64,000 bases of DNA from Vibrio syngnathi (GTDB lineage Bacteria > Pseudomonadota > Gammaproteobacteria > Enterobacterales > Vibrionaceae): positions 1,364,001-1,428,000 of the forward strand of contig NZ_CP017916.1 in assembly GCF_002119525.1 (NCBI RefSeq). The letters are read 5' to 3'. This document shows positions 1 through 64,000 of the stretch, piece by piece. Below the pieces are notes generated by a model that was not told where the DNA came from, did no database searches, and saw only the letters and a program-made list of their open reading frames with translations. Numbering within the stretch: position 1 is the first letter of the stretch; every line of letters starts with the position of its first letter. The position numbers and the translations under genes are program-made.

Positions 1-99
1 TTGGCATGAATGTACATAACTAACCTTTCTAAAATGATTCAGCATATGTGGCATTTCTCAATGCCGTACTCAGGTGTGATTTAAAAACAAGGACAGAGT

Positions 100-1011
100 A
101 TGGAAGTAAGGTTAGTCAAAGCCTCAGACCCTAAGTTCGCTGAATCGATCACCAAAACGAATATGACCAGTTACTATCAAGTGCGTGGCATCGCTTGGGG
201 TCATAGTCAGTTTTTACGTAGCTGGGATGAACTGGATAACTATGAAGTTTATGTGGGGGATAGCCGTATTGGTGTTATTCGCTTCAGTTACACTAGTGAT
301 ACAACGTTTCTTAGGGACTTGCAGATATTAGCTGAGTATCAAGGTAGAGGCTTTGGTTCTAAGTGTCTCGATTTAGCTATTGAACATGCGAACAATCAAT
401 CATCGGCTCAGTTAGTGTTGCGCGTGTTCAGTGAGAATCCCGCCATTAAGCTTTATCAATCAAAAGGTTTTACTCAGTTGTCTGAAGTGAAAGGACTCGT
501 TGAAATGGAACTGATTTTAGGAAGAACTATGGACACCATTATCAAACAAGCAATCGAATTGCGAAAAGAAGAGAAGTACCAGGAGTCACGTGACTTGTTG
601 GCAACGCTACTCACTGATGAAAATTATGCCGCGAAAGCGCACTTGCAGATCGCGTGGTCTTACGATAATCAAGGTAAAGAGCGACAGGCGATTGAGCACT
701 ATGTGCTATCTCTGTCTGGCGTGCTTTCTTCAGTAGAGCGGTTTGATGCGCTGTTCGGTTTGGCGAGTACTTATCGAAGCCTTGGTCTTTATGCAGAGGC
801 TTTAGGCTATTTCGAACAGACTATGGCTGAGTATCCTGACTCGATAGAGGTGAAACCTTTCTACGCAATGTGTTTGTACAATTTGGGTCGCCATAAAGAC
901 GCGACGTCGCTGTTACTTGAGCTTTTGGTATCTACGACTAATAGCGAGGCGATTAAAGAGTACCAACGCGCGATCTCTTTATATGCTCAAGACTTAGATA
1001 AAACCTTGTAA
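100..1011 (+). CDS. GNAT acetyltransferase fused to a TPR domain
   Basis: The 303-residue protein has two parts. Residues 1-140 are a GNAT N-acetyltransferase fold: the acetyl-CoA loop reads QGRGFGSK (about 80-87), followed by a typical SENPAIKLYQSKGF segment. Residues 144-303 are tetratricopeptide-like helices with repeated pattern (EKYQESRDLLATLL, YAEALGYFEQTM, GRHKDATSLLLELL). GNAT enzymes move an acetyl group to an amine and TPRs bind proteins; the substrate cannot be read from sequence. AAGGA lies before the ATG at 100. A second ATG at 529 (residue 144, exactly where the TPR part begins) has AGGAAG just upstream, so a separate TPR protein of 160 residues may also be made. A hairpin terminator follows. 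Confidence 0.85.
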   Translation: MEVRLVKASDPKFAESITKTNMTSYYQVRGIAWGHSQFLRSWDELDNYEVYVGDSRIGVIRFSYTSDTTFLRDLQILAEYQGRGFGSKCLDLAIEHANNQSSAQLVLRVFSENPAIKLYQSKGFTQLSEVKGLVEMELILGRTMDTIIKQAIELRKEEKYQESRDLLATLLTDENYAAKAHLQIAWSYDNQGKERQAIEHYVLSLSGVLSSVERFDALFGLASTYRSLGLYAEALGYFEQTMAEYPDSIEVKPFYAMCLYNLGRHKDATSLLLELLVSTTNSEAIKEYQRAISLYAQDLDKTL

Positions 1012-1043
1012 GCCGCTGCTTATAAAGATCATGTACTAATATA

Positions 1044-1080
1044 GAAAAAGCCTAAGCATCAATAGGATACTTAGGCTTCA
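1044..1080. terminator. Hairpin between GNAT-TPR and mesD
   Basis: Inverted repeat AAGCCTAAG (1048-1056) and CTTAGGCTT (1070-1078) lies between two convergent genes. A-rich sequence precedes it, but the T-run is poor on the plus strand; read on the minus strand it ends in TTTTTC, so it may mainly serve mesD. Confidence 0.6.
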
Positions 1081-1116
1081 AGAATTCGGTTTTAGTTTTG
1101 GTTTGAGTTTAAACCG

Positions 1117-2145
1117 TTACTCTGAAAGTTCTTTACGAACGATCTCTGCGCCAGCGCTTAGCGCATTGAGCTTAGCTGAGGCAATTTCACGAGGAAGGGG
1201 CGCCATGCCGCAGTTGGTGCACGGGTAGAGCTTATCGGCATCAACATACTTCAGTGTTTCTCGTAGAGTGTCGGCAACTTCTTCTGGTGTTTCAATAGAA
1301 TTGGTTGCAACATCGATAGCACCGACCATCACTTTCTTACCTCGAACAAGCTCAAGCAATTCAACCGGAACATGAGAGTTATGACACTCTAATGAGATGA
1401 TATCGATATTCGATTGCTGAAGCTTAGGAAATACCTCTTCGTATTGGCGCCATTCGGTACCTAGTGTCTTTTTCCAATCCGTATTTGCTTTGATGCCATA
1501 GCCATAACAAATATGAACTGCCGTTTCACACTTAAGCCCTTCAATGGCTCTTTCTAAACAAGCAATACCCCAATCATTCACGTCATCAAAAAATACGTTA
1601 AACGCAGGCTCATCGAACTGAATAATATCAACACCAGCCGCTTCTAACTCTTTTGCCTCTTCGTTAAGGATTTTTGCGAACTCCCATGCTAGCTTTTCAC
1701 GGCTTTGGTAATGCGCGTCGTAAAGCGTATCTATCATGGTCATTGGCCCCGGTAGAGCCCACTTAATTGGTTGATCCGTTTGCTGGCGTAAGAACTTAGC
1801 ATCTTCGACAAAAACCGATTTTTGACGAGAAACAGGGCCAACGACTGTTGGTACACTCGCATCGTAACGGTCGCGAATTTTAACGGTTTCACGCTTTTCA
1901 AAATCCACGCCATTCAGGTGTTCAATGAAGGTTGTTACAAAGTGCTGACGTGTCTGTTCGCCGTCACTCACAATATCAATACCAGCTTGTTGCTGGTCTT
2001 GAAGAGACACACGTAGCGCATCTTGTTTGCCGTCGGTTAATTCGTCGCCTTCCAGTTTCCATGGAGACCAAAGTGTCTCTGGCTGTGCTAGCCAAGATGG
2101 CTTAGGTAAGCTGCCTGCTGTTGAAGTCGGTAATAATGTTTTCAT
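1117..2145 (-). CDS. mesD: Core methionine synthase of the MesD type
   Basis: The 342 residues equal only the catalytic C-terminal half of MetE. Zinc/homocysteine ligands are visible: His and Cys in VHICYGYG (about 210-217) and Cys in PCTNCGMAPLPRE (about 310), plus the FDEPAFNV loop (about 178). A short MetE-like protein beside a DUF1852 protein is the signature of MesD with MesX, a folate-independent methionine synthase family reported to need oxygen; it transfers a methyl group to homocysteine without folate or B12. The gene is 46 bp downstream of mesX on the same strand, so probably one operon. Start ATG at 2145. Family assignment rests on gene pairing and length; the methyl donor cannot be read from sequence. 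Confidence 0.85.
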   Translation of the reverse strand: MKTLLPTSTAGSLPKPSWLAQPETLWSPWKLEGDELTDGKQDALRVSLQDQQQAGIDIVSDGEQTRQHFVTTFIEHLNGVDFEKRETVKIRDRYDASVPTVVGPVSRQKSVFVEDAKFLRQQTDQPIKWALPGPMTMIDTLYDAHYQSREKLAWEFAKILNEEAKELEAAGVDIIQFDEPAFNVFFDDVNDWGIACLERAIEGLKCETAVHICYGYGIKANTDWKKTLGTEWRQYEEVFPKLQQSNIDIISLECHNSHVPVELLELVRGKKVMVGAIDVATNSIETPEEVADTLRETLKYVDADKLYPCTNCGMAPLPREIASAKLNALSAGAEIVRKELSE

Positions 2146-2191
2146 AATTAATACTGCCTATCCTTGGTGATTTAAGAGCGTAATTGCTCGA

Positions 2192-3187
2192 TTAAAGCGC
2201 GTAGTTGGCAGACCAGTTCTCTAGAACTGACTGGTATGGCTTAATGAAAGTCTCTTCTGCGAATTTACCTTGTTCGATAGCTAATTTGCTTCGTTCTTCT
2301 CGGTCATACACGATTTGAGTTAGCGAGTGATCCAAGTTTTTCAAGTTTGGTTGGTAACAGTTGCCCGCAACGGCATTCGCGTTGTAAATCTCAGGACGGT
2401 AGATTTTTTGGAATGTACCCATGGTGCTGATGGTGCTGATAAGCTCTAGGTTTGAGTAATCGTTCAGTAGATCACCAAAGAAATAGAAAGCTAGAGGTGC
2501 AACACTGTTTGGCGGCATGAAGTAACGAACCTGTAAGCCCATCTTCTTGAAATATTGTTCAGTTAAAGAAGACTCATTCGGTTGGTATTCAAAACCTAAT
2601 ACTGGGTGTTGGTTTTCAGTGCGGTAATAGGTTTTATTATCTGACACGCTTAAGCAAATAACCGGTGGTTTATTAAAGTTCTTTTTGTAAGCGTCAGAGT
2701 TAACGAAATATTTAAAAAGCTTGCCGTGTAAATCCCCAAAATCTTCTGGAATGCTGAATTTCTCTTGGCCTTTATTATGATCCAATAGACGTACGCTAAA
2801 GTCATAATCTCGAACATAAGAAGAGAAGTTATTTCCGATAATGCCTTCAATACGCTCGTTAGTTTTACGGTCTAGAATATTAGTTTTCAGTACTTCAATG
2901 GAAGGGAATGCTTCGCCGTTGCTTTCAATGTCCATATCAACAGAAATGATTTCAAGCTCTACAGAGTAACGGTCGCCCTTTGGGTTGTCCCAGTGTGCTA
3001 ATGCGTTGAAACTGTTGTCAATCATCTGCAGTGCATTGCGCAAGTTTGCTTGGCGGCTGTCACCACGCGCCAAGTTAGCGAAGTTGGTGGTGATACGTGT
3101 GCTGTCCGCAGGTTGATAGTTCTCGTCGAGGCTAATGCTCTTAATTGTAAAATTAAATTCTGTATTCATGTTGATCTGATATCCCAA
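2192..3187 (-). CDS. mesX: DUF1852 protein, MesX partner of MesD
   Basis: The 331-residue soluble protein matches the DUF1852 family in overall sequence (for example the FKYFVNSDAYKKNFNKPPVICLS region and the C-terminal PEIYNANAVAGNCYQPNL). The family is known almost only as the partner required by MesD-type methionine synthases; its own chemistry is not settled. It is the first gene of the mesX-mesD pair, with a 300-bp upstream region shared with a divergent TSUP permease. The ATG at 3172 (residue 6, MNTEFNFTIKSIS) is an alternative start. I see no signal peptide or membrane segment. Confidence 0.82.
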   Translation of the reverse strand: MGYQINMNTEFNFTIKSISLDENYQPADSTRITTNFANLARGDSRQANLRNALQMIDNSFNALAHWDNPKGDRYSVELEIISVDMDIESNGEAFPSIEVLKTNILDRKTNERIEGIIGNNFSSYVRDYDFSVRLLDHNKGQEKFSIPEDFGDLHGKLFKYFVNSDAYKKNFNKPPVICLSVSDNKTYYRTENQHPVLGFEYQPNESSLTEQYFKKMGLQVRYFMPPNSVAPLAFYFFGDLLNDYSNLELISTISTMGTFQKIYRPEIYNANAVAGNCYQPNLKNLDHSLTQIVYDREERSKLAIEQGKFAEETFIKPYQSVLENWSANYAL

Positions 3188-3488
3188 TCTGTAGTCTGAC
3201 TTTCTCGGTCTTTAGAATTAAAATAGCTTTTATTTTTGCTTGTGACCGGATTAATAGTTGAAGGCAATACTGTATGAAAATTTAATACGGTATTAAGTTA
3301 ATCGCTTGGTATTTTTATACTTGGTTCGATAAATGATTAACAATGGTATTCTTTCACAATCAACATGAGGAATATTCATGATCTATTATGTTTGAAAATA
3401 TTAGGTGGTGTCAGTTATATTAATTGGCTTGATGGAAATATAACCACATTAATAGTGTGTTATTTAAGACAATTAATTTAATTAAGAG
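3188..3488. other. Divergent intergenic region mesX / TSUP permease
   Basis: AT-rich 300-bp region holding the promoters of two divergent genes. I looked for MetJ-type AGACGTCT repeats and found no convincing match, and I see no strong hairpin or riboswitch. Confidence 0.4.
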
Positions 3489-3497
3489 ATGGACGAA

Positions 3498-4307
3498 ATG
3501 AGTGAGTTGCTGTTGTTGATTTTATACTGTGCATTATTAGGCAGTGGTGTTGGGTTTCTAGCTGGTTTGTTAGGGATTGGCGGAGGGCTGATCATTGTTC
3601 CGGTGTTAAGCAGCATTTTACTTTATTTAGAAGTTCTACCGTCTGACCAAGTTGTTGTCGCTGCGATTGCGACTTCCTTGGCCTCGATTCTATTTACTTC
3701 CACTTCTTCTGCGCTTGCTCACCACAAGAATGGAAACGTGCCTTGGGATTTGGCACCTTGGATCATGTTGGGTGTTGCTCTGGGTGCGTTGGTTAGTGGT
3801 TTTATGGCAGCCCTGTTGCCAGAAAAAGTCGTTCGTATTGTGTTCGCCGTGAGTGTGGTTTTGATTGCGATCAAGATGTTCTTAAGCAGCAAAAATGACG
3901 CACCTAAGGAACGAAAACTACCAAACAAGGGCGTACTAACAGTTCTAACAACCATTACAGGTGGCTTGTCTGCCATGATAGGGATTGGTGGTGGTGCATT
4001 GTTGGTTCCACTATTGACGTTCTTCTCAGTCGATATGAAGAAAGCCATTGGTTGCGCGTCGGCTTGTGGCATTGTCATCGCCTTGTTTGGCTCGGTAGGT
4101 TACATCAGTTCAGGCAGCAGCCACTTTGCTCTAACAGACGGTTTTGCTGGTTTTGTTTATCTGCCTGCGCTGTTGGGTATCGTATGTACCTCTTGGTTTA
4201 CAGCTCCGTTAGGCGCAAAAGCCACCAACCATTTACCGGTTCCAACGATTAAGAAGATTTTCTCAGTACTGTTGGTTGTTATCGCAGTAAGTATGGTAGC
4301 TCGCTAA
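3498..4307 (+). CDS. TSUP (TauE/SafE) family permease
   Basis: About 269 residues, almost all hydrophobic, with two related halves each beginning with a glycine-rich motif: GFLAGLLGIGGGLIIVPVL near residue 15 and GGLSAMIGIGGGALLVPLL near residue 155. This duplicated motif is typical of the sulfite exporter TauE/SafE family of about eight membrane helices, which moves small organosulfur or sulfur oxyanions, or other organic anions, across the inner membrane. I prefer the ATG at 3498: GAGATGGA lies a proper distance before it, while the ATG at 3489 sits directly against that element. It is divergent from the methionine genes, which makes a sulfur substrate attractive but unproven. Confidence 0.88.
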   Translation: MSELLLLILYCALLGSGVGFLAGLLGIGGGLIIVPVLSSILLYLEVLPSDQVVVAAIATSLASILFTSTSSALAHHKNGNVPWDLAPWIMLGVALGALVSGFMAALLPEKVVRIVFAVSVVLIAIKMFLSSKNDAPKERKLPNKGVLTVLTTITGGLSAMIGIGGGALLVPLLTFFSVDMKKAIGCASACGIVIALFGSVGYISSGSSHFALTDGFAGFVYLPALLGIVCTSWFTAPLGAKATNHLPVPTIKKIFSVLLVVIAVSMVAR

Positions 4308-4374
4308 TTAAAGATTGTTTAAATATGATTATAGAGAGCAAAAACGAATAAATTAATCGACAACCTATAATTAG

Positions 4375-4403
4375 AAAAGGGCAGCTTTATAACTGCTCTT
4401 TTT
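4375..4403 (+). terminator. Terminator after TSUP permease
   Basis: AAAAGGGCAG, a short loop around TTTATAA, then CTGCTCTTTTTC: a short stem with one G-T pair followed by a T-run. Confidence 0.65.
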
Positions 4404-4500
4404 CTATTTATCAGTCTATGATTATAGCTCTATGTATATGAGTATATTGATAAAGCTTGCAGTTTATTCTATTCAATAAAACGCTATCAATGAGTAATTT

Positions 4501-5505
4501 ATGGATCCTTTAACACAGGGCGTGCTAGGCGCTTCTTTGTCACAGTCGGCAAGCAAAAAACAGCATTTAGTTGTCGCTGGTGTATTAGGGCTGCTCTCCG
4601 GGTTGGCTCCAGATTTAGATGCACTGATTAAGTCTCAAAATGACCCTTTGTTGGCTTTGGAGTTCCATCGGCAATTTACCCATTCACTCTTCTTTATCCC
4701 CATTGGCAGTTTGATCTGTGCCTTGGTTCTGCATCATCTGATTGCAAAAAGGCGCGGGCTTACTTTCAAACAAAGCTGGCTGTTTTGCGCTCTGGGTTAT
4801 GGCACTCATGCACTGTTAGACGCTTGTACCACTTATGGCACGCAGTTACTTTGGCCTTTGACTAATGCGCGTTTTGCTTGGAATACCATATCAATTATCG
4901 ATCCTGTTTATACGCTGCCCATCTTAGTTTTGCTTGTGTTTGCAACGTTGAAACGAGCACCTTGGCTAGCACGTGTCGCATTTGCTTGGGCTTTGGTTTA
5001 CCCAACATTAGGGATGATTCAGCGAGATAGGGCAGAGGCGATTGGGTGGCAATTAGCGGAACAAAGACAACATACGCCGATTCGATTAGAGGCAAAACCA
5101 AGCTTTGCGAATATCTTAGTTTGGAAAGTGGTGTACGAAACAGAGGCTCATTATCATGTAGACGCAGTGCGGGTTGGTACATCGGTAAACGTATATCCAG
5201 GAGAGTCGGTCGCTAAGCTGAACGTTAGCAGGGACTTACCTTGGCTTGACCCTGATTCGCAACAAGCCGAAGATATTGAACGCTTCCGCTGGTTCTCTAA
5301 TGGTTATATTGCTCAGGACCCAACGGACGAGTTGCGTATTATCGACGTCCGATACTCAATTGTACCGAATCAAATGAAAGCACTTTGGAGTATCAAGTTA
5401 TCAAAATCTGTTGATGCCAATTCGCATATAAAATACGAAACTCATCGAGACAACACCCCAGAGTCGAGACAGATCTTCTTCGATATGCTCACTGGCGATA
5501 AATGA
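4501..5505 (+). CDS. YdjM/DUF457-type membrane metal-dependent hydrolase
   Basis: A 334-residue protein beginning MDPLTQGVLGASLSQS, with APDLDAL (about 36-42) and FHRQFTHSLFF (about 54-64). These His/Asp motifs near membrane helices are the hallmark of the YdjM (DUF457) family of membrane-bound predicted metal-dependent hydrolases. About four hydrophobic helices fill residues 22-160; the C-terminal half is soluble and lacks membrane segments. In E. coli the family member is under LexA control; I did not find a clear LexA box here. The substrate is unknown for the family. A strong shared terminator follows. Confidence 0.82.
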   Translation: MDPLTQGVLGASLSQSASKKQHLVVAGVLGLLSGLAPDLDALIKSQNDPLLALEFHRQFTHSLFFIPIGSLICALVLHHLIAKRRGLTFKQSWLFCALGYGTHALLDACTTYGTQLLWPLTNARFAWNTISIIDPVYTLPILVLLVFATLKRAPWLARVAFAWALVYPTLGMIQRDRAEAIGWQLAEQRQHTPIRLEAKPSFANILVWKVVYETEAHYHVDAVRVGTSVNVYPGESVAKLNVSRDLPWLDPDSQQAEDIERFRWFSNGYIAQDPTDELRIIDVRYSIVPNQMKALWSIKLSKSVDANSHIKYETHRDNTPESRQIFFDMLTGDK

Positions 5506-5521
5506 TCTAGTTTTCAACAGT

Positions 5522-5561
5522 AAAAAGGCTGAGTCAGATAATCTGCTCAGCCTTTTTTTTT
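5522..5561. terminator. Bidirectional terminator
   Basis: AAAAAGGCTGAG (5522-5533) pairs with CTCAGCCTTTTT (5546-5557), with A- and T-runs on both flanks, between the convergent YdjM-like and M32 genes. Confidence 0.88.
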
Positions 5562-5579
5562 CTGCTGACTAATAGAAAA

Positions 5580-7127
5580 TTATAGGTAACGCCTTCTCAA
5601 ATGGTCTTTGAAGTATTGCGCATTCAAAGTTTCACCGGTTGCACCTTTCACCAAATCATCAGTGCTCAGCAGGCTACCTTTGCTCCAAATGTTCGATTCT
5701 AACCAAGTGAAGATAGGAGATAGGTCACCGCTTTCAATCACTGAGTTCACATCAACCGTTTTCTTCATTGAAGCCATGAACTGCGCCGCGTACATCGCAC
5801 CTAGTGTGTAAGATGGGAAGTAACCAAATGCGCCATCAGTCCAATGTATGTCTTGCATACAGCCATTTTTGTAGTTGTGCGTCTTTGTAGTAGACATTTT
5901 GCCTTTGGCGTCTGTCCAGTGGATGTCTTGCATGCAGCCATTAGTGAAATTGCCTTGAGTGCCTAAGCCAAGGTATGACTGCATCTTGGTATTCCATAAC
6001 TCTGGAACGTCGGTGTGTTTGATCTTGCCGTTGATCAAGTCACGCTCAATCTCGTAGCGCAAGATAACGTGTGCAGGGTAGGTCAGTTCATCAGCATCGA
6101 CACGGATGAAGTCTTTCTTCACGCGAGTGTAGATCTTCTGGAAGTTCTCTTTCTCAAACTCTGAGCCTGAGAACTGCTGGCCAGCCAAGTTTGCTAAGTG
6201 TCCGATGAATGGATCGCTGCGGCCGACTTGCATCTCGAAGAACAAAGACTGAGATTCATGGATGCCCATAGAGCGCGCTTCACCCGCTGGTTGGCCTGCT
6301 AGGTGTTTTGGTAAGCCTTGTTCGTAACGTGCGTGCCCTGTTTCATGCACAATGCCCATTAAGCTTTGAACGAATTCCGCTTCGTCGTAGCGGGTTGTGA
6401 TGCGCACGTCTGAAGGCACGCCGCCACAGAATGGGTGAACACTTTCATCTAGTCGGCCGTGTTCAAAATCGAACTGAAGCAGCTTCATGACTTCTAAACC
6501 AAGTGCTTTCTGTTTCTCGGTCGAATAGATCCCAGATGGCGCATTAAATTGCTCGCTCGACTGTTTTTCGATGACTTCGTCAATCAGGTTTGGTAGCCAT
6601 GTCTTAACGTCGGCAAACAAGATATCAAGAGAAGCTGAGCTGGTGCCCGGTTCATAGATATCCAGCATCGCATCGTAAGGCGTTAGATTTGCTGCGTCGG
6701 CGCGGATCTGTGCTTCTTCACGAGATAGCTCAACCACTTCACGCCAGTTCTTTTCGAATCCAACCCAGTCGTTGTTACCACGTTGGCTGCGCCATGCATG
6801 TTCACATTTCGAACCCGCTAGAGATTTCGCTTCAACCAGTTTTTCTGGCAATAAGTTTGCTTGTTGCCATTGGCGTTTAATTTCACGCAGAGACGATTGT
6901 TGCTCGCCATTTAGCGCTTCGCTTTCAGCGTCTGCAATCCAATCGCCAAGCTGTGGTTGCGTCATCAACCCGTGAATATGAACCGAAAGCTCGGCCATTG
7001 CTTCACTTCGAGCTTGGTTACCACCTGCAGGCATCATTGAAGCTTGGTCCCAACCACAAATAGAGGCTAGGTGTTGAAAGCGTGAACATTTTTGAGAGTG
7101 TTCGACTAGTTTTTTGAATGCGCTCAT
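5580..7127 (-). CDS. M32 family metallocarboxypeptidase (Taq type) with internal duplication
   Basis: The 515-residue protein shows M32 hallmarks: HETGH zinc motif at about residue 259 (GIVHETGHARYEQG), third ligand region GEARSMGIHESQS, DVRITTRYDE, and HWTDGAFGYFPSYTLG near the C terminus. M32 enzymes release C-terminal amino acids in the cytoplasm using zinc or cobalt. Oddity: the element NGCMQDIHWTD occurs twice, at about residues 396-406 and 421-431, separated by AKGKMSTTKTHNYK. Without this 25-residue insert the protein would be 490 residues, close to the usual family length. The two 33-bp copies differ at five bases, all third codon positions. The gene stands alone, divergent from the LysE gene. 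Confidence 0.92.
   Translation of the reverse strand: MSAFKKLVEHSQKCSRFQHLASICGWDQASMMPAGGNQARSEAMAELSVHIHGLMTQPQLGDWIADAESEALNGEQQSSLREIKRQWQQANLLPEKLVEAKSLAGSKCEHAWRSQRGNNDWVGFEKNWREVVELSREEAQIRADAANLTPYDAMLDIYEPGTSSASLDILFADVKTWLPNLIDEVIEKQSSEQFNAPSGIYSTEKQKALGLEVMKLLQFDFEHGRLDESVHPFCGGVPSDVRITTRYDEAEFVQSLMGIVHETGHARYEQGLPKHLAGQPAGEARSMGIHESQSLFFEMQVGRSDPFIGHLANLAGQQFSGSEFEKENFQKIYTRVKKDFIRVDADELTYPAHVILRYEIERDLINGKIKHTDVPELWNTKMQSYLGLGTQGNFTNGCMQDIHWTDAKGKMSTTKTHNYKNGCMQDIHWTDGAFGYFPSYTLGAMYAAQFMASMKKTVDVNSVIESGDLSPIFTWLESNIWSKGSLLSTDDLVKGATGETLNAQYFKDHLRRRYL
5835..5942 (-). repeat. In-gene direct repeat in the M32 peptidase
   Basis: Two 33-bp copies (5835-5867 and 5910-5942), 75 bp apart, each encode NGCMQDIHWTD in the same frame. 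I count 28 of 33 identical bases; all five differences are synonymous. Confidence 0.9.
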
Positions 7128-7425
7128 TTGACTACTCTTAATTTGGTTTCTTTAAATGAACCTTAGGACTGCGTCAGCGTTAAGGTTCATCTCTCGTTTA
7201 CTTTGATTATGGCTCTACTTTTAAAAGACGCTGACCTTCGTAGTCGAAGATAGAGCGAGAAAAGCATGAGGCGGTACGATGCCTTGAATTTACTATTTCT
7301 TAACAAATTAAACTGTTCTATTGTGCACAAAATCAGTGAGTTGTATAGCTGGTGGCAATTGTTGCTTGCGAATTGTTCAGATACACGGTATTGATGACAG
7401 ATCGCTGAACAAGAATGACAATGAT

Positions 7426-8061
7426 ATGGATATTTTGAACTTTGAGGCATTTCTGATTGCCATCACTATTTTAACGCTAACGCCGGGTTTAGATACGGCA
7501 TTGGTAATTCGCAATACTAGCCGTTCTGGCTTATCTGACGGTGTGATGACCAGCTTTGGTATTTGTAGCGGCCTTTATGTACACGCGTTTTTCTCTGCTG
7601 TGGGTATTTCTGCAATCCTCGCTCAATCCGCTGAACTTTTTCAAGCCGTTAAGATGGTGGGTGCGGTTTACCTGATCTGGCTCGGCTTAAGCAGTTTACG
7701 AGCGTTGATGAAAAACGGTGGCGGTTTGAAGGTAGGTGAACAAGCTCAGCAAGCATACAGTGCAAAGCGTTCTTTGCGTGAAGGCTTCTTGTCTAACGTT
7801 CTTAACCCCAAAACCGCGGTTTTCTATTTGGCCTTTTTACCTCAATTTGTAAACCCTGAAGGCTCGCCTTTATTGCAATCTATGCTGATGGCTTCGGTAC
7901 ACTTTATGATTGCTATGGTGTGGCAATGTAGTTTGGCTGGGGCTCTTAACTCCGCTAAAAACTTGCTTAAGAATGCGAGCTTTATGAAGTGGATGGAAGG
8001 CGTGACGGGTATGGTGTTAGTGGGACTTGGTGTGAAGCTTTTAATGGAAGAACCTAGCTAA
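7426..8061 (+). CDS. LysE/RhtB family amino-acid exporter
   Basis: From ATG 7426 the protein has 211 residues, the usual size for the LysE/RhtB family. It begins MDILNFEAFLIAITILTLTPG with the family TPGLDTALVIRN motif, then GICSGLYVHAF and GFLSNVLNPKTAVFYLAFLPQFV, and about six membrane helices. These proteins export amino acids or homoserine-lactone-like metabolites by proton exchange; the substrate is not readable. The reading frame is open further upstream to 7321, but that stretch (MCTKSVSC...) lacks family similarity. It is divergent from the M32 peptidase. Confidence 0.88.
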   Translation: MDILNFEAFLIAITILTLTPGLDTALVIRNTSRSGLSDGVMTSFGICSGLYVHAFFSAVGISAILAQSAELFQAVKMVGAVYLIWLGLSSLRALMKNGGGLKVGEQAQQAYSAKRSLREGFLSNVLNPKTAVFYLAFLPQFVNPEGSPLLQSMLMASVHFMIAMVWQCSLAGALNSAKNLLKNASFMKWMEGVTGMVLVGLGVKLLMEEPS

Positions 8062-8122
8062 GTCATAGTAACCTAGTGTATTGAATTCTAAGTCATTGGC
8101 ACATAGCCATTGGTTTTCTAAT

Positions 8123-8154
8123 AAAACGCCCGCACATCATTGCGGGCGTTTTTG
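8123..8154 (+). terminator. Terminator after LysE-type exporter
   Basis: AAAACGCCCGCA, loop CATCAT, TGCGGGCGTTTTT: a perfect 12-bp stem with a T-run. Confidence 0.88.
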
Positions 8155-8167
8155 ATCGCTCAATTCT

Positions 8168-8345
8168 AATACCAATCACAGTAAGTAAGTGATCAAAAAT
8201 AGCGTAGAAAAAAAGCTTGAGAACGAGGCAGCTCTTTTTGACAAGTAGCTTCGATAAGTAGTTATTCTACAATCAAAAATTCTAACGAAGTTATCGAGAT
8301 TTTTAACAAGCTAGGGTGAGCAGTTATTTACTACGATTGGTATAA
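8168..8345. mobile_element. MITE-like intergenic repeat, about 178 bp
   Basis: The left end AATACCAATCACAGTAAGTA and the reverse complement of the right end TATACCAATCGTAGTAAATA form imperfect terminal inverted repeats that extend about 28 bp (through ...GATCA and ...GCTCA). The interior is AT-rich with no reading frame. The layout is that of a non-autonomous miniature inverted-repeat element. I recall similar ACCAATC-ended repeats between genes in Vibrionaceae, but cannot confirm it here. The right end stops directly at the stop codon of the AGCS gene (8346-8348). No second full copy is visible in this window. Confidence 0.65.
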
Positions 8346-9716
8346 TTATGCTTTAACTGCTTCACAGTCATTTGAAGAAGTTAACGGTTTGAAGAATAGC
8401 TTTGTTTCTTCGATAACAACGTGGCGTAACAAAATCAGTCCGATTAGGTTCGGAATTGCCATTAGGCCGTTCACGATATCCGCCATTATCCAGATCATGT
8501 CGAGCTTTAAGAATGCACCAGAGGCAACCAAGGCGATGAAGATGATCTTGTAAGGCAATACTGCTTTGGTACCCAGTAAGAACACTACACAGCGCTCACC
8601 GTAGTAGTTCCAACCTAAAATTGTTGTAAACGCAAAGAAGATTAAGCCAACAGAAACCAACATAGGGCCAAGGGTGTCAGCATTCAAACCTACAGCGAAT
8701 GCATGAGTGGTCATTGCAGCGCCAGAAAGGTCAGTCTGCCAAGCGCCCGTTAAGATAAGCGCCAGACCTGTCATCGTACAGATGATGATGGTATCGAAGA
8801 AGGTACCTGTCATAGAGACAAGCCCTTGTTTCACACATGAGTCTGTTTTAGCCGCAGCGGCTGCCATTGGTGCGCTACCTAGGCCTGATTCATTCGAGAA
8901 CACGCCACGAGCGATGCCTGATTGGATAGCAAGCATGATGCTCGCGCCAAAGAAACCACCGGTTGCGGCTGTGTTGGTAAACGCAGAAGTCACAACAAGG
9001 GTAATGGCATTCAGTAGTTGGTCTGCATTTGAAACAAGAACGCTTAAACACGCGACGACGTACATCACCGCCATCGTAGGAACGACTTTCCCTGCTACTT
9101 TAGCGATAGATTGAATACCACCAAGGGTTACAACCGCCACGAGTATCGTGAGGACAACCGCTGACATTTCACGCGGGGCGCCAAATGAAATCTGAGTTGC
9201 ATCTAAGATAGCGTTTACTTGTGGGAAGGTACCAATACCGAAGCAAGCAACACCGAGCGCGAAGACAGCGAACATTACCGCTAAGATTCGTGAGCCGACA
9301 CCGTATTGCAGGTAGTACATTGGGCCACCAACCATTTCTCCATTGCTATCGGTTCTGCGGTATTTAACGGCAAGTAGGCATTCTGCGTATTTGGTCGCCA
9401 TACCAAAGACAGCGGCAAGCCACATCCAGAATAGGGCACCAGGGCCACCAATCTTGATTGCGGTCGCTACACCAACGATGTTACCTGTACCAATAGTGGC
9501 AGAAAGCGCTGTACACAAAGCGGCGAAGCTTGATACGTCACCCGTACCGGATTTGTCTTTGCTGAACACCATTTTTAGCGCAGTTGGAAGGTGTCTAAAC
9601 TGGAGTAAGCCTAAGCGAAAAGTAAAATAGATACCTGTACCCACTAGCAGAATAAGCAGTGGTGGTCCCCAAACGAATTGGTTGATGGTTTGTAGTGTAG
9701 CTTGTAGGTGGTTCAT
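8346..9716 (-). CDS. AGCS family alanine/glycine:sodium symporter, riboswitch-controlled
   Basis: A 456-residue inner-membrane protein with AGCS motifs: ALSATIGTGNIVGVATAI (about 69-86), GPGALFWMWLAAVFGMATKYAE, GGPMYYLQYGVG and FSNESGLGSAPMAAAAAKT (about 273-291). The family imports alanine or glycine with sodium. The minus-strand AAGGGG before the ATG at 9716 is a clear ribosome-binding site. A tandem glycine riboswitch lies 140-390 bp upstream, so glycine is the most likely substrate and regulator. It belongs to the same family as the protein encoded at 11999-13540, but has a different N terminus and no signal-peptide-like start. Confidence 0.93.
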   Translation of the reverse strand: MNHLQATLQTINQFVWGPPLLILLVGTGIYFTFRLGLLQFRHLPTALKMVFSKDKSGTGDVSSFAALCTALSATIGTGNIVGVATAIKIGGPGALFWMWLAAVFGMATKYAECLLAVKYRRTDSNGEMVGGPMYYLQYGVGSRILAVMFAVFALGVACFGIGTFPQVNAILDATQISFGAPREMSAVVLTILVAVVTLGGIQSIAKVAGKVVPTMAVMYVVACLSVLVSNADQLLNAITLVVTSAFTNTAATGGFFGASIMLAIQSGIARGVFSNESGLGSAPMAAAAAKTDSCVKQGLVSMTGTFFDTIIICTMTGLALILTGAWQTDLSGAAMTTHAFAVGLNADTLGPMLVSVGLIFFAFTTILGWNYYGERCVVFLLGTKAVLPYKIIFIALVASGAFLKLDMIWIMADIVNGLMAIPNLIGLILLRHVVIEETKLFFKPLTSSNDCEAVKA

Positions 9717-9852
9717 AGATTCCCCTTAATAAATATAAAATTTAAGGAGAAGAGGGAAGGCAGTGCAGATCACAGGGATCGGGAGCACTACTTAATACAT
9801 ACGAATTTCTAGATAGAATTCTTTTGTTAATTAAGGCTGTTGCTTTCCACTC

Positions 9853-10103
9853 CTCTGTCCTTTTGCCTGAGAGTTTCACTTAGCGAATCACTTATAGATA
9901 AGTAACGGGCACTAAGCTTGCTCCTTCGGCGACCGCTTGCTACAAAAAAGTAGTACGGTTCTCTCCAGAGGTTCCTCCAACGACAGTCCTCACTTTTCTG
10001 GATTTCTCCAGCACAAAGCGCCTGAAAGATTTACTTCTTCGGCGGGTTTATCTAACTAAATGTTAATATTTAGTTAAAAACCACTCTCCTGCAGTCTTCA
10101 TCG
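9853..10103 (-). promoter_or_regulatory. Tandem glycine riboswitch
   Basis: Read on the minus strand, the leader carries two glycine aptamers. The first contains CAGGAGAGTGG, CCGAAGAAGTAAATC, TTTCAGGCG and GAGGACTG. The second contains AACCTCTGGAGAGAACC, GCCGAAGGAGCAAGCTT, then AACTCTCAGGC and AAAAGGACAGAG ending near 9853. Paired aptamers with the CCGAAG and TCTCAGG cores are the classic tandem glycine riboswitch known from V. cholerae. It precedes only the AGCS symporter gene. Whether it turns the transporter on or off cannot be decided by eye, as I see no clear terminator/antiterminator in the 130-base stretch before the gene. Confidence 0.93.
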
Positions 10104-10279
10104 GAACAATTACCTAAATATTTAGGTAATCTGTAAGCGTATCCTAGATCATATAAAATGTGATGTCAGCTACAAAATATCTGTTTGCTTAAATGTTGTT
10201 CAACTAAATGATCAAACAACGAGTCTCTGACGTAACTTGCTTATTTAAATGGTATAAAATAGAGAAACAAGGAGGAGTT

Positions 10280-10438
10280 ATGACTCGATTAATAGCGATT
10301 GTTTTTTTATTGGCTTTGGCATTTGTACTGTTTCGTTACCGGACGAACGAAAAACTGCAAAAATGGGTAGTGATAGTTATCGTTAGCAGCTTCCTTTTGT
10401 ATACTGCCAGCCTGATGATTTCAGAGTTAACTCGTTAA
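10280..10438 (+). CDS. Small two-helix membrane protein, 52 residues
   Basis: ATG at 10280 follows AAGGAGGAG, a near-perfect ribosome-binding site, so this start is chosen over the upstream in-frame codon at 10208. The protein (MTRLIAIVFLLALAFVLFRY... to ...MISELTR) has two hydrophobic helices, about residues 3-19 and 32-46, joined by a short basic-acidic linker. I do not recognise a named family. It is divergent from the riboswitch-led AGCS gene and stands upstream of the hexanucleotide repeat and coiled-coil gene. Confidence 0.7.
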   Translation: MTRLIAIVFLLALAFVLFRYRTNEKLQKWVVIVIVSSFLLYTASLMISELTR

Positions 10439-10529
10439 ACCTATCTTTGAGCTGTGATCGGTAGGTATTAACGAGTTATCAAAGCTCAAGTGCTTCTGGC
10501 TTGGGCAATAGATTTAACTGAGTCTATTG

Positions 10530-10590
10530 TATCAGTATCAGTATCAGTATCAGTATCAGTATCAGTATCAGTGTCAGTATCAGTATCAGT
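10530..10590. repeat. Hexanucleotide tandem repeat (TATCAG), about 10 units
   Basis: Ten consecutive near-perfect units of TATCAG, with one unit reading TGTCAG. The array ends about 40 bp before the GTG start of the coiled-coil gene, that is within or next to its probable promoter/leader. Confidence 0.92.
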
Positions 10591-10631
10591 GACCGTGTAA
10601 CGTAAAAACAAATTTTTGGGAGTACCCGCTC

Positions 10632-11366
10632 GTGAACCAGCAATCTGGACAAAGCGAACAAGATGAAGTGGTTGTTATTGAAGAACGTGATAAACGTAGT
10701 CAGCTCTATATCGGCATTGCTGCGGTTATCGGTTTGGCGTTAGGCGGCTTAATCGGTTCTACAGTCACGGCTTCGAAGTGGGAGTCCACTTATCAGGTAC
10801 TAGAAACTCGTTATCAAGAACTGCGTGATAGCAAAACGCAGTTGGTGACATCAGTTGAAGAGAAAGTGGCAAAAGTTGATACCGAAATCGATGCGAAAGT
10901 AGAAGCTGCTCTAGTGAAACAGGAAGAAGCGCATCAAAAAGAGCTTCAAGATTTAGCGAAACAGTCTGCAGTTTTGGAGAAGGCGAACTACTCGCTAGAA
11001 CAGCAAATAAACGAACAGAAGCAAGCGTTAGAGCAAACTCAACAAAACAATCAAAAGTTGAGCCGTCAAGCTGATATGCAGTCGACTTTGTTTGAACGTT
11101 CGCGTGAGCTTTTCCGCAAAGAATTACAGATATCTCAAGAGCTTGAAAAACTCGAGAAAGAAAGAGATGACATCGAACAGAAACTTGGTTCTTTGAAACA
11201 AGCATGTGATGTTTTCTTGGATGGCACATCATGGGATGCAAAATCTGACGCTTGTGAGAAGCAGGATAACGCTAACTCGCGCTTGAGTGACATCAGACAA
11301 ATGATTGAAGTTCACACCATGGATATCAAGCAGATCAAAACTCTCACTGAAGAGATGGGTCTATAA
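10632..11366 (+). CDS. Membrane-anchored coiled-coil protein
   Basis: GTG start at 10632 with GGGAG about ten bases upstream. The 244-residue protein has a charged N terminus, one membrane helix (about residues 27-47, LYIGIAAVIGLALGGLIGSTV), then a long charged helix rich in Glu, Gln, Lys and Leu (about 55-195) predicted to be coiled coil, and a C-terminal tail with two cysteines (QACDVFL, SDACEKQ). The anchor and coiled coil suggest a structural or adaptor role at the inner membrane; the Cys pair could form a disulfide if the domain is periplasmic. I recall such Vibrio proteins being labelled chromosome partitioning protein, but no ParA ATPase motif is present. Confidence 0.75.
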   Translation: MNQQSGQSEQDEVVVIEERDKRSQLYIGIAAVIGLALGGLIGSTVTASKWESTYQVLETRYQELRDSKTQLVTSVEEKVAKVDTEIDAKVEAALVKQEEAHQKELQDLAKQSAVLEKANYSLEQQINEQKQALEQTQQNNQKLSRQADMQSTLFERSRELFRKELQISQELEKLEKERDDIEQKLGSLKQACDVFLDGTSWDAKSDACEKQDNANSRLSDIRQMIEVHTMDIKQIKTLTEEMGL

Positions 11367-11416
11367 GCCCGGTACTTAATCTCATCAGCAATTAACTTGT
11401 TTGATTGTTGGTACTC

Positions 11417-11453
11417 AAACGCCCACATCATGTAAATGATGTGGGCGTTTTTG
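11417..11453 (+). terminator. Terminator after coiled-coil gene
   Basis: AAACGCCCACATCA, short loop GTAA, then TGATGTGGGCGTTTTT: a long perfect stem with T-run. Confidence 0.9.
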
Positions 11454-11639
11454 CGTTGCTCTACGCGACAATCTGTGAATTGTCCCTAAAATTTATTATC
11501 ATATGCAACTAGTTGGCTCTTGGTGACTTTGCATGCATATTTAGATAACCGGAAAGCAGCACAATGGTCGCGATCAAGGATAAGCCCGCGGTTTACTATT
11601 ACTTCGTGACTCGATAAATGTCTAAGGATGGATAATATA

Positions 11640-11813
11640 ATGCATGAATACGAATGCGAAAACTGCCCAATAGTTTATTGCTTTGATGATTGCCATTCGC
11701 CACAAAAAGAGGCGAAAATTATAGACATTGAAGCGCTAGCGAAAAGAGCTGATGGAGAAACATCACAAAGCGTGAGAGTGACCAAAATCCTTCAGGATCT
11801 CGATCAGCAATAG
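11640..11813 (+). CDS. Small cysteine-containing protein, 57 residues
   Basis: Protein starts MHEYECENCPIVYCFDDCHS, with four Cys in 18 residues (CxxC-x4-C-x3-C) that could bind a metal, then a soluble charged tail ending in TKILQDLDQQ. The ATG at 11640 is preferred because AAGGATGG overlaps the other ATG at 11628 and lies about 11 bases before 11640; the longer form would have 61 residues. No family recognised. It ends before a hairpin that may serve both it and the convergent symporter gene. Confidence 0.55.
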   Translation: MHEYECENCPIVYCFDDCHSPQKEAKIIDIEALAKRADGETSQSVRVTKILQDLDQQ

Positions 11814-11875
11814 GCTATATGTGATAGCTGTTGCTTAAGGCACCCAAGTAAACTATTCACTTGAGTCAAACATAA

Positions 11876-11910
11876 AAAATCCCCACCAACAAAGTTGGCA
11901 GGGATTCTAG
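11876..11910. terminator. Hairpin between convergent genes
   Basis: AATCCCCACCAAC, loop AAA, GTTGGCAGGGATT forms a stem with small mismatches, between the 57-residue gene and the second AGCS gene. Confidence 0.6.
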
Positions 11911-11998
11911 ATCAGTAGCATTATTGTTCTCGCTTTTTCAAGCAAAAGGGTAACTTCCTAGAAGTGACTGTTTTAGAACAATATCATTTTGCTACAAA

Positions 11999-13540
11999 CT
12001 ACTTCTCGTAAGTTTTGATTTCGCCTGATTTAACACGAGCAACGAACGATTGCAGTTCTTTCTTCACAACAGGCATCAAGAAGTACAGACCAAGAATGTT
12101 GAAGATAGACATTGCAAAAATAGCCGCATCAGAGAAGTCGATTACCGCGCCGAATTGAATCGTGGCACCAATCACAACAAACACACAAAACATCACTTTA
12201 AAAATCAGTTCAGTCGTTTTTCCTTCACCAAATAGGTAAGTCCAAGCCTTAAGACCGTAGTACGACCAAGAGATCATGGTAGAAAACGCAAACATGATTA
12301 CCGCGAGAGCGAGTGTGTATTTGAACACTTCTGCCGTTTCGGTAAATGATGCAGCAGTAAGCGTTACACCCGTTAAACCAGAACCATCGAATGGACCCGT
12401 ATTTAGACCAGCGATAGTGATAACCAATGCTGTCATTGTACAAATGATTACCGTATCAACGAACGGTTCTAATAGTGATACTAGACCTTCAGTGATTGGC
12501 TCTTTTGTTTTAACTGCTGAGTGAGCGATAGCTGCTGAACCTACACCTGCTTCGTTCGAGAACGTCGCACGTTTTAGACCTTGGATTAAAGCACCTATGA
12601 ATCCACCAACTACACCTTCGCCGGTAAATGCACCTGTAAAGATTGCACTGAACGCAGGACCTACTTGATCAAGATTAGAACCGATAACAATCAGAGCCAT
12701 ACCGATATACAGAGCAGCCATCCAAGGAACAACTTTTTCCGTTACCGATGCGATAGAAGGCATACCACCAACAATCACAGAGAAAACTAAAGCAGCGAGT
12801 ACAAGGCCAGTGATCACACCGTATTCACTCGGTACATCGAATGCGTAAGTTAACATGGCGTGTGCTTGGTTAGCTTGGAACATGTTGCCGCCGCCCAATG
12901 CGCCTAAAATACACATAAGTGCAAAACCAATAGCAAGGCCTTTACCGAGTCCACCCAATCCTCTTTCGCTTAGGCCTTGGCTTAGGTAGTACATTGGACC
13001 ACCTGAAACAACACCTGAAGGTAGGATAGTTCGGTATTTCACACCTAGGGTACATTCACAGAACTTAGACGCCATACCCAGAAGACCACACAAGATCATC
13101 CAGAATGTCGCACCAGGACCACCAATTGCGAGTGCAGCACCCACACCGGCAATATTACCAAGCCCAACAGTTCCAGAAAGCGCGGTTGTTAACGCTTGAA
13201 AGTGAGAAACTTCCCCTTCGTGTTTGGAGTTAGGGTCTGTGTACTTACCTTTAATAATGTCTATTGCCATCCCGACACGTTTAAATTGAACAAAGCCAAA
13301 GTAAACAGTAAAGATGATCGCAGCGAGCAATAGCCAGCCAACAATAATCGGGAAGTTTGCTTCACCAAGCGGTACGCTTTTAAATATTAGTCCAACGAAC
13401 CAACCTGTGTATTCGTTGAAAAAACCATCAACACTTTGACTTAAGTTACTGATAGTTTGATTAAATGATCCTTCTTCTGCAAATGCACTGGAACTAAATA
13501 ATAATATAAACCCAAAAAATAATTCACGTATGTTTTTCAT
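11999..13540 (-). CDS. AGCS family amino acid:sodium symporter (second member)
   Basis: 513 residues with AGCS motifs: TALSGTVGLGNIAGVGAAL (about 113-131), GGPGATFWMILCGLLGMASKFCECTLGVKYR, SGGPMYYLSQGLSERG and ATFSNEAGVGSAAIAHSAVKT. It imports alanine/glycine-like amino acids with sodium. The N-terminal 22 residues (MKNIRELFFGFILLFSSSAFA) look like a Sec signal peptide ahead of the first core helix, an extension that the symporter at 8346-9716 lacks; such extensions occur in some AGCS proteins. AGGGAAAACC precedes the ATG. Unlike the other AGCS gene, no glycine aptamer lies upstream, so the two differ in control and perhaps in substrate. Confidence 0.92.
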   Translation of the reverse strand: MKNIRELFFGFILLFSSSAFAEEGSFNQTISNLSQSVDGFFNEYTGWFVGLIFKSVPLGEANFPIIVGWLLLAAIIFTVYFGFVQFKRVGMAIDIIKGKYTDPNSKHEGEVSHFQALTTALSGTVGLGNIAGVGAALAIGGPGATFWMILCGLLGMASKFCECTLGVKYRTILPSGVVSGGPMYYLSQGLSERGLGGLGKGLAIGFALMCILGALGGGNMFQANQAHAMLTYAFDVPSEYGVITGLVLAALVFSVIVGGMPSIASVTEKVVPWMAALYIGMALIVIGSNLDQVGPAFSAIFTGAFTGEGVVGGFIGALIQGLKRATFSNEAGVGSAAIAHSAVKTKEPITEGLVSLLEPFVDTVIICTMTALVITIAGLNTGPFDGSGLTGVTLTAASFTETAEVFKYTLALAVIMFAFSTMISWSYYGLKAWTYLFGEGKTTELIFKVMFCVFVVIGATIQFGAVIDFSDAAIFAMSIFNILGLYFLMPVVKKELQSFVARVKSGEIKTYEK

Positions 13541-14118
13541 GGTTTTCCCTGTCTTTTTATTAAATTATGTTTGTTGCTGTTGTGTTTTTTCTATTTGTTT
13601 TTTTACGTTTCAGTGACTCATCTACTTCATTCGACGGCAACATAAACGGCTGTAGCTAGGTCGAAAAACGAAATAAATATAAGTACTGATCTTGCTTTAT
13701 ATGGATATCCTTTTGGTATGTGCACCAATTAGACTATGGCATTCGGCCTGCCAAGTCCTACTGATAATCCTATACACAAAAATAATGCCCTTAAAGAATT
13801 TTTTACAATAAATTTACAATTGTTCGGGTTTTGTCATTGTTTGGGAATAAGCAGGTGTTTTTTAGGCTGGAAAAGTATATGCAGTAGCTGTTATAGCGAT
13901 GGGTATGGTGAATGATCTAGGGTGGCGATAGGGAAGTCGGCGAGTTTGAATGTACGATATATGCTTGAGAGGTGTTTAAACAATTGATGGACGAAGTTGT
14001 AATCGGGGCTGAGGGCGTTAAAGCGCCTTATATTGAAGTGACCCAGTAAAATTGGTCATTCTTGTTAAACGGCTTTCAAGGCTCGGGATTGATGCGCTAG
14101 GGCTTGTTCTTCATACTA
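13541..14118. other. Long intergenic region without a clear gene
   Basis: Nearly 600 bp between the second AGCS gene and the terminator of the HU operon. It is T-rich near the AGCS start and of mixed composition from 13860 on. There is no reading frame over about 40 codons with a ribosome-binding site. A weak hairpin around AGGGCGTTAAAGCGCCT (about 14026-14042) is the only structure I can point to; a small RNA cannot be excluded. Confidence 0.4.
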
Positions 14119-14149
14119 AAATGCCACCGCAAATCTGCAGTGGCATTTG
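14119..14149 (-). terminator. Terminator of the HU / 47-residue protein operon
   Basis: AAATGCCAC and GTGGCATTT flank a 12-base loop. It sits about 70 bp beyond the stop codon of the small gene on the minus strand. Confidence 0.65.
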
Positions 14150-14175
14150 AATGACAACAAACCATCATGTAAATC

Positions 14176-14229
14176 TTTAACTACAGCTCTAATACACACT
14201 ATAGCTCTAATACAAACTATAGCTCTAAC
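14176..14229. repeat. 18-bp tandem repeat over the end of the small basic gene
   Basis: Three units of about 18 bp, core CTATAGCTCTAATACAAA, the third partial. Because 18 is a multiple of three, each unit would encode the same LEL-stop end in the minus-strand frame; the gene stops in the first unit it meets (14217-14219). Confidence 0.8.
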
Positions 14230-14360
14230 AGTTTGGCTAATTCACGCTCTTCGAGAAGTTCTTCAATGCGTTGACGAGCCTTAGGCCCTTCAGCTTGTGC
14301 TTTGGTTGACTTGCCGGCTTTTTTGCTGCGGCTCGTTTTTGTTTTTTCCTTAGTTGTCAT
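14217..14360 (-). CDS. Small basic protein, 47 residues
   Basis: ATG at 14360 on the minus strand, preceded by AAGGAAGG, a strong ribosome-binding site. The product begins MTTKEKTKTSRSKKAGKSTK and ends in an acidic helix (IEELLEERELAKLLEL). The basic N-terminal third has the Lys/Ser/Thr-rich look of a nucleic-acid-binding tail. The start is only 25 bp beyond the stop of the HU-family gene on the same strand, so the two are almost certainly co-transcribed. No named family is known to me. Confidence 0.72.
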   Translation of the reverse strand: MTTKEKTKTSRSKKAGKSTKAQAEGPKARQRIEELLEERELAKLLEL

Positions 14361-14385
14361 CGTAACCTTCCTTGTATTTTTTATC

Positions 14386-14661
14386 TTACAGGTTGCATGT
14401 CTCTTTTAGAGCTTTACCTGCTTTAAATGCTGGTGTTTTTGACGCTGAGATTTGAATCTCTTCTCCAGTTCTTGGATTGCGACCAGTGCGAGCAGCGCGG
14501 CTATTTACTTTGAAGCTACCAAACCCAAGGATCGATACATCATCGCCATTTGCAAGCGTAGTCGAGATGCCTTCAACGAGTGCATTGAGTGCTGTGCCTG
14601 CTTGCTCTTTTGATATGTCAGCGGAAGTTGCGATGTGTTCAACTAATTGAGATTTGTTCAT
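14386..14661 (-). CDS. HU-family histone-like DNA-binding protein
   Basis: 91 residues, standard HU length, beginning [20 protein letters not shown], with the GFGSFKV turn and the beta-arm [27 protein letters not shown] that inserts in the DNA minor groove. HU proteins bend and compact DNA as dimers. Sequence differs from typical HupA/HupB in the dimer helix ([23 protein letters not shown]), so it may be an extra HU paralog rather than hupA or hupB. It is followed closely by a 47-residue basic protein. TTAATTTC-rich leader with AAGGAAATT before the ATG. Confidence 0.92.
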
Positions 14662-15082
14662 ATTTTAATTTCCTTATCGAGTTCGTATGGTGTCTAGCTT
14701 TTGCAAACTAGTTGTTTGAATCTACCAATATGAACTGAAGTTATGTCATTGCTAGGATTGAACTTTGTAAAGTAACAAACGATGTTGATTATAAAAACAT
14801 ATCACGCCTCATTCAATGCAAATCATTGAGTATTGCCTGTTTTCGGCCAGTTATGGACAGTGAGTCATGAAAATGAGCATCGTTTTGTTTTAATTAATTC
14901 ATGATGTCAATTAAAGTTGATATTTGGCTGCATGCAGAACAGACGAAAAAGCCCAGCGTGTGTGCTGGGCTCATACTTTTTGTGAAGCAATTGGTTTTTG
15001 AAGCTAGCTGTTTTTTGAAGCAATCGTTTGAAGCAAATGAGTATTTGAAGCGGTTTCGTACTCGGAGCTAACGTAACGAAAA
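14662..15082. other. Intergenic region upstream of the HU gene
   Basis: Holds the HU promoter region (about 14662-14800) and the terminator of the neighbouring gene at 14950-14971. Between 14980 and 15070 the phrase TTTGAAGC/GAAGCAA recurs four times as a loose direct repeat. No gene seen. Confidence 0.4.
14946..14980. terminator. Terminator between HU and VC0807-like gene
   Basis: AAAAAGCCCAGC, loop GTGTGT, GCTGGGCT: an 8-bp GC-rich stem (14950-14957 with 14964-14971) with an A-run that becomes a T-run on the minus strand, fitting the gene at 15083. Confidence 0.75.
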
Positions 15083-15778
15083 CTACTTAGTAATAAAGAT
15101 CTGTTCCGTTTCTAGCGAGGTCATAGAACGAACTTGGCGCCAAATGTAGTAGAAGATACCTAACATCATCAACATACTCGGGATAGCGATGGCCGGGTAG
15201 CTGTAAAGTGTCAGCTTCCCCAATTCTTCATTAAAAGCTGCAGTACCAGCCGGGCTAGTGACAATCCAAGTCGCTAGAAAGTAGTTCATCGCAGAAGAAA
15301 ACGCGAAGGTACTAGCGAATAGGTAGTTTGACTTCATTAGGCAACGATTAAACTCTGCTTGGTTACCGAACTGTCTTAAACGCTCTTCGATTAGAGATAT
15401 GTTTAACAGTGCCGGTGTGAAGATAACTTTCTGGATAAACGGGTAGCGAGTGAAGGTTGATCCAAGAACCGCTAAACCAATTAGGCCGGGTATTAATGCT
15501 TCTTTTAGTGCTAACCAACGAGTGTCGAGTTCGAAGAAGCCAATACCGCCGGTTAATAGCACGCTGATAAAGCCAAGTGCCGCAATGAAGTTAAACTTCT
15601 TGTTGCGGATTAACTCCATACCACCGTAAGCAATAGGGAAGGCAAGGGCGACAAGTAGTGCTAAGCCAGTTCCTAGGTGTTCCTCTCCACTGAACTTCAT
15701 TAAGATAAATGAAGGAAGAAAGACGTTAAATACGACTTCGAAAAGAGGACTCGATTTTTTGTTTTCTGTACTACTCAT
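15083..15778 (-). CDS. Multi-pass membrane protein (VC0807-like family)
   Basis: From the ATG at 15778 (MSSTENKKSSPLFEVVFN) the protein has 231 residues and about six membrane helices, including LALLVALAFPIAYGG, IAALGFISVLLTGGIGFFEL and a C-terminal IPSMLMMLGIFYYIWRQV. An ATG five codons earlier is possible but neither has a strong ribosome-binding site. The overall pattern resembles what I recall as the VC0807 membrane-protein family, of unknown role; DTRWLALKEALIPGLIG is a conserved-looking segment. No neighbour in the same operon. Confidence 0.7.
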   Translation of the reverse strand: MSSTENKKSSPLFEVVFNVFLPSFILMKFSGEEHLGTGLALLVALAFPIAYGGMELIRNKKFNFIAALGFISVLLTGGIGFFELDTRWLALKEALIPGLIGLAVLGSTFTRYPFIQKVIFTPALLNISLIEERLRQFGNQAEFNRCLMKSNYLFASTFAFSSAMNYFLATWIVTSPAGTAAFNEELGKLTLYSYPAIAIPSMLMMLGIFYYIWRQVRSMTSLETEQIFITK

Positions 15779-16116
15779 AATTTCTAAATACATTATGTTA
15801 TGGATTTATTCTCAGGGATTGTTGTTTACCTCGCTCAAGATGTAAAGCCTTAAGACGTCATGCTGTGTAACGACATGTGACATCAACGACATCCCAGAGC
15901 TTATTTATGGGTAATTCAGCAATTTCGTGTCTGAGTTCTGGACTAACTTGGGGCTTATTGTGTGAAAGCCGTGGCTTGGTGAGTCAATTTCTATGAACTC
16001 AATAGCCAAGTTTTTCGCGTTTTTTGCTTTGATCCATAATCATCAAATCACCTAAGGCTACAAAGGCATCTCCATATAATTGGAAACATGATAGGCAAAT
16101 TGCTTGCGATGTTTTG

Positions 16117-16134
16117 GTTATGTTATAACATAAC
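16117..16134. promoter_or_regulatory. Zur-type operator upstream of DUF1826 gene
   Basis: GTTATGTTATAACATAAC is a perfect 18-bp palindrome with the TGTTATAACA core of gamma-proteobacterial Zur boxes. It lies 79 bp before the ATG at 16213. Zinc-loaded Zur would repress from here. A related site lies at 32398. Confidence 0.85.
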
Positions 16135-16212
16135 TTTAAGCGTTCTCTTACTGAGAATAACGATCCTGTCGGTAAGAGAAAAACGATAAGCATGTATCAA
16201 GGAGATGACGTA

Positions 16213-16929
16213 ATGAATGCTGTGTTAACTAAACCTTTGGCAGCCCATAATAATCAGCCACTTAACATTAGTTCAGCTGTGGATATCAAGGATCAGGTGG
16301 ATCATGATCCATGCTTTAGTACTTCTGAGCAGCCAACGGTACTGGCTGACATCTACCAAAGCGATATCAACATCGCGATTTGGCAGCGTACATTTGATGC
16401 TGACTTAACAAGTGCCATTTGTGAGTTTATGGCGTCGAATCCAAACTTTAGTAAGTCTATTAGCCTGTCACCCGATAACGCTTTTGAGAAATTAGAGTTT
16501 GCGACAGGCGGAACGGCTTCTAAAGCGCTATTAGAAAACATGGCAGAGTTAGTGGATATGTTCTGTTGCTTGTTCGAACTTGAAGACGTAGGGCTGCGTC
16601 TAGCCGTTCTGAATAAAGCGATGTGTCCCCGTTTCCATTTTGACCAAGTACCTTGCCGCTTAGTGACGACGTATCATGGTGTCGCGACTCAATGGCTACA
16701 GAATGACTCGGTCGATCGTTCAAAGTTAGGTCGTGGAAGCAACGGGCAACCCGATTCTGCTTCAGGCTTATATGCTCATGAATCTGATATTCAACAAATG
16801 GTGAGTGGTGATGTGGCGTTGCTGAAAGGAGAGAGTTGGAGTGGCAATGAAAATGCGGGTCTTGTACATCGTTCTCCCGTCACTTCATCTGCCGAGACGC
16901 GATTGTTGCTGACGCTAGATTTCGGCTAA
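16213..16929 (+). CDS. DUF1826 protein, zinc-limitation gene
   Basis: ATG at 16213 follows AAGGAGATGACGTA; the frame is open seven codons further up but without a site. The 238-residue soluble protein carries the DUF1826 pattern: IAIWQR near residue 56, a central LNKAMCPRFHFDQVPCRLVTTYHGVATQWL segment with conserved His/Cys, and a C-terminal GDVALLKGESW...GLVHRSP. From family knowledge DUF1826 genes travel with COG0523 metallochaperone GTPases under Zur control; the biochemical role is unknown, and the His-x-Asp (HFD) with the late His recalls dioxygenase-like cupins. The perfect Zur box upstream supports expression in zinc starvation. Confidence 0.85.
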   Translation: MNAVLTKPLAAHNNQPLNISSAVDIKDQVDHDPCFSTSEQPTVLADIYQSDINIAIWQRTFDADLTSAICEFMASNPNFSKSISLSPDNAFEKLEFATGGTASKALLENMAELVDMFCCLFELEDVGLRLAVLNKAMCPRFHFDQVPCRLVTTYHGVATQWLQNDSVDRSKLGRGSNGQPDSASGLYAHESDIQQMVSGDVALLKGESWSGNENAGLVHRSPVTSSAETRLLLTLDFG

Positions 16930-16940
16930 TAAGCTATTTT

Positions 16941-16975
16941 ATGAGATGAGATGAGATGAGATGAGATGAGATGAG
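16941..16975. repeat. Pentanucleotide tandem repeat (ATGAG) x7
   Basis: Seven exact units of ATGAG, starting 11 bp after the DUF1826 stop codon and ending about 32 bp before the stop of the convergent VOC gene. Confidence 0.95.
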
Positions 16976-17007
16976 CAAGCGACTAAGTGCAGCTTGCTCT
17001 TATTCGT

Positions 17008-17367
17008 TTAAGCGAAGACGCGGATACGGTGTCCGTCTGGATCCACAGCAAGAAAGTTGATGCCGTAAACCGACTCTTCTGGATCTTGTTCAAACTGAAT
17101 GCCTTTTTCTTTCCATGCTTGATAAAGATTTTCCAGTGTTTCTTTATCTGCGATAGGCATAGAAAGCTCAGTACCGCCGCCCTTGATGTTACTTGCTGGT
17201 GTTAGAACGTCAGCCTGCTTGAGGGTGATTTTAACGTTGTCTGCAAAATCTAGGGCAGCAAAGGTGGGTGATAAAAGCTTTGGCTCGCAATCAAATGCTT
17301 TGGCATAAAAGTCCATGCTGCGATGAATGTCTGCGACATAAAGAACAAATGAATCAATGGTAAACAT
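17008..17367 (-). CDS. VOC (glyoxalase-like) family protein
   Basis: AGGAGTTATT precedes the ATG at 17367, giving 119 residues; the frame continues upstream without support. It has the vicinal-oxygen-chelate pattern: MFTIDSFVLYVADIHRSMDFYAKAFDCEP, then a beta strand-rich middle and FLAVDPDGHRIRVFA at the C terminus, as in glyoxalase/bleomycin-resistance-like proteins. These bind a metal and act on small molecules; the substrate is not readable. The first canonical metal His is replaced (FVLYV) in this copy. It follows a WYL regulator on the same strand, which may control it. Confidence 0.88.
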   Translation of the reverse strand: MFTIDSFVLYVADIHRSMDFYAKAFDCEPKLLSPTFAALDFADNVKITLKQADVLTPASNIKGGGTELSMPIADKETLENLYQAWKEKGIQFEQDPEESVYGINFLAVDPDGHRIRVFA

Positions 17368-17500
17368 AATAACTCCTAGGCTGATCAATTTGATTTGCAA
17401 TGTGGTTTCTGAGTTAACTCGTTTCGTCTCTGAGCAACTTGACTTTCATCGAGTTCGCTCGGCTTGAGAGAGATATAACGCGTGCTAGTGACAGTTTTTG

Positions 17501-18202
17501 TCAGTAGTGAATCACTTTATCTGCAATACCTTCTATGTTCTGCCAATCTTTGATCAAGTCATGACGCGGGCGCTGATATTTTTCTTTGAGCATTTTCCAT
17601 TCAGCTATTCTATCTAGCCTAAAATTCCGATACGCATTTCGCGTTTCACACCAAGCGACCAAGACATAGTGTTGTTCGAATAAGCCAATCAACATTGGCC
17701 AAACGATTCTTGAACTCACATTAGCTTTTGCGTCTGTGTAATGGAGCTCAGCTTTGTTCTGCTGCTTAATTGCCAACTTGATGTCTGACAGTTCAATAGT
17801 TAACTCTGCAACCTCAATGATTGAAGCAACACGGACAATGTCTTCACTGCGTTTGGCCTGGTGGTCAGCAGGCAACACCGCAGAAATCTTAGCAATGGCA
17901 TTTCTAGCCGATTCACTGAATTCACCATTGGCTTGCTTGGCGACCCATTCAGCGCCAAGCCGTAACGCTTCCAATTCTTCCGTTGAAAACATCATTGGTG
18001 GGAGAGTGAAGGTAGGTTTCAATTGATAACCCACTCCAGCTTCACCATCAATTTCAGCACCTTGTGTTTGCAGCGTCACGACATCGCGATAAATGGTGCG
18101 AGTACTCACGTTTAGCTCGCTAGCCAAGTAGTCAGCGGAAACTGGGTATTTATGACAGCGCAATAATTGGAGCAGATCGAAGAGACGTTGACTTCGGGAC
18201 AT
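17501..18202 (-). CDS. YafY-type HTH-WYL transcriptional regulator
   Basis: 233 residues: N-terminal DeoR-like helix-turn-helix (MSRSQRLFDLLQLLRCHKYPVSADYLASELNVSTRTIYRDV, about 1-41), then a WYL sensor domain (about 125-215, with KQQNKAELHYTDAK and VWPMLIGLFEQHYVLVAWCETRNAYRNFRLDRI). WYL regulators bind small ligands or nucleic acids and often control an adjacent gene; here a VOC-family gene lies 133 bp downstream on the same strand. The YafY/PgrR-like group is the nearest match. No operator identified. Confidence 0.9.
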   Translation of the reverse strand: MSRSQRLFDLLQLLRCHKYPVSADYLASELNVSTRTIYRDVVTLQTQGAEIDGEAGVGYQLKPTFTLPPMMFSTEELEALRLGAEWVAKQANGEFSESARNAIAKISAVLPADHQAKRSEDIVRVASIIEVAELTIELSDIKLAIKQQNKAELHYTDAKANVSSRIVWPMLIGLFEQHYVLVAWCETRNAYRNFRLDRIAEWKMLKEKYQRPRHDLIKDWQNIEGIADKVIHY

Positions 18203-18509
18203 AGGAAAACTCTGAGTACTTAACAGTTTGTAAGATTAATGGATTGAGAATACTAACGCCATCTACATTAAGATAAATGAAGCAAAAGGCTCGGCATTTT
18301 ATTTTCTTATTAACGTTATTCAACCTTAGCGTATGTCGTTCGTCGGCTAGAGTTGATCTGGATCTAATTTTTGGCCCGCATTTATCGATAATACAAGAGG
18401 TTAGCACGTTTAATTATTTATTTTAACATGTAAAATAAATGGTGCTTGCAAACTGTGTTGGTGACAAATTTGTCGCCGCGGTTTTTTACTTCCAAATTAT
18501 AGGTTTTCT
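18203..18509. other. Divergent intergenic region, WYL regulator / chemoreceptor
   Basis: About 300 bp, AT-rich, with a GTGACAAATTTGTCGCC palindrome (GCGACAAATTTGTC on the other strand) at about 18459-18475, 35-50 bp before the MCP ATG. It could be an operator. No gene seen. Confidence 0.4.
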
Positions 18510-20396
18510 ATGTTAAAGAAACTCTCGCTCAAAAATAAGCTGGCGATCTCTGCCAGTATGGCCATTATCCTGGGGGGGATTTTGGTCGAGGTATTGTCTT
18601 TTCGTGCTTCACTGCAACGTTTAGATATTGAAGTTGAACAGCGCTTAGAGGGGGCATCCGCTTCTTACAATCAATATGTATCGGATTGGATCTTATCCAA
18701 AGAGCGTGCGCTCACTTCACTTTCGAAAGAGTCCAAACAAGAAAGCTTGGTAACTCACCTAAAACAGGTCCGTGATTCTGCCTCTTTTGATAATGTCTTC
18801 CTGGCATTCCCTGACGGTTCACAAAAGAATGCGAATGGTGTTGTGTTGCCACCAGGCAATGATGATCCACGCGTATGGGGTTGGTACACCAATGCGGTTG
18901 CGAATCCAAGTAAAGTGTTCATGGACAACCCAACGGTTGCAGCGGCAACGGGCGCTAACGTTGTGTCGCTGGGTACCGCAATGCAATTACATGGTCAGCA
19001 GGTCGTGTTGGGTGCAGACGTAGAAATTACCGACATCCTTAATAGCCTTGAAAAGGTAATCCTTCCGGGCGAAGGTTACATGTTCATCGCGACCAATAAA
19101 GGCACGGTTTACACGCACGCAGATACTAAGCTACTGAACAAGAATATCAGCTCGCTTGGGTTGAATTTCTCCGATGTACAAAAGGCGTTGGTGAGCGGTA
19201 AAGATACTTCTATCGATTTGAACGGCAGTGACTATGTTTTGTATGCACGAGCGATTGATGGTACCAACCTGATTACCATCAGTGTTGTTAATCATGACTC
19301 TTTGGTTGCACCGTTATTTGATGCAGTACTCGGCCAAGTTTTAGTGACATTACTGGTCGTGATTGTATGTACCATTTTGTTTAACCTTTTGTGTACTATT
19401 CTATTCCGACCGTTGAACCACGTATCTCAAGCATTAGCGCAGATCGCTAATGGTAGTGGTGATTTAACTCAGCGTATTCATGTTGAGAACCAAGATGAAG
19501 TAGGAGAACTAGCACAGAACTTCAACACTTTTGTAGGCAGTTTACAGCAGTTGATTGGGCATATTCGTGGGCAATCAGAGCAACTAAACAACCAGTCTGA
19601 GAAAAGTACTCAGCGAGCGAATCGTTCGGTGGACGAGCTTAATCATCAACAGCAAGAGATCACCATGGTGGCGACGGCTGTAACGGAAATGGCGAGCGCA
19701 ACGCAAGAGATTGCATCGCATGCCGAGCAAACAGCAAAAGCGGCGCAAGATTCAGCGACAAGCACTAACAGCGGTCACGCTCTGGTTGTGGATACCAAAG
19801 GTTCGATCAATAACCTTGCCAATGAAGTGAATGAAGCGGGTAATGTGATCAGCGAGCTAAACAAGCATGCTCAAGAGATCTCGACGGTACTTGCTACGAT
19901 TCAAGGTATTGCAGAACAAACTAACTTGCTTGCTTTGAATGCTGCGATTGAAGCGGCGCGTGCTGGTGAGCAAGGTCGTGGTTTTGCTGTGGTTGCAGAT
20001 GAAGTACGTGTGCTTTCTCAACGCACTCACTCTTCTACAGAAGAGATAAAGTCAACGATTGATGTTTTACAGCGCACAACGGCTCAAGCGGTTGATCTTA
20101 TGGAGAGCAGTTCTAAACTGGCAATACATTCCGTAGAAGATGCTGACCGAGCTTCGCATGCGCTAGAAGAGATCAACACAGCGGTGGCTTTGATTAGTGA
20201 TATGGCGACTCAAATCGCCACGGCTGCTGAAGAGCAAACGCATGTGACGGGTGAAATTACCCAAAACATTACGACCATTAAAGATGTTACTGACCACTTG
20301 GTTGTGGGCGCACAGGACAGCTTAACTGAGTCGAACGAACTTAAAAGCCAAGCCGCTGGTTTAAGTGACAAAGTGGCGACTTTTAAGCTTGCTTAA
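18510..20396 (+). CDS. Methyl-accepting chemotaxis protein (dCache sensor)
   Basis: 628 residues. TM1 about 12-31; periplasmic sensor about 32-270 with dCache features (DPRVWGWYTNAVANPSKVFM, NVVSLGTAMQ, GADVEITDIL); TM2 about 272-298; HAMP about 300-350 (NHVSQALAQIANGSGDLTQRI); then the cytoplasmic signalling helix hairpin with the invariant tip IAEQTNLLALNAAIEAARAG...GFAVVADEVR (about 465-500). It senses a small molecule outside and controls CheA; the ligand class is probably amino acids or carboxylates for dCache. There is no C-terminal NWETF-like CheR-binding pentapeptide. Single gene with two hairpins downstream. Confidence 0.95.
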   Translation: MLKKLSLKNKLAISASMAIILGGILVEVLSFRASLQRLDIEVEQRLEGASASYNQYVSDWILSKERALTSLSKESKQESLVTHLKQVRDSASFDNVFLAFPDGSQKNANGVVLPPGNDDPRVWGWYTNAVANPSKVFMDNPTVAAATGANVVSLGTAMQLHGQQVVLGADVEITDILNSLEKVILPGEGYMFIATNKGTVYTHADTKLLNKNISSLGLNFSDVQKALVSGKDTSIDLNGSDYVLYARAIDGTNLITISVVNHDSLVAPLFDAVLGQVLVTLLVVIVCTILFNLLCTILFRPLNHVSQALAQIANGSGDLTQRIHVENQDEVGELAQNFNTFVGSLQQLIGHIRGQSEQLNNQSEKSTQRANRSVDELNHQQQEITMVATAVTEMASATQEIASHAEQTAKAAQDSATSTNSGHALVVDTKGSINNLANEVNEAGNVISELNKHAQEISTVLATIQGIAEQTNLLALNAAIEAARAGEQGRGFAVVADEVRVLSQRTHSSTEEIKSTIDVLQRTTAQAVDLMESSSKLAIHSVEDADRASHALEEINTAVALISDMATQIATAAEEQTHVTGEITQNITTIKDVTDHLVVGAQDSLTESNELKSQAAGLSDKVATFKLA

Positions 20397-20401
20397 CTGT
20401 T

Positions 20402-20477
20402 TCACTCACTGATGCCTGATCAGTGAGTGATTGTTAAGCAATAAGTCAAAGCGACGTAGATTACGTCGCTTTTTTTG
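20402..20477 (+). terminator. Double hairpin after chemoreceptor
   Basis: First stem TCACTCACTGAT/ATCAGTGAGTGA (20402-20430), without a T-run. Second stem AAAGCGACGTA/TACGTCGCTTT with seven T (20448-20477), a standard intrinsic terminator. Confidence 0.88.
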
Positions 20478-20502
20478 TGTCTGTGAACCATACAATTCTT
20501 TA

Positions 20503-20904
20503 TTAATCAGTTTCTGAAAACTCTCTAAGCGCGCTCATTGCTTCGTCTGCTTTCTCTTTTTGAACGAAGATATGGTCATGGTAACAACCAGCAATCACGT
20601 TGGCGCTAATGCCGTATGAGCCTAGCTTGGTGGCAAAGGCCGCTGTTAATCCAACTGCTTCAAGACTGGAGTGTACCGACAAAGTGATCAGGCTAAATAC
20701 ACTATCGAAATCGAGTTGCTCTTGGCGTGCGGCATCCTCAGTGAGCACCAAGGTTAAGCCTTCTTTTTCACGAAAGGTCGCGATTGGTTCGAGTTGAACA
20801 TAATCTGCCAATCCCCCGTCTACAGTACAAAAAACGTAATCACCTTCAATGAGCTCTGGTGACATGGACTTTAGCAGAATGTTTAAATCGGTAATGGCGG
20901 TCAT
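20503..20904 (-). CDS. ACT-domain protein
   Basis: 133-residue soluble protein made of two ACT-like halves, with the second clearly ACT (FSLITLSVHSSLEAVGLTAAFATKLGSYGISANVIAGCYHDHIFV, about 72-115). It resembles the COG3602 group of small ACT proteins that may bind amino acids; the first half (SPELIEGDYVFCTVDG) matches that group too. No catalytic domain is attached, so a sensing role is inferred. It is a single gene, convergent with the chemoreceptor. Confidence 0.85.
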   Translation of the reverse strand: MTAITDLNILLKSMSPELIEGDYVFCTVDGGLADYVQLEPIATFREKEGLTLVLTEDAARQEQLDFDSVFSLITLSVHSSLEAVGLTAAFATKLGSYGISANVIAGCYHDHIFVQKEKADEAMSALREFSETD

Positions 20905-21032
20905 CGTCTTTTTCCCTGCGTAATCGCGTTTGTTTATGGTGTTGGATCATGCAGCCAAGATAGAATTTAGCTCTGCATAAGTAAAATTAATAATACTTAT
21001 TCCACATCAGCATCGTTAATGAGAGAGCTTGT

Positions 21033-21926
21033 CTACCAGCTTGTTGATTGCCCCATCTCGCTAGATAAATGATCGATAAAGGCTCTTAACAGCGGAGTGA
21101 CTTGCTTTCGGGTTCCGTAAACAGCGTGTACTCCGAGTGTTTTAGGTTGCCACTCAGGAAGTAATGACACTAAAAGACCATCTCGTATCAAGCCTTCGAC
21201 GGAAGGGAAGGGCAATATGCTGATCCCATTGCCTTTAAGTGTGGCAGACAACAATACCTCAGAGGTGTTGGCACTGATATTCCCTTTAATCGGCACTGAT
21301 TCCAATCCGTTCGGGCCATTAAACGTCCACGCGGTTTTACCAAAGTAACTGAATGACAGACAGTTGTGGTGCGCTAAATCTTGTGCGTTTGATGGCGCGC
21401 CTTTCTCTTTTAGATATTGAGGAGATGCGCAAATCACCGAGCGACATTCACCTAGCTGCTTAGCGACAATATTGGGCGTCAGTTCGTTGGTAATGCGAAT
21501 TGCTAAATCGATACGTGACTCAACAAGATTGACCGTTTGATCGGTAGAAACGATATCAATCGAGATATCTGGCCATTTAGCGATGAAGCTGCTGATCACC
21601 TCCATCAAGAAACTGTCGACAATGGAATAACTCGCGGTAATACGCAGTTGGCCCTTCAAGTGTTCTCGGCTTTGGTTTCTGATACCTGCTAACGATGCTT
21701 CAAGGGCAAGCAGCTCTCTCGCGACTTCAAGCGTCTCTTTCCCCGCACTGGTTAAGCTCAAGCTTCGAGTGGTTCTATGAAGCAGGCGTGTGTCCATCCA
21801 GTTTTCGAGTTCACCCAAATAGCGCGTGACTTTGGTTCGAGAGAGATCAAGGTGTTCGGCTGCGGCACTCAAACTGCCACGCTCCACTATGGTGACAAAG
21901 ACATTCATTGCCTCGAGTTTATCCAT
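21033..21926 (-). CDS. LysR-family transcriptional regulator
   Basis: 297 residues: N-terminal winged helix (MDKLEAMNVFVTIVERGSLSAAAEHLDLSRTKVTRYLGELE) and LysR substrate-binding domain (about 90-290). The HTH resembles the CrgA/DsdC-like LTTR subgroup that begins MDKLEAM. It is divergent from the signal-peptide-bearing MBL-like gene at 22104 and probably controls it and itself; LTTRs typically act from the shared 177-bp region. The inducer is unknown. Confidence 0.92.
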   Translation of the reverse strand: MDKLEAMNVFVTIVERGSLSAAAEHLDLSRTKVTRYLGELENWMDTRLLHRTTRSLSLTSAGKETLEVARELLALEASLAGIRNQSREHLKGQLRITASYSIVDSFLMEVISSFIAKWPDISIDIVSTDQTVNLVESRIDLAIRITNELTPNIVAKQLGECRSVICASPQYLKEKGAPSNAQDLAHHNCLSFSYFGKTAWTFNGPNGLESVPIKGNISANTSEVLLSATLKGNGISILPFPSVEGLIRDGLLVSLLPEWQPKTLGVHAVYGTRKQVTPLLRAFIDHLSSEMGQSTSW

Positions 21927-22103
21927 TGTTCTTATTACCCAAATGATTTTTGAATCTAATAGCTACTGGAAAATTATTATATGTCCGAAAATCGCAACAG
22001 TGAAAGTTGATTTGATGTCTATTTCATCTAAATCCAATCAAATAAGATGTTTGCACACTCAATGAGTTGGCAGGCGTTCAGCTCTTAATAACGGAATCAA
22101 GCT

Positions 22104-23006
22104 ATGAAAAAGTTATCTAAAATCCTTGTATCAAGAACCGCGCTTTTAGGATCAATGAATTTAGGAGCCATGCTAGCTGCATCGAGTGTAGTCTCTGCTA
22201 CTGAGCTAAACATCACTCATTACAATCCGGGTGAAAACGCGATATTCCCCGCAAGCTCTGTGTTGGTCGCGGGTGAGAAGGAAGTGATTTTGTTTGATGC
22301 GCAATTTAGCGTCGCAGATGGGCAAAAGTTGGTGGATCAAATCAAAGCGACTGGCAAAGAGTTGTCGATGGTTTACATCAGCAGCGGCGACCCAGATTTC
22401 TACTTTGGCTTAGAACCGATTGTGGCTGCGTTTCCAAACGTCGAGATCGTAGCTAGTGAAGCGGTTGTTGCACATATCAAACGCACTAAAGATGCAAAGC
22501 TCGAATACTGGGGCCCAATCTTAGAAGACAACGCACCGTCTAAAATCATTGTTCCAACCGTGCTTAACGACACTACGTTGAGCATAGAAGGTGAAGCTAT
22601 CGAAGTGAGAGAAATTAATACACACCAAGCTTACCTGTGGGTTCCATCTGAAAAGACCGTGTTTGGTGGTGTGTCGGTGTATAGCGGTGTGCATGTATGG
22701 ATGGCAGATACTGCATCGAAAGAGATTCGTAGCCAGTGGTCACAATCATTAGAGCGTATGAAAGAACTTGAGCCTGAAGTTGTCATTCCGGGTCACTACT
22801 TAGGTGAAATGCCAACGGGTACTAATGGCGTTCAATTTACATTGGATTACGTGGCTGATATTGAAAAGGCGTTAGCAAGCACAAGCAATCCAACGTCTGT
22901 AGATATCAGTGATTACATGAAGACTGCTTACCCGCAATTTAAGGCAACGGAAGGCGACCTAGAGCTGGGTGCCAAAGTGTTAAGCGGTGAGATGGAGTGG
23001 CACTAA
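22104..23006 (+). CDS. Secreted MBL-fold protein with eroded metal motif
   Basis: 300 residues. A Sec signal peptide (MKKLSKILVSRTALLGSMNL... cleavage about VVSA-T at 33) directs it out of the cytoplasm. The rest has the metallo-beta-lactamase layout: SSVLVAGEKEVILFDAQFS, then YISSGDPDFYFG (about 91-102) where active enzymes have H-x-H-x-D-H, then HQAYLWV, GGVSVYSGVHVWMADT and VVIPGHYLGEM. At the key site H, H and the last H are Ser/Asp/Phe; only the Asp survives. It may be inactive as a hydrolase or use another metal arrangement. Divergent LysR gene likely regulates it. Confidence 0.85.
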   Translation: MKKLSKILVSRTALLGSMNLGAMLAASSVVSATELNITHYNPGENAIFPASSVLVAGEKEVILFDAQFSVADGQKLVDQIKATGKELSMVYISSGDPDFYFGLEPIVAAFPNVEIVASEAVVAHIKRTKDAKLEYWGPILEDNAPSKIIVPTVLNDTTLSIEGEAIEVREINTHQAYLWVPSEKTVFGGVSVYSGVHVWMADTASKEIRSQWSQSLERMKELEPEVVIPGHYLGEMPTGTNGVQFTLDYVADIEKALASTSNPTSVDISDYMKTAYPQFKATEGDLELGAKVLSGEMEWH

Positions 23007-23154
23007 GTTCATTATCTCGGTTGTATCTCAGAAAAGCTTGAAGATTGTGTGCTAGATTTAAGTTGATACACAACTGGAGATATCGATGGTCTGGCTTTCG
23101 GTGAAGGTACTACAGATTGGACTTGTCTACGGATACAGGAAGTATCAAAAAACG

Positions 23155-23186
23155 AAAAGAGCGCCTATTTAGGGGCTCTTTTTTTG
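23155..23186 (+). terminator. Terminator between MBL-like and dioxygenase genes
   Basis: AAAAGAGCGCCT, short loop, AGGGGCTCTTTTTTT: stem with one bulge and long T-run. Confidence 0.8.
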
Positions 23187-23285
23187 ATGTATTAGAAGCA
23201 TGTGGAAAGAAAACTCACCATTGTCCGGTTTAATACTAAGTATCTAAATTGACTCTGAAATCTAACATCATCAATAAGCGAATTT

Positions 23286-24101
23286 ATGTTGAAAATAGAA
23301 CCCAATACTCCTCACATCGGTGCACGTATCCATGGTGTCGATCTCGCCACATGCAGTGCGACTGAACTCGATGAGATTTATCAGGCACTGATTACACATC
23401 AAGTGGTTTTTCTCGATGAGCAAATCCTTTCGCCCGAGCAACACTTGATGATTGCAGAGCGATTTGGAAAGCTCGAACCTGCGCATCCTTTCTTTCCTCG
23501 CGTCGAAAGCGCACCTCAAGTGAGTGTGATTGAAACAACCCGTGGCAATGCACCCATGGAAAGCTATTGGCATACCGACTTAACGTGGCGTAGCCTGCCA
23601 TCTAAAGCTTCTTTGTTGCATGCTCGGCATGTGCCCAGTGCTGGAGGGGATACGATTTGGTGTTCGATGACCGCTGTGTTTGATTCATTAGATGAAATCA
23701 TGAAGGCTAAGTTGAGAGGGTTGTCTGCGACTCATTCGCTGGTGGCTTTTGAAGGCATAGAACCGGATCAGATAGAGCTTGATTGGCACAAGTCGTTAAT
23801 CAAAACCGCACAGGAAAATCCACCAGTAATCCATCCAGTTGTTCAAAGCCATCCGGAAACGGGTAAAGAAACACTGTATATCAATGAGCAGTTTACCCGT
23901 TATATCAACGAACTTGATCGTCAAGAGAGCGATGAGCTGCTCTGTCATCTGTTTGAAATTGCTCGACGTCCAGAGTTTCAGGTGCGCTTCAAATGGAAGA
24001 AGGGATCAATAGCGATATGGGATAACAGAGTAACGCAGCATTATGCGGTGATTGATTACGGCGATACTCCAAGAAAGATGCATCGCGTTACAGTGACATA
24101 A
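23286..24101 (+). CDS. TauD/TfdA-family Fe(II)/2-oxoglutarate dioxygenase
   Basis: 271 residues, usual length. It starts MLKIEPNTPHIGARIHGVDL as TauD-family proteins do. Iron ligands: the HTD motif in SYWHTDLTW (about 96-104) and distal His near the C terminus (RKMHRVTV), with the 2-oxoglutarate-binding Arg nearby; NEQFTRYINEL and IWDNRVTQHYAVIDY are family-typical. Family members oxidise taurine, sulfonates or 2,4-D-like acids; the true substrate is unknown. In this neighbourhood no tauABC transporter is present, so taurine use is only a possibility. Confidence 0.9.
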   Translation: MLKIEPNTPHIGARIHGVDLATCSATELDEIYQALITHQVVFLDEQILSPEQHLMIAERFGKLEPAHPFFPRVESAPQVSVIETTRGNAPMESYWHTDLTWRSLPSKASLLHARHVPSAGGDTIWCSMTAVFDSLDEIMKAKLRGLSATHSLVAFEGIEPDQIELDWHKSLIKTAQENPPVIHPVVQSHPETGKETLYINEQFTRYINELDRQESDELLCHLFEIARRPEFQVRFKWKKGSIAIWDNRVTQHYAVIDYGDTPRKMHRVTVT

Positions 24102-24373
24102 TGCAAACTAAGAGGCGCACCGCTTGCTAAGGCGCGTTATTGGTGTAGGCGTGAGCGTATAAATCTGAATTACGAAGGGATATTGTCTGAATCAAAGTAT
24201 GAAACCGAGACTTTATCCATCTAAATCAATAATAAAATTAAAAGCGTTGATACATATTTGATTGAAAGCTCACTGCTCTGAGGAGATGTGTAATATACTC
24301 AGCGGAAAACATAAGAACCAACATTAAATTTTAGACTTTGTAAACGTCAAGGCTTAGTAAATAAAGTATTTGT

Positions 24374-26422
24374 ATGAACGCTATTCGTAAAGTTTATCAG
24401 TACGCAGAACCTAACCTAACTCTTGTGGGTTGGATGGGCTTTGTCGGTTTCCCTGCTTACTACATTGTATGGGAATTCTTGTTTCCGCAACCCTATGAAA
24501 ATTTGGCCCTGCGTCTATTTTGCTCGGTATTATTCCTGGGGATTGTCGTTCGTAATCGTGTTTCATTTGTTTGGCGAAAGTACCTTCCGGCTTATTATCA
24601 AGTCGCTATCACCCTCTGCTTACCGTGTTTTTTCTTTTACATGCTGCTGATGAATAACTGGTCCAACGTATGGGTTATGTCTTTCATGTCGGCCATTTTC
24701 CTCCATATTCTACTAGTTCACGTGACCCGAGTGATGTTTGCACAAACCTTTGCCGGGATAGGGATTGCTACCTTGTGTGCATGGGTGGCACAAGGCTTCT
24801 ACTTAGAGCTCACCATGAATTGGACGCATGTACCAATCTTCTTATTTATCTATTTGTTCGGTAACTTATTTTACTTCCGCAATCAGGTGGAACACGAGAA
24901 TAAGGTGTCATTGGCGAAATCTTTTGGGGCCGGTATCGCGCACGAGATGCGAAATCCTCTGAGTGGTTTACTGACCTCTATTGATGTCATGCAGTCCATA
25001 CTGCCAAATCCGAAAAGTGGTGATCACAAAGGGCAATACGCTTTAAGTAATGAAGAAGTCATACAGTTACGTGAAGTGGGCGATGAAGCGATGGAGATCA
25101 TTCATTCAGGTAACGAGACGATTGACCTGCTATTGACTTCAATTGATGAAAACCGAGTATCTCGCTCTACGTTTAAGAAAAATTCAGCTCAAGCGGTGAT
25201 CGAAGGGGCAATAGACAGCTTTAACTATAAGCGCTCGGCCGACAAATCGGCGATCTCTTTAGATGTACAAAGTAACTTTGACTTCTTGGGCAGTGATACC
25301 TTGTTGAAATACGTGATGTATAACTTGTTCAAAAACGCATTCCATCATCGCAGCCCTGAAGATTTTCACATTCATGTCACCATGTGCAGTGATGACGTGA
25401 CCAATCAAATTATGGTTACCGATAATGGAGCCGGTATTTCAAACGATGTTATTCGTCGTATTTTTCAAGACTTCTACACGACAGGCCAATCGGGTAACTA
25501 CGGTTTAGGTTTGCCATTTTGTCAGAAGGTCATGCGCTCGTTTGGTGGTGAGATTAAATGTCAGTCTGAAGTGGAACAGTGGACGCAGTTCACTATGACT
25601 TTCCCATCTTTGACTTCTCACTCTGTGAAGGAAATTAAGAGTGAGCTCACTAAGCTAAAGACAGTGTTGATGGTCAGTGACCAGAAAGTGCTCTCTAATA
25701 AAATTACTGATACGTCACGTTTTATGGGGTTTGACCTCACCGTATTAGACGTTGTATCAGCACTTAAAAATAAGGAATATCAATTTGAGTTCGATCTGAT
25801 TTTCGTTGATATGGAGAGCTTAGATTTAAGAGCCAATTACCTCGATAGAGTTGAATCTTTGCTATCGTTCACTCAAGCGCGAATCATCTATTTGTATGAG
25901 CATCACCCCGTGAAGCGTGTTCGCAACGTTGCTTTTGAACCGATTTGGGTGGAAACACAAGTTTGGCTACTTAATACCAAGGCGACCATCGAGCGCTTAC
26001 TTTTCGATTCCAATTACGTGTTGCCATCGGTGGCTGTAAAACCACTTGAGGCGACTAATAAACGCACGATAATGGTGGTAGACGACAACGAATCTTTGCG
26101 CCGTTTTACCGCAATGTTATTAGAAAAGCAGGGCTTTGATGTTGTGCAGAAAGAAGATGGCCAACAAGCGTTAGATGCTTTGGATACCGAGGATGTTGAT
26201 TTGATTCTGATGGATATCGAGATGCCGATTATGGATGGTATTGAAGCTTCTCGTCGAATCCGCAGTGCTGCCAAAGAATACTCTTCAGTGCCGATTATTG
26301 CTCACACGGGCGACAGTTCCCCAGTGACATTGGAAAAAATGGAATCGTCAGGCATGTCAGACTTTATTGTGAAACCGGCAGATAAAACCCGATTGTTCGA
26401 CAAAATTGCACACTGGATTTGA
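24374..26422 (+). CDS. cqsS: CqsS, CAI-1 quorum-sensing hybrid histidine kinase
   Basis: 682 residues. Six hydrophobic helices (about 15-170) form the membrane CAI-1 receptor; the N terminus (QYAEPNLTLVGWMGFVGFP) is typical of CqsS. Then a histidine kinase core: phospho-acceptor in GAGIAHEMRNPLSG (His about 190), ATP-binding domain with YNLFKNAFHH, VTDNGAGIS, YGLGLPFC; and a C-terminal receiver domain (about 565-680) with the phospho-acceptor Asp about 614 in DLILMDIEMPIMDG. Family knowledge: CqsS phosphorylates the LuxU/LuxO relay at low cell density and switches to phosphatase on CAI-1. It is convergent with cqsA. Confidence 0.96.
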   Translation: MNAIRKVYQYAEPNLTLVGWMGFVGFPAYYIVWEFLFPQPYENLALRLFCSVLFLGIVVRNRVSFVWRKYLPAYYQVAITLCLPCFFFYMLLMNNWSNVWVMSFMSAIFLHILLVHVTRVMFAQTFAGIGIATLCAWVAQGFYLELTMNWTHVPIFLFIYLFGNLFYFRNQVEHENKVSLAKSFGAGIAHEMRNPLSGLLTSIDVMQSILPNPKSGDHKGQYALSNEEVIQLREVGDEAMEIIHSGNETIDLLLTSIDENRVSRSTFKKNSAQAVIEGAIDSFNYKRSADKSAISLDVQSNFDFLGSDTLLKYVMYNLFKNAFHHRSPEDFHIHVTMCSDDVTNQIMVTDNGAGISNDVIRRIFQDFYTTGQSGNYGLGLPFCQKVMRSFGGEIKCQSEVEQWTQFTMTFPSLTSHSVKEIKSELTKLKTVLMVSDQKVLSNKITDTSRFMGFDLTVLDVVSALKNKEYQFEFDLIFVDMESLDLRANYLDRVESLLSFTQARIIYLYEHHPVKRVRNVAFEPIWVETQVWLLNTKATIERLLFDSNYVLPSVAVKPLEATNKRTIMVVDDNESLRRFTAMLLEKQGFDVVQKEDGQQALDALDTEDVDLILMDIEMPIMDGIEASRRIRSAAKEYSSVPIIAHTGDSSPVTLEKMESSGMSDFIVKPADKTRLFDKIAHWI

Positions 26423-26465
26423 TTGGTTTCAGCGCTTTGTTATCCAGTTATCCTAAATATATACA

Positions 26466-26500
26466 AGAAAGAGCTCAGCAATTCGCTGGGCTCTTTTTGT
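26466..26500. terminator. Bidirectional terminator cqsS/cqsA
   Basis: AAAGAGCTCAGC, loop AATTC, GCTGGGCTCTTTTT between convergent genes, with a G-T pair. Confidence 0.85.
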
Positions 26501-26582
26501 ATCGCGACATGATAGTTACATGCAGTCTTGCCGTTCAACGCTACAAATAGCAAGCTGCTATCAACAAGCTTCTAGCAAAAGG

Positions 26583-27764
26583 TTACACGAACTCTAACTC
26601 CGGATGATTGTATGCCTCATGACAAACGGTGAGAACATGATCAATATCACTAGGTGTCATGTCGGCATTGACTGAAAAGCGGATGATGTTTTTGTTCCTA
26701 CCCGTAGCGGGGCGACAAAAAACAGCACCGAACACATCACGCTGTTCGAGGAAATCGCGAACACGCTCGGTGTTTCTTTCACTGCCGCACTCTAATGCCA
26801 CAATTTGAGACTCGCTGCGGATATTAAAGCCTATTCGTTTGAGGCCGGTAGTAAGTGATTTAGAGCGATTGAATAAGGCTTGTCGTTTGTCTTCTGCACC
26901 TTTTATTACCTCTAATGTTTTCTCTAAACGAACCACTTCTTGTGGTAATACCGTCGAACTGAAAATCGCGGGATAAGCAACAAACGGTAAGGTTTCTGAA
27001 AGCAGTTTTGGCCCAAGGATCGCGCCTGCACGATAAGCAAAGGTTTTAGCCAAACTAACGGTAATGAAGTCGACTTGGTTAGTGAGACCCAATGCGTGAA
27101 CTAAGCCAGCACCATTCTCCCCATGCGTGCCCAATGAATGCGATTCATCAACGACAACGGCACAATCAAACTCCTGCGCCATTTCGTAGATGTCGCGTAG
27201 TGGGGCGATGGTCCCAATGGTGCTGTAAACTGAATCGACCACAATAACGCCTGTGCCGTGGCGCTCTAGCTGTTTGCGCAGGTGATGCATATTGTTATGC
27301 ATAAACGGGTGGGCAATGCCGCCAGCGGCACGAATGCCTTCCCATAGCGACATGTGGGCAAAAAAGTCGATATACACAGGTGTGCTCGGAGGGCAGATCG
27401 TTTGAAGTAACCCAATATTAGCCGCCCAACCCGACTGAGAAAGTAAACAGCTTTCCATTCCGACATAGTTCGCGAGTTCGGTTTCAAATGCAGGTTTAGA
27501 CTCTTCATCTTGTAAGAAAATAGCAGACATCACTACGTTGTCATCGTGTTCGATGATCGCCGCTTGATGAGCCTCTTGGATCGGTTTGTTGTGTGACAGT
27601 GCTAAGTAATCATTGCTCTGCATTACAACGGCGTTGCGCTGAGGTCGTTTACCCAACACCAAGTGCTTTTGGCTTTGGTTCTGGGTAATGAGGTCTTGAA
27701 TATAGAAGTTCAAGCGTTCTTCGATAAAGGAAGGTAGTGGTTTGTTTTTTGTTGTATCACTCAT
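26583..27764 (-). CDS. cqsA: CqsA, CAI-1 autoinducer synthase
   Basis: ATG at 27764 gives 393 residues, close to known CqsA (about 390); upstream TTG at 27779 also in frame. It is a PLP-dependent alpha-oxoamine synthase: Schiff-base Lys about 240 in FITVSLAKTFAYRAG, VVDESHSLGTHGENG, SILQS-like SCLLSQSGWAANIG. CqsA joins an acyl-CoA and S-adenosylmethionine to give amino-CAI-1, the precursor of the CAI-1 signal ((S)-3-hydroxytridecan-4-one in V. cholerae). It lies 160 bp from cqsS on the opposite strand, forming a self-contained signal/receptor pair. Confidence 0.95.
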   Translation of the reverse strand: MSDTTKNKPLPSFIEERLNFYIQDLITQNQSQKHLVLGKRPQRNAVVMQSNDYLALSHNKPIQEAHQAAIIEHDDNVVMSAIFLQDEESKPAFETELANYVGMESCLLSQSGWAANIGLLQTICPPSTPVYIDFFAHMSLWEGIRAAGGIAHPFMHNNMHHLRKQLERHGTGVIVVDSVYSTIGTIAPLRDIYEMAQEFDCAVVVDESHSLGTHGENGAGLVHALGLTNQVDFITVSLAKTFAYRAGAILGPKLLSETLPFVAYPAIFSSTVLPQEVVRLEKTLEVIKGAEDKRQALFNRSKSLTTGLKRIGFNIRSESQIVALECGSERNTERVRDFLEQRDVFGAVFCRPATGRNKNIIRFSVNADMTPSDIDHVLTVCHEAYNHPELEFV

Positions 27765-28060
27765 AATTATTCTCTTCAAATACGGGAAAACGCCAGCGCC
27801 GGCGGTTGTATATTGAAGTTAAAAAGTGATGTGTCATTAGTCAGTTTGCATAATTTTGTATGTGCTAGCAAACTCAGTATTTAAAGGTATCGAAGCGAGT
27901 CATTTTCCTTACGGTGCGGGGCTTTAACCTAGATAAGATAGGAATGATAGCCTTCTTTTTTATGATAAAACGCTATTAAAATTAGGTATTCGAATGACCA
28001 TGAAAAAGTCGATTCTGAAAAGCTTTGATGTCCTAGCTGCGTATTATGAACTGGAACGTA

Positions 28061-29443
28061 TTAGCTATGAAAGTGAATCAGTTCGATTAAGTCGTTCAAT
28101 TCCTGCTTGGCTTTTCCCTCTAACGAGTAACCAATATTGATGCGTAAGCAATTGCTGTAAAGGTCATGAGTGCTAAACAGGTGCCCCAGCCTGATATCAA
28201 TGTTGTGGTCGGCAACTGCCTTAGCAAAGCTTGATTGGTTCAAATTTGGTATTTGTAGCCAAAGTACCATGCCACCTTGTGGGTTACTTATCTTTACTCC
28301 TTGAGGAAGGTGCTGAGCCAAATAACTTAGGTATTGCTGGCGCAAAGAGAGGAGCTGAGTACACCTTCTTCTAACGTGTTTTGCGTATTGACCAGATTCG
28401 ATAAAGTCAGCAACCGCAAGCTGAGTGGGCAGGGCGACGCCATAGCTTGCAGCAGAAAACTGAGCCTTGTATTCGTTAATGAACATCCCTGGTAAGCACC
28501 ATCCTAATCGGTAACTCGGTGACAAGCTTTTCGATATTGAACCACACCATAGTACATAGCCGCCTTTGTCGTAGTATTTCGCGGGGAGTGGAGTGTGTGA
28601 GGAATAAGAAAGTTCCAGATACACATCATCTTCAATGATCGGTACTTGATAGTGATTCGCTAATTCAGCAAGCTTTTGTTTTTGACTAGCCGACATGTTG
28701 ATCCCTTGAGGGTTCATATGAGAGGTACAAAAAATCGCGGCATCCACTCGTTTATTCTTCAAATGTGCTTCTAATTGTTGCAAGTCGATACCGTCATCTA
28801 GAGATGGGATCTCGATGATTTGTCGCGACATCTTTCCGAGCAACTCCAGAATGCCGTTGAAACAAGGTGAACTAATCGCGATGGTGTCGCCTTCTTTGGT
28901 GCACGATTCAAGTGCAGCCTTAATCGCAGACATACAGCCTGCCGTAATCACCATCTCTTCAGGTGAAAAGTGTACATCGAGCTTGGCAAAGTGAGTGGAT
29001 AATGCCTGACGTAACATTGGCTCACCTTGTGTATCTGGGTAATGGTTTAGCCTGCTGCTCATACGCCGAATAGCGCGGCGAAAACTGCGTTCCAGTTCAA
29101 CAATCGACTGTTCATCATTGGCGGTGCTAGACACCCCTAAAGGTCCATTGATTGAGCTGTGAGTCGATGAGGTTAGCTTGACGCTCGACACTTTACTTTC
29201 AAACTGTGCCCACTCTGGGGTTGAACGAGCAGGTTTATGAGGAGAAACAAAATACCCTGCTTGCGGTCGAGAGTGTATCCAGCCTTGTGATTCCAGTTCT
29301 TGGTAGCAGCTCACCACGGTCGACATGCTGATGGCTTGTTGTTTAGCTAATTGACGCAGCGAAGGCATGCGTCCACCTTCGGGTCTTTTCCCCGTTTCAA
29401 TCTCATCAATAAACTGATTGGCTAGCTTTCTGTAGATGCTCAT
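28061..29443 (-). CDS. MocR-type regulator (GntR HTH + aminotransferase fold)
   Basis: About 460 residues. N-terminal winged helix of GntR type (SIYRKLANQFIDEIETGKRPEGGRMPSLRQLAKQQAISMSTVVSCYQEL, about 1-65) followed by a fold-type I aminotransferase domain (about 115-455) with the PLP Lys region WCGSISKSLSPSYRLGW and IIEDDVYLEL. Such MocR proteins bind PLP and usually regulate a neighbouring gene, often the divergent one; here it is an EamA-type exporter. ATG at 29443 preferred; GTG at 29449 is the alternative. Two direct repeats between the genes are probable operator sites. Confidence 0.9.
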   Translation of the reverse strand: MSIYRKLANQFIDEIETGKRPEGGRMPSLRQLAKQQAISMSTVVSCYQELESQGWIHSRPQAGYFVSPHKPARSTPEWAQFESKVSSVKLTSSTHSSINGPLGVSSTANDEQSIVELERSFRRAIRRMSSRLNHYPDTQGEPMLRQALSTHFAKLDVHFSPEEMVITAGCMSAIKAALESCTKEGDTIAISSPCFNGILELLGKMSRQIIEIPSLDDGIDLQQLEAHLKNKRVDAAIFCTSHMNPQGINMSASQKQKLAELANHYQVPIIEDDVYLELSYSSHTPLPAKYYDKGGYVLWCGSISKSLSPSYRLGWCLPGMFINEYKAQFSAASYGVALPTQLAVADFIESGQYAKHVRRRCTQLLSLRQQYLSYLAQHLPQGVKISNPQGGMVLWLQIPNLNQSSFAKAVADHNIDIRLGHLFSTHDLYSNCLRINIGYSLEGKAKQELNDLIELIHFHS

Positions 29444-29461
29444 GGTCACGACCGTTGTTAA

Positions 29462-29508
29462 CTGTACTGGTTTTTATTGTAAAAATTGTATCTGTACTGG
29501 TTTTATTG
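29462..29508. promoter_or_regulatory. Direct-repeat operator between MocR and EamA genes
   Basis: CTGTACTGGTTTTTATTG (29462-29479) is repeated as CTGTACTGGTTTTATTG (29492-29508), 30 bp apart, i.e. about three helical turns on one face. Direct repeats in the divergent region are typical of MocR-family binding sites; assignment to this regulator is inference. Confidence 0.65.
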
Positions 29509-29546
29509 ATCAAGGGATACTCATTCAAAACAAAGGAGGGGTCAGT

Positions 29547-30443
29547 ATGAAAAGAAATGATTTGTTGTTAGCGGTGTTCGTGATGGCAATTTGGGGATTC
29601 AATTTCTCGATGATCAAAATGGGTGTGACCAACGTTCATCCATTATTAGCAACAGCCGCGCGTTTTTCGCTAGCGGTGATTCCGGTGATATTTTTTGTAG
29701 CAAGACCGAATGTCGCGTGGCGTTATTTAGTGAGTTATGGCTTTGTGTTTGGTGTGGGCATCTGGGGCATGGCTTCATGGTCAATCACTGCTGGGTTATC
29801 TTCTGGGCTTTCGTCGGTTTTGCTTTCAACCAATATGTTAATTGGCATGGCGGTTGGCGTGTGGGTGTTTAAGGAGAGTGCGTCGGTTCGTAAGTTAATG
29901 GGTGCGATGTTAGCCATGTGCGCGTTGGCGGTGCTGGTTTCCGCAGCAACGGGCAACATCACCGTTAATGGCGTGATTCTTATTATGATCGCAGCGTTTA
30001 GTTGGACGTTAATGGGCGTGATTGTTAAAGCGTCTAAAACCACTCAGGCTTTTGCGTTTAACGTGTGGGGCATGCTATTTGCGCCAGTTCCATTAGTGTT
30101 GTTTGCGGTGATGCTGCACGGTGACCAAATTATTTGGCAGGCGATAGAACAATGGGATTGGAACGCAACGATTGCTGTGTTGTTTCAGGCTTACCCAACC
30201 ACGCTATTCGGTTACTGGGTGTGGAATAAACTGTTAATCCAATACCCGTTAAGCACGACAGCGCCGTTAACCTTGTTAGTGCCAATTTTCGCATTGATCA
30301 GCGGTTACTTTATGTATGACGAGGTGCTGTCAGTTGCTCAAGTTGTGGCATCTGTACTGTTTCTAGTCGGTATCGGTTTGATTGTGAAGCCTGCTAAGGC
30401 TTCTAATACTCAAGCTACAGCGAAACTCGCACAACAAAAGTGA
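29547..30443 (+). CDS. EamA/DMT-family exporter
   Basis: AAGGAGG precedes ATG 29547, giving 298 residues (an ORF frame begins earlier without a site). Ten hydrophobic helices in two EamA halves (MKRNDLLLAVFVMAIWGFNF..., and NGVILIMIAAFSWTLMGVIVKAS...). It closely resembles the EamA/YdeD type exporters that push out O-acetylserine and cysteine or drug-like metabolites; which one cannot be said. Probably controlled by the divergent MocR regulator. A Gln/Lys/Ala-rich cytoplasmic tail ends the protein. Confidence 0.88.
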   Translation: MKRNDLLLAVFVMAIWGFNFSMIKMGVTNVHPLLATAARFSLAVIPVIFFVARPNVAWRYLVSYGFVFGVGIWGMASWSITAGLSSGLSSVLLSTNMLIGMAVGVWVFKESASVRKLMGAMLAMCALAVLVSAATGNITVNGVILIMIAAFSWTLMGVIVKASKTTQAFAFNVWGMLFAPVPLVLFAVMLHGDQIIWQAIEQWDWNATIAVLFQAYPTTLFGYWVWNKLLIQYPLSTTAPLTLLVPIFALISGYFMYDEVLSVAQVVASVLFLVGIGLIVKPAKASNTQATAKLAQQK

Positions 30444-30636
30444 CGGATAAGCGAGGGTATTCGATAAAAAGGATAAGGCTCAAATGCTTTGAATAACAAA
30501 TAAGGCCTCGCACTTGCGAGGTCTTACTTTGTTTCGAAGAAATGAAGTTATTTTAAGAATCAAATAACTAGCTCTCTCTTAACTCGCTCGAATTAAGAAC
30601 TCTATTAACTAAGCGATCAGGTAACTAAGCAATCAA

Positions 30637-31638
30637 TCAAGTAATCATACACGTAAGTAATTGGCGCTCTAGGTCTTCATTTATTTCATGAGCGATCACT
30701 TCAATTCTGGTTTCTGCACACTCATCAAGTTCCGATTCCGTCAAACCGTCTTCTGTTAAGTTGTAGCCAAAGATACCACTTGGGGTAATGAATACCGCTT
30801 TCATTCGTTCAGCTTTTAATCCTATTAAAAAGTGTCTCAAACGCTGCTGGTCAAACAGTTTCTCTGCTGAGAATCGCCAACCAACGCTTTCAAAACCTTC
30901 ACCTTGGTTGGTCGCTTTGATCATGCCGCTTTCTGGCATCGGTAATTCTGAAGCGAGCAGCTTTTCTTGTTTATGGGCGTGGTGGTGGTGCGCTTGTTGA
31001 TTGAAGAAATGAGTGTCTCCTTCGAACTCTTCAAAAGGGATTTTTCCATGGTGAGCAAAGATCAACTTAGTATTCGGCTGACAAATCTCGGTGACGTATT
31101 CAGCCAGTTTCTCTGCGTCGCCATCTTGATATAAGTCGACTTTGTTACCCACCACGGTATCGGCAATGGTGATTTGCTGATTGAAGGTATCGTGATCTGA
31201 GTAGCGAGAATCAGAGAGCTTACGCGCATCGACTAAAGTAACGTTTTTCTGCAGTGATAGTACTTTACGATAATGCTCAGAACACAAAACTTGTAGCACT
31301 TCTTTAGGGTGACCAAGCCCTGTTGGTTCGATTAACAAGCGATCTGGTTTGGCTTCGCTAAGCAGTTGATTGAGCGCGATTTGCATCGGTAAACCTGCCG
31401 CGCAACACATGCAACCGCCGGGTACTTCACGAATGAACACTTGTTGTTTGGTCTGGTTGCCTTGAATCAAACTGCCATCAACGCCGATTTCTCCAAACTC
31501 ATTCACTAACACTGCCCAGCGTTCATTTACTGGCTTGTTCGTCATTAAGTTGAGAATCGCAGAGGTTTTTCCTACTCCCAGGAACCCGGTAATAATATTG
31601 GTTGGAATACCTAACATCGGTGACTTATCAGAGCTCAT
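30637..31638 (-). CDS. COG0523 GTPase, zinc metallochaperone-like
   Basis: AGGAGAATT before ATG 31638 gives 333 residues; an alternative TTG at 31644. Motifs: P-loop GFLGVGKTSA (about 20), the metal CxCC site in VPGGCMCCAAGLP, ADTVVGNKVDLY (G4), and a His-rich stretch HHHHAHKQEKL (about 220) typical of metal sequestering COG0523 proteins. Its C-terminal domain (about 235-325) is the CobW C domain. These GTPases deliver zinc to client enzymes in starvation. It overlaps the upstream gamma-carbonic-anhydrase-like gene by 11 bp and shares its Zur box. Confidence 0.92.
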   Translation of the reverse strand: MSSDKSPMLGIPTNIITGFLGVGKTSAILNLMTNKPVNERWAVLVNEFGEIGVDGSLIQGNQTKQQVFIREVPGGCMCCAAGLPMQIALNQLLSEAKPDRLLIEPTGLGHPKEVLQVLCSEHYRKVLSLQKNVTLVDARKLSDSRYSDHDTFNQQITIADTVVGNKVDLYQDGDAEKLAEYVTEICQPNTKLIFAHHGKIPFEEFEGDTHFFNQQAHHHHAHKQEKLLASELPMPESGMIKATNQGEGFESVGWRFSAEKLFDQQRLRHFLIGLKAERMKAVFITPSGIFGYNLTEDGLTESELDECAETRIEVIAHEINEDLERQLLTCMIT

Positions 31639-32188
31639 TGACAATTCTCCTATAGCCTTGAACTAGGGTGTGGTTGGCTGAAACCACAGACTCTGAAAAC
31701 GCAGAGTACTCAGGTGGTACTGTCGAAATGCTATTTAAATCAAACCCTGAGCCTATATTGGTCATTGGTGGAACGTGGAAGTGCTCCGGTAAGTTGAGCC
31801 CATCTACCACACAGTTGTGTCGAATGACGCAACCTCTACCAATTACAGCATTGAATACCACTGAGTTGAAGCCAATAAATACGTCGTCACAAACTTCACA
31901 AGGGCCATGTATGATCGAACGATGGGCAATAGAAGAACGCTCTCCGATGGTAACTGCTGCTCCTGCTTTTGAGTGAATAACCACACCATCTTGAATATTG
32001 GTATCGCGCTTAATCACAATCGCTTCCATACCACCTTGTTCGTTAACCTCGTCGGCACGAATGACGGCGTAGGGTCCGATAAACACGTTATCTTCAATGA
32101 TGACTTTACCGCAGATGATAGCAGTCGGATCAATAAATGCAGTTTCCGACACGTTGGGCATATGGCCGCTTGGGTTTCTTCTTAACAT
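31628..32188 (-). CDS. Gamma-carbonic-anhydrase-like hexapeptide protein
   Basis: 186 residues of left-handed beta-helix: many hexapeptide I-x-x-x-x-x turns (AIICGKVIIEDNVFIGPYAVIRADEV, NIQDGVVIHSKAGAAVTIGERSSIAHRSIIHG). The three His that hold the metal in gamma-CAs are present (VVIH, and IAH/IIHG). In zinc-starved bacteria such paralogs replace zinc enzymes and travel with COG0523 genes. First gene of a two-gene operon; Zur palindrome 210 bp upstream. Catalytic carbonic anhydrase activity is not proven from sequence. Confidence 0.85.
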   Translation of the reverse strand: MLRRNPSGHMPNVSETAFIDPTAIICGKVIIEDNVFIGPYAVIRADEVNEQGGMEAIVIKRDTNIQDGVVIHSKAGAAVTIGERSSIAHRSIIHGPCEVCDDVFIGFNSVVFNAVIGRGCVIRHNCVVDGLNLPEHFHVPPMTNIGSGFDLNSISTVPPEYSAFSESVVSANHTLVQGYRRIVNEL

Positions 32189-32971
32189 ATAGATTTCTTG
32201 TTTTAATGAGTTAATTTACATTTGTATTATCTTAATTGTTCTTGATTTTGAGCGATGACTGACCCGCTTACATTATGGGTAACAATTTGGATGGGACAAT
32301 CTCGAAAACTGGCGTCTAGATCGTGATGCATGGTTGTAGAGTCGTTGTGGATCAAACTTAGATCTAGTAGTGAGTTTTGTCTTAAATTATCAACAATCGT
32401 GATGTTATAACATATCGCCAAGTTGAGTAAACGTACTTTCTCATTAAAAGTGTTAAGGGGAGCGGAGGAACGATGTTTGGTTAGATGGGGTGGCAAGTGT
32501 CATTGAAGGCACGGTATATAGAGAAGCATTCTAATTGTTTGTATTAGCCAAATTCGAATTAAATTCTGAAATGATACAAATGTCATATTTAATAATGCTT
32601 ACTTAGTAACCTCTGTTGAGTTGGATATCAAATCAAGTGGCTGATTTTATTGGGTATAGGATAAATGTCGCAAAAATTATCTTTTAGAACACTAAAGTTT
32701 TAAATTCTGCCTTTAGCTAGTTGGTTGAAATATAATATCACATCGTACCTGTTGGTTAGGTGTTTTTTAGCTATATATGTGACTTTACAAGAGAGTTATC
32801 TTTCTGATTTGAAAGAATAATTAAATAGATGAGATAAAAAAGTTGGCGAAAATCAGAAGCTTGGCATACACTTTCCTTGTAAATGACCTTATCTCATTGA
32901 TTGAATAGGGTAAATGCTTTGGCGCTACTGAAGATGGTAGCAATGTATAACATAGCTTTGAGGAAAGTTTT
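32189..32971. other. Long regulatory intergenic region
   Basis: 780 bp between the Zur-box operon and ihfA, both transcribed away from it. The Zur-type palindrome at 32398-32417 lies inside; the rest is AT-rich. The minus-strand frame at 32227-32496 crosses the palindrome and looks spurious. Near 32980 the IHF-alpha gene starts with AGGAAAG before it; no pheT end is present upstream. Confidence 0.5.
32398..32417. promoter_or_regulatory. Zur-type operator upstream of gamma-CA/COG0523 operon
   Basis: CGTGATGTTATAACATATCG is a 20-bp palindrome (8 of 10 pairs match) with the same TGTTATAACA core as the site at 16117. It lies 210 bp upstream of the gene at 31628-32188 on the minus strand. Confidence 0.78.
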
Positions 32972-33268
32972 ATGGCACTCACTAAAGCCGATTTGGCTGA
33001 GAACCTGTTTGAAACACTCGGATACAGCAAGCGGGATGCCAAGGAAACGGTTGAAGTGTTTTTCGAAGAAGTTCGTAAAGCACTCGAAAATGGCGAACAG
33101 GTAAAACTGTCTGGTTTTGGTAACTTTGATCTTCGCGAGAAAAACGAGCGACCTGGTCGTAACCCGAAAACTGGTGAAGACATTCCAATTTCTGCTCGAC
33201 GTGTTGTTACTTTTAGACCGGGACAAAAATTAAAGGCCCGAGTCGAAAATATTAAAATCGAGAAGTAG
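32972..33268 (+). CDS. ihfA: Integration host factor subunit alpha
   Basis: 98 residues, matching IhfA throughout ([28 protein letters not shown]..., [44 protein letters not shown]). IhfA pairs with IhfB to bend DNA sharply at specific sites. AGGAAAG precedes the ATG. In most gamma-proteobacteria ihfA directly follows pheST; here it stands alone with 780 bp of intergenic DNA and a different operon upstream. Followed by an intrinsic terminator, then relV, in convergent orientation. Confidence 0.95.
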
Positions 33269-33277
33269 CCAAGCAAT

Positions 33278-33303
33278 AGACCACGCCAAGCGTGGTCTTT
33301 TTG
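33278..33303 (+). terminator. Terminator after ihfA
   Basis: AGACCACGC, loop CAA, GCGTGGTCTTTTT. Confidence 0.88.
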
Positions 33304-33441
33304 TATCTGCGTGTTATGCATCATTTGCTGACTTTCTTGTCACTAGTTTCTCTTAGTGGTATCACCTGACTCTCTTTTCTTAGCTGTCCTCTTTCTCTTT
33401 AATCATCATTAGTGACATCCCTATATTTATCTTTCTGATAG

Positions 33442-33466
33442 TAATTAAGCAATTAAGCAATTAAGT
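33442..33466. repeat. Octanucleotide tandem repeat (AATTAAGC), three units
   Basis: AATTAAGC repeated with the third unit AATTAAGT, between the ihfA terminator and the end of relV. Confidence 0.8.
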
Positions 33467-33553
33467 AATGAAAGCAATGCGAGAACGCTAGTAAAAAGAA
33501 AGGGCTGCGATTATGCAGCCCTTTGTTGTTTATGATAATTGCTTAGTCAGTGA

Positions 33554-34330
33554 TTAAGCCGCTTTAATGTGCGTTGTAATGTACGGTTGCCATGCTTGTT
33601 GGTAAAGCTCTAAAGATTGGCGTCTTAGACTATTTATTTGTGCCGCTTCGATATCGTTGATTGGACGATGTTCTGCAATGGCATGACGCTCAATGCCTTG
33701 GATAATTTCATACAGTTCGTGCTCAGGGCCACTTTTTACATCAGCAATCGCTTTTAAGTGAAGTTGAACTTCGGCAATGATGTTGGTCTTTGGTAAACGA
33801 ACCAACAAGTTAAGGTCACGGTAGCCAGAGTCGGCTGGTGATTTAAACTTGTTTTTCAGCTTAACAACGTCCGCTTCACGGCTTAGTGCTTCGTAAACTT
33901 CAACCAAGCTCTCTACATCGTTCGCGATGATAGTTGCACGGGCTAAGTCGGTAATTTTTGTTACGTCACCATCAAGCTCAAGAGCGATTTTTTCTTCTGC
34001 TCGAGCTTGTGATTTAACGCCAGCAAATAGCGCTTCAGAATTGGTGAGCAGGGCAGTACTTTTACAGATGGTTTCTAGTTCAGCTTGGCCTTGGTGCGCC
34101 TTGCTGTACAGAATATCGAAGTCGGTGTAAGGCTGAGTCGGGCGTGAGTCGAAGGCTTTGATGCCGTAGAGGCCGCTCAAACTATGACGGAATACGTTTG
34201 ATGAAACTTGGTTTTGCGCAGGAGTGCGCGTTTGATCAGTCGAACTTGTTGAAACAGGTGCTGCTGCGAATGCAGGCGCTCGGCTCAATACCAATAGCAT
34301 TAGGGCCGTCGTGCGGAGAAATACACTCAT
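33554..34330 (-). CDS. relV: RelV-type small alarmone synthetase
   Basis: 258 residues with the RelA/SpoT synthetase fold (about 60-220): EEKIALELDGDVTKITDLARATIIAND, NKFKSPADSGYRDLNLLVR (substrate-binding region) and IIAEVQLHLKAI, but no HD hydrolase domain. Genes beside ihfA and tpm in Vibrio encode RelV, a (p)ppGpp synthetase, which fits context. Odd: residues 1-24 (MSVFLRTTALMLLVLSRAPAFAA) look like a Sec signal peptide, unexpected for a protein using cytosolic GTP and ATP. Downstream lies an 8-bp repeat. Confidence 0.88.
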   Translation of the reverse strand: MSVFLRTTALMLLVLSRAPAFAAAPVSTSSTDQTRTPAQNQVSSNVFRHSLSGLYGIKAFDSRPTQPYTDFDILYSKAHQGQAELETICKSTALLTNSEALFAGVKSQARAEEKIALELDGDVTKITDLARATIIANDVESLVEVYEALSREADVVKLKNKFKSPADSGYRDLNLLVRLPKTNIIAEVQLHLKAIADVKSGPEHELYEIIQGIERHAIAEHRPINDIEAAQINSLRRQSLELYQQAWQPYITTHIKAA

Positions 34331-34653
34331 TCAAACTCCAAAATACAAGGTTACAAAAACGGGTAGTCAAAAGGGGTAACCAGTAACGCATAAGAGTAAA
34401 AACAGCTTAACTAAACTCACTACATATTAAATGGGGCTAGTTAAGACAGAAACCAACTCTAACGTTTAATATTGCTTTAAAATGTGAAGATATAGACAAA
34501 TAATCCAACCGTTAGTTCCGCAATTATCAGAACTTTGAACTTAGCCAGTTTCTGATTTTATCGAAACCAATGTGGTACTTTAAACCAAGCTAAGGTTGCT
34601 CTTACCTCTCTATACTGTACCCTTGCATTATGACTGTTTAACATGAACGAAAG
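34331..34653. other. Divergent intergenic region relV / tpm
   Basis: 323 bp, AT-rich; holds promoters for both genes (TATACTGTACCC near 34611 looks like a -10 region of tpm). No hairpin or gene seen. Confidence 0.4.
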
Positions 34654-35307
34654 ATGAATAATCCTGAATTTTGGCACAATAAATGGGCAGCCAACCAAAT
34701 TGGTTTCCACCTTGAAGATGTAAATCCACTTCTGATTAAATTTTGGGAAAAGACGGAGCCTAGTTACGAGAAGAGTGTGTTTGTGCCTCTTTGTGGCAAA
34801 AGTGAAGACCTGATTTGGCTAGCGACCAAGCATGAAGAGGTTCAAGGTGTCGAATTAAGCCAGATCGCGGTTCGCGCATTTTTTGCAGAGCACCTTTACA
34901 CCCCGACTGTGACTCAAATCAGTGGTCAGCACGAGTTGTACCAATTCGATGAGCTTAACGTTTACACGGGTGATTATTTCACCGCGCCCATTCAGCCAGT
35001 CGACATCATTTATGATCGCGCGTCTTTAGTGGCATTGCCTAAAGAGATGCGAGTGCAGTATGTAGAGCGTTTAAAGCAACTGTTAAAGCCTGGTGGTAAG
35101 ATCCTTCTGGTGACTCTAGATTATGACCAAAGCGAGATGGCCGGGCCTCCGTTTAGCGTACCTAAGTTAGAAATCGAACAGTTGTTCGCGGGATACAAAA
35201 TCACATTGTTGAATCAAGATATCGCAGACGATGAACATCCGAAGATTGCTAAGAAAGGTTTGTCTCGATTCAGTGAAGAAGTGTATTTGATTGAGTCTGA
35301 CGCTTAA
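34654..35307 (+). CDS. tpm: Thiopurine S-methyltransferase
   Basis: 217 residues, usual length. Sequence follows bacterial Tpm: starts [36 protein letters not shown] (SAM-binding motif I), [30 protein letters not shown], and [25 protein letters not shown]. It methylates thiopurines, and in bacteria also tellurite or selenite, using S-adenosylmethionine. Single gene, convergent with purT across a strong terminator. Confidence 0.94.
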
Positions 35308-35359
35308 GTTCAGTGAGCTTTCAAGCGAAAAGACCGCTCAAATAAAAAAGAAGACACCA

Positions 35360-35393
35360 ACAAAAAGACGGGCTCGATAGCCCGTCTTTTTTA
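35360..35393. terminator. Bidirectional terminator tpm/purT
   Basis: AAAAAGACGGGCT, loop CGAT, AGCCCGTCTTTTTT; A- and T-runs on either side. Confidence 0.9.
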
Positions 35394-35437
35394 TTGTTCA
35401 AATCTGAAGTTGTGATTGTTCAGAATGAAATCGCTGG

Positions 35438-36613
35438 TTAGTAAATTACTTTTACTTTAGAAGCACTCTCAATTGCATCTTCAATCGCTGTCTCGGTGCT
35501 GTTACGACGAGTAAGCGTCACACCTAAACGACGGCGACCATCGATATCAGGTTTACCAAACAGGCGAACTTGCGTTTGTGGTGCGTCTAGAGCCTCTGTA
35601 AGGCCTTCAAAACGAATGTTGGTTGAAGTGCCTTGACCAAGGATAACCGCAGATGCACATGGGCCGTATTGCGTGATTGATTTGATTGGCATACCCGTAA
35701 ACGCGCGTACGTGTAGTGCAAATTCCGATGAATCTTGAGACATCAATGTTACTAAGCCAGTATCGTGTGGGCGAGGGGACACTTCGTTGAAGATAACGTG
35801 ATCGCCTTTAACAAACAGCTCTACGCCGAAAATACCGTGACCACCTAGTGCGTTAACCACTTGTTCAGCCGTGTATTGAGCAGCTTTAAGTGCGTTGTCT
35901 GACATCACTTGTGGCTGCCATGATTCACGGTAATCACCATCTTCTTGACGGTGGCCGATTGGTGCACAGAAATGAACGCCGTCGACTGCGCGAACGGTTA
36001 GAAGCGTGATTTCGTAATCAAAATCGATGAAGCCTTCAACGATCACACGACCGGCACCAGTACGACCACCTTCTTGTGCGTAGTCCCAAGACTTCTGAAT
36101 GTCTTCTTGTGTTTTGATAACACTTTGGCCTTTACCTGAAGAACTCATTACTGGCTTAACAACGCAAGGCATACCCACGAATTCAATAGCGGCAGCAAAG
36201 TCTTCAAAGGTGTCTGCAAAGCGATAAGGAGAAGTGCTCAATTTTAGCTCTTCAGCAGCTAGGCGACGGATACCTTCGCGGTTCATCGTTAGCTTGGTCG
36301 CATTTGCAGTGGGAACGACATTTAAGCCTTGTGCTTCTAGCTCTACCAACTTGCTGGTGGCAATAGCTTCAATTTCAGGAACCACATAATCTGGCTTTTC
36401 TAGTTCAATGATCGCTTGAAGTGCATCACCGTCTAACATGTCTAAAACATGGCTACGATGCGCAACTTGCATCGCTGGTGCGTCTGCGTAACGGTCACAT
36501 GCAATAACTTCCAAGCCTAAACGTTGGCACTCGATAGCAACTTCTTTACCGAGTTCACCTGAACCTAATAGAAGCACACGAGTAGCATTTTCACGAGTAG
36601 CAGTACCAAACAT
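35438..36613 (-). CDS. purT: Formate-dependent GAR transformylase (PurT)
   Basis: 391 residues, PurT length. ATP-grasp fold: [19 protein letters not shown] (about 15-33), [33 protein letters not shown] (P-loop-like), [14 protein letters not shown] near the end. It makes formyl-GAR from GAR, formate and ATP, the third step of purine synthesis without formyl-folate. A PurR-type palindrome sits 68-83 bp upstream. Interesting beside MesD: both bypass folate one-carbon donors. Confidence 0.96.
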
Positions 36614-36680
36614 AGAAATTCCTTCCGATCTTTTGAACGATTGATTGAAAACGGGGTGATCATACTTATTTCAATGATAA

Positions 36681-36696
36681 AAGCAAACGTTTGCGC
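36681..36696. promoter_or_regulatory. PurR operator of purT
   Basis: AAGCAAACGTTTGCGC matches 14 of 16 bases of the PurR consensus ACGCAAACGTTTGCGT; it lies upstream of purT, a classic PurR target. Confidence 0.85.
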
Positions 36697-36719
36697 GGTT
36701 GTTGCGTTAATTACAGGCA

Positions 36720-36756
36720 TAAAAAAAGCAGCTCTGTAAAATGGAGCTGCTTCTTT
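36720..36756 (-). terminator. Terminator after cdd
   Basis: AGCAGCTC and GAGCTGCT stem (36727-36751) with flanking A-run that reads as T-run on the minus strand. Confidence 0.75.
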
Positions 36757-36779
36757 AAAATTTTGTTAATTAGATGTGC

Positions 36780-37667
36780 TTAGATTGCTAAGTAAGTCAC
36801 TGGTATGTCGGGATTAATCGCTTCCAACGTAGACTGCGTATCCGCCAAGTGACTGATGCTACCTTCAGCGATTTCAACCAAGGCAGCACTTTCAATTTGT
36901 TCAAAATCGAAGCCCGCCAGTTTAAGTTGAATCAACGCCACTTGTAGAGGTGGTAGGCTAGGGTTGAACGCTGCGTTTTCTGCGTAAGCACCCGTGAAAA
37001 TCTCACCTGACGTCAGTTGTAGTGAAACACCACTTAGGTTTCTGGTGTAAGGAGCGTGGCTGCGGTTTAGTGCTGCTAGTGCTTCTACAACAATAGGCGT
37101 TGTTTCTTCAGTCGTGTGCTGATGATCAAGCTTAGTCATTAGGCCAGTCGTCACACCTAAATCAGCAGGGCCGAACGAGTCTGGCAGGTATTCTTGCAGA
37201 GACATTTCATCACGTTGTGGAAGCTGAACTTTAAGCTCTTTCGCAGTGGTCAGTTCGTTCATGAACTGACGACAGTGACCACAGGGGCTGAAATTGATCG
37301 TGATATCGGAGATACCTTGTTCGCCTTTCATCCAAGCATGGCTGATTGCAGATTGCTCAGCGTGAACGGTTTGACCAAGTTGAGCACCAGCGATTTCAAG
37401 GTTTGCACCAAAATACAGAGTACCAGACAAACCACGTACGATTGCACCAACATAAAAGTCAGATAACGGCGCGTAAGAATACGCAGCGGCAAAAGGAAGT
37501 AGCGCAATACGTAGCTCGTCATCCGCTAAACCACTTGCTTGCAGTAGGCTAGCAAATTGTTCTGGAGACAATGTCGCGTCAAAGTTGTCTGCTAATACGA
37601 TGTCACTCAAAAGTGCTTTGATTGCTGTTGGAGCACTTTCCAGCGCCAGGGTAATACGACTGTTCAT
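36780..37667 (-). CDS. cdd: Cytidine deaminase
   Basis: 295 residues, same size as E. coli Cdd. Zinc and catalytic motif [11 protein letters not shown] (His/Glu, about 101-111) and [12 protein letters not shown] (two Cys, about 128-139). It deaminates cytidine and deoxycytidine to uridine forms. The duplicated C-terminal half without active site is also typical. A CRP-type site lies upstream, fitting catabolite control seen for cdd in enterics. Confidence 0.96.
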
Positions 37668-37722
37668 GTTGAATCCTTAATTGACCTTAGGCTTTAAGTT
37701 TATGCAATACTCAGGAATTTTC

Positions 37723-37738
37723 TGTGACAAGTATCACT
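37723..37738. promoter_or_regulatory. CRP-type site upstream of cdd
   Basis: TGTGACAAGTATCACT matches TGTGA-N6-TCACA at 9 of 10 fixed bases, 56 bp upstream of the cdd ATG. Confidence 0.75.
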
Positions 37739-37885
37739 ATTAGATTGTTGTTGTTACATTGGCTTGCATAGTTAGAGTGAGGTCACACTTGAAATCGATT
37801 GCAATAGCTATTTTTGCAGTTGATATCGCACTTATTGCCCGTAATAGAGCGTAACTAGTCTGCTATTACTAACTAAATGTGAGAA

Positions 37886-37932
37886 AAAAGCCCAAGCAGG
37901 CACTGAAATCAACAGTATTCTGGTTGGGCTGA
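37886..37932 (-). terminator. Possible terminator after lrgB
   Basis: AGCCCAA (37890-37896) pairs with TTGGGCT across a long 25-base loop; A-run gives a T-run on the minus strand. Weak but placed correctly. Confidence 0.45.
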
Positions 37933-37952
37933 ATCGTGTGGTGAGGTTTTAG

Positions 37953-38630
37953 TTAAGAATAGAACCAAACCACGAGCGAAAATATGCTCGGTGCAATGAT
38001 TGAGGTAATGACGCCACAAAGTACAAGCGCTAGAGAGCTGAATGCAGCATCTTCCTGATTCTTTTCAGCACATGTCGCAGTACCTAAAGCGTGAGACACA
38101 GTACCCATGGTTAAACCACGTGCGATAGGGCTTTTAATGCCAATGAGATTGTAGATTGGGTAAGCAAAGATTGCCCCAAATAGACCAACAATCAATACCA
38201 GTATTGCCGCAATCGCTGCTTCACCACCTAAATGGCTCGATACTTCCATAGCAATTGGCGTGGTGACTGACTTACCTAATAAACTCGCAATCAAACTTAA
38301 GTCCGCTTTAAAAGCCACGGCGATTAATGCTGTCGTTGTCATCGACATCACACTGCCTAGCGTGCAAGCGAAGGTAATGATTCGCCAGTTTGCTCTGATT
38401 TGAGGTAGTTGTTCGTAAAGCGGGTAAGCAAGGGCAACAACCGCAGGCTGCAGCATGTAGGTAATCCATGTGTTGTCTGCATAGTAAGTCTCAAACGGTA
38501 CTTTGAAGAACGTGAGTATCGGAATGATGATACCAATACTGATTAGTAGGGGATTACACAGCGGTGAGTTTGCTTTTTTACTGACCCAACGAGCAAACAG
38601 GAATACCACGATGGTGAGTAGAATCCACAT
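37953..38630 (-). CDS. lrgB: LrgB/CidB-family membrane protein
   Basis: 225 residues, six to seven membrane helices, matching LrgB (MWILLTIVVFLFARWVSKK, LLGKSVTTPIAMEVSSHLGGEAAIAAILVLIVGLFGA, IARGLTMGTVSHALGTATCAEKNQEDAAFSSLALVLCGV). LrgAB/CidAB systems modulate murein hydrolase activity or act as metabolite (pyruvate/glycolate-like) transporters. The start lies 2 bp after the lrgA stop: translationally coupled. Confidence 0.92.
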   Translation of the reverse strand: MWILLTIVVFLFARWVSKKANSPLCNPLLISIGIIIPILTFFKVPFETYYADNTWITYMLQPAVVALAYPLYEQLPQIRANWRIITFACTLGSVMSMTTTALIAVAFKADLSLIASLLGKSVTTPIAMEVSSHLGGEAAIAAILVLIVGLFGAIFAYPIYNLIGIKSPIARGLTMGTVSHALGTATCAEKNQEDAAFSSLALVLCGVITSIIAPSIFSLVVWFYS

Positions 38631-38632
38631 GA

Positions 38633-39004
38633 TCAGTTACCTCTCGATAGCAAGCGGTCTAAGAACCATGATAAGGACACCAACACCAGTAACGTGCCGC
38701 CAACGGCGCTTGCCATAATTGGCAATGCGTTCGCGATGAGCATGTCGAAGTGATCCATCAACCCAACACTGATCGGAACAAACAGTAAGATCATTAGGCG
38801 GATAATCAAGCTTGCACCGGGTTGTACCCAGTGCGAAGGGACAATACCAATCACCATGGCGGCAAACAGAATCAACATGCCAAAAATACTGCCTGGGATT
38901 GAGGTATCCAAAAAGTGCTGTAACGCGTTACCTGCTGTCAGTGCTCCTATGATTAAGGTGAAGGAGATTAAGCAGTAAATCAGTTGGATCAATCTTTCTT
39001 TCAA
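38633..39004 (-). CDS. lrgA: LrgA/CidA-family holin-like protein
   Basis: 123 residues from a TTG start at 39004 (AAGAG nine bases upstream). Four hydrophobic helices, with [46 protein letters not shown] matching LrgA/CidA family (holin-like). It is 25 bp after sbcB stop and 2 bp before lrgB, so sbcB-lrgA-lrgB form a probable operon. No ATG is available near the family start, which supports TTG. Confidence 0.9.
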
Positions 39005-39029
39005 AGTGTTACGTCTCTTGATAATGGAA

Positions 39030-40454
39030 TTAGCTAGCTAACTTTTCTACGTATTGATAAACCGCCTTCAAGATAGCCATTTTCTTCTCGTCGCTTTCAT
39101 GTTCGTGCGCGAGGTTTTCAAGATTGAGCATGTACTCTTCTAAACGGCTCTCATAAAACTCTCGACAATGGTTCGCCCATTTCAACTGTTCAGCTTCGTC
39201 GAGTGTCCATGGGAAGTTGCGCGCACGGTAACGGAACAGTAACGGTTTAATACGTTCGTCGCTGAAGGTGATATCTAAAGCGGCCAAGTTGTTCGGGTCA
39301 GTTTCGCGAATGATGTTCATCGCTGCTTTATCAGCAGGTGAAAAGAAACCGTCGTAAAGGTGTGTATCAACATCATCACTCTTCTCGTACTCTCGTTCTT
39401 GTGAGTACAGGCCGATCAGTTTTTCGCGGATCTCTGGGTGTTCGCGCAGCAGTGCCAAGTTCTTCAAGCATTGTTGGCGATCGATACCGATGGTTTCGGC
39501 GTTTTCAGCCGTCAGCGTTTTGGCTGGAGCAAGGATAGGGCACTTGTTCAGTTGGACCAATTTGATTGGCACGGGGAGCTCGTCTTCACCCAGTTCACTG
39601 CGTTTGGTGTAAAGCCTTTCTCTGAGTTCATCAGCGTCCAGTTCTAACAGTGGGCTTGGATCTTTGGCTAAATCAATCACGATAACCGCATTTTGATTGG
39701 TTGGGTGCCAAGCCATAGGCACTACCCAGCTTGTATAGTTGCAGTCACGGCCAAACATGCCCGAAACGTGCATTAATGGCGTCATGTTTACAATATCAAC
39801 CAGGTCATTCAGCTTGCGCTTATGACGCATATTGTAAAGGTAATCGAACATCTTAGGTTGTGCTGCTTTCAGCTTCTTCGCTAACTCGATGGTCGCAATA
39901 ACATCGGCCATCGCATCGTGCGCGTTCTCATGTTCGATGCCGTTTGCCACAGATAGGTGTTCCAGTTTGAAGCTTGGATAACCTTCTTCGTTCTCTGGCC
40001 AAACAATGCCTTCAGGGCGCAGTGCGTGAACAGCGCGCATTACATCGAGTAGATCCCAACGAGAGTTACCGTTCTGCCAGCTCCACGCATATGGGTCGAT
40101 GAAATTTCGGTAGCAGGTGTAACGCGTTACTTCGTCATCGAATCGAATACTGTTGTAGCCAAGGCTTGTGGTGTTTGGTTTAGCTAACTCAGCATGGATC
40201 TTAGCGATAAATTCTGGCTCAGGAAGACCTTGAGAAGCTGCTTTTTGTGGTGTGATACGGGTGATCAGTGCCGCTTCAGGCGCAGGGAGGTAATCAGCAG
40301 GAGGTTGGCAGTAGATAACCAAAGGCTCTCCGATAACATTGAAATCTTGGTCGGTACGAACACCTGCGAATTGACTCGGACGATCTTTCGCTGGGCTCAC
40401 GCCCCATGTTTCGTAATCGAAAAAGAAGTAGGTTGGCTGATTATCTGAACTCAT
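39030..40454 (-). CDS. sbcB: Exodeoxyribonuclease I
   Basis: 474 residues as in SbcB. The DnaQ-fold catalytic motif is [25 protein letters not shown] (acidic D-x-E, about 11-13), then [40 protein letters not shown] and [18 protein letters not shown] (Exo III motif). It degrades single-stranded DNA 3' to 5' and suppresses recombination. First gene of a probable three-gene unit with lrgAB. Confidence 0.96.
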
Positions 40455-40660
40455 TGAATTTCCTGAACAGTAAGCGGACGACGTTTACTGTGGCTGAAGG
40501 TTAGTTTTGTTCAGTATCTGATAGTATGCGGTGCACGTGCAACCCAGATCACAAATAAATTGTCGGAAAACGGTGCTTTACTATTCAATCGAGTCGTTGG
40601 GGATGCCTTTGAATCCAGTTGAGGCGGTTTGTTAGTTAATACAATCTGTCTAGCGTCCGT

Positions 40661-41509
40661 TTAATCTGATGGAGGTGAGAGTATCAACTGGACTTTCTGT
40701 TTGATGGTTAACTCTCGGTTCCTCAAATCTTTGAATATAACCTTCCATTCTTGAAAGGTAACCACTATCGGGTTAAAACTGTTTACTGGCTTAGTGACAC
40801 CGTAACGTACAGTTTCAACTTCAGGTTCGAACGTACTAAACAACTTATCCCAAATGATCAAAACGCCGGCGTAGTTCTTATCGATGTATTTCGGGTTTTT
40901 GCCGTGATGTACTCGATGATGCGAAGGGGTGTTAAAGATGTATTCAAGTGGTCCCAAGCTTCGTATCCATTGTGTATGGACAAAGAACTGCAAACCTAGA
41001 TTCAGAAGCACCACAAAGATGACCCATTTAGGGTCAAAACCTATGATGACCAACGGTACCCAGAATAGCCACATGCCTGCGAATGGGTACATTAAGCTTT
41101 GACGGAAAGCCGTACTGAAGTTCATCTGTTCTGAGCTGTGGTGCGCGACGTGTGCTGCCCACATCCAGCGAACACGATGGCTTGCTCTATGGAACCAGTA
41201 ATAGCAAAAGTCTTGCAACACCATCAACACAATGAAACTCAGCACGCCCATTTCAATGTCTATTAAACGCCAACCAAACATCCAGAGATACAACTGAACG
41301 ACCAATAACCCGGTGAGCAAATCGGAGAGTTGATGCATTCCCGCAAGCGTGAAGTTACACATCACTTCTGAAAGTCTATAGCTGGAGTTATCTGGCAGTC
41401 GACCTTGCTTCTGACCGATAAAATACTCAGCCAACATGCACACCACGAATAAGGGCGCTAATACCAACAGTAGCCATTCTGGGTGATTGATTAATGCGTC
41501 GATATTCAT
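40661..41509 (-). CDS. Sterol desaturase / fatty-acid hydroxylase family protein
   Basis: 282 residues; AAGGATAAAAC precedes the ATG. Di-iron His clusters of the FA_hydroxylase family: WFHRASHRVRWMWAAHVAHHSSEQMN (about 105-130) and NTPSHHRVHHGKNPKYIDKNYAG (about 193-215). About four membrane helices surround them. The family hydroxylates or desaturates lipids with O2 at the inner membrane; the substrate is unknown. It follows the DUF2804 gene on the same strand (87 bp apart), so co-transcription is plausible. Confidence 0.9.
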   Translation of the reverse strand: MNIDALINHPEWLLLVLAPLFVVCMLAEYFIGQKQGRLPDNSSYRLSEVMCNFTLAGMHQLSDLLTGLLVVQLYLWMFGWRLIDIEMGVLSFIVLMVLQDFCYYWFHRASHRVRWMWAAHVAHHSSEQMNFSTAFRQSLMYPFAGMWLFWVPLVIIGFDPKWVIFVVLLNLGLQFFVHTQWIRSLGPLEYIFNTPSHHRVHHGKNPKYIDKNYAGVLIIWDKLFSTFEPEVETVRYGVTKPVNSFNPIVVTFQEWKVIFKDLRNRELTIKQKVQLILSPPSD

Positions 41510-41596
41510 GTTTTATCCTTGTTGAGACGCCATACGCGTTCTTAGTATAAAGTTTGTTTAGACTTGAGCGTTGGAGATTCAGTTAGCAGAATTTCG

Positions 41597-42610
41597 CTAC
41601 CAGCGGGCAAAGTGATCTTCTGTTAGGCCAAGAACACCATCGAGTCGATGTGTCACTCCATTATTGTCTTCAATCGAGCCAGAAAAGTGCCCAATGAACT
41701 GACGAAAATTACTCTTTAACAGCCATAAATTGAGCTTTTCGCTGCGGTTATTAAGGGGCGTAAAGGTGAGGTTAATGCGTCCATCTTGTGATGAGATCTG
41801 CCAAGGTAAACTCGTGTCTTGGCGACTAAACGTAAACTGTACCGGGTTAAGCAAGTGTCTGGTTCCATTGACCCATAATACGTTTTCGCAGCCTCCAGTT
41901 TCATTCACGCCCGCTGCTAAGTTCAGGCCAATATCTGTGCCATTGGATTGCGTGTTGATACTTGCCCAGCGCCAACTGGTTTCACGCCTCATGTAACCTG
42001 ATGAAAAGTCATAACCTGCACGAGCTTGCGTGAGGTTCAATGATGTTCCCTTGATTTGGATGTCGCCGCTGATACGCAAAGCATTGTGCTTTTGGGTGTA
42101 AGTCCAACCTGAATACCCCGTTGGGCTGCACATCGCCATTGGCAAGCTGTCGGTTTCAGGCTCTAAAGCGATATCGGCCTTAATGAGTTTGGTATTCAAG
42201 CGAACTCGCCATTGTCCGGTTTCGATATCGAAAGTAATGCTTTGGCCTGCAATACTTGTCTTTCCTTCAAATGGTGAAGGCGTTACTTGTTTATCAAACC
42301 CCAGTGGTCGTAACCATGCACACTCTTCTAGTTTGTTACTCTCGATATCGTACAGATAGCAAAATGCCGAGCCTAAGTAGCGAATATCTGCGATAGCGGC
42401 ACCAATAATGTGTGTGTCGGTGACGATGCTGACAAACTGGAATTGCTTGTAGTGGAAGTGCTTCTGCCAAGAGTTTGCTTTTGAATCCATCGAGTTTCGA
42501 TAGTCAAAGTTCTCGATGTTCAGTTGTTTTGGGATGCCATCGAAATGTCCAATGGCCGGCTGACCATTAGAATCAATCAAACTGTACGGGGCAGGGTTCG
42601 TTTTTATCAT
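41597..42610 (-). CDS. DUF2804 protein
   Basis: 337 residues beginning MIKTNPAPYSLIDSNGQPAIGHFDGIP, matching DUF2804 with FQFVSIVTDTHIIGAAIADIRYLGSAFCYLYD, CSPTGYSGWTYTQKHNALRISG, WRWASINTQSNGTDIGLNLAAGVNETGGCENVLW and a final VLGLTEDHFARW. The pattern is of a lipocalin-like/carotenoid 1,2-hydratase (CrtC-like) beta fold. No signal peptide. Neighbours suggest a lipid-related role with the hydroxylase, divergent AraC regulator upstream. Function unknown. Confidence 0.85.
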   Translation of the reverse strand: MIKTNPAPYSLIDSNGQPAIGHFDGIPKQLNIENFDYRNSMDSKANSWQKHFHYKQFQFVSIVTDTHIIGAAIADIRYLGSAFCYLYDIESNKLEECAWLRPLGFDKQVTPSPFEGKTSIAGQSITFDIETGQWRVRLNTKLIKADIALEPETDSLPMAMCSPTGYSGWTYTQKHNALRISGDIQIKGTSLNLTQARAGYDFSSGYMRRETSWRWASINTQSNGTDIGLNLAAGVNETGGCENVLWVNGTRHLLNPVQFTFSRQDTSLPWQISSQDGRINLTFTPLNNRSEKLNLWLLKSNFRQFIGHFSGSIEDNNGVTHRLDGVLGLTEDHFARW

Positions 42611-42835
42611 TGCGACGATTCACATAAATTTAACAATTAAAGCCATTGTGCGATGACCAGCGTAGAATTGGGAGGTCATATTCGGACAAGAGCGCGTTGC
42701 CAATCACGATTTTATAACCATAGATTGTTTATGCTGCTTGGTGAATGTTGAGCGCTGAGTAGTGAATGCTTAGTAACGAATTTTGAGTTTTGAGTTTATA
42801 GCCGAGTGACAACTACGTTGGTAAAGGAGATACGA

Positions 42836-43879
42836 TTGGATATTATCGCGGAGTATAAGCCGACCGGACATAGGCATCAGTTGGGTACATTAGATATCGT
42901 GCTGCTGTTGAAAACGCTAGAGCAGCGAGGTCTCGATATTGAAAGGCTACTCAATGATGTGGGTCTGTCCAACATGGATTGGCGAGATCCGCATGGAAAG
43001 CTGACTTACGCTGATAAGCTTACGTTATTTAGCGCGGCTAATCAGAGTTTTCCTCACGATGGTCTAGGGCTTTGGTTAGGAGAGCATGCTAGCTTGAGCC
43101 ACTTTGGTGTGTTGGGTTATGCGCTATCGACCAGCCAGAATGTTGGAGAGGCCATCAAGTCGGGCTTCAAGTATTTGCGCCTGAATGGGCCTATATTCTC
43201 GGTTAAATTGTTTCTAGATTCCGAGCAAGCAGTGATTCAGATTGAGAACACTTTAGAAGTCGGCGATCTCCTTCCTTTCTGCAGTGAGTACTTCTTAAGT
43301 TCAATTGTCTCTTTGTTCAAAGAACTGACTGGTCATGAGTTGGATATATACACTTTGGTTTTGCCTTACGCTCGTCCCAATTACACCAAGCTTTATGACA
43401 ACCGCTTCCAGTGCCCGGTGATTTTTGAGCAAAACTATTGTGAACTGCGTTTTGATGTCTCGGTTTTATCACAAACCTTATTTTCTCATGATGCCGCGAC
43501 ACTGAAGCGCTATCTCGCGTCTTGCCAGTCGATAGTGGAAACGCTGGACTCTGAGCATCTGCTGACTAACCAGATCAAAACGATTTTTTATCAAACCGCA
43601 GGCCGTTTCCCAAATATTGAACAGTTAGCCGAAGAGTTCGGTTGCAGTTCTCGTACCCTAAGACGAGAACTGGCAACCCATGATTCCAGTTATCAAGCAT
43701 TACTGACTGAAGTTCGAGTGGAACTAGCCAAAGAACTGCTACTCGGCACAACCATGAGCATTGATGATATTGGTGACAGGCTCGGTTATAGCGACCCTGC
43801 AAACTTCAGAAGGGCGTTTAAAGGTTGGCTCAATAAAACGCCCGCGCAGTTTCGTGGCAGCTTGAGTACTTCTGGGTAA
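42836..43879 (+). CDS. AraC-family regulator (Arabinose_bd type N-terminal domain)
   Basis: TTG start at 42836, seven bases after AAAGGAG; the upstream GTG at 42806 lacks a site. 347 residues: an N-terminal ligand-like domain (about 20-195, HFGVLGYALSTSQNVGEAIK typical of the OruR/ArgR-like subgroup) and C-terminal AraC double HTH (NIEQLAEEFGCSSRTLRRELATHDSSYQALLTEVR...LGYSDPANFRRAFKGWLNKTPAQFR, about 255-340). It is divergent from DUF2804/hydroxylase genes, which are the likely targets; many such regulators respond to fatty acids or amino acids. Confidence 0.9.
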   Translation: MDIIAEYKPTGHRHQLGTLDIVLLLKTLEQRGLDIERLLNDVGLSNMDWRDPHGKLTYADKLTLFSAANQSFPHDGLGLWLGEHASLSHFGVLGYALSTSQNVGEAIKSGFKYLRLNGPIFSVKLFLDSEQAVIQIENTLEVGDLLPFCSEYFLSSIVSLFKELTGHELDIYTLVLPYARPNYTKLYDNRFQCPVIFEQNYCELRFDVSVLSQTLFSHDAATLKRYLASCQSIVETLDSEHLLTNQIKTIFYQTAGRFPNIEQLAEEFGCSSRTLRRELATHDSSYQALLTEVRVELAKELLLGTTMSIDDIGDRLGYSDPANFRRAFKGWLNKTPAQFRGSLSTSG

Positions 43880-44070
43880 TTGGCTCGATGTACGTATAAC
43901 GGTATTTCGTGGAAAAGTGGAGGTTGTGAGCAACAAGAAGTGAATATGGACGCAGCTTAGAGCTTTCAGTACAAATTTTGCGATTGTTCTGTAATTTGTT
44001 CTTGTTCAGTAAACAGAAACCTTAAAAACAGGTATGATGGTGCCGTTTTTAATCCTGAACTGGGAAAGTC

Positions 44071-44592
44071 ATGGCAAAGTTAACACTCCAAGAGCAGATG
44101 CTTAAAGCTGGCTTGGTAAATGAGAAAAAATTAAAGAAGGCGAAGAAAGGCTCTAAAAAGTCTCGCGTTCAGTCTCGTGAAGCAAAAGCGGCAGCAGAAG
44201 AAACTAAACTGGCGCAGCAAGCGAAAGACAAAGAGCTAAACCAACAGTTGAAAGAACAGCAGTTGAGCAAAGAAATTAAAGCTCAAGTGAAGCAACTGAT
44301 TGAGATGAACAAGATCGAGCAGAAAAACGGTGAAATCAAATACAACTTCACCGACGGTACGCTAGTTAAATACCTTTACGTAGAAGAGCTGACTCAAAAG
44401 CAACTAAGTAAAGGTATTCTAAGTATTGCGCGTCAAGGCGAAAGCTATGTTGTTATTCCGACAGCAGTAGCGAACAAGATTGCTATGCGCGACGAAGAAT
44501 CTATCGTTGATACGCAAGCTTCAAGCTCTGATGAAGTGGACGAAGATGACCCGTACAAAGACTTCGTGATCCCAGATGACCTAATGTGGTAA
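44071..44592 (+). CDS. DUF2058 (YaiL-type) nucleoid-associated-like protein
   Basis: 173 residues starting MAKLTLQEQMLKAGLVNEKKLKKAKK, as in YaiL/DUF2058. A Lys-rich coiled stretch (about 20-90) is followed by FTDGTLVKYLYVEELTQKQLSKGILSIAR and an acidic C-terminal tail (DEVDEDDPYKDFVIPDDLMW). The family is reported to associate with nucleic acids or proteins but has no settled function. Single gene with its own promoter region and long terminator. Confidence 0.9.
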   Translation: MAKLTLQEQMLKAGLVNEKKLKKAKKGSKKSRVQSREAKAAAEETKLAQQAKDKELNQQLKEQQLSKEIKAQVKQLIEMNKIEQKNGEIKYNFTDGTLVKYLYVEELTQKQLSKGILSIARQGESYVVIPTAVANKIAMRDEESIVDTQASSSDEVDEDDPYKDFVIPDDLMW

Positions 44593-44624
44593 TTGCCCGT
44601 TAGTACTGAGTAGAAGCACGAATT

Positions 44625-44667
44625 AAAAATGCAGCTGACAATCCTTCGATTGTGGCTGCATTTTTTG
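44625..44667 (+). terminator. Terminator after DUF2058 gene
   Basis: AAAAATGCAGC pairs with GCTGCATTTTTT, with an inner ACAATC/GATTGT extension. Confidence 0.9.
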
Positions 44668-44693
44668 TTTATGAGCTGTGAATCTTCTAGATA

Positions 44694-44736
44694 CTAAATA
44701 ACTAAATAACTAAATAACTAAATAACTAAATAACTA
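44694..44736. repeat. Octanucleotide tandem repeat (CTAAATAA) x5
   Basis: Five units of CTAAATAA plus a partial unit, 28 bp beyond the terminator and just ahead of the 3' end of the convergent ydcF-like gene. Confidence 0.93.
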
Positions 44737-44757
44737 GTTAGATCATGGTTGAAGCGA

Positions 44758-45519
44758 TCAGGCGTCACCGGGCTTCTCACGTTTGCTGTTCCAACCCATA
44801 AAGTTGTAAAGGTTGTAACGAGCAAAGCCCAATTGTTCATGCAGTGCAAAGTCTGTAACTGTGAAGTTGTACCATAATGGTAACCATGAAATCTGGGCAG
44901 CCATGTAGTCGGCTCGCACTGGAACGACGTTTAATCCAAAATGATTAAAGTAGAGTTCACTACGACGAATATGCAGCCCAGATGAAACAAGAACAATGTT
45001 GTCGAACTGGTGATGCTTCGTTAGATCACTGGTGAGCTGCGCATTTTTCCAAGTGTTGACACTATTCGGTTCTTGGATGATGTCGGCGAGTGGAACGCCG
45101 AGTCTCAGCAACTGCTGTTGATAAACTTCCGCTTCGGTAACACCATTATTTTGTGCATCTCCACCACTAACGATCACTTTGCATATGGTTTGAGCCTTCG
45201 AACAGTTTTTATATTGGCTTGCCGTTTCATTGATGCGACCAAACGAGAAAAAGGTCGGCTCAAATTCTTGTGTACTTACGATGAGTTGAGTACCAGCACC
45301 AAGTAAGACAATGGCATTGTGAGAGATCCACTGAATGTCAGGTTTACGCTCATAATTGGCTTGCAAGTCGTTTAGTAGATAGCGAGGAATTAAACCAGAA
45401 CCAATCAACATAAATAAAGAGATAAGAAGAAGTTTGATAAAGCTAGAGGTTTTTCGCCACTGAAGTAAACGTGTAACGCCAACGAATACCAGAAGAAGTA
45501 ATAATATAATAAAGCTCAT
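44758..45519 (-). CDS. YdcF/ElyC-type DUF218 protein
   Basis: 253 residues; AGGA before the ATG. Two N-terminal membrane helices (MSFIILLLLLVFVGVTRLLQW and SSFIKLLLISLFMLIGSGL), then a DUF218 domain (about 66-240): AIVLLGAGTQL, KVIVSGGDAQNNGVTEAEVYQQQLLRLGVPLADIIQEPNSVNTWKNAQ, IVLVSSGLHIRRSELYFNHFG. This layout matches ElyC/YdcF-like envelope proteins linked to peptidoglycan or lipid-carrier handling. Function in this species is not known. Single gene. Confidence 0.88.
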   Translation of the reverse strand: MSFIILLLLLVFVGVTRLLQWRKTSSFIKLLLISLFMLIGSGLIPRYLLNDLQANYERKPDIQWISHNAIVLLGAGTQLIVSTQEFEPTFFSFGRINETASQYKNCSKAQTICKVIVSGGDAQNNGVTEAEVYQQQLLRLGVPLADIIQEPNSVNTWKNAQLTSDLTKHHQFDNIVLVSSGLHIRRSELYFNHFGLNVVPVRADYMAAQISWLPLWYNFTVTDFALHEQLGFARYNLYNFMGWNSKREKPGDA

Positions 45520-45927
45520 GAAGGTCCTGTTATCGAACGGATGTCGGAATGATGGGCATGCTTGAAGCGTCGCATCATATATCAGTTCTACTGATATTTA
45601 ACAGTCAACCTATTGCGGCATTGAACAAATATGGTGTTTTGCGTTATAGAATGTGGATGCTTGTAAAGTAATAAACAAAAACGCTTTATTATTGTTCGTT
45701 TATTGATGTCTAAATATAGGCTTGAAAATAATAAGGACATTTACATCTTGTTCATCTTTTATTCTATGAGTACGAGGTTCTTCTATTAATTTTAATCGAA
45801 TATTGAAAACCTTGTTCTATGCTATTAAACAAAACAAAACAAAACAAATAAACAAGCAATAAAAAACCGATGCATGTGCATCGGTTTTTTGTTTAACGAG
45901 ACTCAAGTTATGAATCAATCGAACCTA
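45520..45927. other. Intergenic region with terminator
   Basis: AT-rich 400 bp between two minus-strand genes. It carries an AAAAC pentamer run (about 45832-45848) and the terminator at 45861-45891. No gene or other hairpin seen. Confidence 0.4.
45861..45891 (-). terminator. Terminator after tcyP-like gene
   Basis: AAAAAACCGATGCA, loop TG, TGCATCGGTTTTTT: a perfect stem that works on either strand; placed just after the symporter gene on the minus strand. Confidence 0.88.
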
Positions 45928-47301
45928 TTAAGCGTTCGCTTGTTCCAAATCTTGCTGCTTGTCCTTTTTACTCAATAGGCGGCTTGTGATTGTACCGGCT
46001 GTCATTGCGCCAGATACGTTAAGCGCTGTACGTGCCATATCGATAAGTGGCTCGATAGAGATAAGCAGTGCTGCGATAGTCACAGGAAGACCCATCGCGG
46101 GTAGTACGATAAGTGCCGCGAACGTTGCACCGCCACCAACGCCAGCAATACCGAAAGAGCTCACTGTGATAATCGCAATCAGAGACAGAATGAAGTTGAT
46201 GTCCATTGGGTCGATGCCTACTGTTGGCGCAACCATGACTGCTAGCATTGCAGGGTAGATACCCGCACAGCCATTTTGACCAATTGTTGCACCGAAAGAT
46301 GCTGACAGGTTTGCAATCGCTGGTGGGACGTTTAGCTTAGTGATTTGAGCTTCAACGTTCAGTGGAATCGTTGCTGCAGAACTACGAGACGTGAAAGCGA
46401 ACGTTAGAACAGGCCAGATTTTTTGGAAGTACTCTTTCGGGTTTACACCAACAAAAGAAACCAACACACCGTGAACGACGAACATCAGGATAATAGCGAC
46501 GTAAGAAGCAACGATGAACCCCAGTAGACTTAGGATGTCAGAAGCACTTGATGTTGCGACTACTTTCGCCATTAACGCAGCGATGCCGTATGGCGTGAGT
46601 GCCATGATCATCTTAACTAAGCGCATAACGATAGATTGAGCCGCTTCAACGAACGTACGGATTGGAGATTCTAATTCTTCTTTCTCTGCCATCACCTTAC
46701 GAGCAGCAATACCCGTTAGCACGCCAAAGATAACTACCGCGATGATAGAGGTAGAGCGAGCCCCTGTTAGATCAGCAAACGGGTTGGTCGGAATGAAACT
46801 AACCAGCATTTGTGGAATGGTTAGGTCTGAAACACTTCCCATGCGGCTTTCTAGTGTCGCGATACGTGCTGTTTCACGAGCGCCTTCTGTTAAACCTTCA
46901 GCAGACAAGCCGAACGCTTGAGTTACAACAATACCAACAATCGCAGAAATTGCCGTTGTTGCTAGCAATACCGAAATGGTGATGCCAGAAATCTTACCTA
47001 GTGAACCGCCTTTCTCAAGCTTCACTACTGCCGCAATCATTGAAACTAACACTAATGGCATGATGACCATTTTTAGTAGGCCAACGTAACCACGACCAAC
47101 AATGTTTACCCAGTCGAGCGTCTCTTTGATAACAGGATTGCCTTCACCAAATAGCAGTTGAAGACCAAGGCCAAAAGCACTACCGAAAACTAAACCGAGT
47201 AAAACGAGGCGTGAAAGCGTGTTTTCTTTTTTCTGCTGTCCGTAGAGAAAAAAGAGGATACCAGTGAATACCGCTAAGGCAGCGATAGCTGAAAATGACA
47301 T
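45928..47301 (-). CDS. tcyP: TcyP-like L-cystine / dicarboxylate-type cation symporter
   Basis: 457 residues; AAGGAAAAACA before ATG. DAACS-family fold with eight membrane helices: WVNIVGRGYVGLLKMVIMPLVLVSMIAA, PNPFADLTGARSTSIIAVVIFG, VLTFAFTSRSSAATIPLNVEAQ, FGATIGQNGCAGIYPAMLAVMVAP, GVGGGATFAALIVLPAMGLPVTIAALLISIEPLIDMARTALNVSG. The FTSRSSAATIPLN and GQNGCAGIYPAML stretches are nearly those of E. coli YdjN (TcyP), an L-cystine importer, rather than glutamate or C4-dicarboxylate carriers. Single gene. The function is inferred from family similarity. Confidence 0.88.
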   Translation of the reverse strand: MSFSAIAALAVFTGILFFLYGQQKKENTLSRLVLLGLVFGSAFGLGLQLLFGEGNPVIKETLDWVNIVGRGYVGLLKMVIMPLVLVSMIAAVVKLEKGGSLGKISGITISVLLATTAISAIVGIVVTQAFGLSAEGLTEGARETARIATLESRMGSVSDLTIPQMLVSFIPTNPFADLTGARSTSIIAVVIFGVLTGIAARKVMAEKEELESPIRTFVEAAQSIVMRLVKMIMALTPYGIAALMAKVVATSSASDILSLLGFIVASYVAIILMFVVHGVLVSFVGVNPKEYFQKIWPVLTFAFTSRSSAATIPLNVEAQITKLNVPPAIANLSASFGATIGQNGCAGIYPAMLAVMVAPTVGIDPMDINFILSLIAIITVSSFGIAGVGGGATFAALIVLPAMGLPVTIAALLISIEPLIDMARTALNVSGAMTAGTITSRLLSKKDKQQDLEQANA

Positions 47302-47486
47302 TGTTTTTCCTTATGAATAAACTTGAATCGATAGGGCGATTAGATATATGGGCGCAAATACTGTTAGCTAAAATAGCGACCTGTATCAAAACGTAAAATA
47401 AGGAAAAGTAATTTATTAGAACGATTAGTAATATCCACCCAATGGGTTGGATGGATATTCAACATTGTGGTGAATAGATAGACGTT

Positions 47487-48182
47487 TTATCGATATTTCG
47501 CTAATAAATTAAGCATGTCAGTTGAGGTGTAAATTTCGATACTTTGGAAATTATTTTCGAACAATCGGAATAATATTGCTTTAGCTACATCTTCCGATTG
47601 GATAGGGCGTAGGTTTTTGAATTTTCCAAACATTAAGGGAGAGAGGAGAGGGAAAACACGTTGCAGGAGTTTTTCATCAGCTCTTGGTTCATCCCGTTCA
47701 CCAACCAGCGGACCCGGACGAGCGATGAAAAGCTGCTTGAAGCCAATACGTTTTAGGTTTTGCTCCATTTGCCCCTTACAGCGCAGGTAGTGTGAATAGG
47801 AGTCTGGCGAAGCGCCATAGCTAGAAACGACTGCGACACGTTGAACGCCAAGAAATTTCATCGACTGTGCCACCTGGCTAACCAGTTCTACATCGATCTT
47901 TCGCAGCGCTTCTTTTGAACCTGCTTTTTTCTTGGTTGTTCCTAAGCAGATAATACCTAAGTTGGGTGTCGCTTTGGTGTCATCCCAGCTCGTTACTTGT
48001 AGATCGTTGTGGATGAGTGTATCGAGTTTGCCGGAGTGAAATTGTTCACCTAATGCTCTTCGTGACAAAGCATAGATGTGTTCGACAGCGGGCTCGTTAA
48101 TGAGCAGTCTCAGGACATGATGGCCAATTAGCCCTGTCGCACCAGCTATAACAACCGATGTTTTATCTCCATAAATACTCAT
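47487..48182 (-). CDS. Atypical SDR / NAD(P)-binding protein
   Basis: 231 residues; AAGGAATAGA before ATG. Rossmann nucleotide site GATGLIGHHVLRLL (about 14-27), then LGTTKKKAGSKEALRKIDVELV, VVSSYGASPDSYSHYLRCKGQME and FIARPGPLVGERDEPR. It resembles the HTATIP2/YbjT-like atypical short-chain dehydrogenase group. The usual Tyr-x3-Lys is present as YLRCK. Substrate unknown. Confidence 0.88.
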   Translation of the reverse strand: MSIYGDKTSVVIAGATGLIGHHVLRLLINEPAVEHIYALSRRALGEQFHSGKLDTLIHNDLQVTSWDDTKATPNLGIICLGTTKKKAGSKEALRKIDVELVSQVAQSMKFLGVQRVAVVSSYGASPDSYSHYLRCKGQMEQNLKRIGFKQLFIARPGPLVGERDEPRADEKLLQRVFPLLSPLMFGKFKNLRPIQSEDVAKAILFRLFENNFQSIEIYTSTDMLNLLAKYR

Positions 48183-48833
48183 TCTATTCCTTACTCGCTC
48201 TACAAGTGCTTGTTTAATATAAACAGTGTTTGAATTTTAAGCGAACAAAAGTTTCATGAATGAGCGTTAGGAAGATGGGGTTTACACGGAAGGTATGTGC
48301 TTGGCTAGGTAAACCTCAATTAAGGTGTTAAAGATAACAAAGCCCGTTGGGCGACGGGCTTGTTATTTACTTTGCTACTTTGTTGTCATATTGCTTCGAT
48401 ATCTACTAGGTAAAGGAGAGTGGGATTTTCCTTACCTTTTTGCTGGTTTTCTTACTCGATTTATTTGGTTTTCTTTTACTTGAGTTTGGAATCATTCCAC
48501 CTCCTAAATCATTGTTTGGTTTTGTCTTTCAATCGATTGTTTTCTTTTAAAGCAACTGCGATGTGGGTATTCACAGTATGGGCACTTATCAATGGAGAGA
48601 TTAACAAGTACTTTAGATAAAGCATAAACGATGCCAAAATGTAAGTTATTGATAAACCTATTATCAATGTTGTGGGTGTTTCGGGTTCGTCAATTTGACT
48701 GTCAATTTGAGAAAATACCGGTGTGATCTGTTTAAATTAAGAACACTCTCTACCGTTTCTGTTGATTAAGCATAGATACAGCATTGCTTAACACGTAAAC
48801 TGAGCCGTAATTCACATAGACCAAGGACGTGCT
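48183..48833. other. Intergenic region, divergent genes
   Basis: 650 bp between the SDR gene and the flavin reductase. It holds a hairpin (48334-48366) and, beyond it, a T-rich strand with a possible 41-codon hydrophobic frame at 48425-48550 that lacks a normal start codon. No strong gene seen. Confidence 0.4.
48334..48367. terminator. Strong hairpin in intergenic region
   Basis: ATAACAAAGCCCGT and ACGGGCTTGTTAT form a 13-bp stem with one bulged A around loop TGGGCG. It has no long T-run. It stands between divergent genes with no gene reading into it, so it could end a small RNA. Confidence 0.5.
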
Positions 48834-49445
48834 ATGAACCTCAAGCTTGATACTCTTGCTCCCACTCAGATTTATCACCTGATGACACAAACCGTTGTGC
48901 CTCGCCCGATAGCATGGGCATTGACGGAATCTTCTGATCAAGAGTACAACCTAGCGCCTTTCTCTTATTTCACGCCTGTTTCCAGCAATCCGCCGCTACT
49001 GATGTTATCCGTTGGGAAAAAGCCGTCGGGCGAAATCAAAGATACCACCCGTAATGCCCTTGAAACGGGTAAGCTAGTGATTCACATAGCTTCTTCAAGT
49101 TCTGCCGAAACAATGACGGCGACAGCAGCCACTCTCGATCACGGTGATTCTGAAGTATCCGCGAATAATATTGAGCTGGTTGAATTTGAAGGCTTTTCTT
49201 TACCGAGAGTGAAAGAGTGTGCGGTCGCTTTTGGCTGCACCTTGTACGAAGTAAAAGAAGTGGGAGAGGTGCCTCAAAGCCTTATCTTTGCTCAAGTTGA
49301 AACCGTGTACATTTCCGAAAATGTGATTGATAAAGAGAGTGAACGTCTTAAGATTGATGCGTTGGCATTGGACCCTTTATCTCGACTTGGTGGCGGTGAA
49401 TACGCGACGCTTTCCAATGTATTCTCTGTTGCACGCCCTATATAG
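48834..49445 (+). CDS. Flavin reductase-like FMN-binding protein
   Basis: 203 residues of the flavin-reductase-like split barrel: TVVPRPIAWALTESSDQEYNLAPFSYFTPVSSNPPLLMLSV (about 20-60), KDTTRNALETGKLVIHIASSSSAETM, and LFAQVETVYISENVI-type strand near 160. These proteins bind FMN and reduce it or act on small substrates using NAD(P)H. A gap of 73 bp separates it from cobT on the same strand; co-transcription is plausible but a link to B12 is not shown. Confidence 0.88.
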   Translation: MNLKLDTLAPTQIYHLMTQTVVPRPIAWALTESSDQEYNLAPFSYFTPVSSNPPLLMLSVGKKPSGEIKDTTRNALETGKLVIHIASSSSAETMTATAATLDHGDSEVSANNIELVEFEGFSLPRVKECAVAFGCTLYEVKEVGEVPQSLIFAQVETVYISENVIDKESERLKIDALALDPLSRLGGGEYATLSNVFSVARPI

Positions 49446-49518
49446 TGTTATCGATTTAGCTTAAGCAGAATCGCAGCCCTAGAAATCCATTACCTTAAAT
49501 TTAAGTGTTCCTAAACTT

Positions 49519-50547
49519 ATGTTAGATACCCAATACTCGCAGTACATCCAACACCGAATTGACCAAAAAACCAAGCCACTTGGTGCGCTTGGCTTACTAG
49601 AAAAAGTCGCGCATCAACTGGCATTAATTCAAAGCCAAGGCAAAGAAGCTGCGGTTGAGCACATCGAATTGAATAAGCCACGTATCATCATTTTTGCTGG
49701 CGACCATGGCATAGCAGATGAAGGTGTGAGTATTGCTCCAAGTGCCGTGACACAACAGATGGTGTTGAACTTCTTGAGCGGTGGTGCGGCGATAAATTGC
49801 TTCTGTGCGGTGAATGATATCGATATCACGGTAGTCGACACGGGGATATTGTTGCCTGTTGAATCTGACAGTGACATGTTTATCTCTCAGCGTTTAGGTA
49901 CACGAACCAATAACTTTGCTAATGAAGCGGCAATGAGCCTCGAAACGGTTGAACGTGGGATTGAACTGGGAACTGAGCTTGTATCTAGAACCATTTCGAA
50001 TGGCACGAATATCATCATGTTTGGTGAAATGGGCATCGGCAATACCAGCAGCGCGTCTGCCATCTTAAGTGCGCTAGCAAACCGAACTGCAGATGAGTGT
50101 GTTGGTTTAGGCACTGGTATCAACAATGAACAGCTTGCACGTAAAGTGGCGGTGGTTAAGCAAGGTGTTGCTCGTTGCATAAATCCTGACGCAAAAAAGG
50201 TGTTAAGCCAAGTCGGCGGTTATGAAATAGTTCAAATGGTGGGGGGCTTCCTTGGCGCTTACGAAAACAGAACCCCTGTGTTGGTCGATGGTTTTATCGT
50301 GTCGGTTGCGGCGTATGTCGCGACTCTAATTGAACCGAGTTGCCGTGATTACATGATCTTTGCTCATCGATCTGAAGAGTCGGGGCACAAGATTCTATTA
50401 GAGCTGCTAGACGCTGAGCCACTGCTCGATCTTGGATTGAGATTAGGCGAGGGCACAGGTGCTGCGCTAGCTATGCCAATAATTCGTGCGGCGGCAGAGT
50501 TCTACAACAACATGGCGAGTTTTGAGAGTGCTGGAGTCACGGTTTAA
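49519..50547 (+). CDS. cobT: Nicotinate-nucleotide:DMB phosphoribosyltransferase (CobT)
   Basis: 342 residues as in CobT. Motifs: [19 protein letters not shown] (about 20), [37 protein letters not shown] (about 55-95), [14 protein letters not shown] (about 170), and [15 protein letters not shown] (about 315). It makes alpha-ribazole phosphate from dimethylbenzimidazole for the lower ligand of cobalamin. The TAA overlaps the ATG of cobS by one base. First of the cobTSUC operon. No ribosome-binding site is obvious, and I see no cobalamin riboswitch upstream. Confidence 0.95.
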
Positions 50548-51353
50548 TGAGTGATGCACCAGAAAGATCGTTGAAAGATAGCATCACATACCAATGGGAA
50601 CTTTTTTCGTTGGCGATGGGCTTCTTTTCTCGTTTGCCAATGCCGAAGAATACGCCTTATTCAGAAGAGAGAATGAATCGTTCTGGTCGTTACTTCTCAA
50701 CGGTTGGTTTGTTACTTGGTGTTTTGTGTGGCGGGATCTTCCTAGCGCTGAGTGCGGTATTACCGAGCGCTATTGCTATCTTTTTGATGATGAGTTTTAA
50801 CTTGATGTTGACTGGTGCTTTTCACGAAGACGGCTTAACCGATATGGCGGATGGCATTGGCGGCGGCATGACCTTAGAACGCCGCTTGACCATTATGAAA
50901 GACAGTCGAATTGGTACTTATGGCGCGTCTGCACTGGTTATGGCTCTGCTTGGTAAGTGGGTGCTATTAAACGAGCTCTTGAACATGACAGCCTTGTTTA
51001 TGGTTATCGTTACCAGTTATACCTTTAGTCGCGCGATAGCGGCGTCACTTATTTATGATATGCCTTATGTCAGCGATTTAGATACCAGTAAAAGTAAGCC
51101 ATTGGCGAACAAGCAAACTAAAGGTGAACTTGTCTTTTTATTGCTTGTTGGCGTGTTGCCTAGCCTGTGGTTTGGTCTTGAATTCGCTTTGGTTTTATCT
51201 GTTGTCGCCTATCTGTTTAGATTAGGTTTCAAAAAATGGTTAACGGCACGAATTGGCGGCTTTACTGGCGACTGTTTGGGTGCGGCTCAACAGTTGATGG
51301 AGTTGCTGACTTACCTTGTGTTCATTGCTGCTTTTTACAATGGTTTTCTATAA
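50547..51353 (+). CDS. cobS: Cobalamin synthase (adenosylcobinamide-GDP ribazoletransferase)
   Basis: 268 residues, integral membrane protein with several helices. CobS motifs: FFSRLPMPKNTPYSEERMNRSGRYFSTVGLLLG, FHEDGLTDMADGIGGGMTLERRLTIMKDSRIGTYG (metal and substrate Asp, about 88-122) and RIGGFTGDCLGAAQQLME near the end. It joins adenosylcobinamide-GDP to alpha-ribazole to make adenosylcobalamin. Start overlaps the cobT stop (TAATG), and cobU follows after 9 bp. Confidence 0.96.
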   Translation: MSDAPERSLKDSITYQWELFSLAMGFFSRLPMPKNTPYSEERMNRSGRYFSTVGLLLGVLCGGIFLALSAVLPSAIAIFLMMSFNLMLTGAFHEDGLTDMADGIGGGMTLERRLTIMKDSRIGTYGASALVMALLGKWVLLNELLNMTALFMVIVTSYTFSRAIAASLIYDMPYVSDLDTSKSKPLANKQTKGELVFLLLVGVLPSLWFGLEFALVLSVVAYLFRLGFKKWLTARIGGFTGDCLGAAQQLMELLTYLVFIAAFYNGFL

Positions 51354-51362
51354 CGACTCCTT

Positions 51363-51998
51363 ATGACAAATACGAATCAAGCTAATCAAATTAATCAAGC
51401 AAGTCAGCGAAACAGCCATCTGGTATTGGGTGGGGCTCGTTCTGGTAAGTCGAGTTTTGCAGAACAACAGGCATTATGTGCGCTTGCAGCATGCTCAAAT
51501 GGTCGTCTCAACTATATTGCGACGGCCACTTATTTGGACGACGAAATGCGTGACAGAATTGTGCATCATCAACAACGTCGTGGTGAGCTGTGGATTGAGC
51601 ATGAAGCTCCTGTTGAGTTAGCCGAAAAACTGCAGTCTTTTGATCAAAACGATGTGGTATTGATTGACTGCCTAACCTTGTGGCTGAACAACATCATCTT
51701 TGAACTGGGTGATGATGCGACCAATAAACAGGTTGAGGCCGTGGTTGAAGTTTTAGTGAAAAGTGTAGAGCGAAGCCCGGCGCAAATTATCATGGTGTCT
51801 AACGAAGTTGGTCTAGGTGTCGTGCCGTTAGGTAAAGTGTCGCGCTTATTTGTCGACAATGCGGGTCGCATGAACCAAGCGCTAGCTCGAGTTGTTGAGC
51901 GGGTCACGCTGGTCGCCGCAGGATTACCATTGAGCTTAAAACCGTCTAGCTATTCGACTCAAAGCTCGACTCATAATTCGACGGATATCAAAGGTTAG
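51363..51998 (+). CDS. cobU: CobU adenosylcobinamide kinase / guanylyltransferase
   Basis: 211 residues. P-loop GGARSGKSSFAEQ (about 23-35), YIATATYLDDEMRDRIVHHQQRRGELWIEHEAP (with the His guanylylation site about 60-65), LIDCLTLWLNNIIFE (Walker B-like) and MVSNEVGLGVVPLG, as in CobU. It phosphorylates and then guanylylates adenosylcobinamide. The Asn/Gln-rich first 18 residues (TNTNQANQINQASQRN) are low-complexity and unlike typical family members; a start closer to HLVLGG is conceivable. Confidence 0.95.
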   Translation: MTNTNQANQINQASQRNSHLVLGGARSGKSSFAEQQALCALAACSNGRLNYIATATYLDDEMRDRIVHHQQRRGELWIEHEAPVELAEKLQSFDQNDVVLIDCLTLWLNNIIFELGDDATNKQVEAVVEVLVKSVERSPAQIIMVSNEVGLGVVPLGKVSRLFVDNAGRMNQALARVVERVTLVAAGLPLSLKPSSYSTQSSTHNSTDIKG

Positions 51999-52006
51999 GT
52001 GAACAG

Positions 52007-52624
52007 ATGGAAAATGGAACAACCAAAAACATCTATCTACTAAGACATGGCAAAGTAGAAGGCGGAGCGGCACTTAATGGTTTATCCGATGTGTTGGTTA
52101 ATCCTGATCTTCAAGATCGGATATGTGGGGCGCTAGTAAAACAAGATATTGCCTTTGATTGCGTGGTTACCTCGCCATTAAGGCGATGCAGCGATCTCGC
52201 AAACAGATACGCACAGCGTATGTCTGTGCCTTTATCTGTAACACCAGACTTTCAGGAAATGAACTTCGGTGACGTTGATGGTGTCCCATTTGATGAGCTT
52301 GAAGACAAGTGGGGAATGTTAGAAACCTTTTGGAAAGACCCTGCTAATCATCAATTAACTGGCGCAGAAAGTTTACAGAGCTTCCACGACAGAGTAACTC
52401 AAGCTTGGTCGCAACTTTTGGACGATCCAAGTGACAATCTATTATTGGTTACTCATGGTGGTGTGATTCGCATATTGTTAGCGCATTGCCTTGATATCGA
52501 TTGGGAAAATCCGAGTTTGTACTCGAAGCTATCGATAGAAAACGCGTCGATAACGCATATTCAAATCACTCAGTTTGCGCAGAGCTTTATTAGCGTAAAA
52601 TCAATAGGTTTACCTGTTCTCTGA
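52007..52624 (+). CDS. cobC: Histidine phosphatase, alpha-ribazole phosphatase (CobC)
   Basis: 205 residues. Histidine phosphatase motif LLRHGKVEGGAALNGLSDVLV (about 12-33) and VTHGGVIRILLAH (about 147-159). It is the last gene of cobTSUC, 8 bp after cobU, which fits removal of phosphate from alpha-ribazole-5'-phosphate or cobalamin phosphate. A GC-rich hairpin follows. Function rests on context because the fold is shared with other phosphatases. Confidence 0.88.
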   Translation: MENGTTKNIYLLRHGKVEGGAALNGLSDVLVNPDLQDRICGALVKQDIAFDCVVTSPLRRCSDLANRYAQRMSVPLSVTPDFQEMNFGDVDGVPFDELEDKWGMLETFWKDPANHQLTGAESLQSFHDRVTQAWSQLLDDPSDNLLLVTHGGVIRILLAHCLDIDWENPSLYSKLSIENASITHIQITQFAQSFISVKSIGLPVL

Positions 52625-52701
52625 GCGCTTAGAAAACACACTTTTAAGAATTAATAATCTATTAGACCTGCTAGATAGAGATAGAAATAAAATTCAAAAT
52701 A

Positions 52702-52723
52702 TAAAGCGGCGTTCACAGCCGCT
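52702..52723 (+). terminator. Hairpin after cobC
   Basis: AGCGGC, loop GTTCACA, GCCGCT; no T-run follows, so termination is uncertain. Confidence 0.4.
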
Positions 52724-52765
52724 ATACCAGATTGGTATTACTACCTACGTGAAAGGAATTTAGTC

Positions 52766-54562
52766 ATGACAACACCGAGTTGGGATCTAAGCATTGCTTA
52801 TTGCGATCTTGATGATGCAAAAATCGAACAGGACATTGAACTCATCCAACAGTGCATTGAGCTGTTGTACCTACACGTTGAAAAGCGTCATATTATCCTA
52901 GCGATGCAAAACGCCATTCAAACATCTGAAGCGGCAGGCACGTTACTGAGCACGATCAACACCTTCGCTAATTGCCACGCATCGGTCGATGCGACACACA
53001 CAGAAGCCAAAGCACTGCTTGGTCGAGTTGCGAAACTGAACTCTGAAATGTCTCAAGCGTTCAGCCCTTACGAAGACACGCTAATCCACGCAGAACCAGA
53101 ATTTATTGATGCCGTATTAGAGCATGAGAGCGCAGATGTTGCGGGGCAACGCTTTGCTATCGAAAGCTCACGTAAATTAGCAAGTAGCCGACTCAGTGTG
53201 GCTGAAGAGCAGTTATTAGCCGCCATGAAAGTGGATGGCCGTGATGGATGGGGACGTTTGTACGATAACCTCACCGGTTCTCTAAAACTGTCGCTGAAGC
53301 TGAACGGTGAAGATGAAGCGCTAGGTTTTTCACAAGCCGCGAGTTTGTTGTACGGCAGCGAATTCGACAAACAAGAACCGGCATGGCGCGCGGTTCAAGG
53401 CGCAATGAAGACGCATCAAGAGTCTTTTGCTTCGATCCTAAATGCATTGGCGGGTTGGCGACTGACTGAAAACAAAAAGCGCTCGAAGATTAGCGATGTG
53501 CATTTCCTTGATCCAAGCCTACACGGCAGCCGCATTGTGCCAGAAACGCTAGACACCATGATGTCGGTAGCAAAGGCAAATCGAGCAGTAGGCCAGAAAG
53601 CAGGCCTGTTAATGGCAAGAGTTCACGGGCTCGATGAAATGAAGCCTTGGAACCATTTAGCAGCGATGCCACCGCTGGGTGACAGCGAATCTAAGGTTTA
53701 CCCATTTGATGAAGCGATCGAAGTGATTAAAACCGCCTTCGCTGAAGTCAATCCAGAGATGGCTGATTTCGTCGCATTAATGGTTGAGAACGGTTGGATT
53801 GATGCCGCTCCAGCAGCCAATAAACGTCTAGGTGCGTACTGCACTAAATTTGCTGCGACACGCACCCCGCTTGTGTTTATGACATGGAGTGGTAGCCGCT
53901 CAGGCTTAATGACATTGGCGCACGAGCTAGGCCACGCGTTCCACAACTGGGTGATGAAAGACATGCCGTTGTGTCAAACACGCTACCCAATGACGCTAGC
54001 AGAAACCGCTTCGATCTTTGCTGAAAATATCGTTCGTGACCATCTATTGAAGCAAGCACAAACACGTAATGAGAAACTTGAAATGCTGTGGGAAGAGCTT
54101 TCTTCTTCTTTGGCATTAATGGTGAACATTCCCGTTCGTTTTGAGTTTGAGAAAGCCTTCTACGAGCAGCGTGAAAAAGGTGAGCTCACGGCTCAGCAGC
54201 TGTGTGACTTGATGGAAACGACTTGGAAAGAGTGGTACGGCGATGCAATGACAGAAGCCGACCCTTATTTCTGGGCGAGCAAGCTACACTTTAGCATCTC
54301 TCAAGTGAGCTTTTACAACTACCCATACCTATTTGGTTACTTGTTTAGTAAAGGTGTTTACGCTCAGCGTGATGCGAAAGGTGATCAATTCTATGGCGAT
54401 TATGTTTCACTGCTTCGTGATACGGGCAGCATGATGGCGGAAGAAGTGGTTCAAAAACACCTTGGCATGGACCTGACTCAAGCTGATTTTTGGCAACAAA
54501 GCATCGACATGGTCAAAGTTCAAATCGACGAATTTGAAAGATTGCTCGATCAGGAAGATTAA
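52766..54562 (+). CDS. M3-family oligoendopeptidase (PepF-like)
   Basis: 598 residues; AAAGGAATTTAGTC before ATG. Zinc motif HELGHAFHNW (His about 386), and upstream/downstream M3 features: YCTKFAATRTPLVFMTWSGSRSGLMTLA, AETASIFAENIV (third ligand Glu about 415), PYLFGYLFSKGVYAQ. M3B oligoendopeptidases degrade short peptides in the cytoplasm. No signal peptide. The gene is separate from cobC by 141 bp and a weak hairpin. Confidence 0.93.
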   Translation: MTTPSWDLSIAYCDLDDAKIEQDIELIQQCIELLYLHVEKRHIILAMQNAIQTSEAAGTLLSTINTFANCHASVDATHTEAKALLGRVAKLNSEMSQAFSPYEDTLIHAEPEFIDAVLEHESADVAGQRFAIESSRKLASSRLSVAEEQLLAAMKVDGRDGWGRLYDNLTGSLKLSLKLNGEDEALGFSQAASLLYGSEFDKQEPAWRAVQGAMKTHQESFASILNALAGWRLTENKKRSKISDVHFLDPSLHGSRIVPETLDTMMSVAKANRAVGQKAGLLMARVHGLDEMKPWNHLAAMPPLGDSESKVYPFDEAIEVIKTAFAEVNPEMADFVALMVENGWIDAAPAANKRLGAYCTKFAATRTPLVFMTWSGSRSGLMTLAHELGHAFHNWVMKDMPLCQTRYPMTLAETASIFAENIVRDHLLKQAQTRNEKLEMLWEELSSSLALMVNIPVRFEFEKAFYEQREKGELTAQQLCDLMETTWKEWYGDAMTEADPYFWASKLHFSISQVSFYNYPYLFGYLFSKGVYAQRDAKGDQFYGDYVSLLRDTGSMMAEEVVQKHLGMDLTQADFWQQSIDMVKVQIDEFERLLDQED

Positions 54563-54834
54563 TTGATCTCAATCTGTTCATGACAGGTAAGAGCTGTGTT
54601 AGCTTACGTGGCTCTTATCTTGCTGAAATGACTAAATTTAAAATGATTATTTAGACCAGAATTAAAAAATCATTATTTGGAACAGATGTCGATTAGTAAA
54701 GTCAGCAGGTAATACAAAAAATATGGGTAGTATTTGTGAGAGATAACGGAGTTTCTATTGATAAGTGCGATCCTAGCAACACAATTTCTATGTACAATTT
54801 ATTAACATACGGCCGTGCAATTAAGGAGTAGCGC

Positions 54835-55863
54835 ATGACGAAGACCCTCTTTCGCCAATCATTTCTTTTTGACAGCCTAGATCTTGAGCAAGAAGTGGTT
54901 GCAGGACTGACCGTACTAAGTAACGGTGTTCAAATTAAGCTTCATCAACGCGGTGTATTGGAAGTGATTCCCGCGGAGTACAATTCTGAAACCAAGAACA
55001 TCATATTTTCGACCGGTGTTCATGGAGATGAAACCTCGCCAATGGAGCTGATTGATAAGCTCATTGAGGACGTTGAAACCGGCTTCCAAGTCGTGACCGC
55101 AAGATGTTTGTTCATCATCGCTCACCCAGAAGCAACCAACGCGCATACTCGTTTTCTTGATGTGAACATGAACCGTCTGTTTGATGACAAGCAGTACGAG
55201 AGCAATCGAGAAGTGGATATCGCGAATAACTTGAAAGACTTGGTCACTGAGTTTTACAAGGAAACGGTCCCATCGACTCGTTGGCACTTAGATCTGCACT
55301 GTGCGATCCGTTTGTCTAAGCATTACTCTTTCGCAGTGAGCCCTAAGGTTCGTCACGAAGTTCGCAGTAAAGCTTTGTTCGATTTCATTAACAGTGCCCA
55401 CGTTGAAGCGGTGTTGTTATCTAATGCGCCAACGAGCACCTTCAGTTGGTACAGTGCTGAAAACTTCGAAGCGCAAGCTCTGACAATGGAGCTTGGGCAG
55501 GTAGCAAGAATAGGTGAGAACCAACTTGATAAGTTAACGGCTTTTGATTTGGCGATGCGTAATCTGATTGCTGAAGTAGAACCAGAGCATTTACCAAAGA
55601 AAACCATTACTTATCGCGTAAGCCGAACCATTGTTCGTTTGCACGATGATTTTGATTTTATGTTCTCAGATGCCGTTGAGAACTTTACGGCGTTCAAACA
55701 CGGTGAAGTGTTTGGTCATGATGGTGATAAGCCATTGATGGCGAAGAATGAAAATGAAGCGGTGGTATTCCCAAATCGTAACGTTGCTATTGGTCAACGA
55801 GCGGCCTTAATGGTGTGCGAAGTCGAAACACGATTCGACCATGGTCAGCTTGTGTACGATTAA
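54835..55863 (+). CDS. astE: Succinylglutamate desuccinylase (AstE)
   Basis: 342 residues with TAAGGAGTAGCGC before ATG. Zinc ligands of the AstE/AspA carboxypeptidase fold: His63 and Glu66 in STGVHGDETSPMEL, then His151/155 in WHLDLHCAIRLSKHYSFAVSP. It releases succinate from N-succinylglutamate, the last step of arginine succinyltransferase degradation. The other ast genes are not in the window. Note distinct DNMNRLFDD-type segment (DVNMNRLFDDKQYESNREVDIAN). Confidence 0.93.
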   Translation: MTKTLFRQSFLFDSLDLEQEVVAGLTVLSNGVQIKLHQRGVLEVIPAEYNSETKNIIFSTGVHGDETSPMELIDKLIEDVETGFQVVTARCLFIIAHPEATNAHTRFLDVNMNRLFDDKQYESNREVDIANNLKDLVTEFYKETVPSTRWHLDLHCAIRLSKHYSFAVSPKVRHEVRSKALFDFINSAHVEAVLLSNAPTSTFSWYSAENFEAQALTMELGQVARIGENQLDKLTAFDLAMRNLIAEVEPEHLPKKTITYRVSRTIVRLHDDFDFMFSDAVENFTAFKHGEVFGHDGDKPLMAKNENEAVVFPNRNVAIGQRAALMVCEVETRFDHGQLVYD

Positions 55864-55911
55864 TCTCCAGTCGGATTTAATCGACCAAAACAACCACCCA
55901 ACTGGTTGAAA

Positions 55912-55950
55912 TATCAAGGTTCACATTACGGTGTGAGCCTTGAGTTTATT
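55912..55950 (+). terminator. Terminator after astE
   Basis: TCAAGGTTCACA and TGTGAGCCTTGA form a stem with a G-T-like mismatch, followed by GTTTATTT. Confidence 0.65.
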
Positions 55951-55996
55951 TAGGGATACAGGTAAGGTTACGCGAACAATTTCAAAGTAGCTTGAT

Positions 55997-56992
55997 ATGG
56001 ATTTCCAACAACTTCTTCACCAAAAACAGCGCAAATGGACGCGAGCCATTTACCTGATGGCTGCACTGCTTGTCACGCTGAGTGCGATTTATCTAATGGT
56101 TGGCGATCTCTTCATCTCCCCTCTGGGCATCTTGTCGACATTAGAACAAAAATTACTGATTGATTTACGCTTACCCCGACTATTGGCGGCTATTGCTATC
56201 GGGGCTGGGTTAGCTGTATCTGGCGCAAGCTTACAAGTCTTATTGGGTAACGTATTAGCAGAGCCCGGTGTGCTCGGCATTTCTGGTGGCGCAAGCTTGG
56301 CGATGGTGATCGCGCTGTTCTTCTTACCGTTTGCTCCTACGCCTGAATTGTTTATGATTGCCGCCGTTTTAGGCTCACTCTGTTTTACCGTGATTCTGGT
56401 TAGCATGGTAAAAACGATGCGACTTACTACCGCCAAATTACTGCTAGTCGGTGTCGCGTTGGGCATTCTTTCTGGTGCGATGGTGACGTGGGCGTTCTAT
56501 TTTAGTGATGACCTCAGCCTACGCTTATTGATGTATTGGCTGATGGGCAGCTTAGGTGGCGTCACTTGGTATCAACACTCGCTCACGTTAGTTATGATCC
56601 CTGTGATTATTTGGTTGTGCCTGCAAGGTAGCAAGCTAGACAAATTGATGATTGGCGAGACCCATGCTGCGCAGTTAGGCGTGAACGTTCCGAGATTACG
56701 TTGGCGCTTGATCTTCGCTGTGTCTATTTTGGTCGGCTGCGCAGTTGCGTTAGGCGGCGTAATCAGCTTTGTCGGTTTGGTTGTGCCACACTTACTGCGT
56801 TTAGCGATTGGTACCGACAACCGATATCTTCTTCCTTTGTCTGCCGTTGCGGGCGCTGCTTTGTTGGTGTTTGCTGATATCTGTGCTCGAACTTTATTAG
56901 ATTCAGCAGAACTTCCTTTAGGTGTGATGACCACCAGTATCGGCGCACCAATCTTCATTTGGATGTTAATTAGAAATCATGATTCAAATTAA
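55997..56992 (+). CDS. btuC: Vitamin B12 ABC permease BtuC
   Basis: 331 residues with about ten membrane helices, in the FecCD/BtuC family: [123 protein letters not shown] and [42 protein letters not shown]. It pairs with BtuD for B12 uptake; gene overlaps btuD by 14 bp. Proximity to cobTSUC supports B12 over iron. BtuF and BtuB are not in this window. Confidence 0.93.
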
Positions 56993-57737
56993 GAGCCTGA
57001 GCGTCGGCGCTCGTTTATTACCACTATCATTTGAGCTCAAACAAGGGCAGGTGACTCACGTTATCGGCCCCAATGGCAGTGGCAAAAGTACCTTACTAGA
57101 AGCGATATCTGGCGTTGGTGATGGCTACAAAGGTGATATAAAGCTCGACGGTCAAGACTTGTCAGTGTTGTCGTTACAAGACTTATCATTGCATCGCGCT
57201 TACCTGTGTCAAAGTGCAAGGCCAGCCTTCAACTTGGAAGTGTTCCAATACCTCGCGTTGTCACTGCCAAGCTCGTCGCACGGCCTTGATGCTGAAATCA
57301 ATGCAGCTTTGGAAGAAATAAGCCAGATGCTAGACATCACAGACAAACTTCATCGTTCAATTCAGACACTGTCTGGTGGTGAATGGCAACGGGTTCGCTT
57401 GGCGGGAATGTGCCTGCAAATTTGGCCGACGCTTAATCCTTACGCAAAACTCCTGATCCTAGACGAACCTGCAGCGCCATTGGATATTGCGCAAGAAGCC
57501 TTGCTGTACAAGCTTATCGAACGAGTGGCTGAGAAGGGCATTGCGGTTATTATGGCTAACCACGACCTGAACCGAACCTTGAAACATGCCGACCAAGTAC
57601 TGCTGCTCGACAAGGGCGTACTACAAGCCTCAGGCAGTGCAGAACAAGTACTTGCGCCTGAACAGCTAGAATCCGTATTCAACACACAAGTAAAAAGCAT
57701 CTCGGTCGACAATCAAACTTATCTTTTGTTTGGTTAA
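56979..57737 (+). CDS. btuD: Vitamin B12 ABC ATPase BtuD
   Basis: 252 residues. Walker [14 protein letters not shown] (about 31-43), signature [20 protein letters not shown] (about 130), Walker [17 protein letters not shown] (about 155) and switch His in [18 protein letters not shown]. The QxxxQR/W-type signature and the IWPTLNPY phrase are typical of BtuD. It overlaps btuC (translational coupling) and is followed at 29 bp by a small conserved gene. Confidence 0.95.
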
Positions 57738-57766
57738 CTTAGGCTCATCAATACAAGGCAACCTAT

Positions 57767-58126
57767 ATGTTTAGATATATTCAACGACGACGAATCAAGA
57801 AAGTAATCAAATCACTTTCAGCAAAGTTGGTAAAAGCGTACGGAAGCAGTGACTTTTTCTCTATTGGTCAGGTAGAAACGAGTTCTAGTCAACTGAGTAA
57901 GCGCCAACAACTGGTTGCTTTAGCTTTGTTTGCAGATCCACAAGACCTTGCTGTTGAACTGGCTCCTGCCATTCAATTGCTGCGTAATGACGTGTCTAAC
58001 GACTTCTTCGGTGGTGAGGAATATACCGCGCGTGATGTACTTAACTTATTGGGCGGTGGCGGTTGGAAGGGCGGTCGTATGGACGATGATATGTCGAATC
58101 GATTTGGCATGAATAGCCGCTATTAG
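57767..58126 (+). CDS. Small conserved protein, 119 residues (DUF6559-like)
   Basis: Soluble, basic N terminus (MFRYIQRRRIKKVIKSLSAKLVKAYGSSDFF), helical middle (RQQLVALALFADPQDLAVELAPAIQLLRNDVSNDFF) and a glycine-rich C terminus (LGGGGWKGGRMDDDMSNRFGMNSRY). I recall similar Vibrio proteins labelled DUF6559, but am not sure. It lies 29 bp after btuD on the same strand and may be part of that operon. No function known. Confidence 0.7.
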   Translation: MFRYIQRRRIKKVIKSLSAKLVKAYGSSDFFSIGQVETSSSQLSKRQQLVALALFADPQDLAVELAPAIQLLRNDVSNDFFGGEEYTARDVLNLLGGGGWKGGRMDDDMSNRFGMNSRY

Positions 58127-58602
58127 TTTAGCTCGTTCAAATTAACGTTTAATGATTTATCGATTTATAAACGTATACGCTCAATAGCTTAGTAACTTAG
58201 AGACTTAGAGACTTAGAGACTTAGAGACTTAGCGACTTTGCAACAGTCTCAACAACGTTATAATGAAGCTCAAAAGCACTCAATATCATTATTTATGCGA
58301 GCGTTTCACTCGGATTGATTCAATAAAAAAATACCTTCCTAATGAACTATTTTCTTAGGGAATGCGTGATTCGTGTCGGTAAAAATCGATAATTCGAAGC
58401 AATATCATCTATCTCTAACGCATTTCTTTGAGTTGTGTGACTCTGATTCCTTTCAAAATAAATCCCACTTTTATTGATAGTTATGACGTATATATTTTCC
58501 GTGTTCTTAAAGTCAGAAACTATAAACCCTCGAACTGCAATCTTGATTAGAAAATGTCCAATCAATATTGCATACGGGGGTAAAATAATAGAGAGTGGGA
58601 AA
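58127..58602. other. Intergenic region before the LPMO gene
   Basis: 476 bp with an octamer repeat (58194-58237). From about 58330 on it is AT-rich and likely holds the LPMO promoter. The open frame from 58474 runs into the LPMO gene but has no support before the GTG at 58603. No riboswitch or gene seen. Confidence 0.4.
58194..58237. repeat. Octanucleotide tandem repeat (ACTTAGAG), about five units
   Basis: Four exact ACTTAGAG units plus ACTTAGCG and a partial unit, 68 bp beyond the end of the conserved small gene. Confidence 0.93.
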
Positions 58603-60105
58603 GTGAAAACAGCAAATAATAATATTCTAAAAATAGCAGTGGGGATGGCTATGCTATCCAGCGTACCATCAGTAGCAAACGCTCATGGCTGGTCTGAATT
58701 TCCAAGTGCACGTCAGAATACGTGTTATGAACAAGGTGGGGTTTGGTCGGGTACGCCACCAAATGCGGCGTGTGCTCAAGCAAAAGAGATTTCTGGGTCA
58801 TACCCGTTCGTTCAACGCAACGAATACGCCAAAAACATTGAAGACTTCAACAACATCAATGCTGTAAAGGCTGCGATTCCAGACGGCACTTTGTGTTATG
58901 CCAATGATTCGCAAAAGCGTGGTATGGGCGCACCTCATACAGGTTGGACTCGCACCGAGTTAAGCACTGGTACATTTGAATATGTATTCAACGCGACTGC
59001 ACCACACAACCCGTCATTCTGGGAGTTCTATCTAACGAAACCAAACGCAGACCTAAGCAAAGGCTTAGCGTGGGGAGACTTAGATCTTATCCAAGAAGAG
59101 GGTAACGTTCCGGTTAATGGTGGTAAGTACCGCATTAACGTCACTATCCCTTCAGACCGTTCTGGCGATGCGATTCTATTCGTTCGCTGGCAACGTGATG
59201 ATGCTGCGGGCGAAGGCTTCTACAACTGTTCAGACATCACTATCGCGGGTGGCATAACCCCTCCACCAGAGCCGGGTCCAGAGCCCGATCTCGTGCGTGG
59301 TGATCTGTTTGTTTCAGACCAATTTGGAACGCCAAAAGTTGGTGACACAGTTAAGTACGACATCATCAACAAGTATGGTGAAGTAGCGCGTAGCTTCGAC
59401 ATCGTCATCGATGCTTCAAACGTTAACGATTGGTCTCGTTTGTTGGCTTCAGAAATTAATGGCTGGCACGAAGAGTTTAAAGATGGCGCGATCTTCATTG
59501 GTGACTGGCATGCCGAAATGGAACACTACATGTATTTCCAAAACGATCCGTCACGTAACTTCTTCAACTCAAAGGATAGCCGTGCTTCTGGTCAGTTAAC
59601 GTTGATTGATGGTGGCGACGGTGGTCTTGAACCATTGAAAGGCGACATCTACGAGCTAGTGAAGAGTGACAACGTAGTGAATGCTGGCGACAAAGTTGTG
59701 ATTGCGACAAGCGAAGCAGCAAACCTAACACAGACTCAAGGTTCTGCCGTTAGCATTCAGAACAACGGAACGGCTTCAATTGTTGTTGATACGACTGCGA
59801 TTACAGCGAACGAAACTCTGTCGTTCATTGCTAGCTCAATTGAAAGCGAAAGTGTAGAAACCTTCACATTCGAAGTGATTGCTGATGACGGTGGCGTAAC
59901 ACCAGACCCAGATCCAACGCCGGATCCTGATCCGACTCCTGACCCAGACAATGGCACTTGGGACTCTACAGCGACTTACCTAGGCGGTGAAGTAGTAACG
60001 TACTCAAACCAGTCTTGGAAAGCACAGTGGTGGATTCAAGGTGGTACAAACCCTAAAGCGACCTACGAAAATGAGAAATGGGGAGTTTGGCGTCCAGCGA
60101 ACTAA
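58603..60105 (+). CDS. Secreted AA10 lytic polysaccharide monooxygenase with chitin-binding module
   Basis: GTG at 58603, just before a signal peptide (KTANNNILKIAVGMAMLSS... to VANA); 500 residues. Mature protein begins with His28 (HGWSEFPSARQNTC), the first copper-brace His; the second is His112 in MGAPHTGW. The AA10 domain spans about 28-222. Next comes a PPPEPGPEP linker, a middle beta module (about 235-345), another beta region to about 440, a Pro-Asp linker (DPTPDPDPTPDPD), and a C-terminal CBM5/12-like chitin-binding module with WDSTATYLGGEVVTYSNQSWKAQWW. The role is oxidative cleavage of chitin or similar outside the cell. Confidence 0.92.
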   Translation: MKTANNNILKIAVGMAMLSSVPSVANAHGWSEFPSARQNTCYEQGGVWSGTPPNAACAQAKEISGSYPFVQRNEYAKNIEDFNNINAVKAAIPDGTLCYANDSQKRGMGAPHTGWTRTELSTGTFEYVFNATAPHNPSFWEFYLTKPNADLSKGLAWGDLDLIQEEGNVPVNGGKYRINVTIPSDRSGDAILFVRWQRDDAAGEGFYNCSDITIAGGITPPPEPGPEPDLVRGDLFVSDQFGTPKVGDTVKYDIINKYGEVARSFDIVIDASNVNDWSRLLASEINGWHEEFKDGAIFIGDWHAEMEHYMYFQNDPSRNFFNSKDSRASGQLTLIDGGDGGLEPLKGDIYELVKSDNVVNAGDKVVIATSEAANLTQTQGSAVSIQNNGTASIVVDTTAITANETLSFIASSIESESVETFTFEVIADDGGVTPDPDPTPDPDPTPDPDNGTWDSTATYLGGEVVTYSNQSWKAQWWIQGGTNPKATYENEKWGVWRPAN

Positions 60106-60145
60106 TCTTAACTATTGTTAGTCAATTAGCTTTAAAGTAATAATC

Positions 60146-60184
60146 AAGACACCACACTTTTTGACGAGTGTGGTGTCTTTTTTA
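60146..60184 (+). terminator. Terminator after LPMO gene
   Basis: AAGACACCACACT, loop TTTTGACG, AGTGTGGTGTCTTTTTT. Confidence 0.9.
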
Positions 60185-60305
60185 ACGTTTACATTTGTGG
60201 TATTGAATGTCATCAGCCTAGAAAAAGATGATTCAGAAACGGAGTCTTAATCGCTGAGCAGGGCTCTATAAGAAGATGAGAGTTATATAGAAAACAAGAG
60301 CTATA

Positions 60306-60340
60306 TAAAAAGACCAGAAGCGTGATTTTCTGGTCTTTTA
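60306..60340 (-). terminator. Terminator after small secreted peptide gene
   Basis: AAAAAGACCAGAA, loop about 8 bases, TTCTGGTCTTTT: stem near 60307-60339 just after the 77-residue gene on the minus strand. Confidence 0.8.
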
Positions 60341-60362
60341 CGTTTTGTCATGTGTTAGCGAT

Positions 60363-60596
60363 TTATTCCAGAATAAGGTTTTGTTTAATCTCATCGTTAA
60401 GATATCCCTGATCAAAACCTGGTGTCATGAATTCGACGAAGGAGGAGTCTAGATAGCTGGTTTCTAGATACCCCGGTTCTAGATAATGGACATCTAAGTG
60501 ATCAGCACTTGCGTAGGTGGGAATCGCGGAAAACAAAACGATACTGATCGCTGCAGCGATATTAATGACTTTGTTACGTTGAGGAGTCATTTTCAT
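60363..60596 (-). CDS. Small secreted acidic peptide with YLxxx repeats
   Basis: 77 residues. N-terminal signal peptide (MKMTPQRNKVINIAAAISIVLFSAIPTYASA, about 1-31). The mature ~46 residues carry three consecutive five-residue units YLEPG, YLETS, YLDSS, then FVEFMTPGF...; about ten acidic residues against one Lys. The repeat is visible as a 15-bp DNA repeat around TCTAGATA. No family recognised. It is 59 bp downstream of the outer-membrane barrel gene on the same strand, so likely co-transcribed. Possible roles (channel plug, lipid or adhesin peptide) are speculation. Confidence 0.65.
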   Translation of the reverse strand: MKMTPQRNKVINIAAAISIVLFSAIPTYASADHLDVHYLEPGYLETSYLDSSFVEFMTPGFDQGYLNDEIKQNLILE

Positions 60597-60655
60597 AGTA
60601 GTGCCCTCGAAAGGTGGGCAAATCCATCTGCCTATGAGAATTGAATCTGAGATGT

Positions 60656-61375
60656 TTAGAAGTCGTAAGACAAACCAAGTGTGATGATGCTGTCGTTGTC
60701 GATCGGGCCCATCGATTGGCCGTTCAAGTAAAGGTCACCTTCGTTGGTGTTGAAATAGGTGTATTTCACGTAGGGTGTCCAGTCGTCGATGCTCTTAGAA
60801 AGAACGACTTCGTGTTCATTGGTACGGTAGTCACCTTGATGAAAATAGACATTGTCACCGTCATGGGTAAACCCGCCGTTGGATCCATCACTGTTTTCGT
60901 GAGTGTATTGGTAAGCTAAATCCCAACCGGCGAGTGAGTACCCTGCACCGGCGATGAACTTATTGGTATTAATCGTGGTGTCGCTTACACTCTCGAGTAC
61001 TTGGCCTGACTGGTTATATCCCAATCCACTGAATACATTGAAATTATCGTTCACTTGGTAATCGATAATACCTTCGATTAATAACTCTTCACCGTTGTCC
61101 CATTTACCAAGCTCACCGTATAGGTTGAACGTGAAGGACTCGCTGATGTGAAAGTCGTGGCTGTAACCCGCTGCCAGCCAACCCTGGTCATCAAAACCTA
61201 TATAGACTTGTCCATTTTCTGAGGTGTCGATTAATGCACCAGCTTCTGTGGTGTAGACGCCGTTATCAGCAGCATTAGAGGCAACGTTTTGTTCGATGTA
61301 AACTTGAGTCGAAGTCGCAAATGCTGTGCTGCTGAGTAATGTAAGTGGTAGAGCAATGAGGTTAAGTTTGTTCAT
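60656..61375 (-). CDS. Small outer-membrane beta-barrel (KdgM/NanC-like porin)
   Basis: 239 residues. Signal peptide (MNKLNLIALPLTLLSSTAFA, cleave about 20) and alternating aromatic/polar strands; ends in LGLSYDF with a terminal Phe, as outer-membrane barrels do. AGGAG-like TGGAGAATCC precedes the ATG. The size and strand count match the KdgM/NanC oligosaccharide porins (12-stranded), suggesting uptake of acidic oligosaccharides; this is inference. Downstream is a small secreted peptide, upstream a LysR regulator on the same strand. Confidence 0.75.
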   Translation of the reverse strand: MNKLNLIALPLTLLSSTAFATSTQVYIEQNVASNAADNGVYTTEAGALIDTSENGQVYIGFDDQGWLAAGYSHDFHISESFTFNLYGELGKWDNGEELLIEGIIDYQVNDNFNVFSGLGYNQSGQVLESVSDTTINTNKFIAGAGYSLAGWDLAYQYTHENSDGSNGGFTHDGDNVYFHQGDYRTNEHEVVLSKSIDDWTPYVKYTYFNTNEGDLYLNGQSMGPIDNDSIITLGLSYDF

Positions 61376-61473
61376 GGATTCTCCAGTGTTGTTCTATTGA
61401 ATTAACTTGCTGGAGAGTATGTGATGAAACCAAATTTATATTAATAGGGTTAACTTTAGTTAAAACCTCAGTT

Positions 61474-62313
61474 TCATTTATGTTTTCTTAATGCCGATTT
61501 GATTGCTTCGCGGGTTTTGATGTGTTGCTCGTCGGTAGCGTAACGGCGGTGATAGAGCATTCGAAACGTGATCGGTCTTAATCTGATGGGGATAGGGTGA
61601 ACGCGTAAGCCAAGCGCTGGTGCAAGCATTTCTGCAAAAGAGCGAGTAGAAGCGGCGATATAATCCGTCGTGCTTGCCAAAATCAGCATGCTTGAAATTG
61701 AGCTGGTTTCAATCCTGACTTTTCGCGGCTCGATATCGTTCTCTGATAAAAACTCGACCGTATTCATATTGGCGCGTTTGATCTTAAGTGCAATATGTTC
61801 CTCTTGGAAATACTCTTCTTTACTCAGTGTCTCACCAATTCGAGGGTGGTTGATTCGAGTCAGGCACACGGGTTCCTCATCGACGATGGTTTCTTCAATC
61901 AATGAGTGTTTCTTACTCGAAAGTACATCGATGACGATATCCACTTTTTGTGCAGTAAGCGCATCAAACAGTTCTTCCTCTTCGAGTGGCGCTTCCGTAA
62001 AGCTTACGCCTTCAACCTGGCTAACGAAATGAAGCAAGCTCTCTGTGCAATAGACTTTAAGGTCATTCTTTTGCTGCTCAACCGTTCCAATGATGTTCAA
62101 TGGATCTTCTATCTTATTAGCGAGTGATACTGCTGCACCAGTAGGCGCGATACCTCGTCCTTCTCTCACAAATAAAGTTTTCCCCACGACACCTTCGAGT
62201 CTCTTAATAGCCGCGCTGACCGCGGGTTGAGAAATATCAAGCTGCTCTGATGCCACGGTGATAGAGCTGTGTTTGTAAACGGCCAAAAATGTCGTCAGTA
62301 GATTAAGGTCCAA
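61474..62313 (-). CDS. LysR-family regulator (TTG start)
   Basis: 279 residues from TTG 62313 with GAGGGA seven bases upstream. LTTR winged helix (MDLNLLTTFLAVYKHSSITVASEQLDISQPAVSAAIKRLEGVVGKTLFVREGRGIAPTG) and sensor domain. It is divergent from the secreted MBL gene at 62507 and upstream of the barrel/peptide genes, and so is the best candidate to control both. The ligand is unknown. Confidence 0.9.
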   Translation of the reverse strand: MDLNLLTTFLAVYKHSSITVASEQLDISQPAVSAAIKRLEGVVGKTLFVREGRGIAPTGAAVSLANKIEDPLNIIGTVEQQKNDLKVYCTESLLHFVSQVEGVSFTEAPLEEEELFDALTAQKVDIVIDVLSSKKHSLIEETIVDEEPVCLTRINHPRIGETLSKEEYFQEEHIALKIKRANMNTVEFLSENDIEPRKVRIETSSISSMLILASTTDYIAASTRSFAEMLAPALGLRVHPIPIRLRPITFRMLYHRRYATDEQHIKTREAIKSALRKHK

Positions 62314-62506
62314 ATTCAGTTCCCTCTATTCTTATTGCCACTCATCCAAATCATTGTGGAGTCTTTGCTGATTCATAAATGAAATGGAGGTTTTAAGTAA
62401 AGTTTACACTATATATCAAGGTTCTGTTTATTAATAAACTTGTTTGCATCGGAGTGAGGAAGGAACTTCATTCATTTAATAAATACTCAGACCGATAGGT
62501 GAAACT

Positions 62507-64000
62507 ATGAGAACTTTCGCAAAATTATCAATCATCTCTACAGCAATGATCATCACGACAACCGCTTTTGCTGCTGACCCAATGATGCAATACAACACCA
62601 AGCAGACTAACTCTGATATTCAAAAACTCGAGAAATTTGAATATCACGAGGGGGAAACCCTTGAAGAGTATCTGAGCACTCAACCTAAGGGGAACTTGTA
62701 CTCTTCAGAAGAAGAAGTGCTTTCTGTGTTAATGGGCGGTGTAAACAATGGTGACTATCGCAAAGAAACCAATTCAGGTTGGAAAGAAGGCCTGATGTTT
62801 GAGGGCATTGCACCTTATGGGGATCACATGGTGTCGGGCGCGAACTGGTTCCCACGGACTGAAGAAGTTCAACCGGATGAAATGCGTGTCACGTTCATGG
62901 GGACATCACCAATGATTCGCCCGGGGCAAGCAAACACCTCGATATACGTAGAATTGGGTAACGGCTCTAACTTTGTCTTTGATTTAGGTGAAGGATCAAT
63001 TGCGAACTATGTAGCGGCGGGTGTCGCGATGAATGAACTCGACCATATCTTCATTACTCACTTGCACGTAGACCATTACGGCTCGCTACCTTACCTGTAT
63101 CAATTTGGCGGCTGGAATGGTCGCTGGGAAAAACCGCTTAACATTTATGGCCCGAGTGGTGCGACTCCAGAGTATGGCACTCGTCATATGATTGAAGGCA
63201 TGCAGCAAATGTTGAACTGGCACACCGATGCATTTGATGTGTTCCCATCTGGCAACGACATTGTGGTTCACGAGTTTGATTTCCGCGATGACGGAGGCGT
63301 CATCTATGACCAAGATAATGTGGAAGTGATTCACTGGCGACGCAGTCATGCAAAAGATGGCGCGTCTGGTTACCGCTTGAATTGGACTCAAGATGACGGT
63401 CGAGTGCTTTCATTTGTTTGGACAGGAGACGGTCGCCCAACAGAGTTGGATTTGAAATACGCAAAAGGCGCAGACTTGTTCATTACTGAACTGCAGACCG
63501 AAACGTTTGGTGTGTCTTCGATTATTCAAGGTGTGCCTCCATTCTTAGCACGTTACACCGTTGATACTCACCACACGCCAGCGTACGCGGCGGGTTATGT
63601 GGCGAATGAAGTACAACCGCGCTTGTTTATGACAACGCACATGACATTCGACCCATATCTTAATGAGGAAACCGTTGCAGAGGTTCGCCACCATTGGCAA
63701 GGACCTTACCACTTCGGTGCGCCTGATGGCATTGTCGTTAACATGACCAAAGATAATGCGTGGGTTCGTGAAGGTATTTTACCTGATTTCCCGAATGCGA
63801 GAGCGCCACAATTTGATATGGCAGATGGGTCTGATTTTAGAATTCCATTACCGAAAAACAGCCGTGAAGACATACAAGAACAAGAGATTCGTGATTTAGA
63901 GTTGGATCCAAAGCTGTACTACCCAGAAGGCTACCACCCAGAGCTGTTAACAGAGTGGCCAGTCGACCGTGACATCGTGATCCCAGCTGAACAAGTACCA
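62507..64000 (+). CDS. Secreted RNase-Z-like MBL-fold hydrolase (partial)
   Basis: ATG at 62507 with GGTG upstream; the frame is open to the window edge (at least 498 codons) so the C terminus is missing. Signal peptide (MRTFAKLSIISTAMIITTTAFAA). Metal motif ITHLHVDHYGSLPYL (about 184-198) is intact, with later His in VIHWRRSHAK, TGDGRP, and HHTPAYAAGYVANEV/TTHMTFDP. This is the tRNase Z-like MBL group, but exported. It is divergent from the LysR gene at 61474. Substrate unknown; phosphodiester, ester or guanidine compounds are possible. Confidence 0.88.
   Translation, partial: MRTFAKLSIISTAMIITTTAFAADPMMQYNTKQTNSDIQKLEKFEYHEGETLEEYLSTQPKGNLYSSEEEVLSVLMGGVNNGDYRKETNSGWKEGLMFEGIAPYGDHMVSGANWFPRTEEVQPDEMRVTFMGTSPMIRPGQANTSIYVELGNGSNFVFDLGEGSIANYVAAGVAMNELDHIFITHLHVDHYGSLPYLYQFGGWNGRWEKPLNIYGPSGATPEYGTRHMIEGMQQMLNWHTDAFDVFPSGNDIVVHEFDFRDDGGVIYDQDNVEVIHWRRSHAKDGASGYRLNWTQDDGRVLSFVWTGDGRPTELDLKYAKGADLFITELQTETFGVSSIIQGVPPFLARYTVDTHHTPAYAAGYVANEVQPRLFMTTHMTFDPYLNEETVAEVRHHWQGPYHFGAPDGIVVNMTKDNAWVREGILPDFPNARAPQFDMADGSDFRIPLPKNSREDIQEQEIRDLELDPKLYYPEGYHPELLTEWPVDRDIVIPAEQVP

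Follow-up and report, generated by a model that had tools for sequence, protein, structure and literature searches.

A probable scar of a serine-recombinase island in the catalytic motif of an M32 carboxypeptidase gene of Vibrio syngnathi

The M32 gene and its doubled motif

The window, a stretch of 64,000 nucleotides of the Vibrio syngnathi genome (NZ_CP017916.1, positions 1,364,001 to 1,428,000), carries on its minus strand a predicted M32 carboxypeptidase gene of 515 amino acids (5580..7127), identified from the list of open reading frames and from the PF02074 profile, which matches this frame in two stretches with 536 bits against a cut-off of 25.1. Genomes, proteins and loci are designated here by G, P and L numbers, the window's genome being G000, and a C after a genome number denotes a contig or chromosome. 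The residues H261-E-T-G-H265 and G397-CMQDIH-W404 of the predicted product are invariant across 42 aligned M32 sequences, and the accessible text of PMC7918520 names the HEXXH zinc motif and GXXQDXHW as conserved motifs of M32. The second of these motifs is doubled: NGCMQDIHWTD is found at residues 396-406 (copy 1, 5910..5942, minus strand) and again at residues 421-431 (copy 2, 5835..5867, minus strand), with a spacing of 75 bp or 25 residues. The copies differ at five bases, in codons 3, 7, 8, 10 and 11, each difference being a silent third-position change, and the doubled motif (42 nt at 81%) is the sole direct-repeat family of at least 14 nt that the repeat finder returned in the gene. A sequence-only reading of the window had described this doubling with its silent differences, had noted that both copies keep the same protein motif, and had given a length near 490 residues for the protein without the insert. 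The base comparison and the repeat finder confirm the first of these points, the second agrees with the motif being a conserved one, and the third is matched by the single-motif relatives of the Splendidus type, which are 490 aa long in eight of nine cases and 492 aa in the other.

Copy 1 would represent the native host half of the target, on the left side of an attachment site, and ends in the first putative attachment core, GACAGAC (5910..5916, minus strand), formed by the last base of the W codon and the T and D codons; in the chimeric genes described below, the switch from native to element sequence follows this core. The next 23 residues (5841..5909, minus strand), composed of the linker AKGKMSTTKTHNYK and the second NGCMQDIHW, resemble the insert of genome G190 and are probably island-derived, copy 2 coming from the replacement 3′ end of an island. 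The second core, GACTGAT (5835..5841, minus strand), is intact in the window, and the breakpoint between island and native sequence probably lies at or just after it. From GGCGCATTTGG onward the sequence is of native type, and the C-terminal part of the gene (5580..5834, minus strand) is assigned as native from its identity to native genes. The downstream neighbour of M32 (4501..5505, plus strand) follows with no island between. Elsewhere in the window, an ordinary glycine riboswitch (RF00504, 65.8 bits; 9845-9978, minus strand) lies upstream of a gene at 8346-9716 (minus strand), which is a transporter by eye.

Short repeats are a typical place for an assembly or sequencing artefact, but we consider an error of this kind extremely unlikely, as did the sequence-only reading: the assembly consists of two contigs (4.89 Mb), the two copies differ at five bases, and a nearly identical linker is present in a protein of another species, P0023 of V. 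harveyi (96% identity over 45 aa). With that linker and a related one in another Vibrio (P0085), the repeat is not a chance occurrence either.

The arrangement recurs in many M32 proteins. Two copies of the motif at the same point are present in 32 of 121 proteins (120 listed homologues and that of the window), and when a second search is added, made with residues 396-440 and favouring linker-bearing proteins, 35 of 201 proteins have a second GC(M/L)QDIHW after a variable linker, in 23 linker/core combinations. In the two-motif proteins copy 1 continues the native sequence and is followed by 10-26 residues ending in H/Y-N/D-Y-R/K-N/D, after which come G-C-M/L-Q-D-I-H-W and the C-terminus. In the search with residues 396-440, the first 34 rows all have the linker and match along the full 45-aa region with E values of 5.5e-11 or better, whereas the next row covers 82% of it with an E value of 3.2e-9; the named organisms among these 34 are Vibrio or Marinomonas. 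After P0023, the linker nearest to that of the window is found in P0085 of Vibrio sp. UCD-FRSSP16_10 (87%). At the genome level, a 48-aa query spanning the linker gave some match in 218 of 227 Vibrio genomes, and in the ranked list the match is whole-length, among the matches listed, in seven: G000, G190, G113, G102, G078, G166 and G018.

Islands at the M32 gene of related genomes

In relatives that carry a large serine recombinase (LSR) at this locus, an island is inserted at codons W-T-D of the M32 gene and supplies a divergent replacement 3′ end, made up of linker, second motif and C-terminus, while the native 3′ end is displaced beyond the island. Displaced native ends are found in G018, G113, G102, G190 and Marinomonas, those of the four Vibrio genomes being placed by tblastn, of which the positions and not the identities are used. 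In G018 the chimeric M32 gene encodes 510 aa counted from its ATG; after it come Septu genes of the PtuA/PtuB type, an HATPase_c_3 gene, a gene that is transposase-like by eye, the LSR and a displaced M32 3′ fragment. Beyond this fragment lie a cargo block that contains a DUF3584 gene and another displaced fragment, and then the same neighbour gene as in the window. The order in G113 is chimeric M32 gene, cargo with BrxC and PglX, LSR and displaced fragment, over a span of about 50 kb. G190 has a DpdD/E/F/H/J cluster after the chimeric gene, with the LSR and the displaced fragment on another contig, and in G078 and G166 the LSR comes directly after the chimeric gene and a second C-terminal match is also present. 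Marinomonas repeats the layout, with a chimeric gene and an LSR (575.6 bits) adjoining the displaced fragment. The distance from the LSR start to the displaced junction is about 40-60 bp in G018, G113, G190 (on its separate contig) and Marinomonas, and about 290 bp in G102. The LSRs of G018 and G102 contain the Resolvase (PF00239) and Recombinase (PF07508) domains. Gamma-Mobile-Trio islands, considered at first, were set aside, the recombinase found being of the serine class.

The cargo includes defence genes: in the three islands scanned with PADLOC (G018, G113 and G190) Septu, BREX and Dpd genes were detected. For the block at the last displaced end of G018, Wadjet was considered from the gene order and rejected, the only match being a weak one to JetC (E value of 0.00045) in the DUF3584 protein; PADLOC gave no match to Jet genes in the three neighbours of the DUF3584 gene. 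Two species share a gene block that lies between displaced M32 fragments (L032:5817-12271 and L055:4651-10240) and encodes this DUF3584 protein with its weak match to JetC.

The junctions point to one place. In the chimeric genes, native sequence extends through CACTGGAC(N)GA, and in G018, G113 and Marinomonas the native part of the displaced fragment begins at AGAC(N)GA(Y)GG, which gives GACNGA, within codons W-T-D, as the shared core. The displaced end deviates from this core in G102 (AAAGGGATGG) and in G190 (AGGGCGATGG). Copy 1 ends in TE instead of TD in 18 of the 35 two-motif proteins, and the switch therefore lies no further along than the third base of the D codon. When the flanks are joined at the core, the reading frame up to the first stop has 490 codons in both G018 and G113; in G102, a more distant species, it has 496. 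The N-part of the gene is 93.2% and 93.6% identical to the best native in G018 and G113, respectively, and the displaced C-part 93.3% and 94.8%, which corresponds to the Splendidus type, whereas the replacement C-part reaches only 73.8% and 69.0%. For G102, comparison with the same natives does not discriminate (63.6% for the ungapped N-part, 79.4% for the displaced C-part and 73.8% for the replacement C-part).

The occurrence of the recombinase follows that of the linker. A profile was built on the recombinases of four islands (identity to the first of them, 33-41%), those of G166 and G190 not being among these; it matches 48 of the 227 Vibrio genomes at E<=1e-30, and exceeds 500 bits in only six: G018, G078, G102, G113, G166 and G190, the next genome having 240 bits. 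These are exactly the six listed genomes with a whole-length linker other than that of the window. No further genome with this LSR subfamily was found among 329 genomes of the family, the genus included (next value, 247 bits). Three genomes were reached through named linker loci, and of these Marinomonas sargassi has the LSR, while Grimontia marina (L040) and Enterovibrio (L079) have similar linkers with no LSR and a single C-terminal match, and may carry fixed chimeric alleles. The M32 gene of Enterovibrio appears to be split between two reading frames. The match between linker and recombinase suggests that the LSR performs the insertion at M32.

A query of the last 94 residues of M32 matches two or more times in 43 of the 227 genomes, and the DNA at M32 was read in 21 of these, both numbers including the window's genome. 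Displaced M32 3′ fragments with no linker-type LSR in the stretch were found at L058 (G229), L066 (G068), L055 (G096), L061 (G178) and L064 (G220), some of these loci being arrays with cargo between the fragments. The main gene of G229 and G068 has no linker. Its C-part and the displaced one share about 75-100 bases, identical or almost so, before they part; the LSR subfamily, the only one searched for, was not found in these two stretches. Since such shared tracts lie at both ends, homologous recombination fits as well, and the movement of linker-free displaced ends, as cargo, may have depended on homologous recombination or occurred in trans. One could accordingly propose, with these fragments and shared tracts in its favour, that RecA-type recombination between M32 3′ ends on circular cargo is the main inserter and that the LSR is a mere passenger. 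We think this improbable, as the LSR subfamily is present in all six listed linker genomes besides that of the window and in no other of the 227, and the switch at the ends is confined to a few bases at a single place, whereas homologous recombination would give scattered switch points.

The second match of the window's genome is a decayed relic of an M32 3′ end on chromosome 2 (L080:1192-1413, G000:C2; 49% over 74 aa, with two stops), and a similar match lies on C2 of G018. The chromosome 2 relic suggests that an element bearing an M32 tail once sat elsewhere, and other genomes among the 43 may hold similar relics.

Origin of the allele in the window

The sequence of events that we propose is as follows. 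A mobile island bearing an LSR would insert at codons W-T-D within GCMQDIHW(TD) of the M32 gene. The gene would stay open because the island contributes a divergent C-terminus, preceded by a short linker and another copy of the motif, and the host's own 3′ end would come to lie beyond the island. Subsequent recombination of the second motif copy with the native 3′ end would remove the island. The product would be the arrangement of the window, in which the native N-part and copy 1 are followed by 23 residues of island origin, the last of them forming the second motif, and then by a native C-part.

The 75-bp insert of the window has the same length as that of the LSR-bearing G190 and is 78.7% identical to it. 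Compared with the island copy of G190, copy 2 has 5 mismatches in 33 bp and copy 1 has 10, or 1 and 4, respectively, over the 24 bases that encode GCMQDIHW. Against nine natives of the Splendidus type copy 1 shows 1-7 mismatches of 33 and copy 2 shows 4-6, the native L007 being nearer to copy 2 (5 mismatches) than to copy 1 (7). Over its 33 bp, copy 1 also shows no difference from copy 1 of G113, a genome that carries an island. Because copy 1 is native-like and copy 2 island-like, the silent differences would separate two homologous sequences joined by recombination. The sequence-only reading had instead proposed a tandem duplication of the gene's own motif in situ, kept by selection on the protein. 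In its favour, the two 11-residue copies are the same in protein and differ only silently, and L007 is nearer to copy 2, but we find this origin highly improbable: the linker and copy 2 correspond to sequence carried by an island in another species, linkers of differing length and sequence stand at the same point in many proteins, and the other linker-bearing genomes of the genus have the LSR, with the displaced 3′ end adjoining in G018, G113, G102 and G190. As to conservation of the insert, which that reading had wished to see examined among relatives, close relatives with no island have a single motif, and the same kind of insert occurs elsewhere together with recombinase-bearing islands. 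Its interpretation as a whole is partly supported.

From GGCGCATTTGG onward the gene of the window is native, with 93.3% identity to the nearest native, 67.9% to the island of G190 and 61-75% to the island copies compared. The DNA 3′ of the M32 stop aligns over 353-400 bp at 86-89% with three of eight single-motif relatives (L007, L008 and L062), and it also aligns with the flank beyond the islands of G096 (84%) and G113 (79%). In the other five relatives (L003-L006 and L063) the downstream alignment with the window is at most 34 bp; the downstream side of M32 is therefore variable, and the end of the gene may be a wider hotspot. The profile search gave no LSR match at E<=1e-30 in the window's genome. 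A linker and a second motif at the core are thus followed by a native C-part and native downstream DNA, as in a scar, and the features of an intact island are missing, the LSR being absent from the genome and the native C-part being in place and not displaced. With native sequence on this side and no recombinase, the island would be gone, leaving 23 island-coded residues. On these comparisons, the locus is very probably the scar of a departed LSR island that had been inserted in the catalytic motif of M32.

No island with exactly the linker of the window was seen as DNA, the insert of G190 being the nearest. The parent island may differ from the islands seen whole, because an intact second T-D is present only in the protein of the window, in P0023 and in a decayed relic of G131. 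This relic (L076:3600-3900, minus strand, G131:C46) has a linker of the window's type (KGKMSTTKSHNYRNGCPQDIHWTDG) and keeps TD, and lies on a contig other than that of the M32 gene of G131. We infer that an island was once present in the window's own lineage; its loss may have come about through homologous recombination, through action of the recombinase on the second core, which is intact, or in a donor strain. The last case leads to another explanation, in which the allele was already scarred when it arrived, through transformation and homologous recombination, from a strain whose island was gone. The near-identical linker and intact second core of P0023 fit such an arrival, as does the G131 relic with the same linker type and an intact core, but the N-part of the window gene (92.7%) and its C-part (93.3%) are closest to natives of its own clade, and an imported tract would therefore be short or come from close kin. 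We regard this arrival as possible, although unlikely.

Linker-bearing alleles and comparison with known systems

The second motif copy is usually recoded at the core. After the second HW, the 35 two-motif proteins read CD (13), CT (12), TQ (7), TD (2) or SG (1), so that T-D is altered in 33 of them, the intact cases being the window's protein and P0023, whereas the single-motif proteins read TD in 164 cases and AD in one (one motif-less protein of the 201 is omitted from these counts). Fisher's test gives p of about 3e-34 for this contrast, with related proteins counted as independent. The alteration perhaps protects from the island's own recombinase; alternatively, the proteins may descend from a small number of ancestors that already had the change. 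More distant natives also read other residues here, so that M32 can accommodate the altered residues. We tentatively put forward, at somewhat less than even chances, a family of defence islands that cuts a catalytic motif, restores the enzyme with a recoded copy that its recombinase cannot recut, and leaves a peptide tag after its loss. If this were true, the peptide tags would preserve, at the protein level, a fossil record of where islands had once been, and the enzyme may itself be altered by its lengthening.

The replacement ends move horizontally between species, as judged from identities along the proteins. The C-part (84 residues) is 100% identical in P0030 of V. cholerae, P0047 of V. 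harveyi and P0058 of V. vulnificus, with an N-part identity of 86.7% between P0047 and P0058, and the N-part of P0030 is 99.5% identical to that of another V. cholerae protein, P0097. A C-part identity of at least 95% at an N-part identity below 90% was found in 8 of 156 linker pairs, against 0 of 1999 native pairs. These numbers come from 340 of 496 linker pairs and 2148 of 3828 native pairs, which are not independent, pairs with an ungapped N-part identity of 50% or less (small-gap misalignment) having been excluded. The effect rests on few pairs, because the mean difference between C-part and N-part identity is nearly equal in the linker and native sets (−1.6 and −1.8).

Linker-bearing alleles head large protein clusters, P0063 of V. 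parahaemolyticus with 1509 members and P0030 of V. cholerae with 811, these being clusters at 90% identity in which linker-free members may be included. The M32 locus would be a case of a mobile element entering the conserved motif of an enzyme while the gene stays unbroken. It suggests that gain and loss of islands may be read from the peptidase sequence alone, and it offers a serine recombinase with a putative target that can be tested directly.

The M32 islands belong with the site-specific islands that restore the gene they enter. SCC elements insert near the end of rlmH by means of Ccr serine recombinases, and only the last bases of rlmH are replaced. They share with the M32 islands the large serine recombinase, a conserved housekeeping target, tandem composite islands and a gene that is kept intact; in contrast, the M32 islands replace more than 80 codons and lengthen the enzyme by 20-36 residues, and the target gene and the host are different. 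Prophages e14 and 21 enter icd with a phage-type integrase and supply a replacement 3′ end for the entered gene, as the M32 islands do, and we know of no second target motif or lengthening in icd. Tyrosine-recombinase islands of Vibrio of the VPI-6 type are likewise defence-bearing and have attL and attR sites, but their recombinase is of another class, according to the accessible text of PMC6360697.

The use of M32 as an integration site for defence-bearing Vibrio islands was not met in the literature searched, many subscription papers being outside its scope; in the accessible main text of PMC1464126, PMC6360697, PMC2491623 and PMC2890568 the terms "carboxypeptidase" and "M32" are absent. 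The closest precedent found is the recA mobile element (RME) of Vibrio cholerae S24, which, in the accessible part of its description, has a complete second recA, a phage integrase and 9-bp inverted repeats (PMC4405046). As far as this part of the source extends, the RME resembles the M32 islands in being a Vibrio island at a specific site inside a housekeeping gene, which it replaces with a divergent version, whereas the M32 islands replace only the 3′ part of their gene, carry an LSR, and add a linker and a second target motif to the protein.
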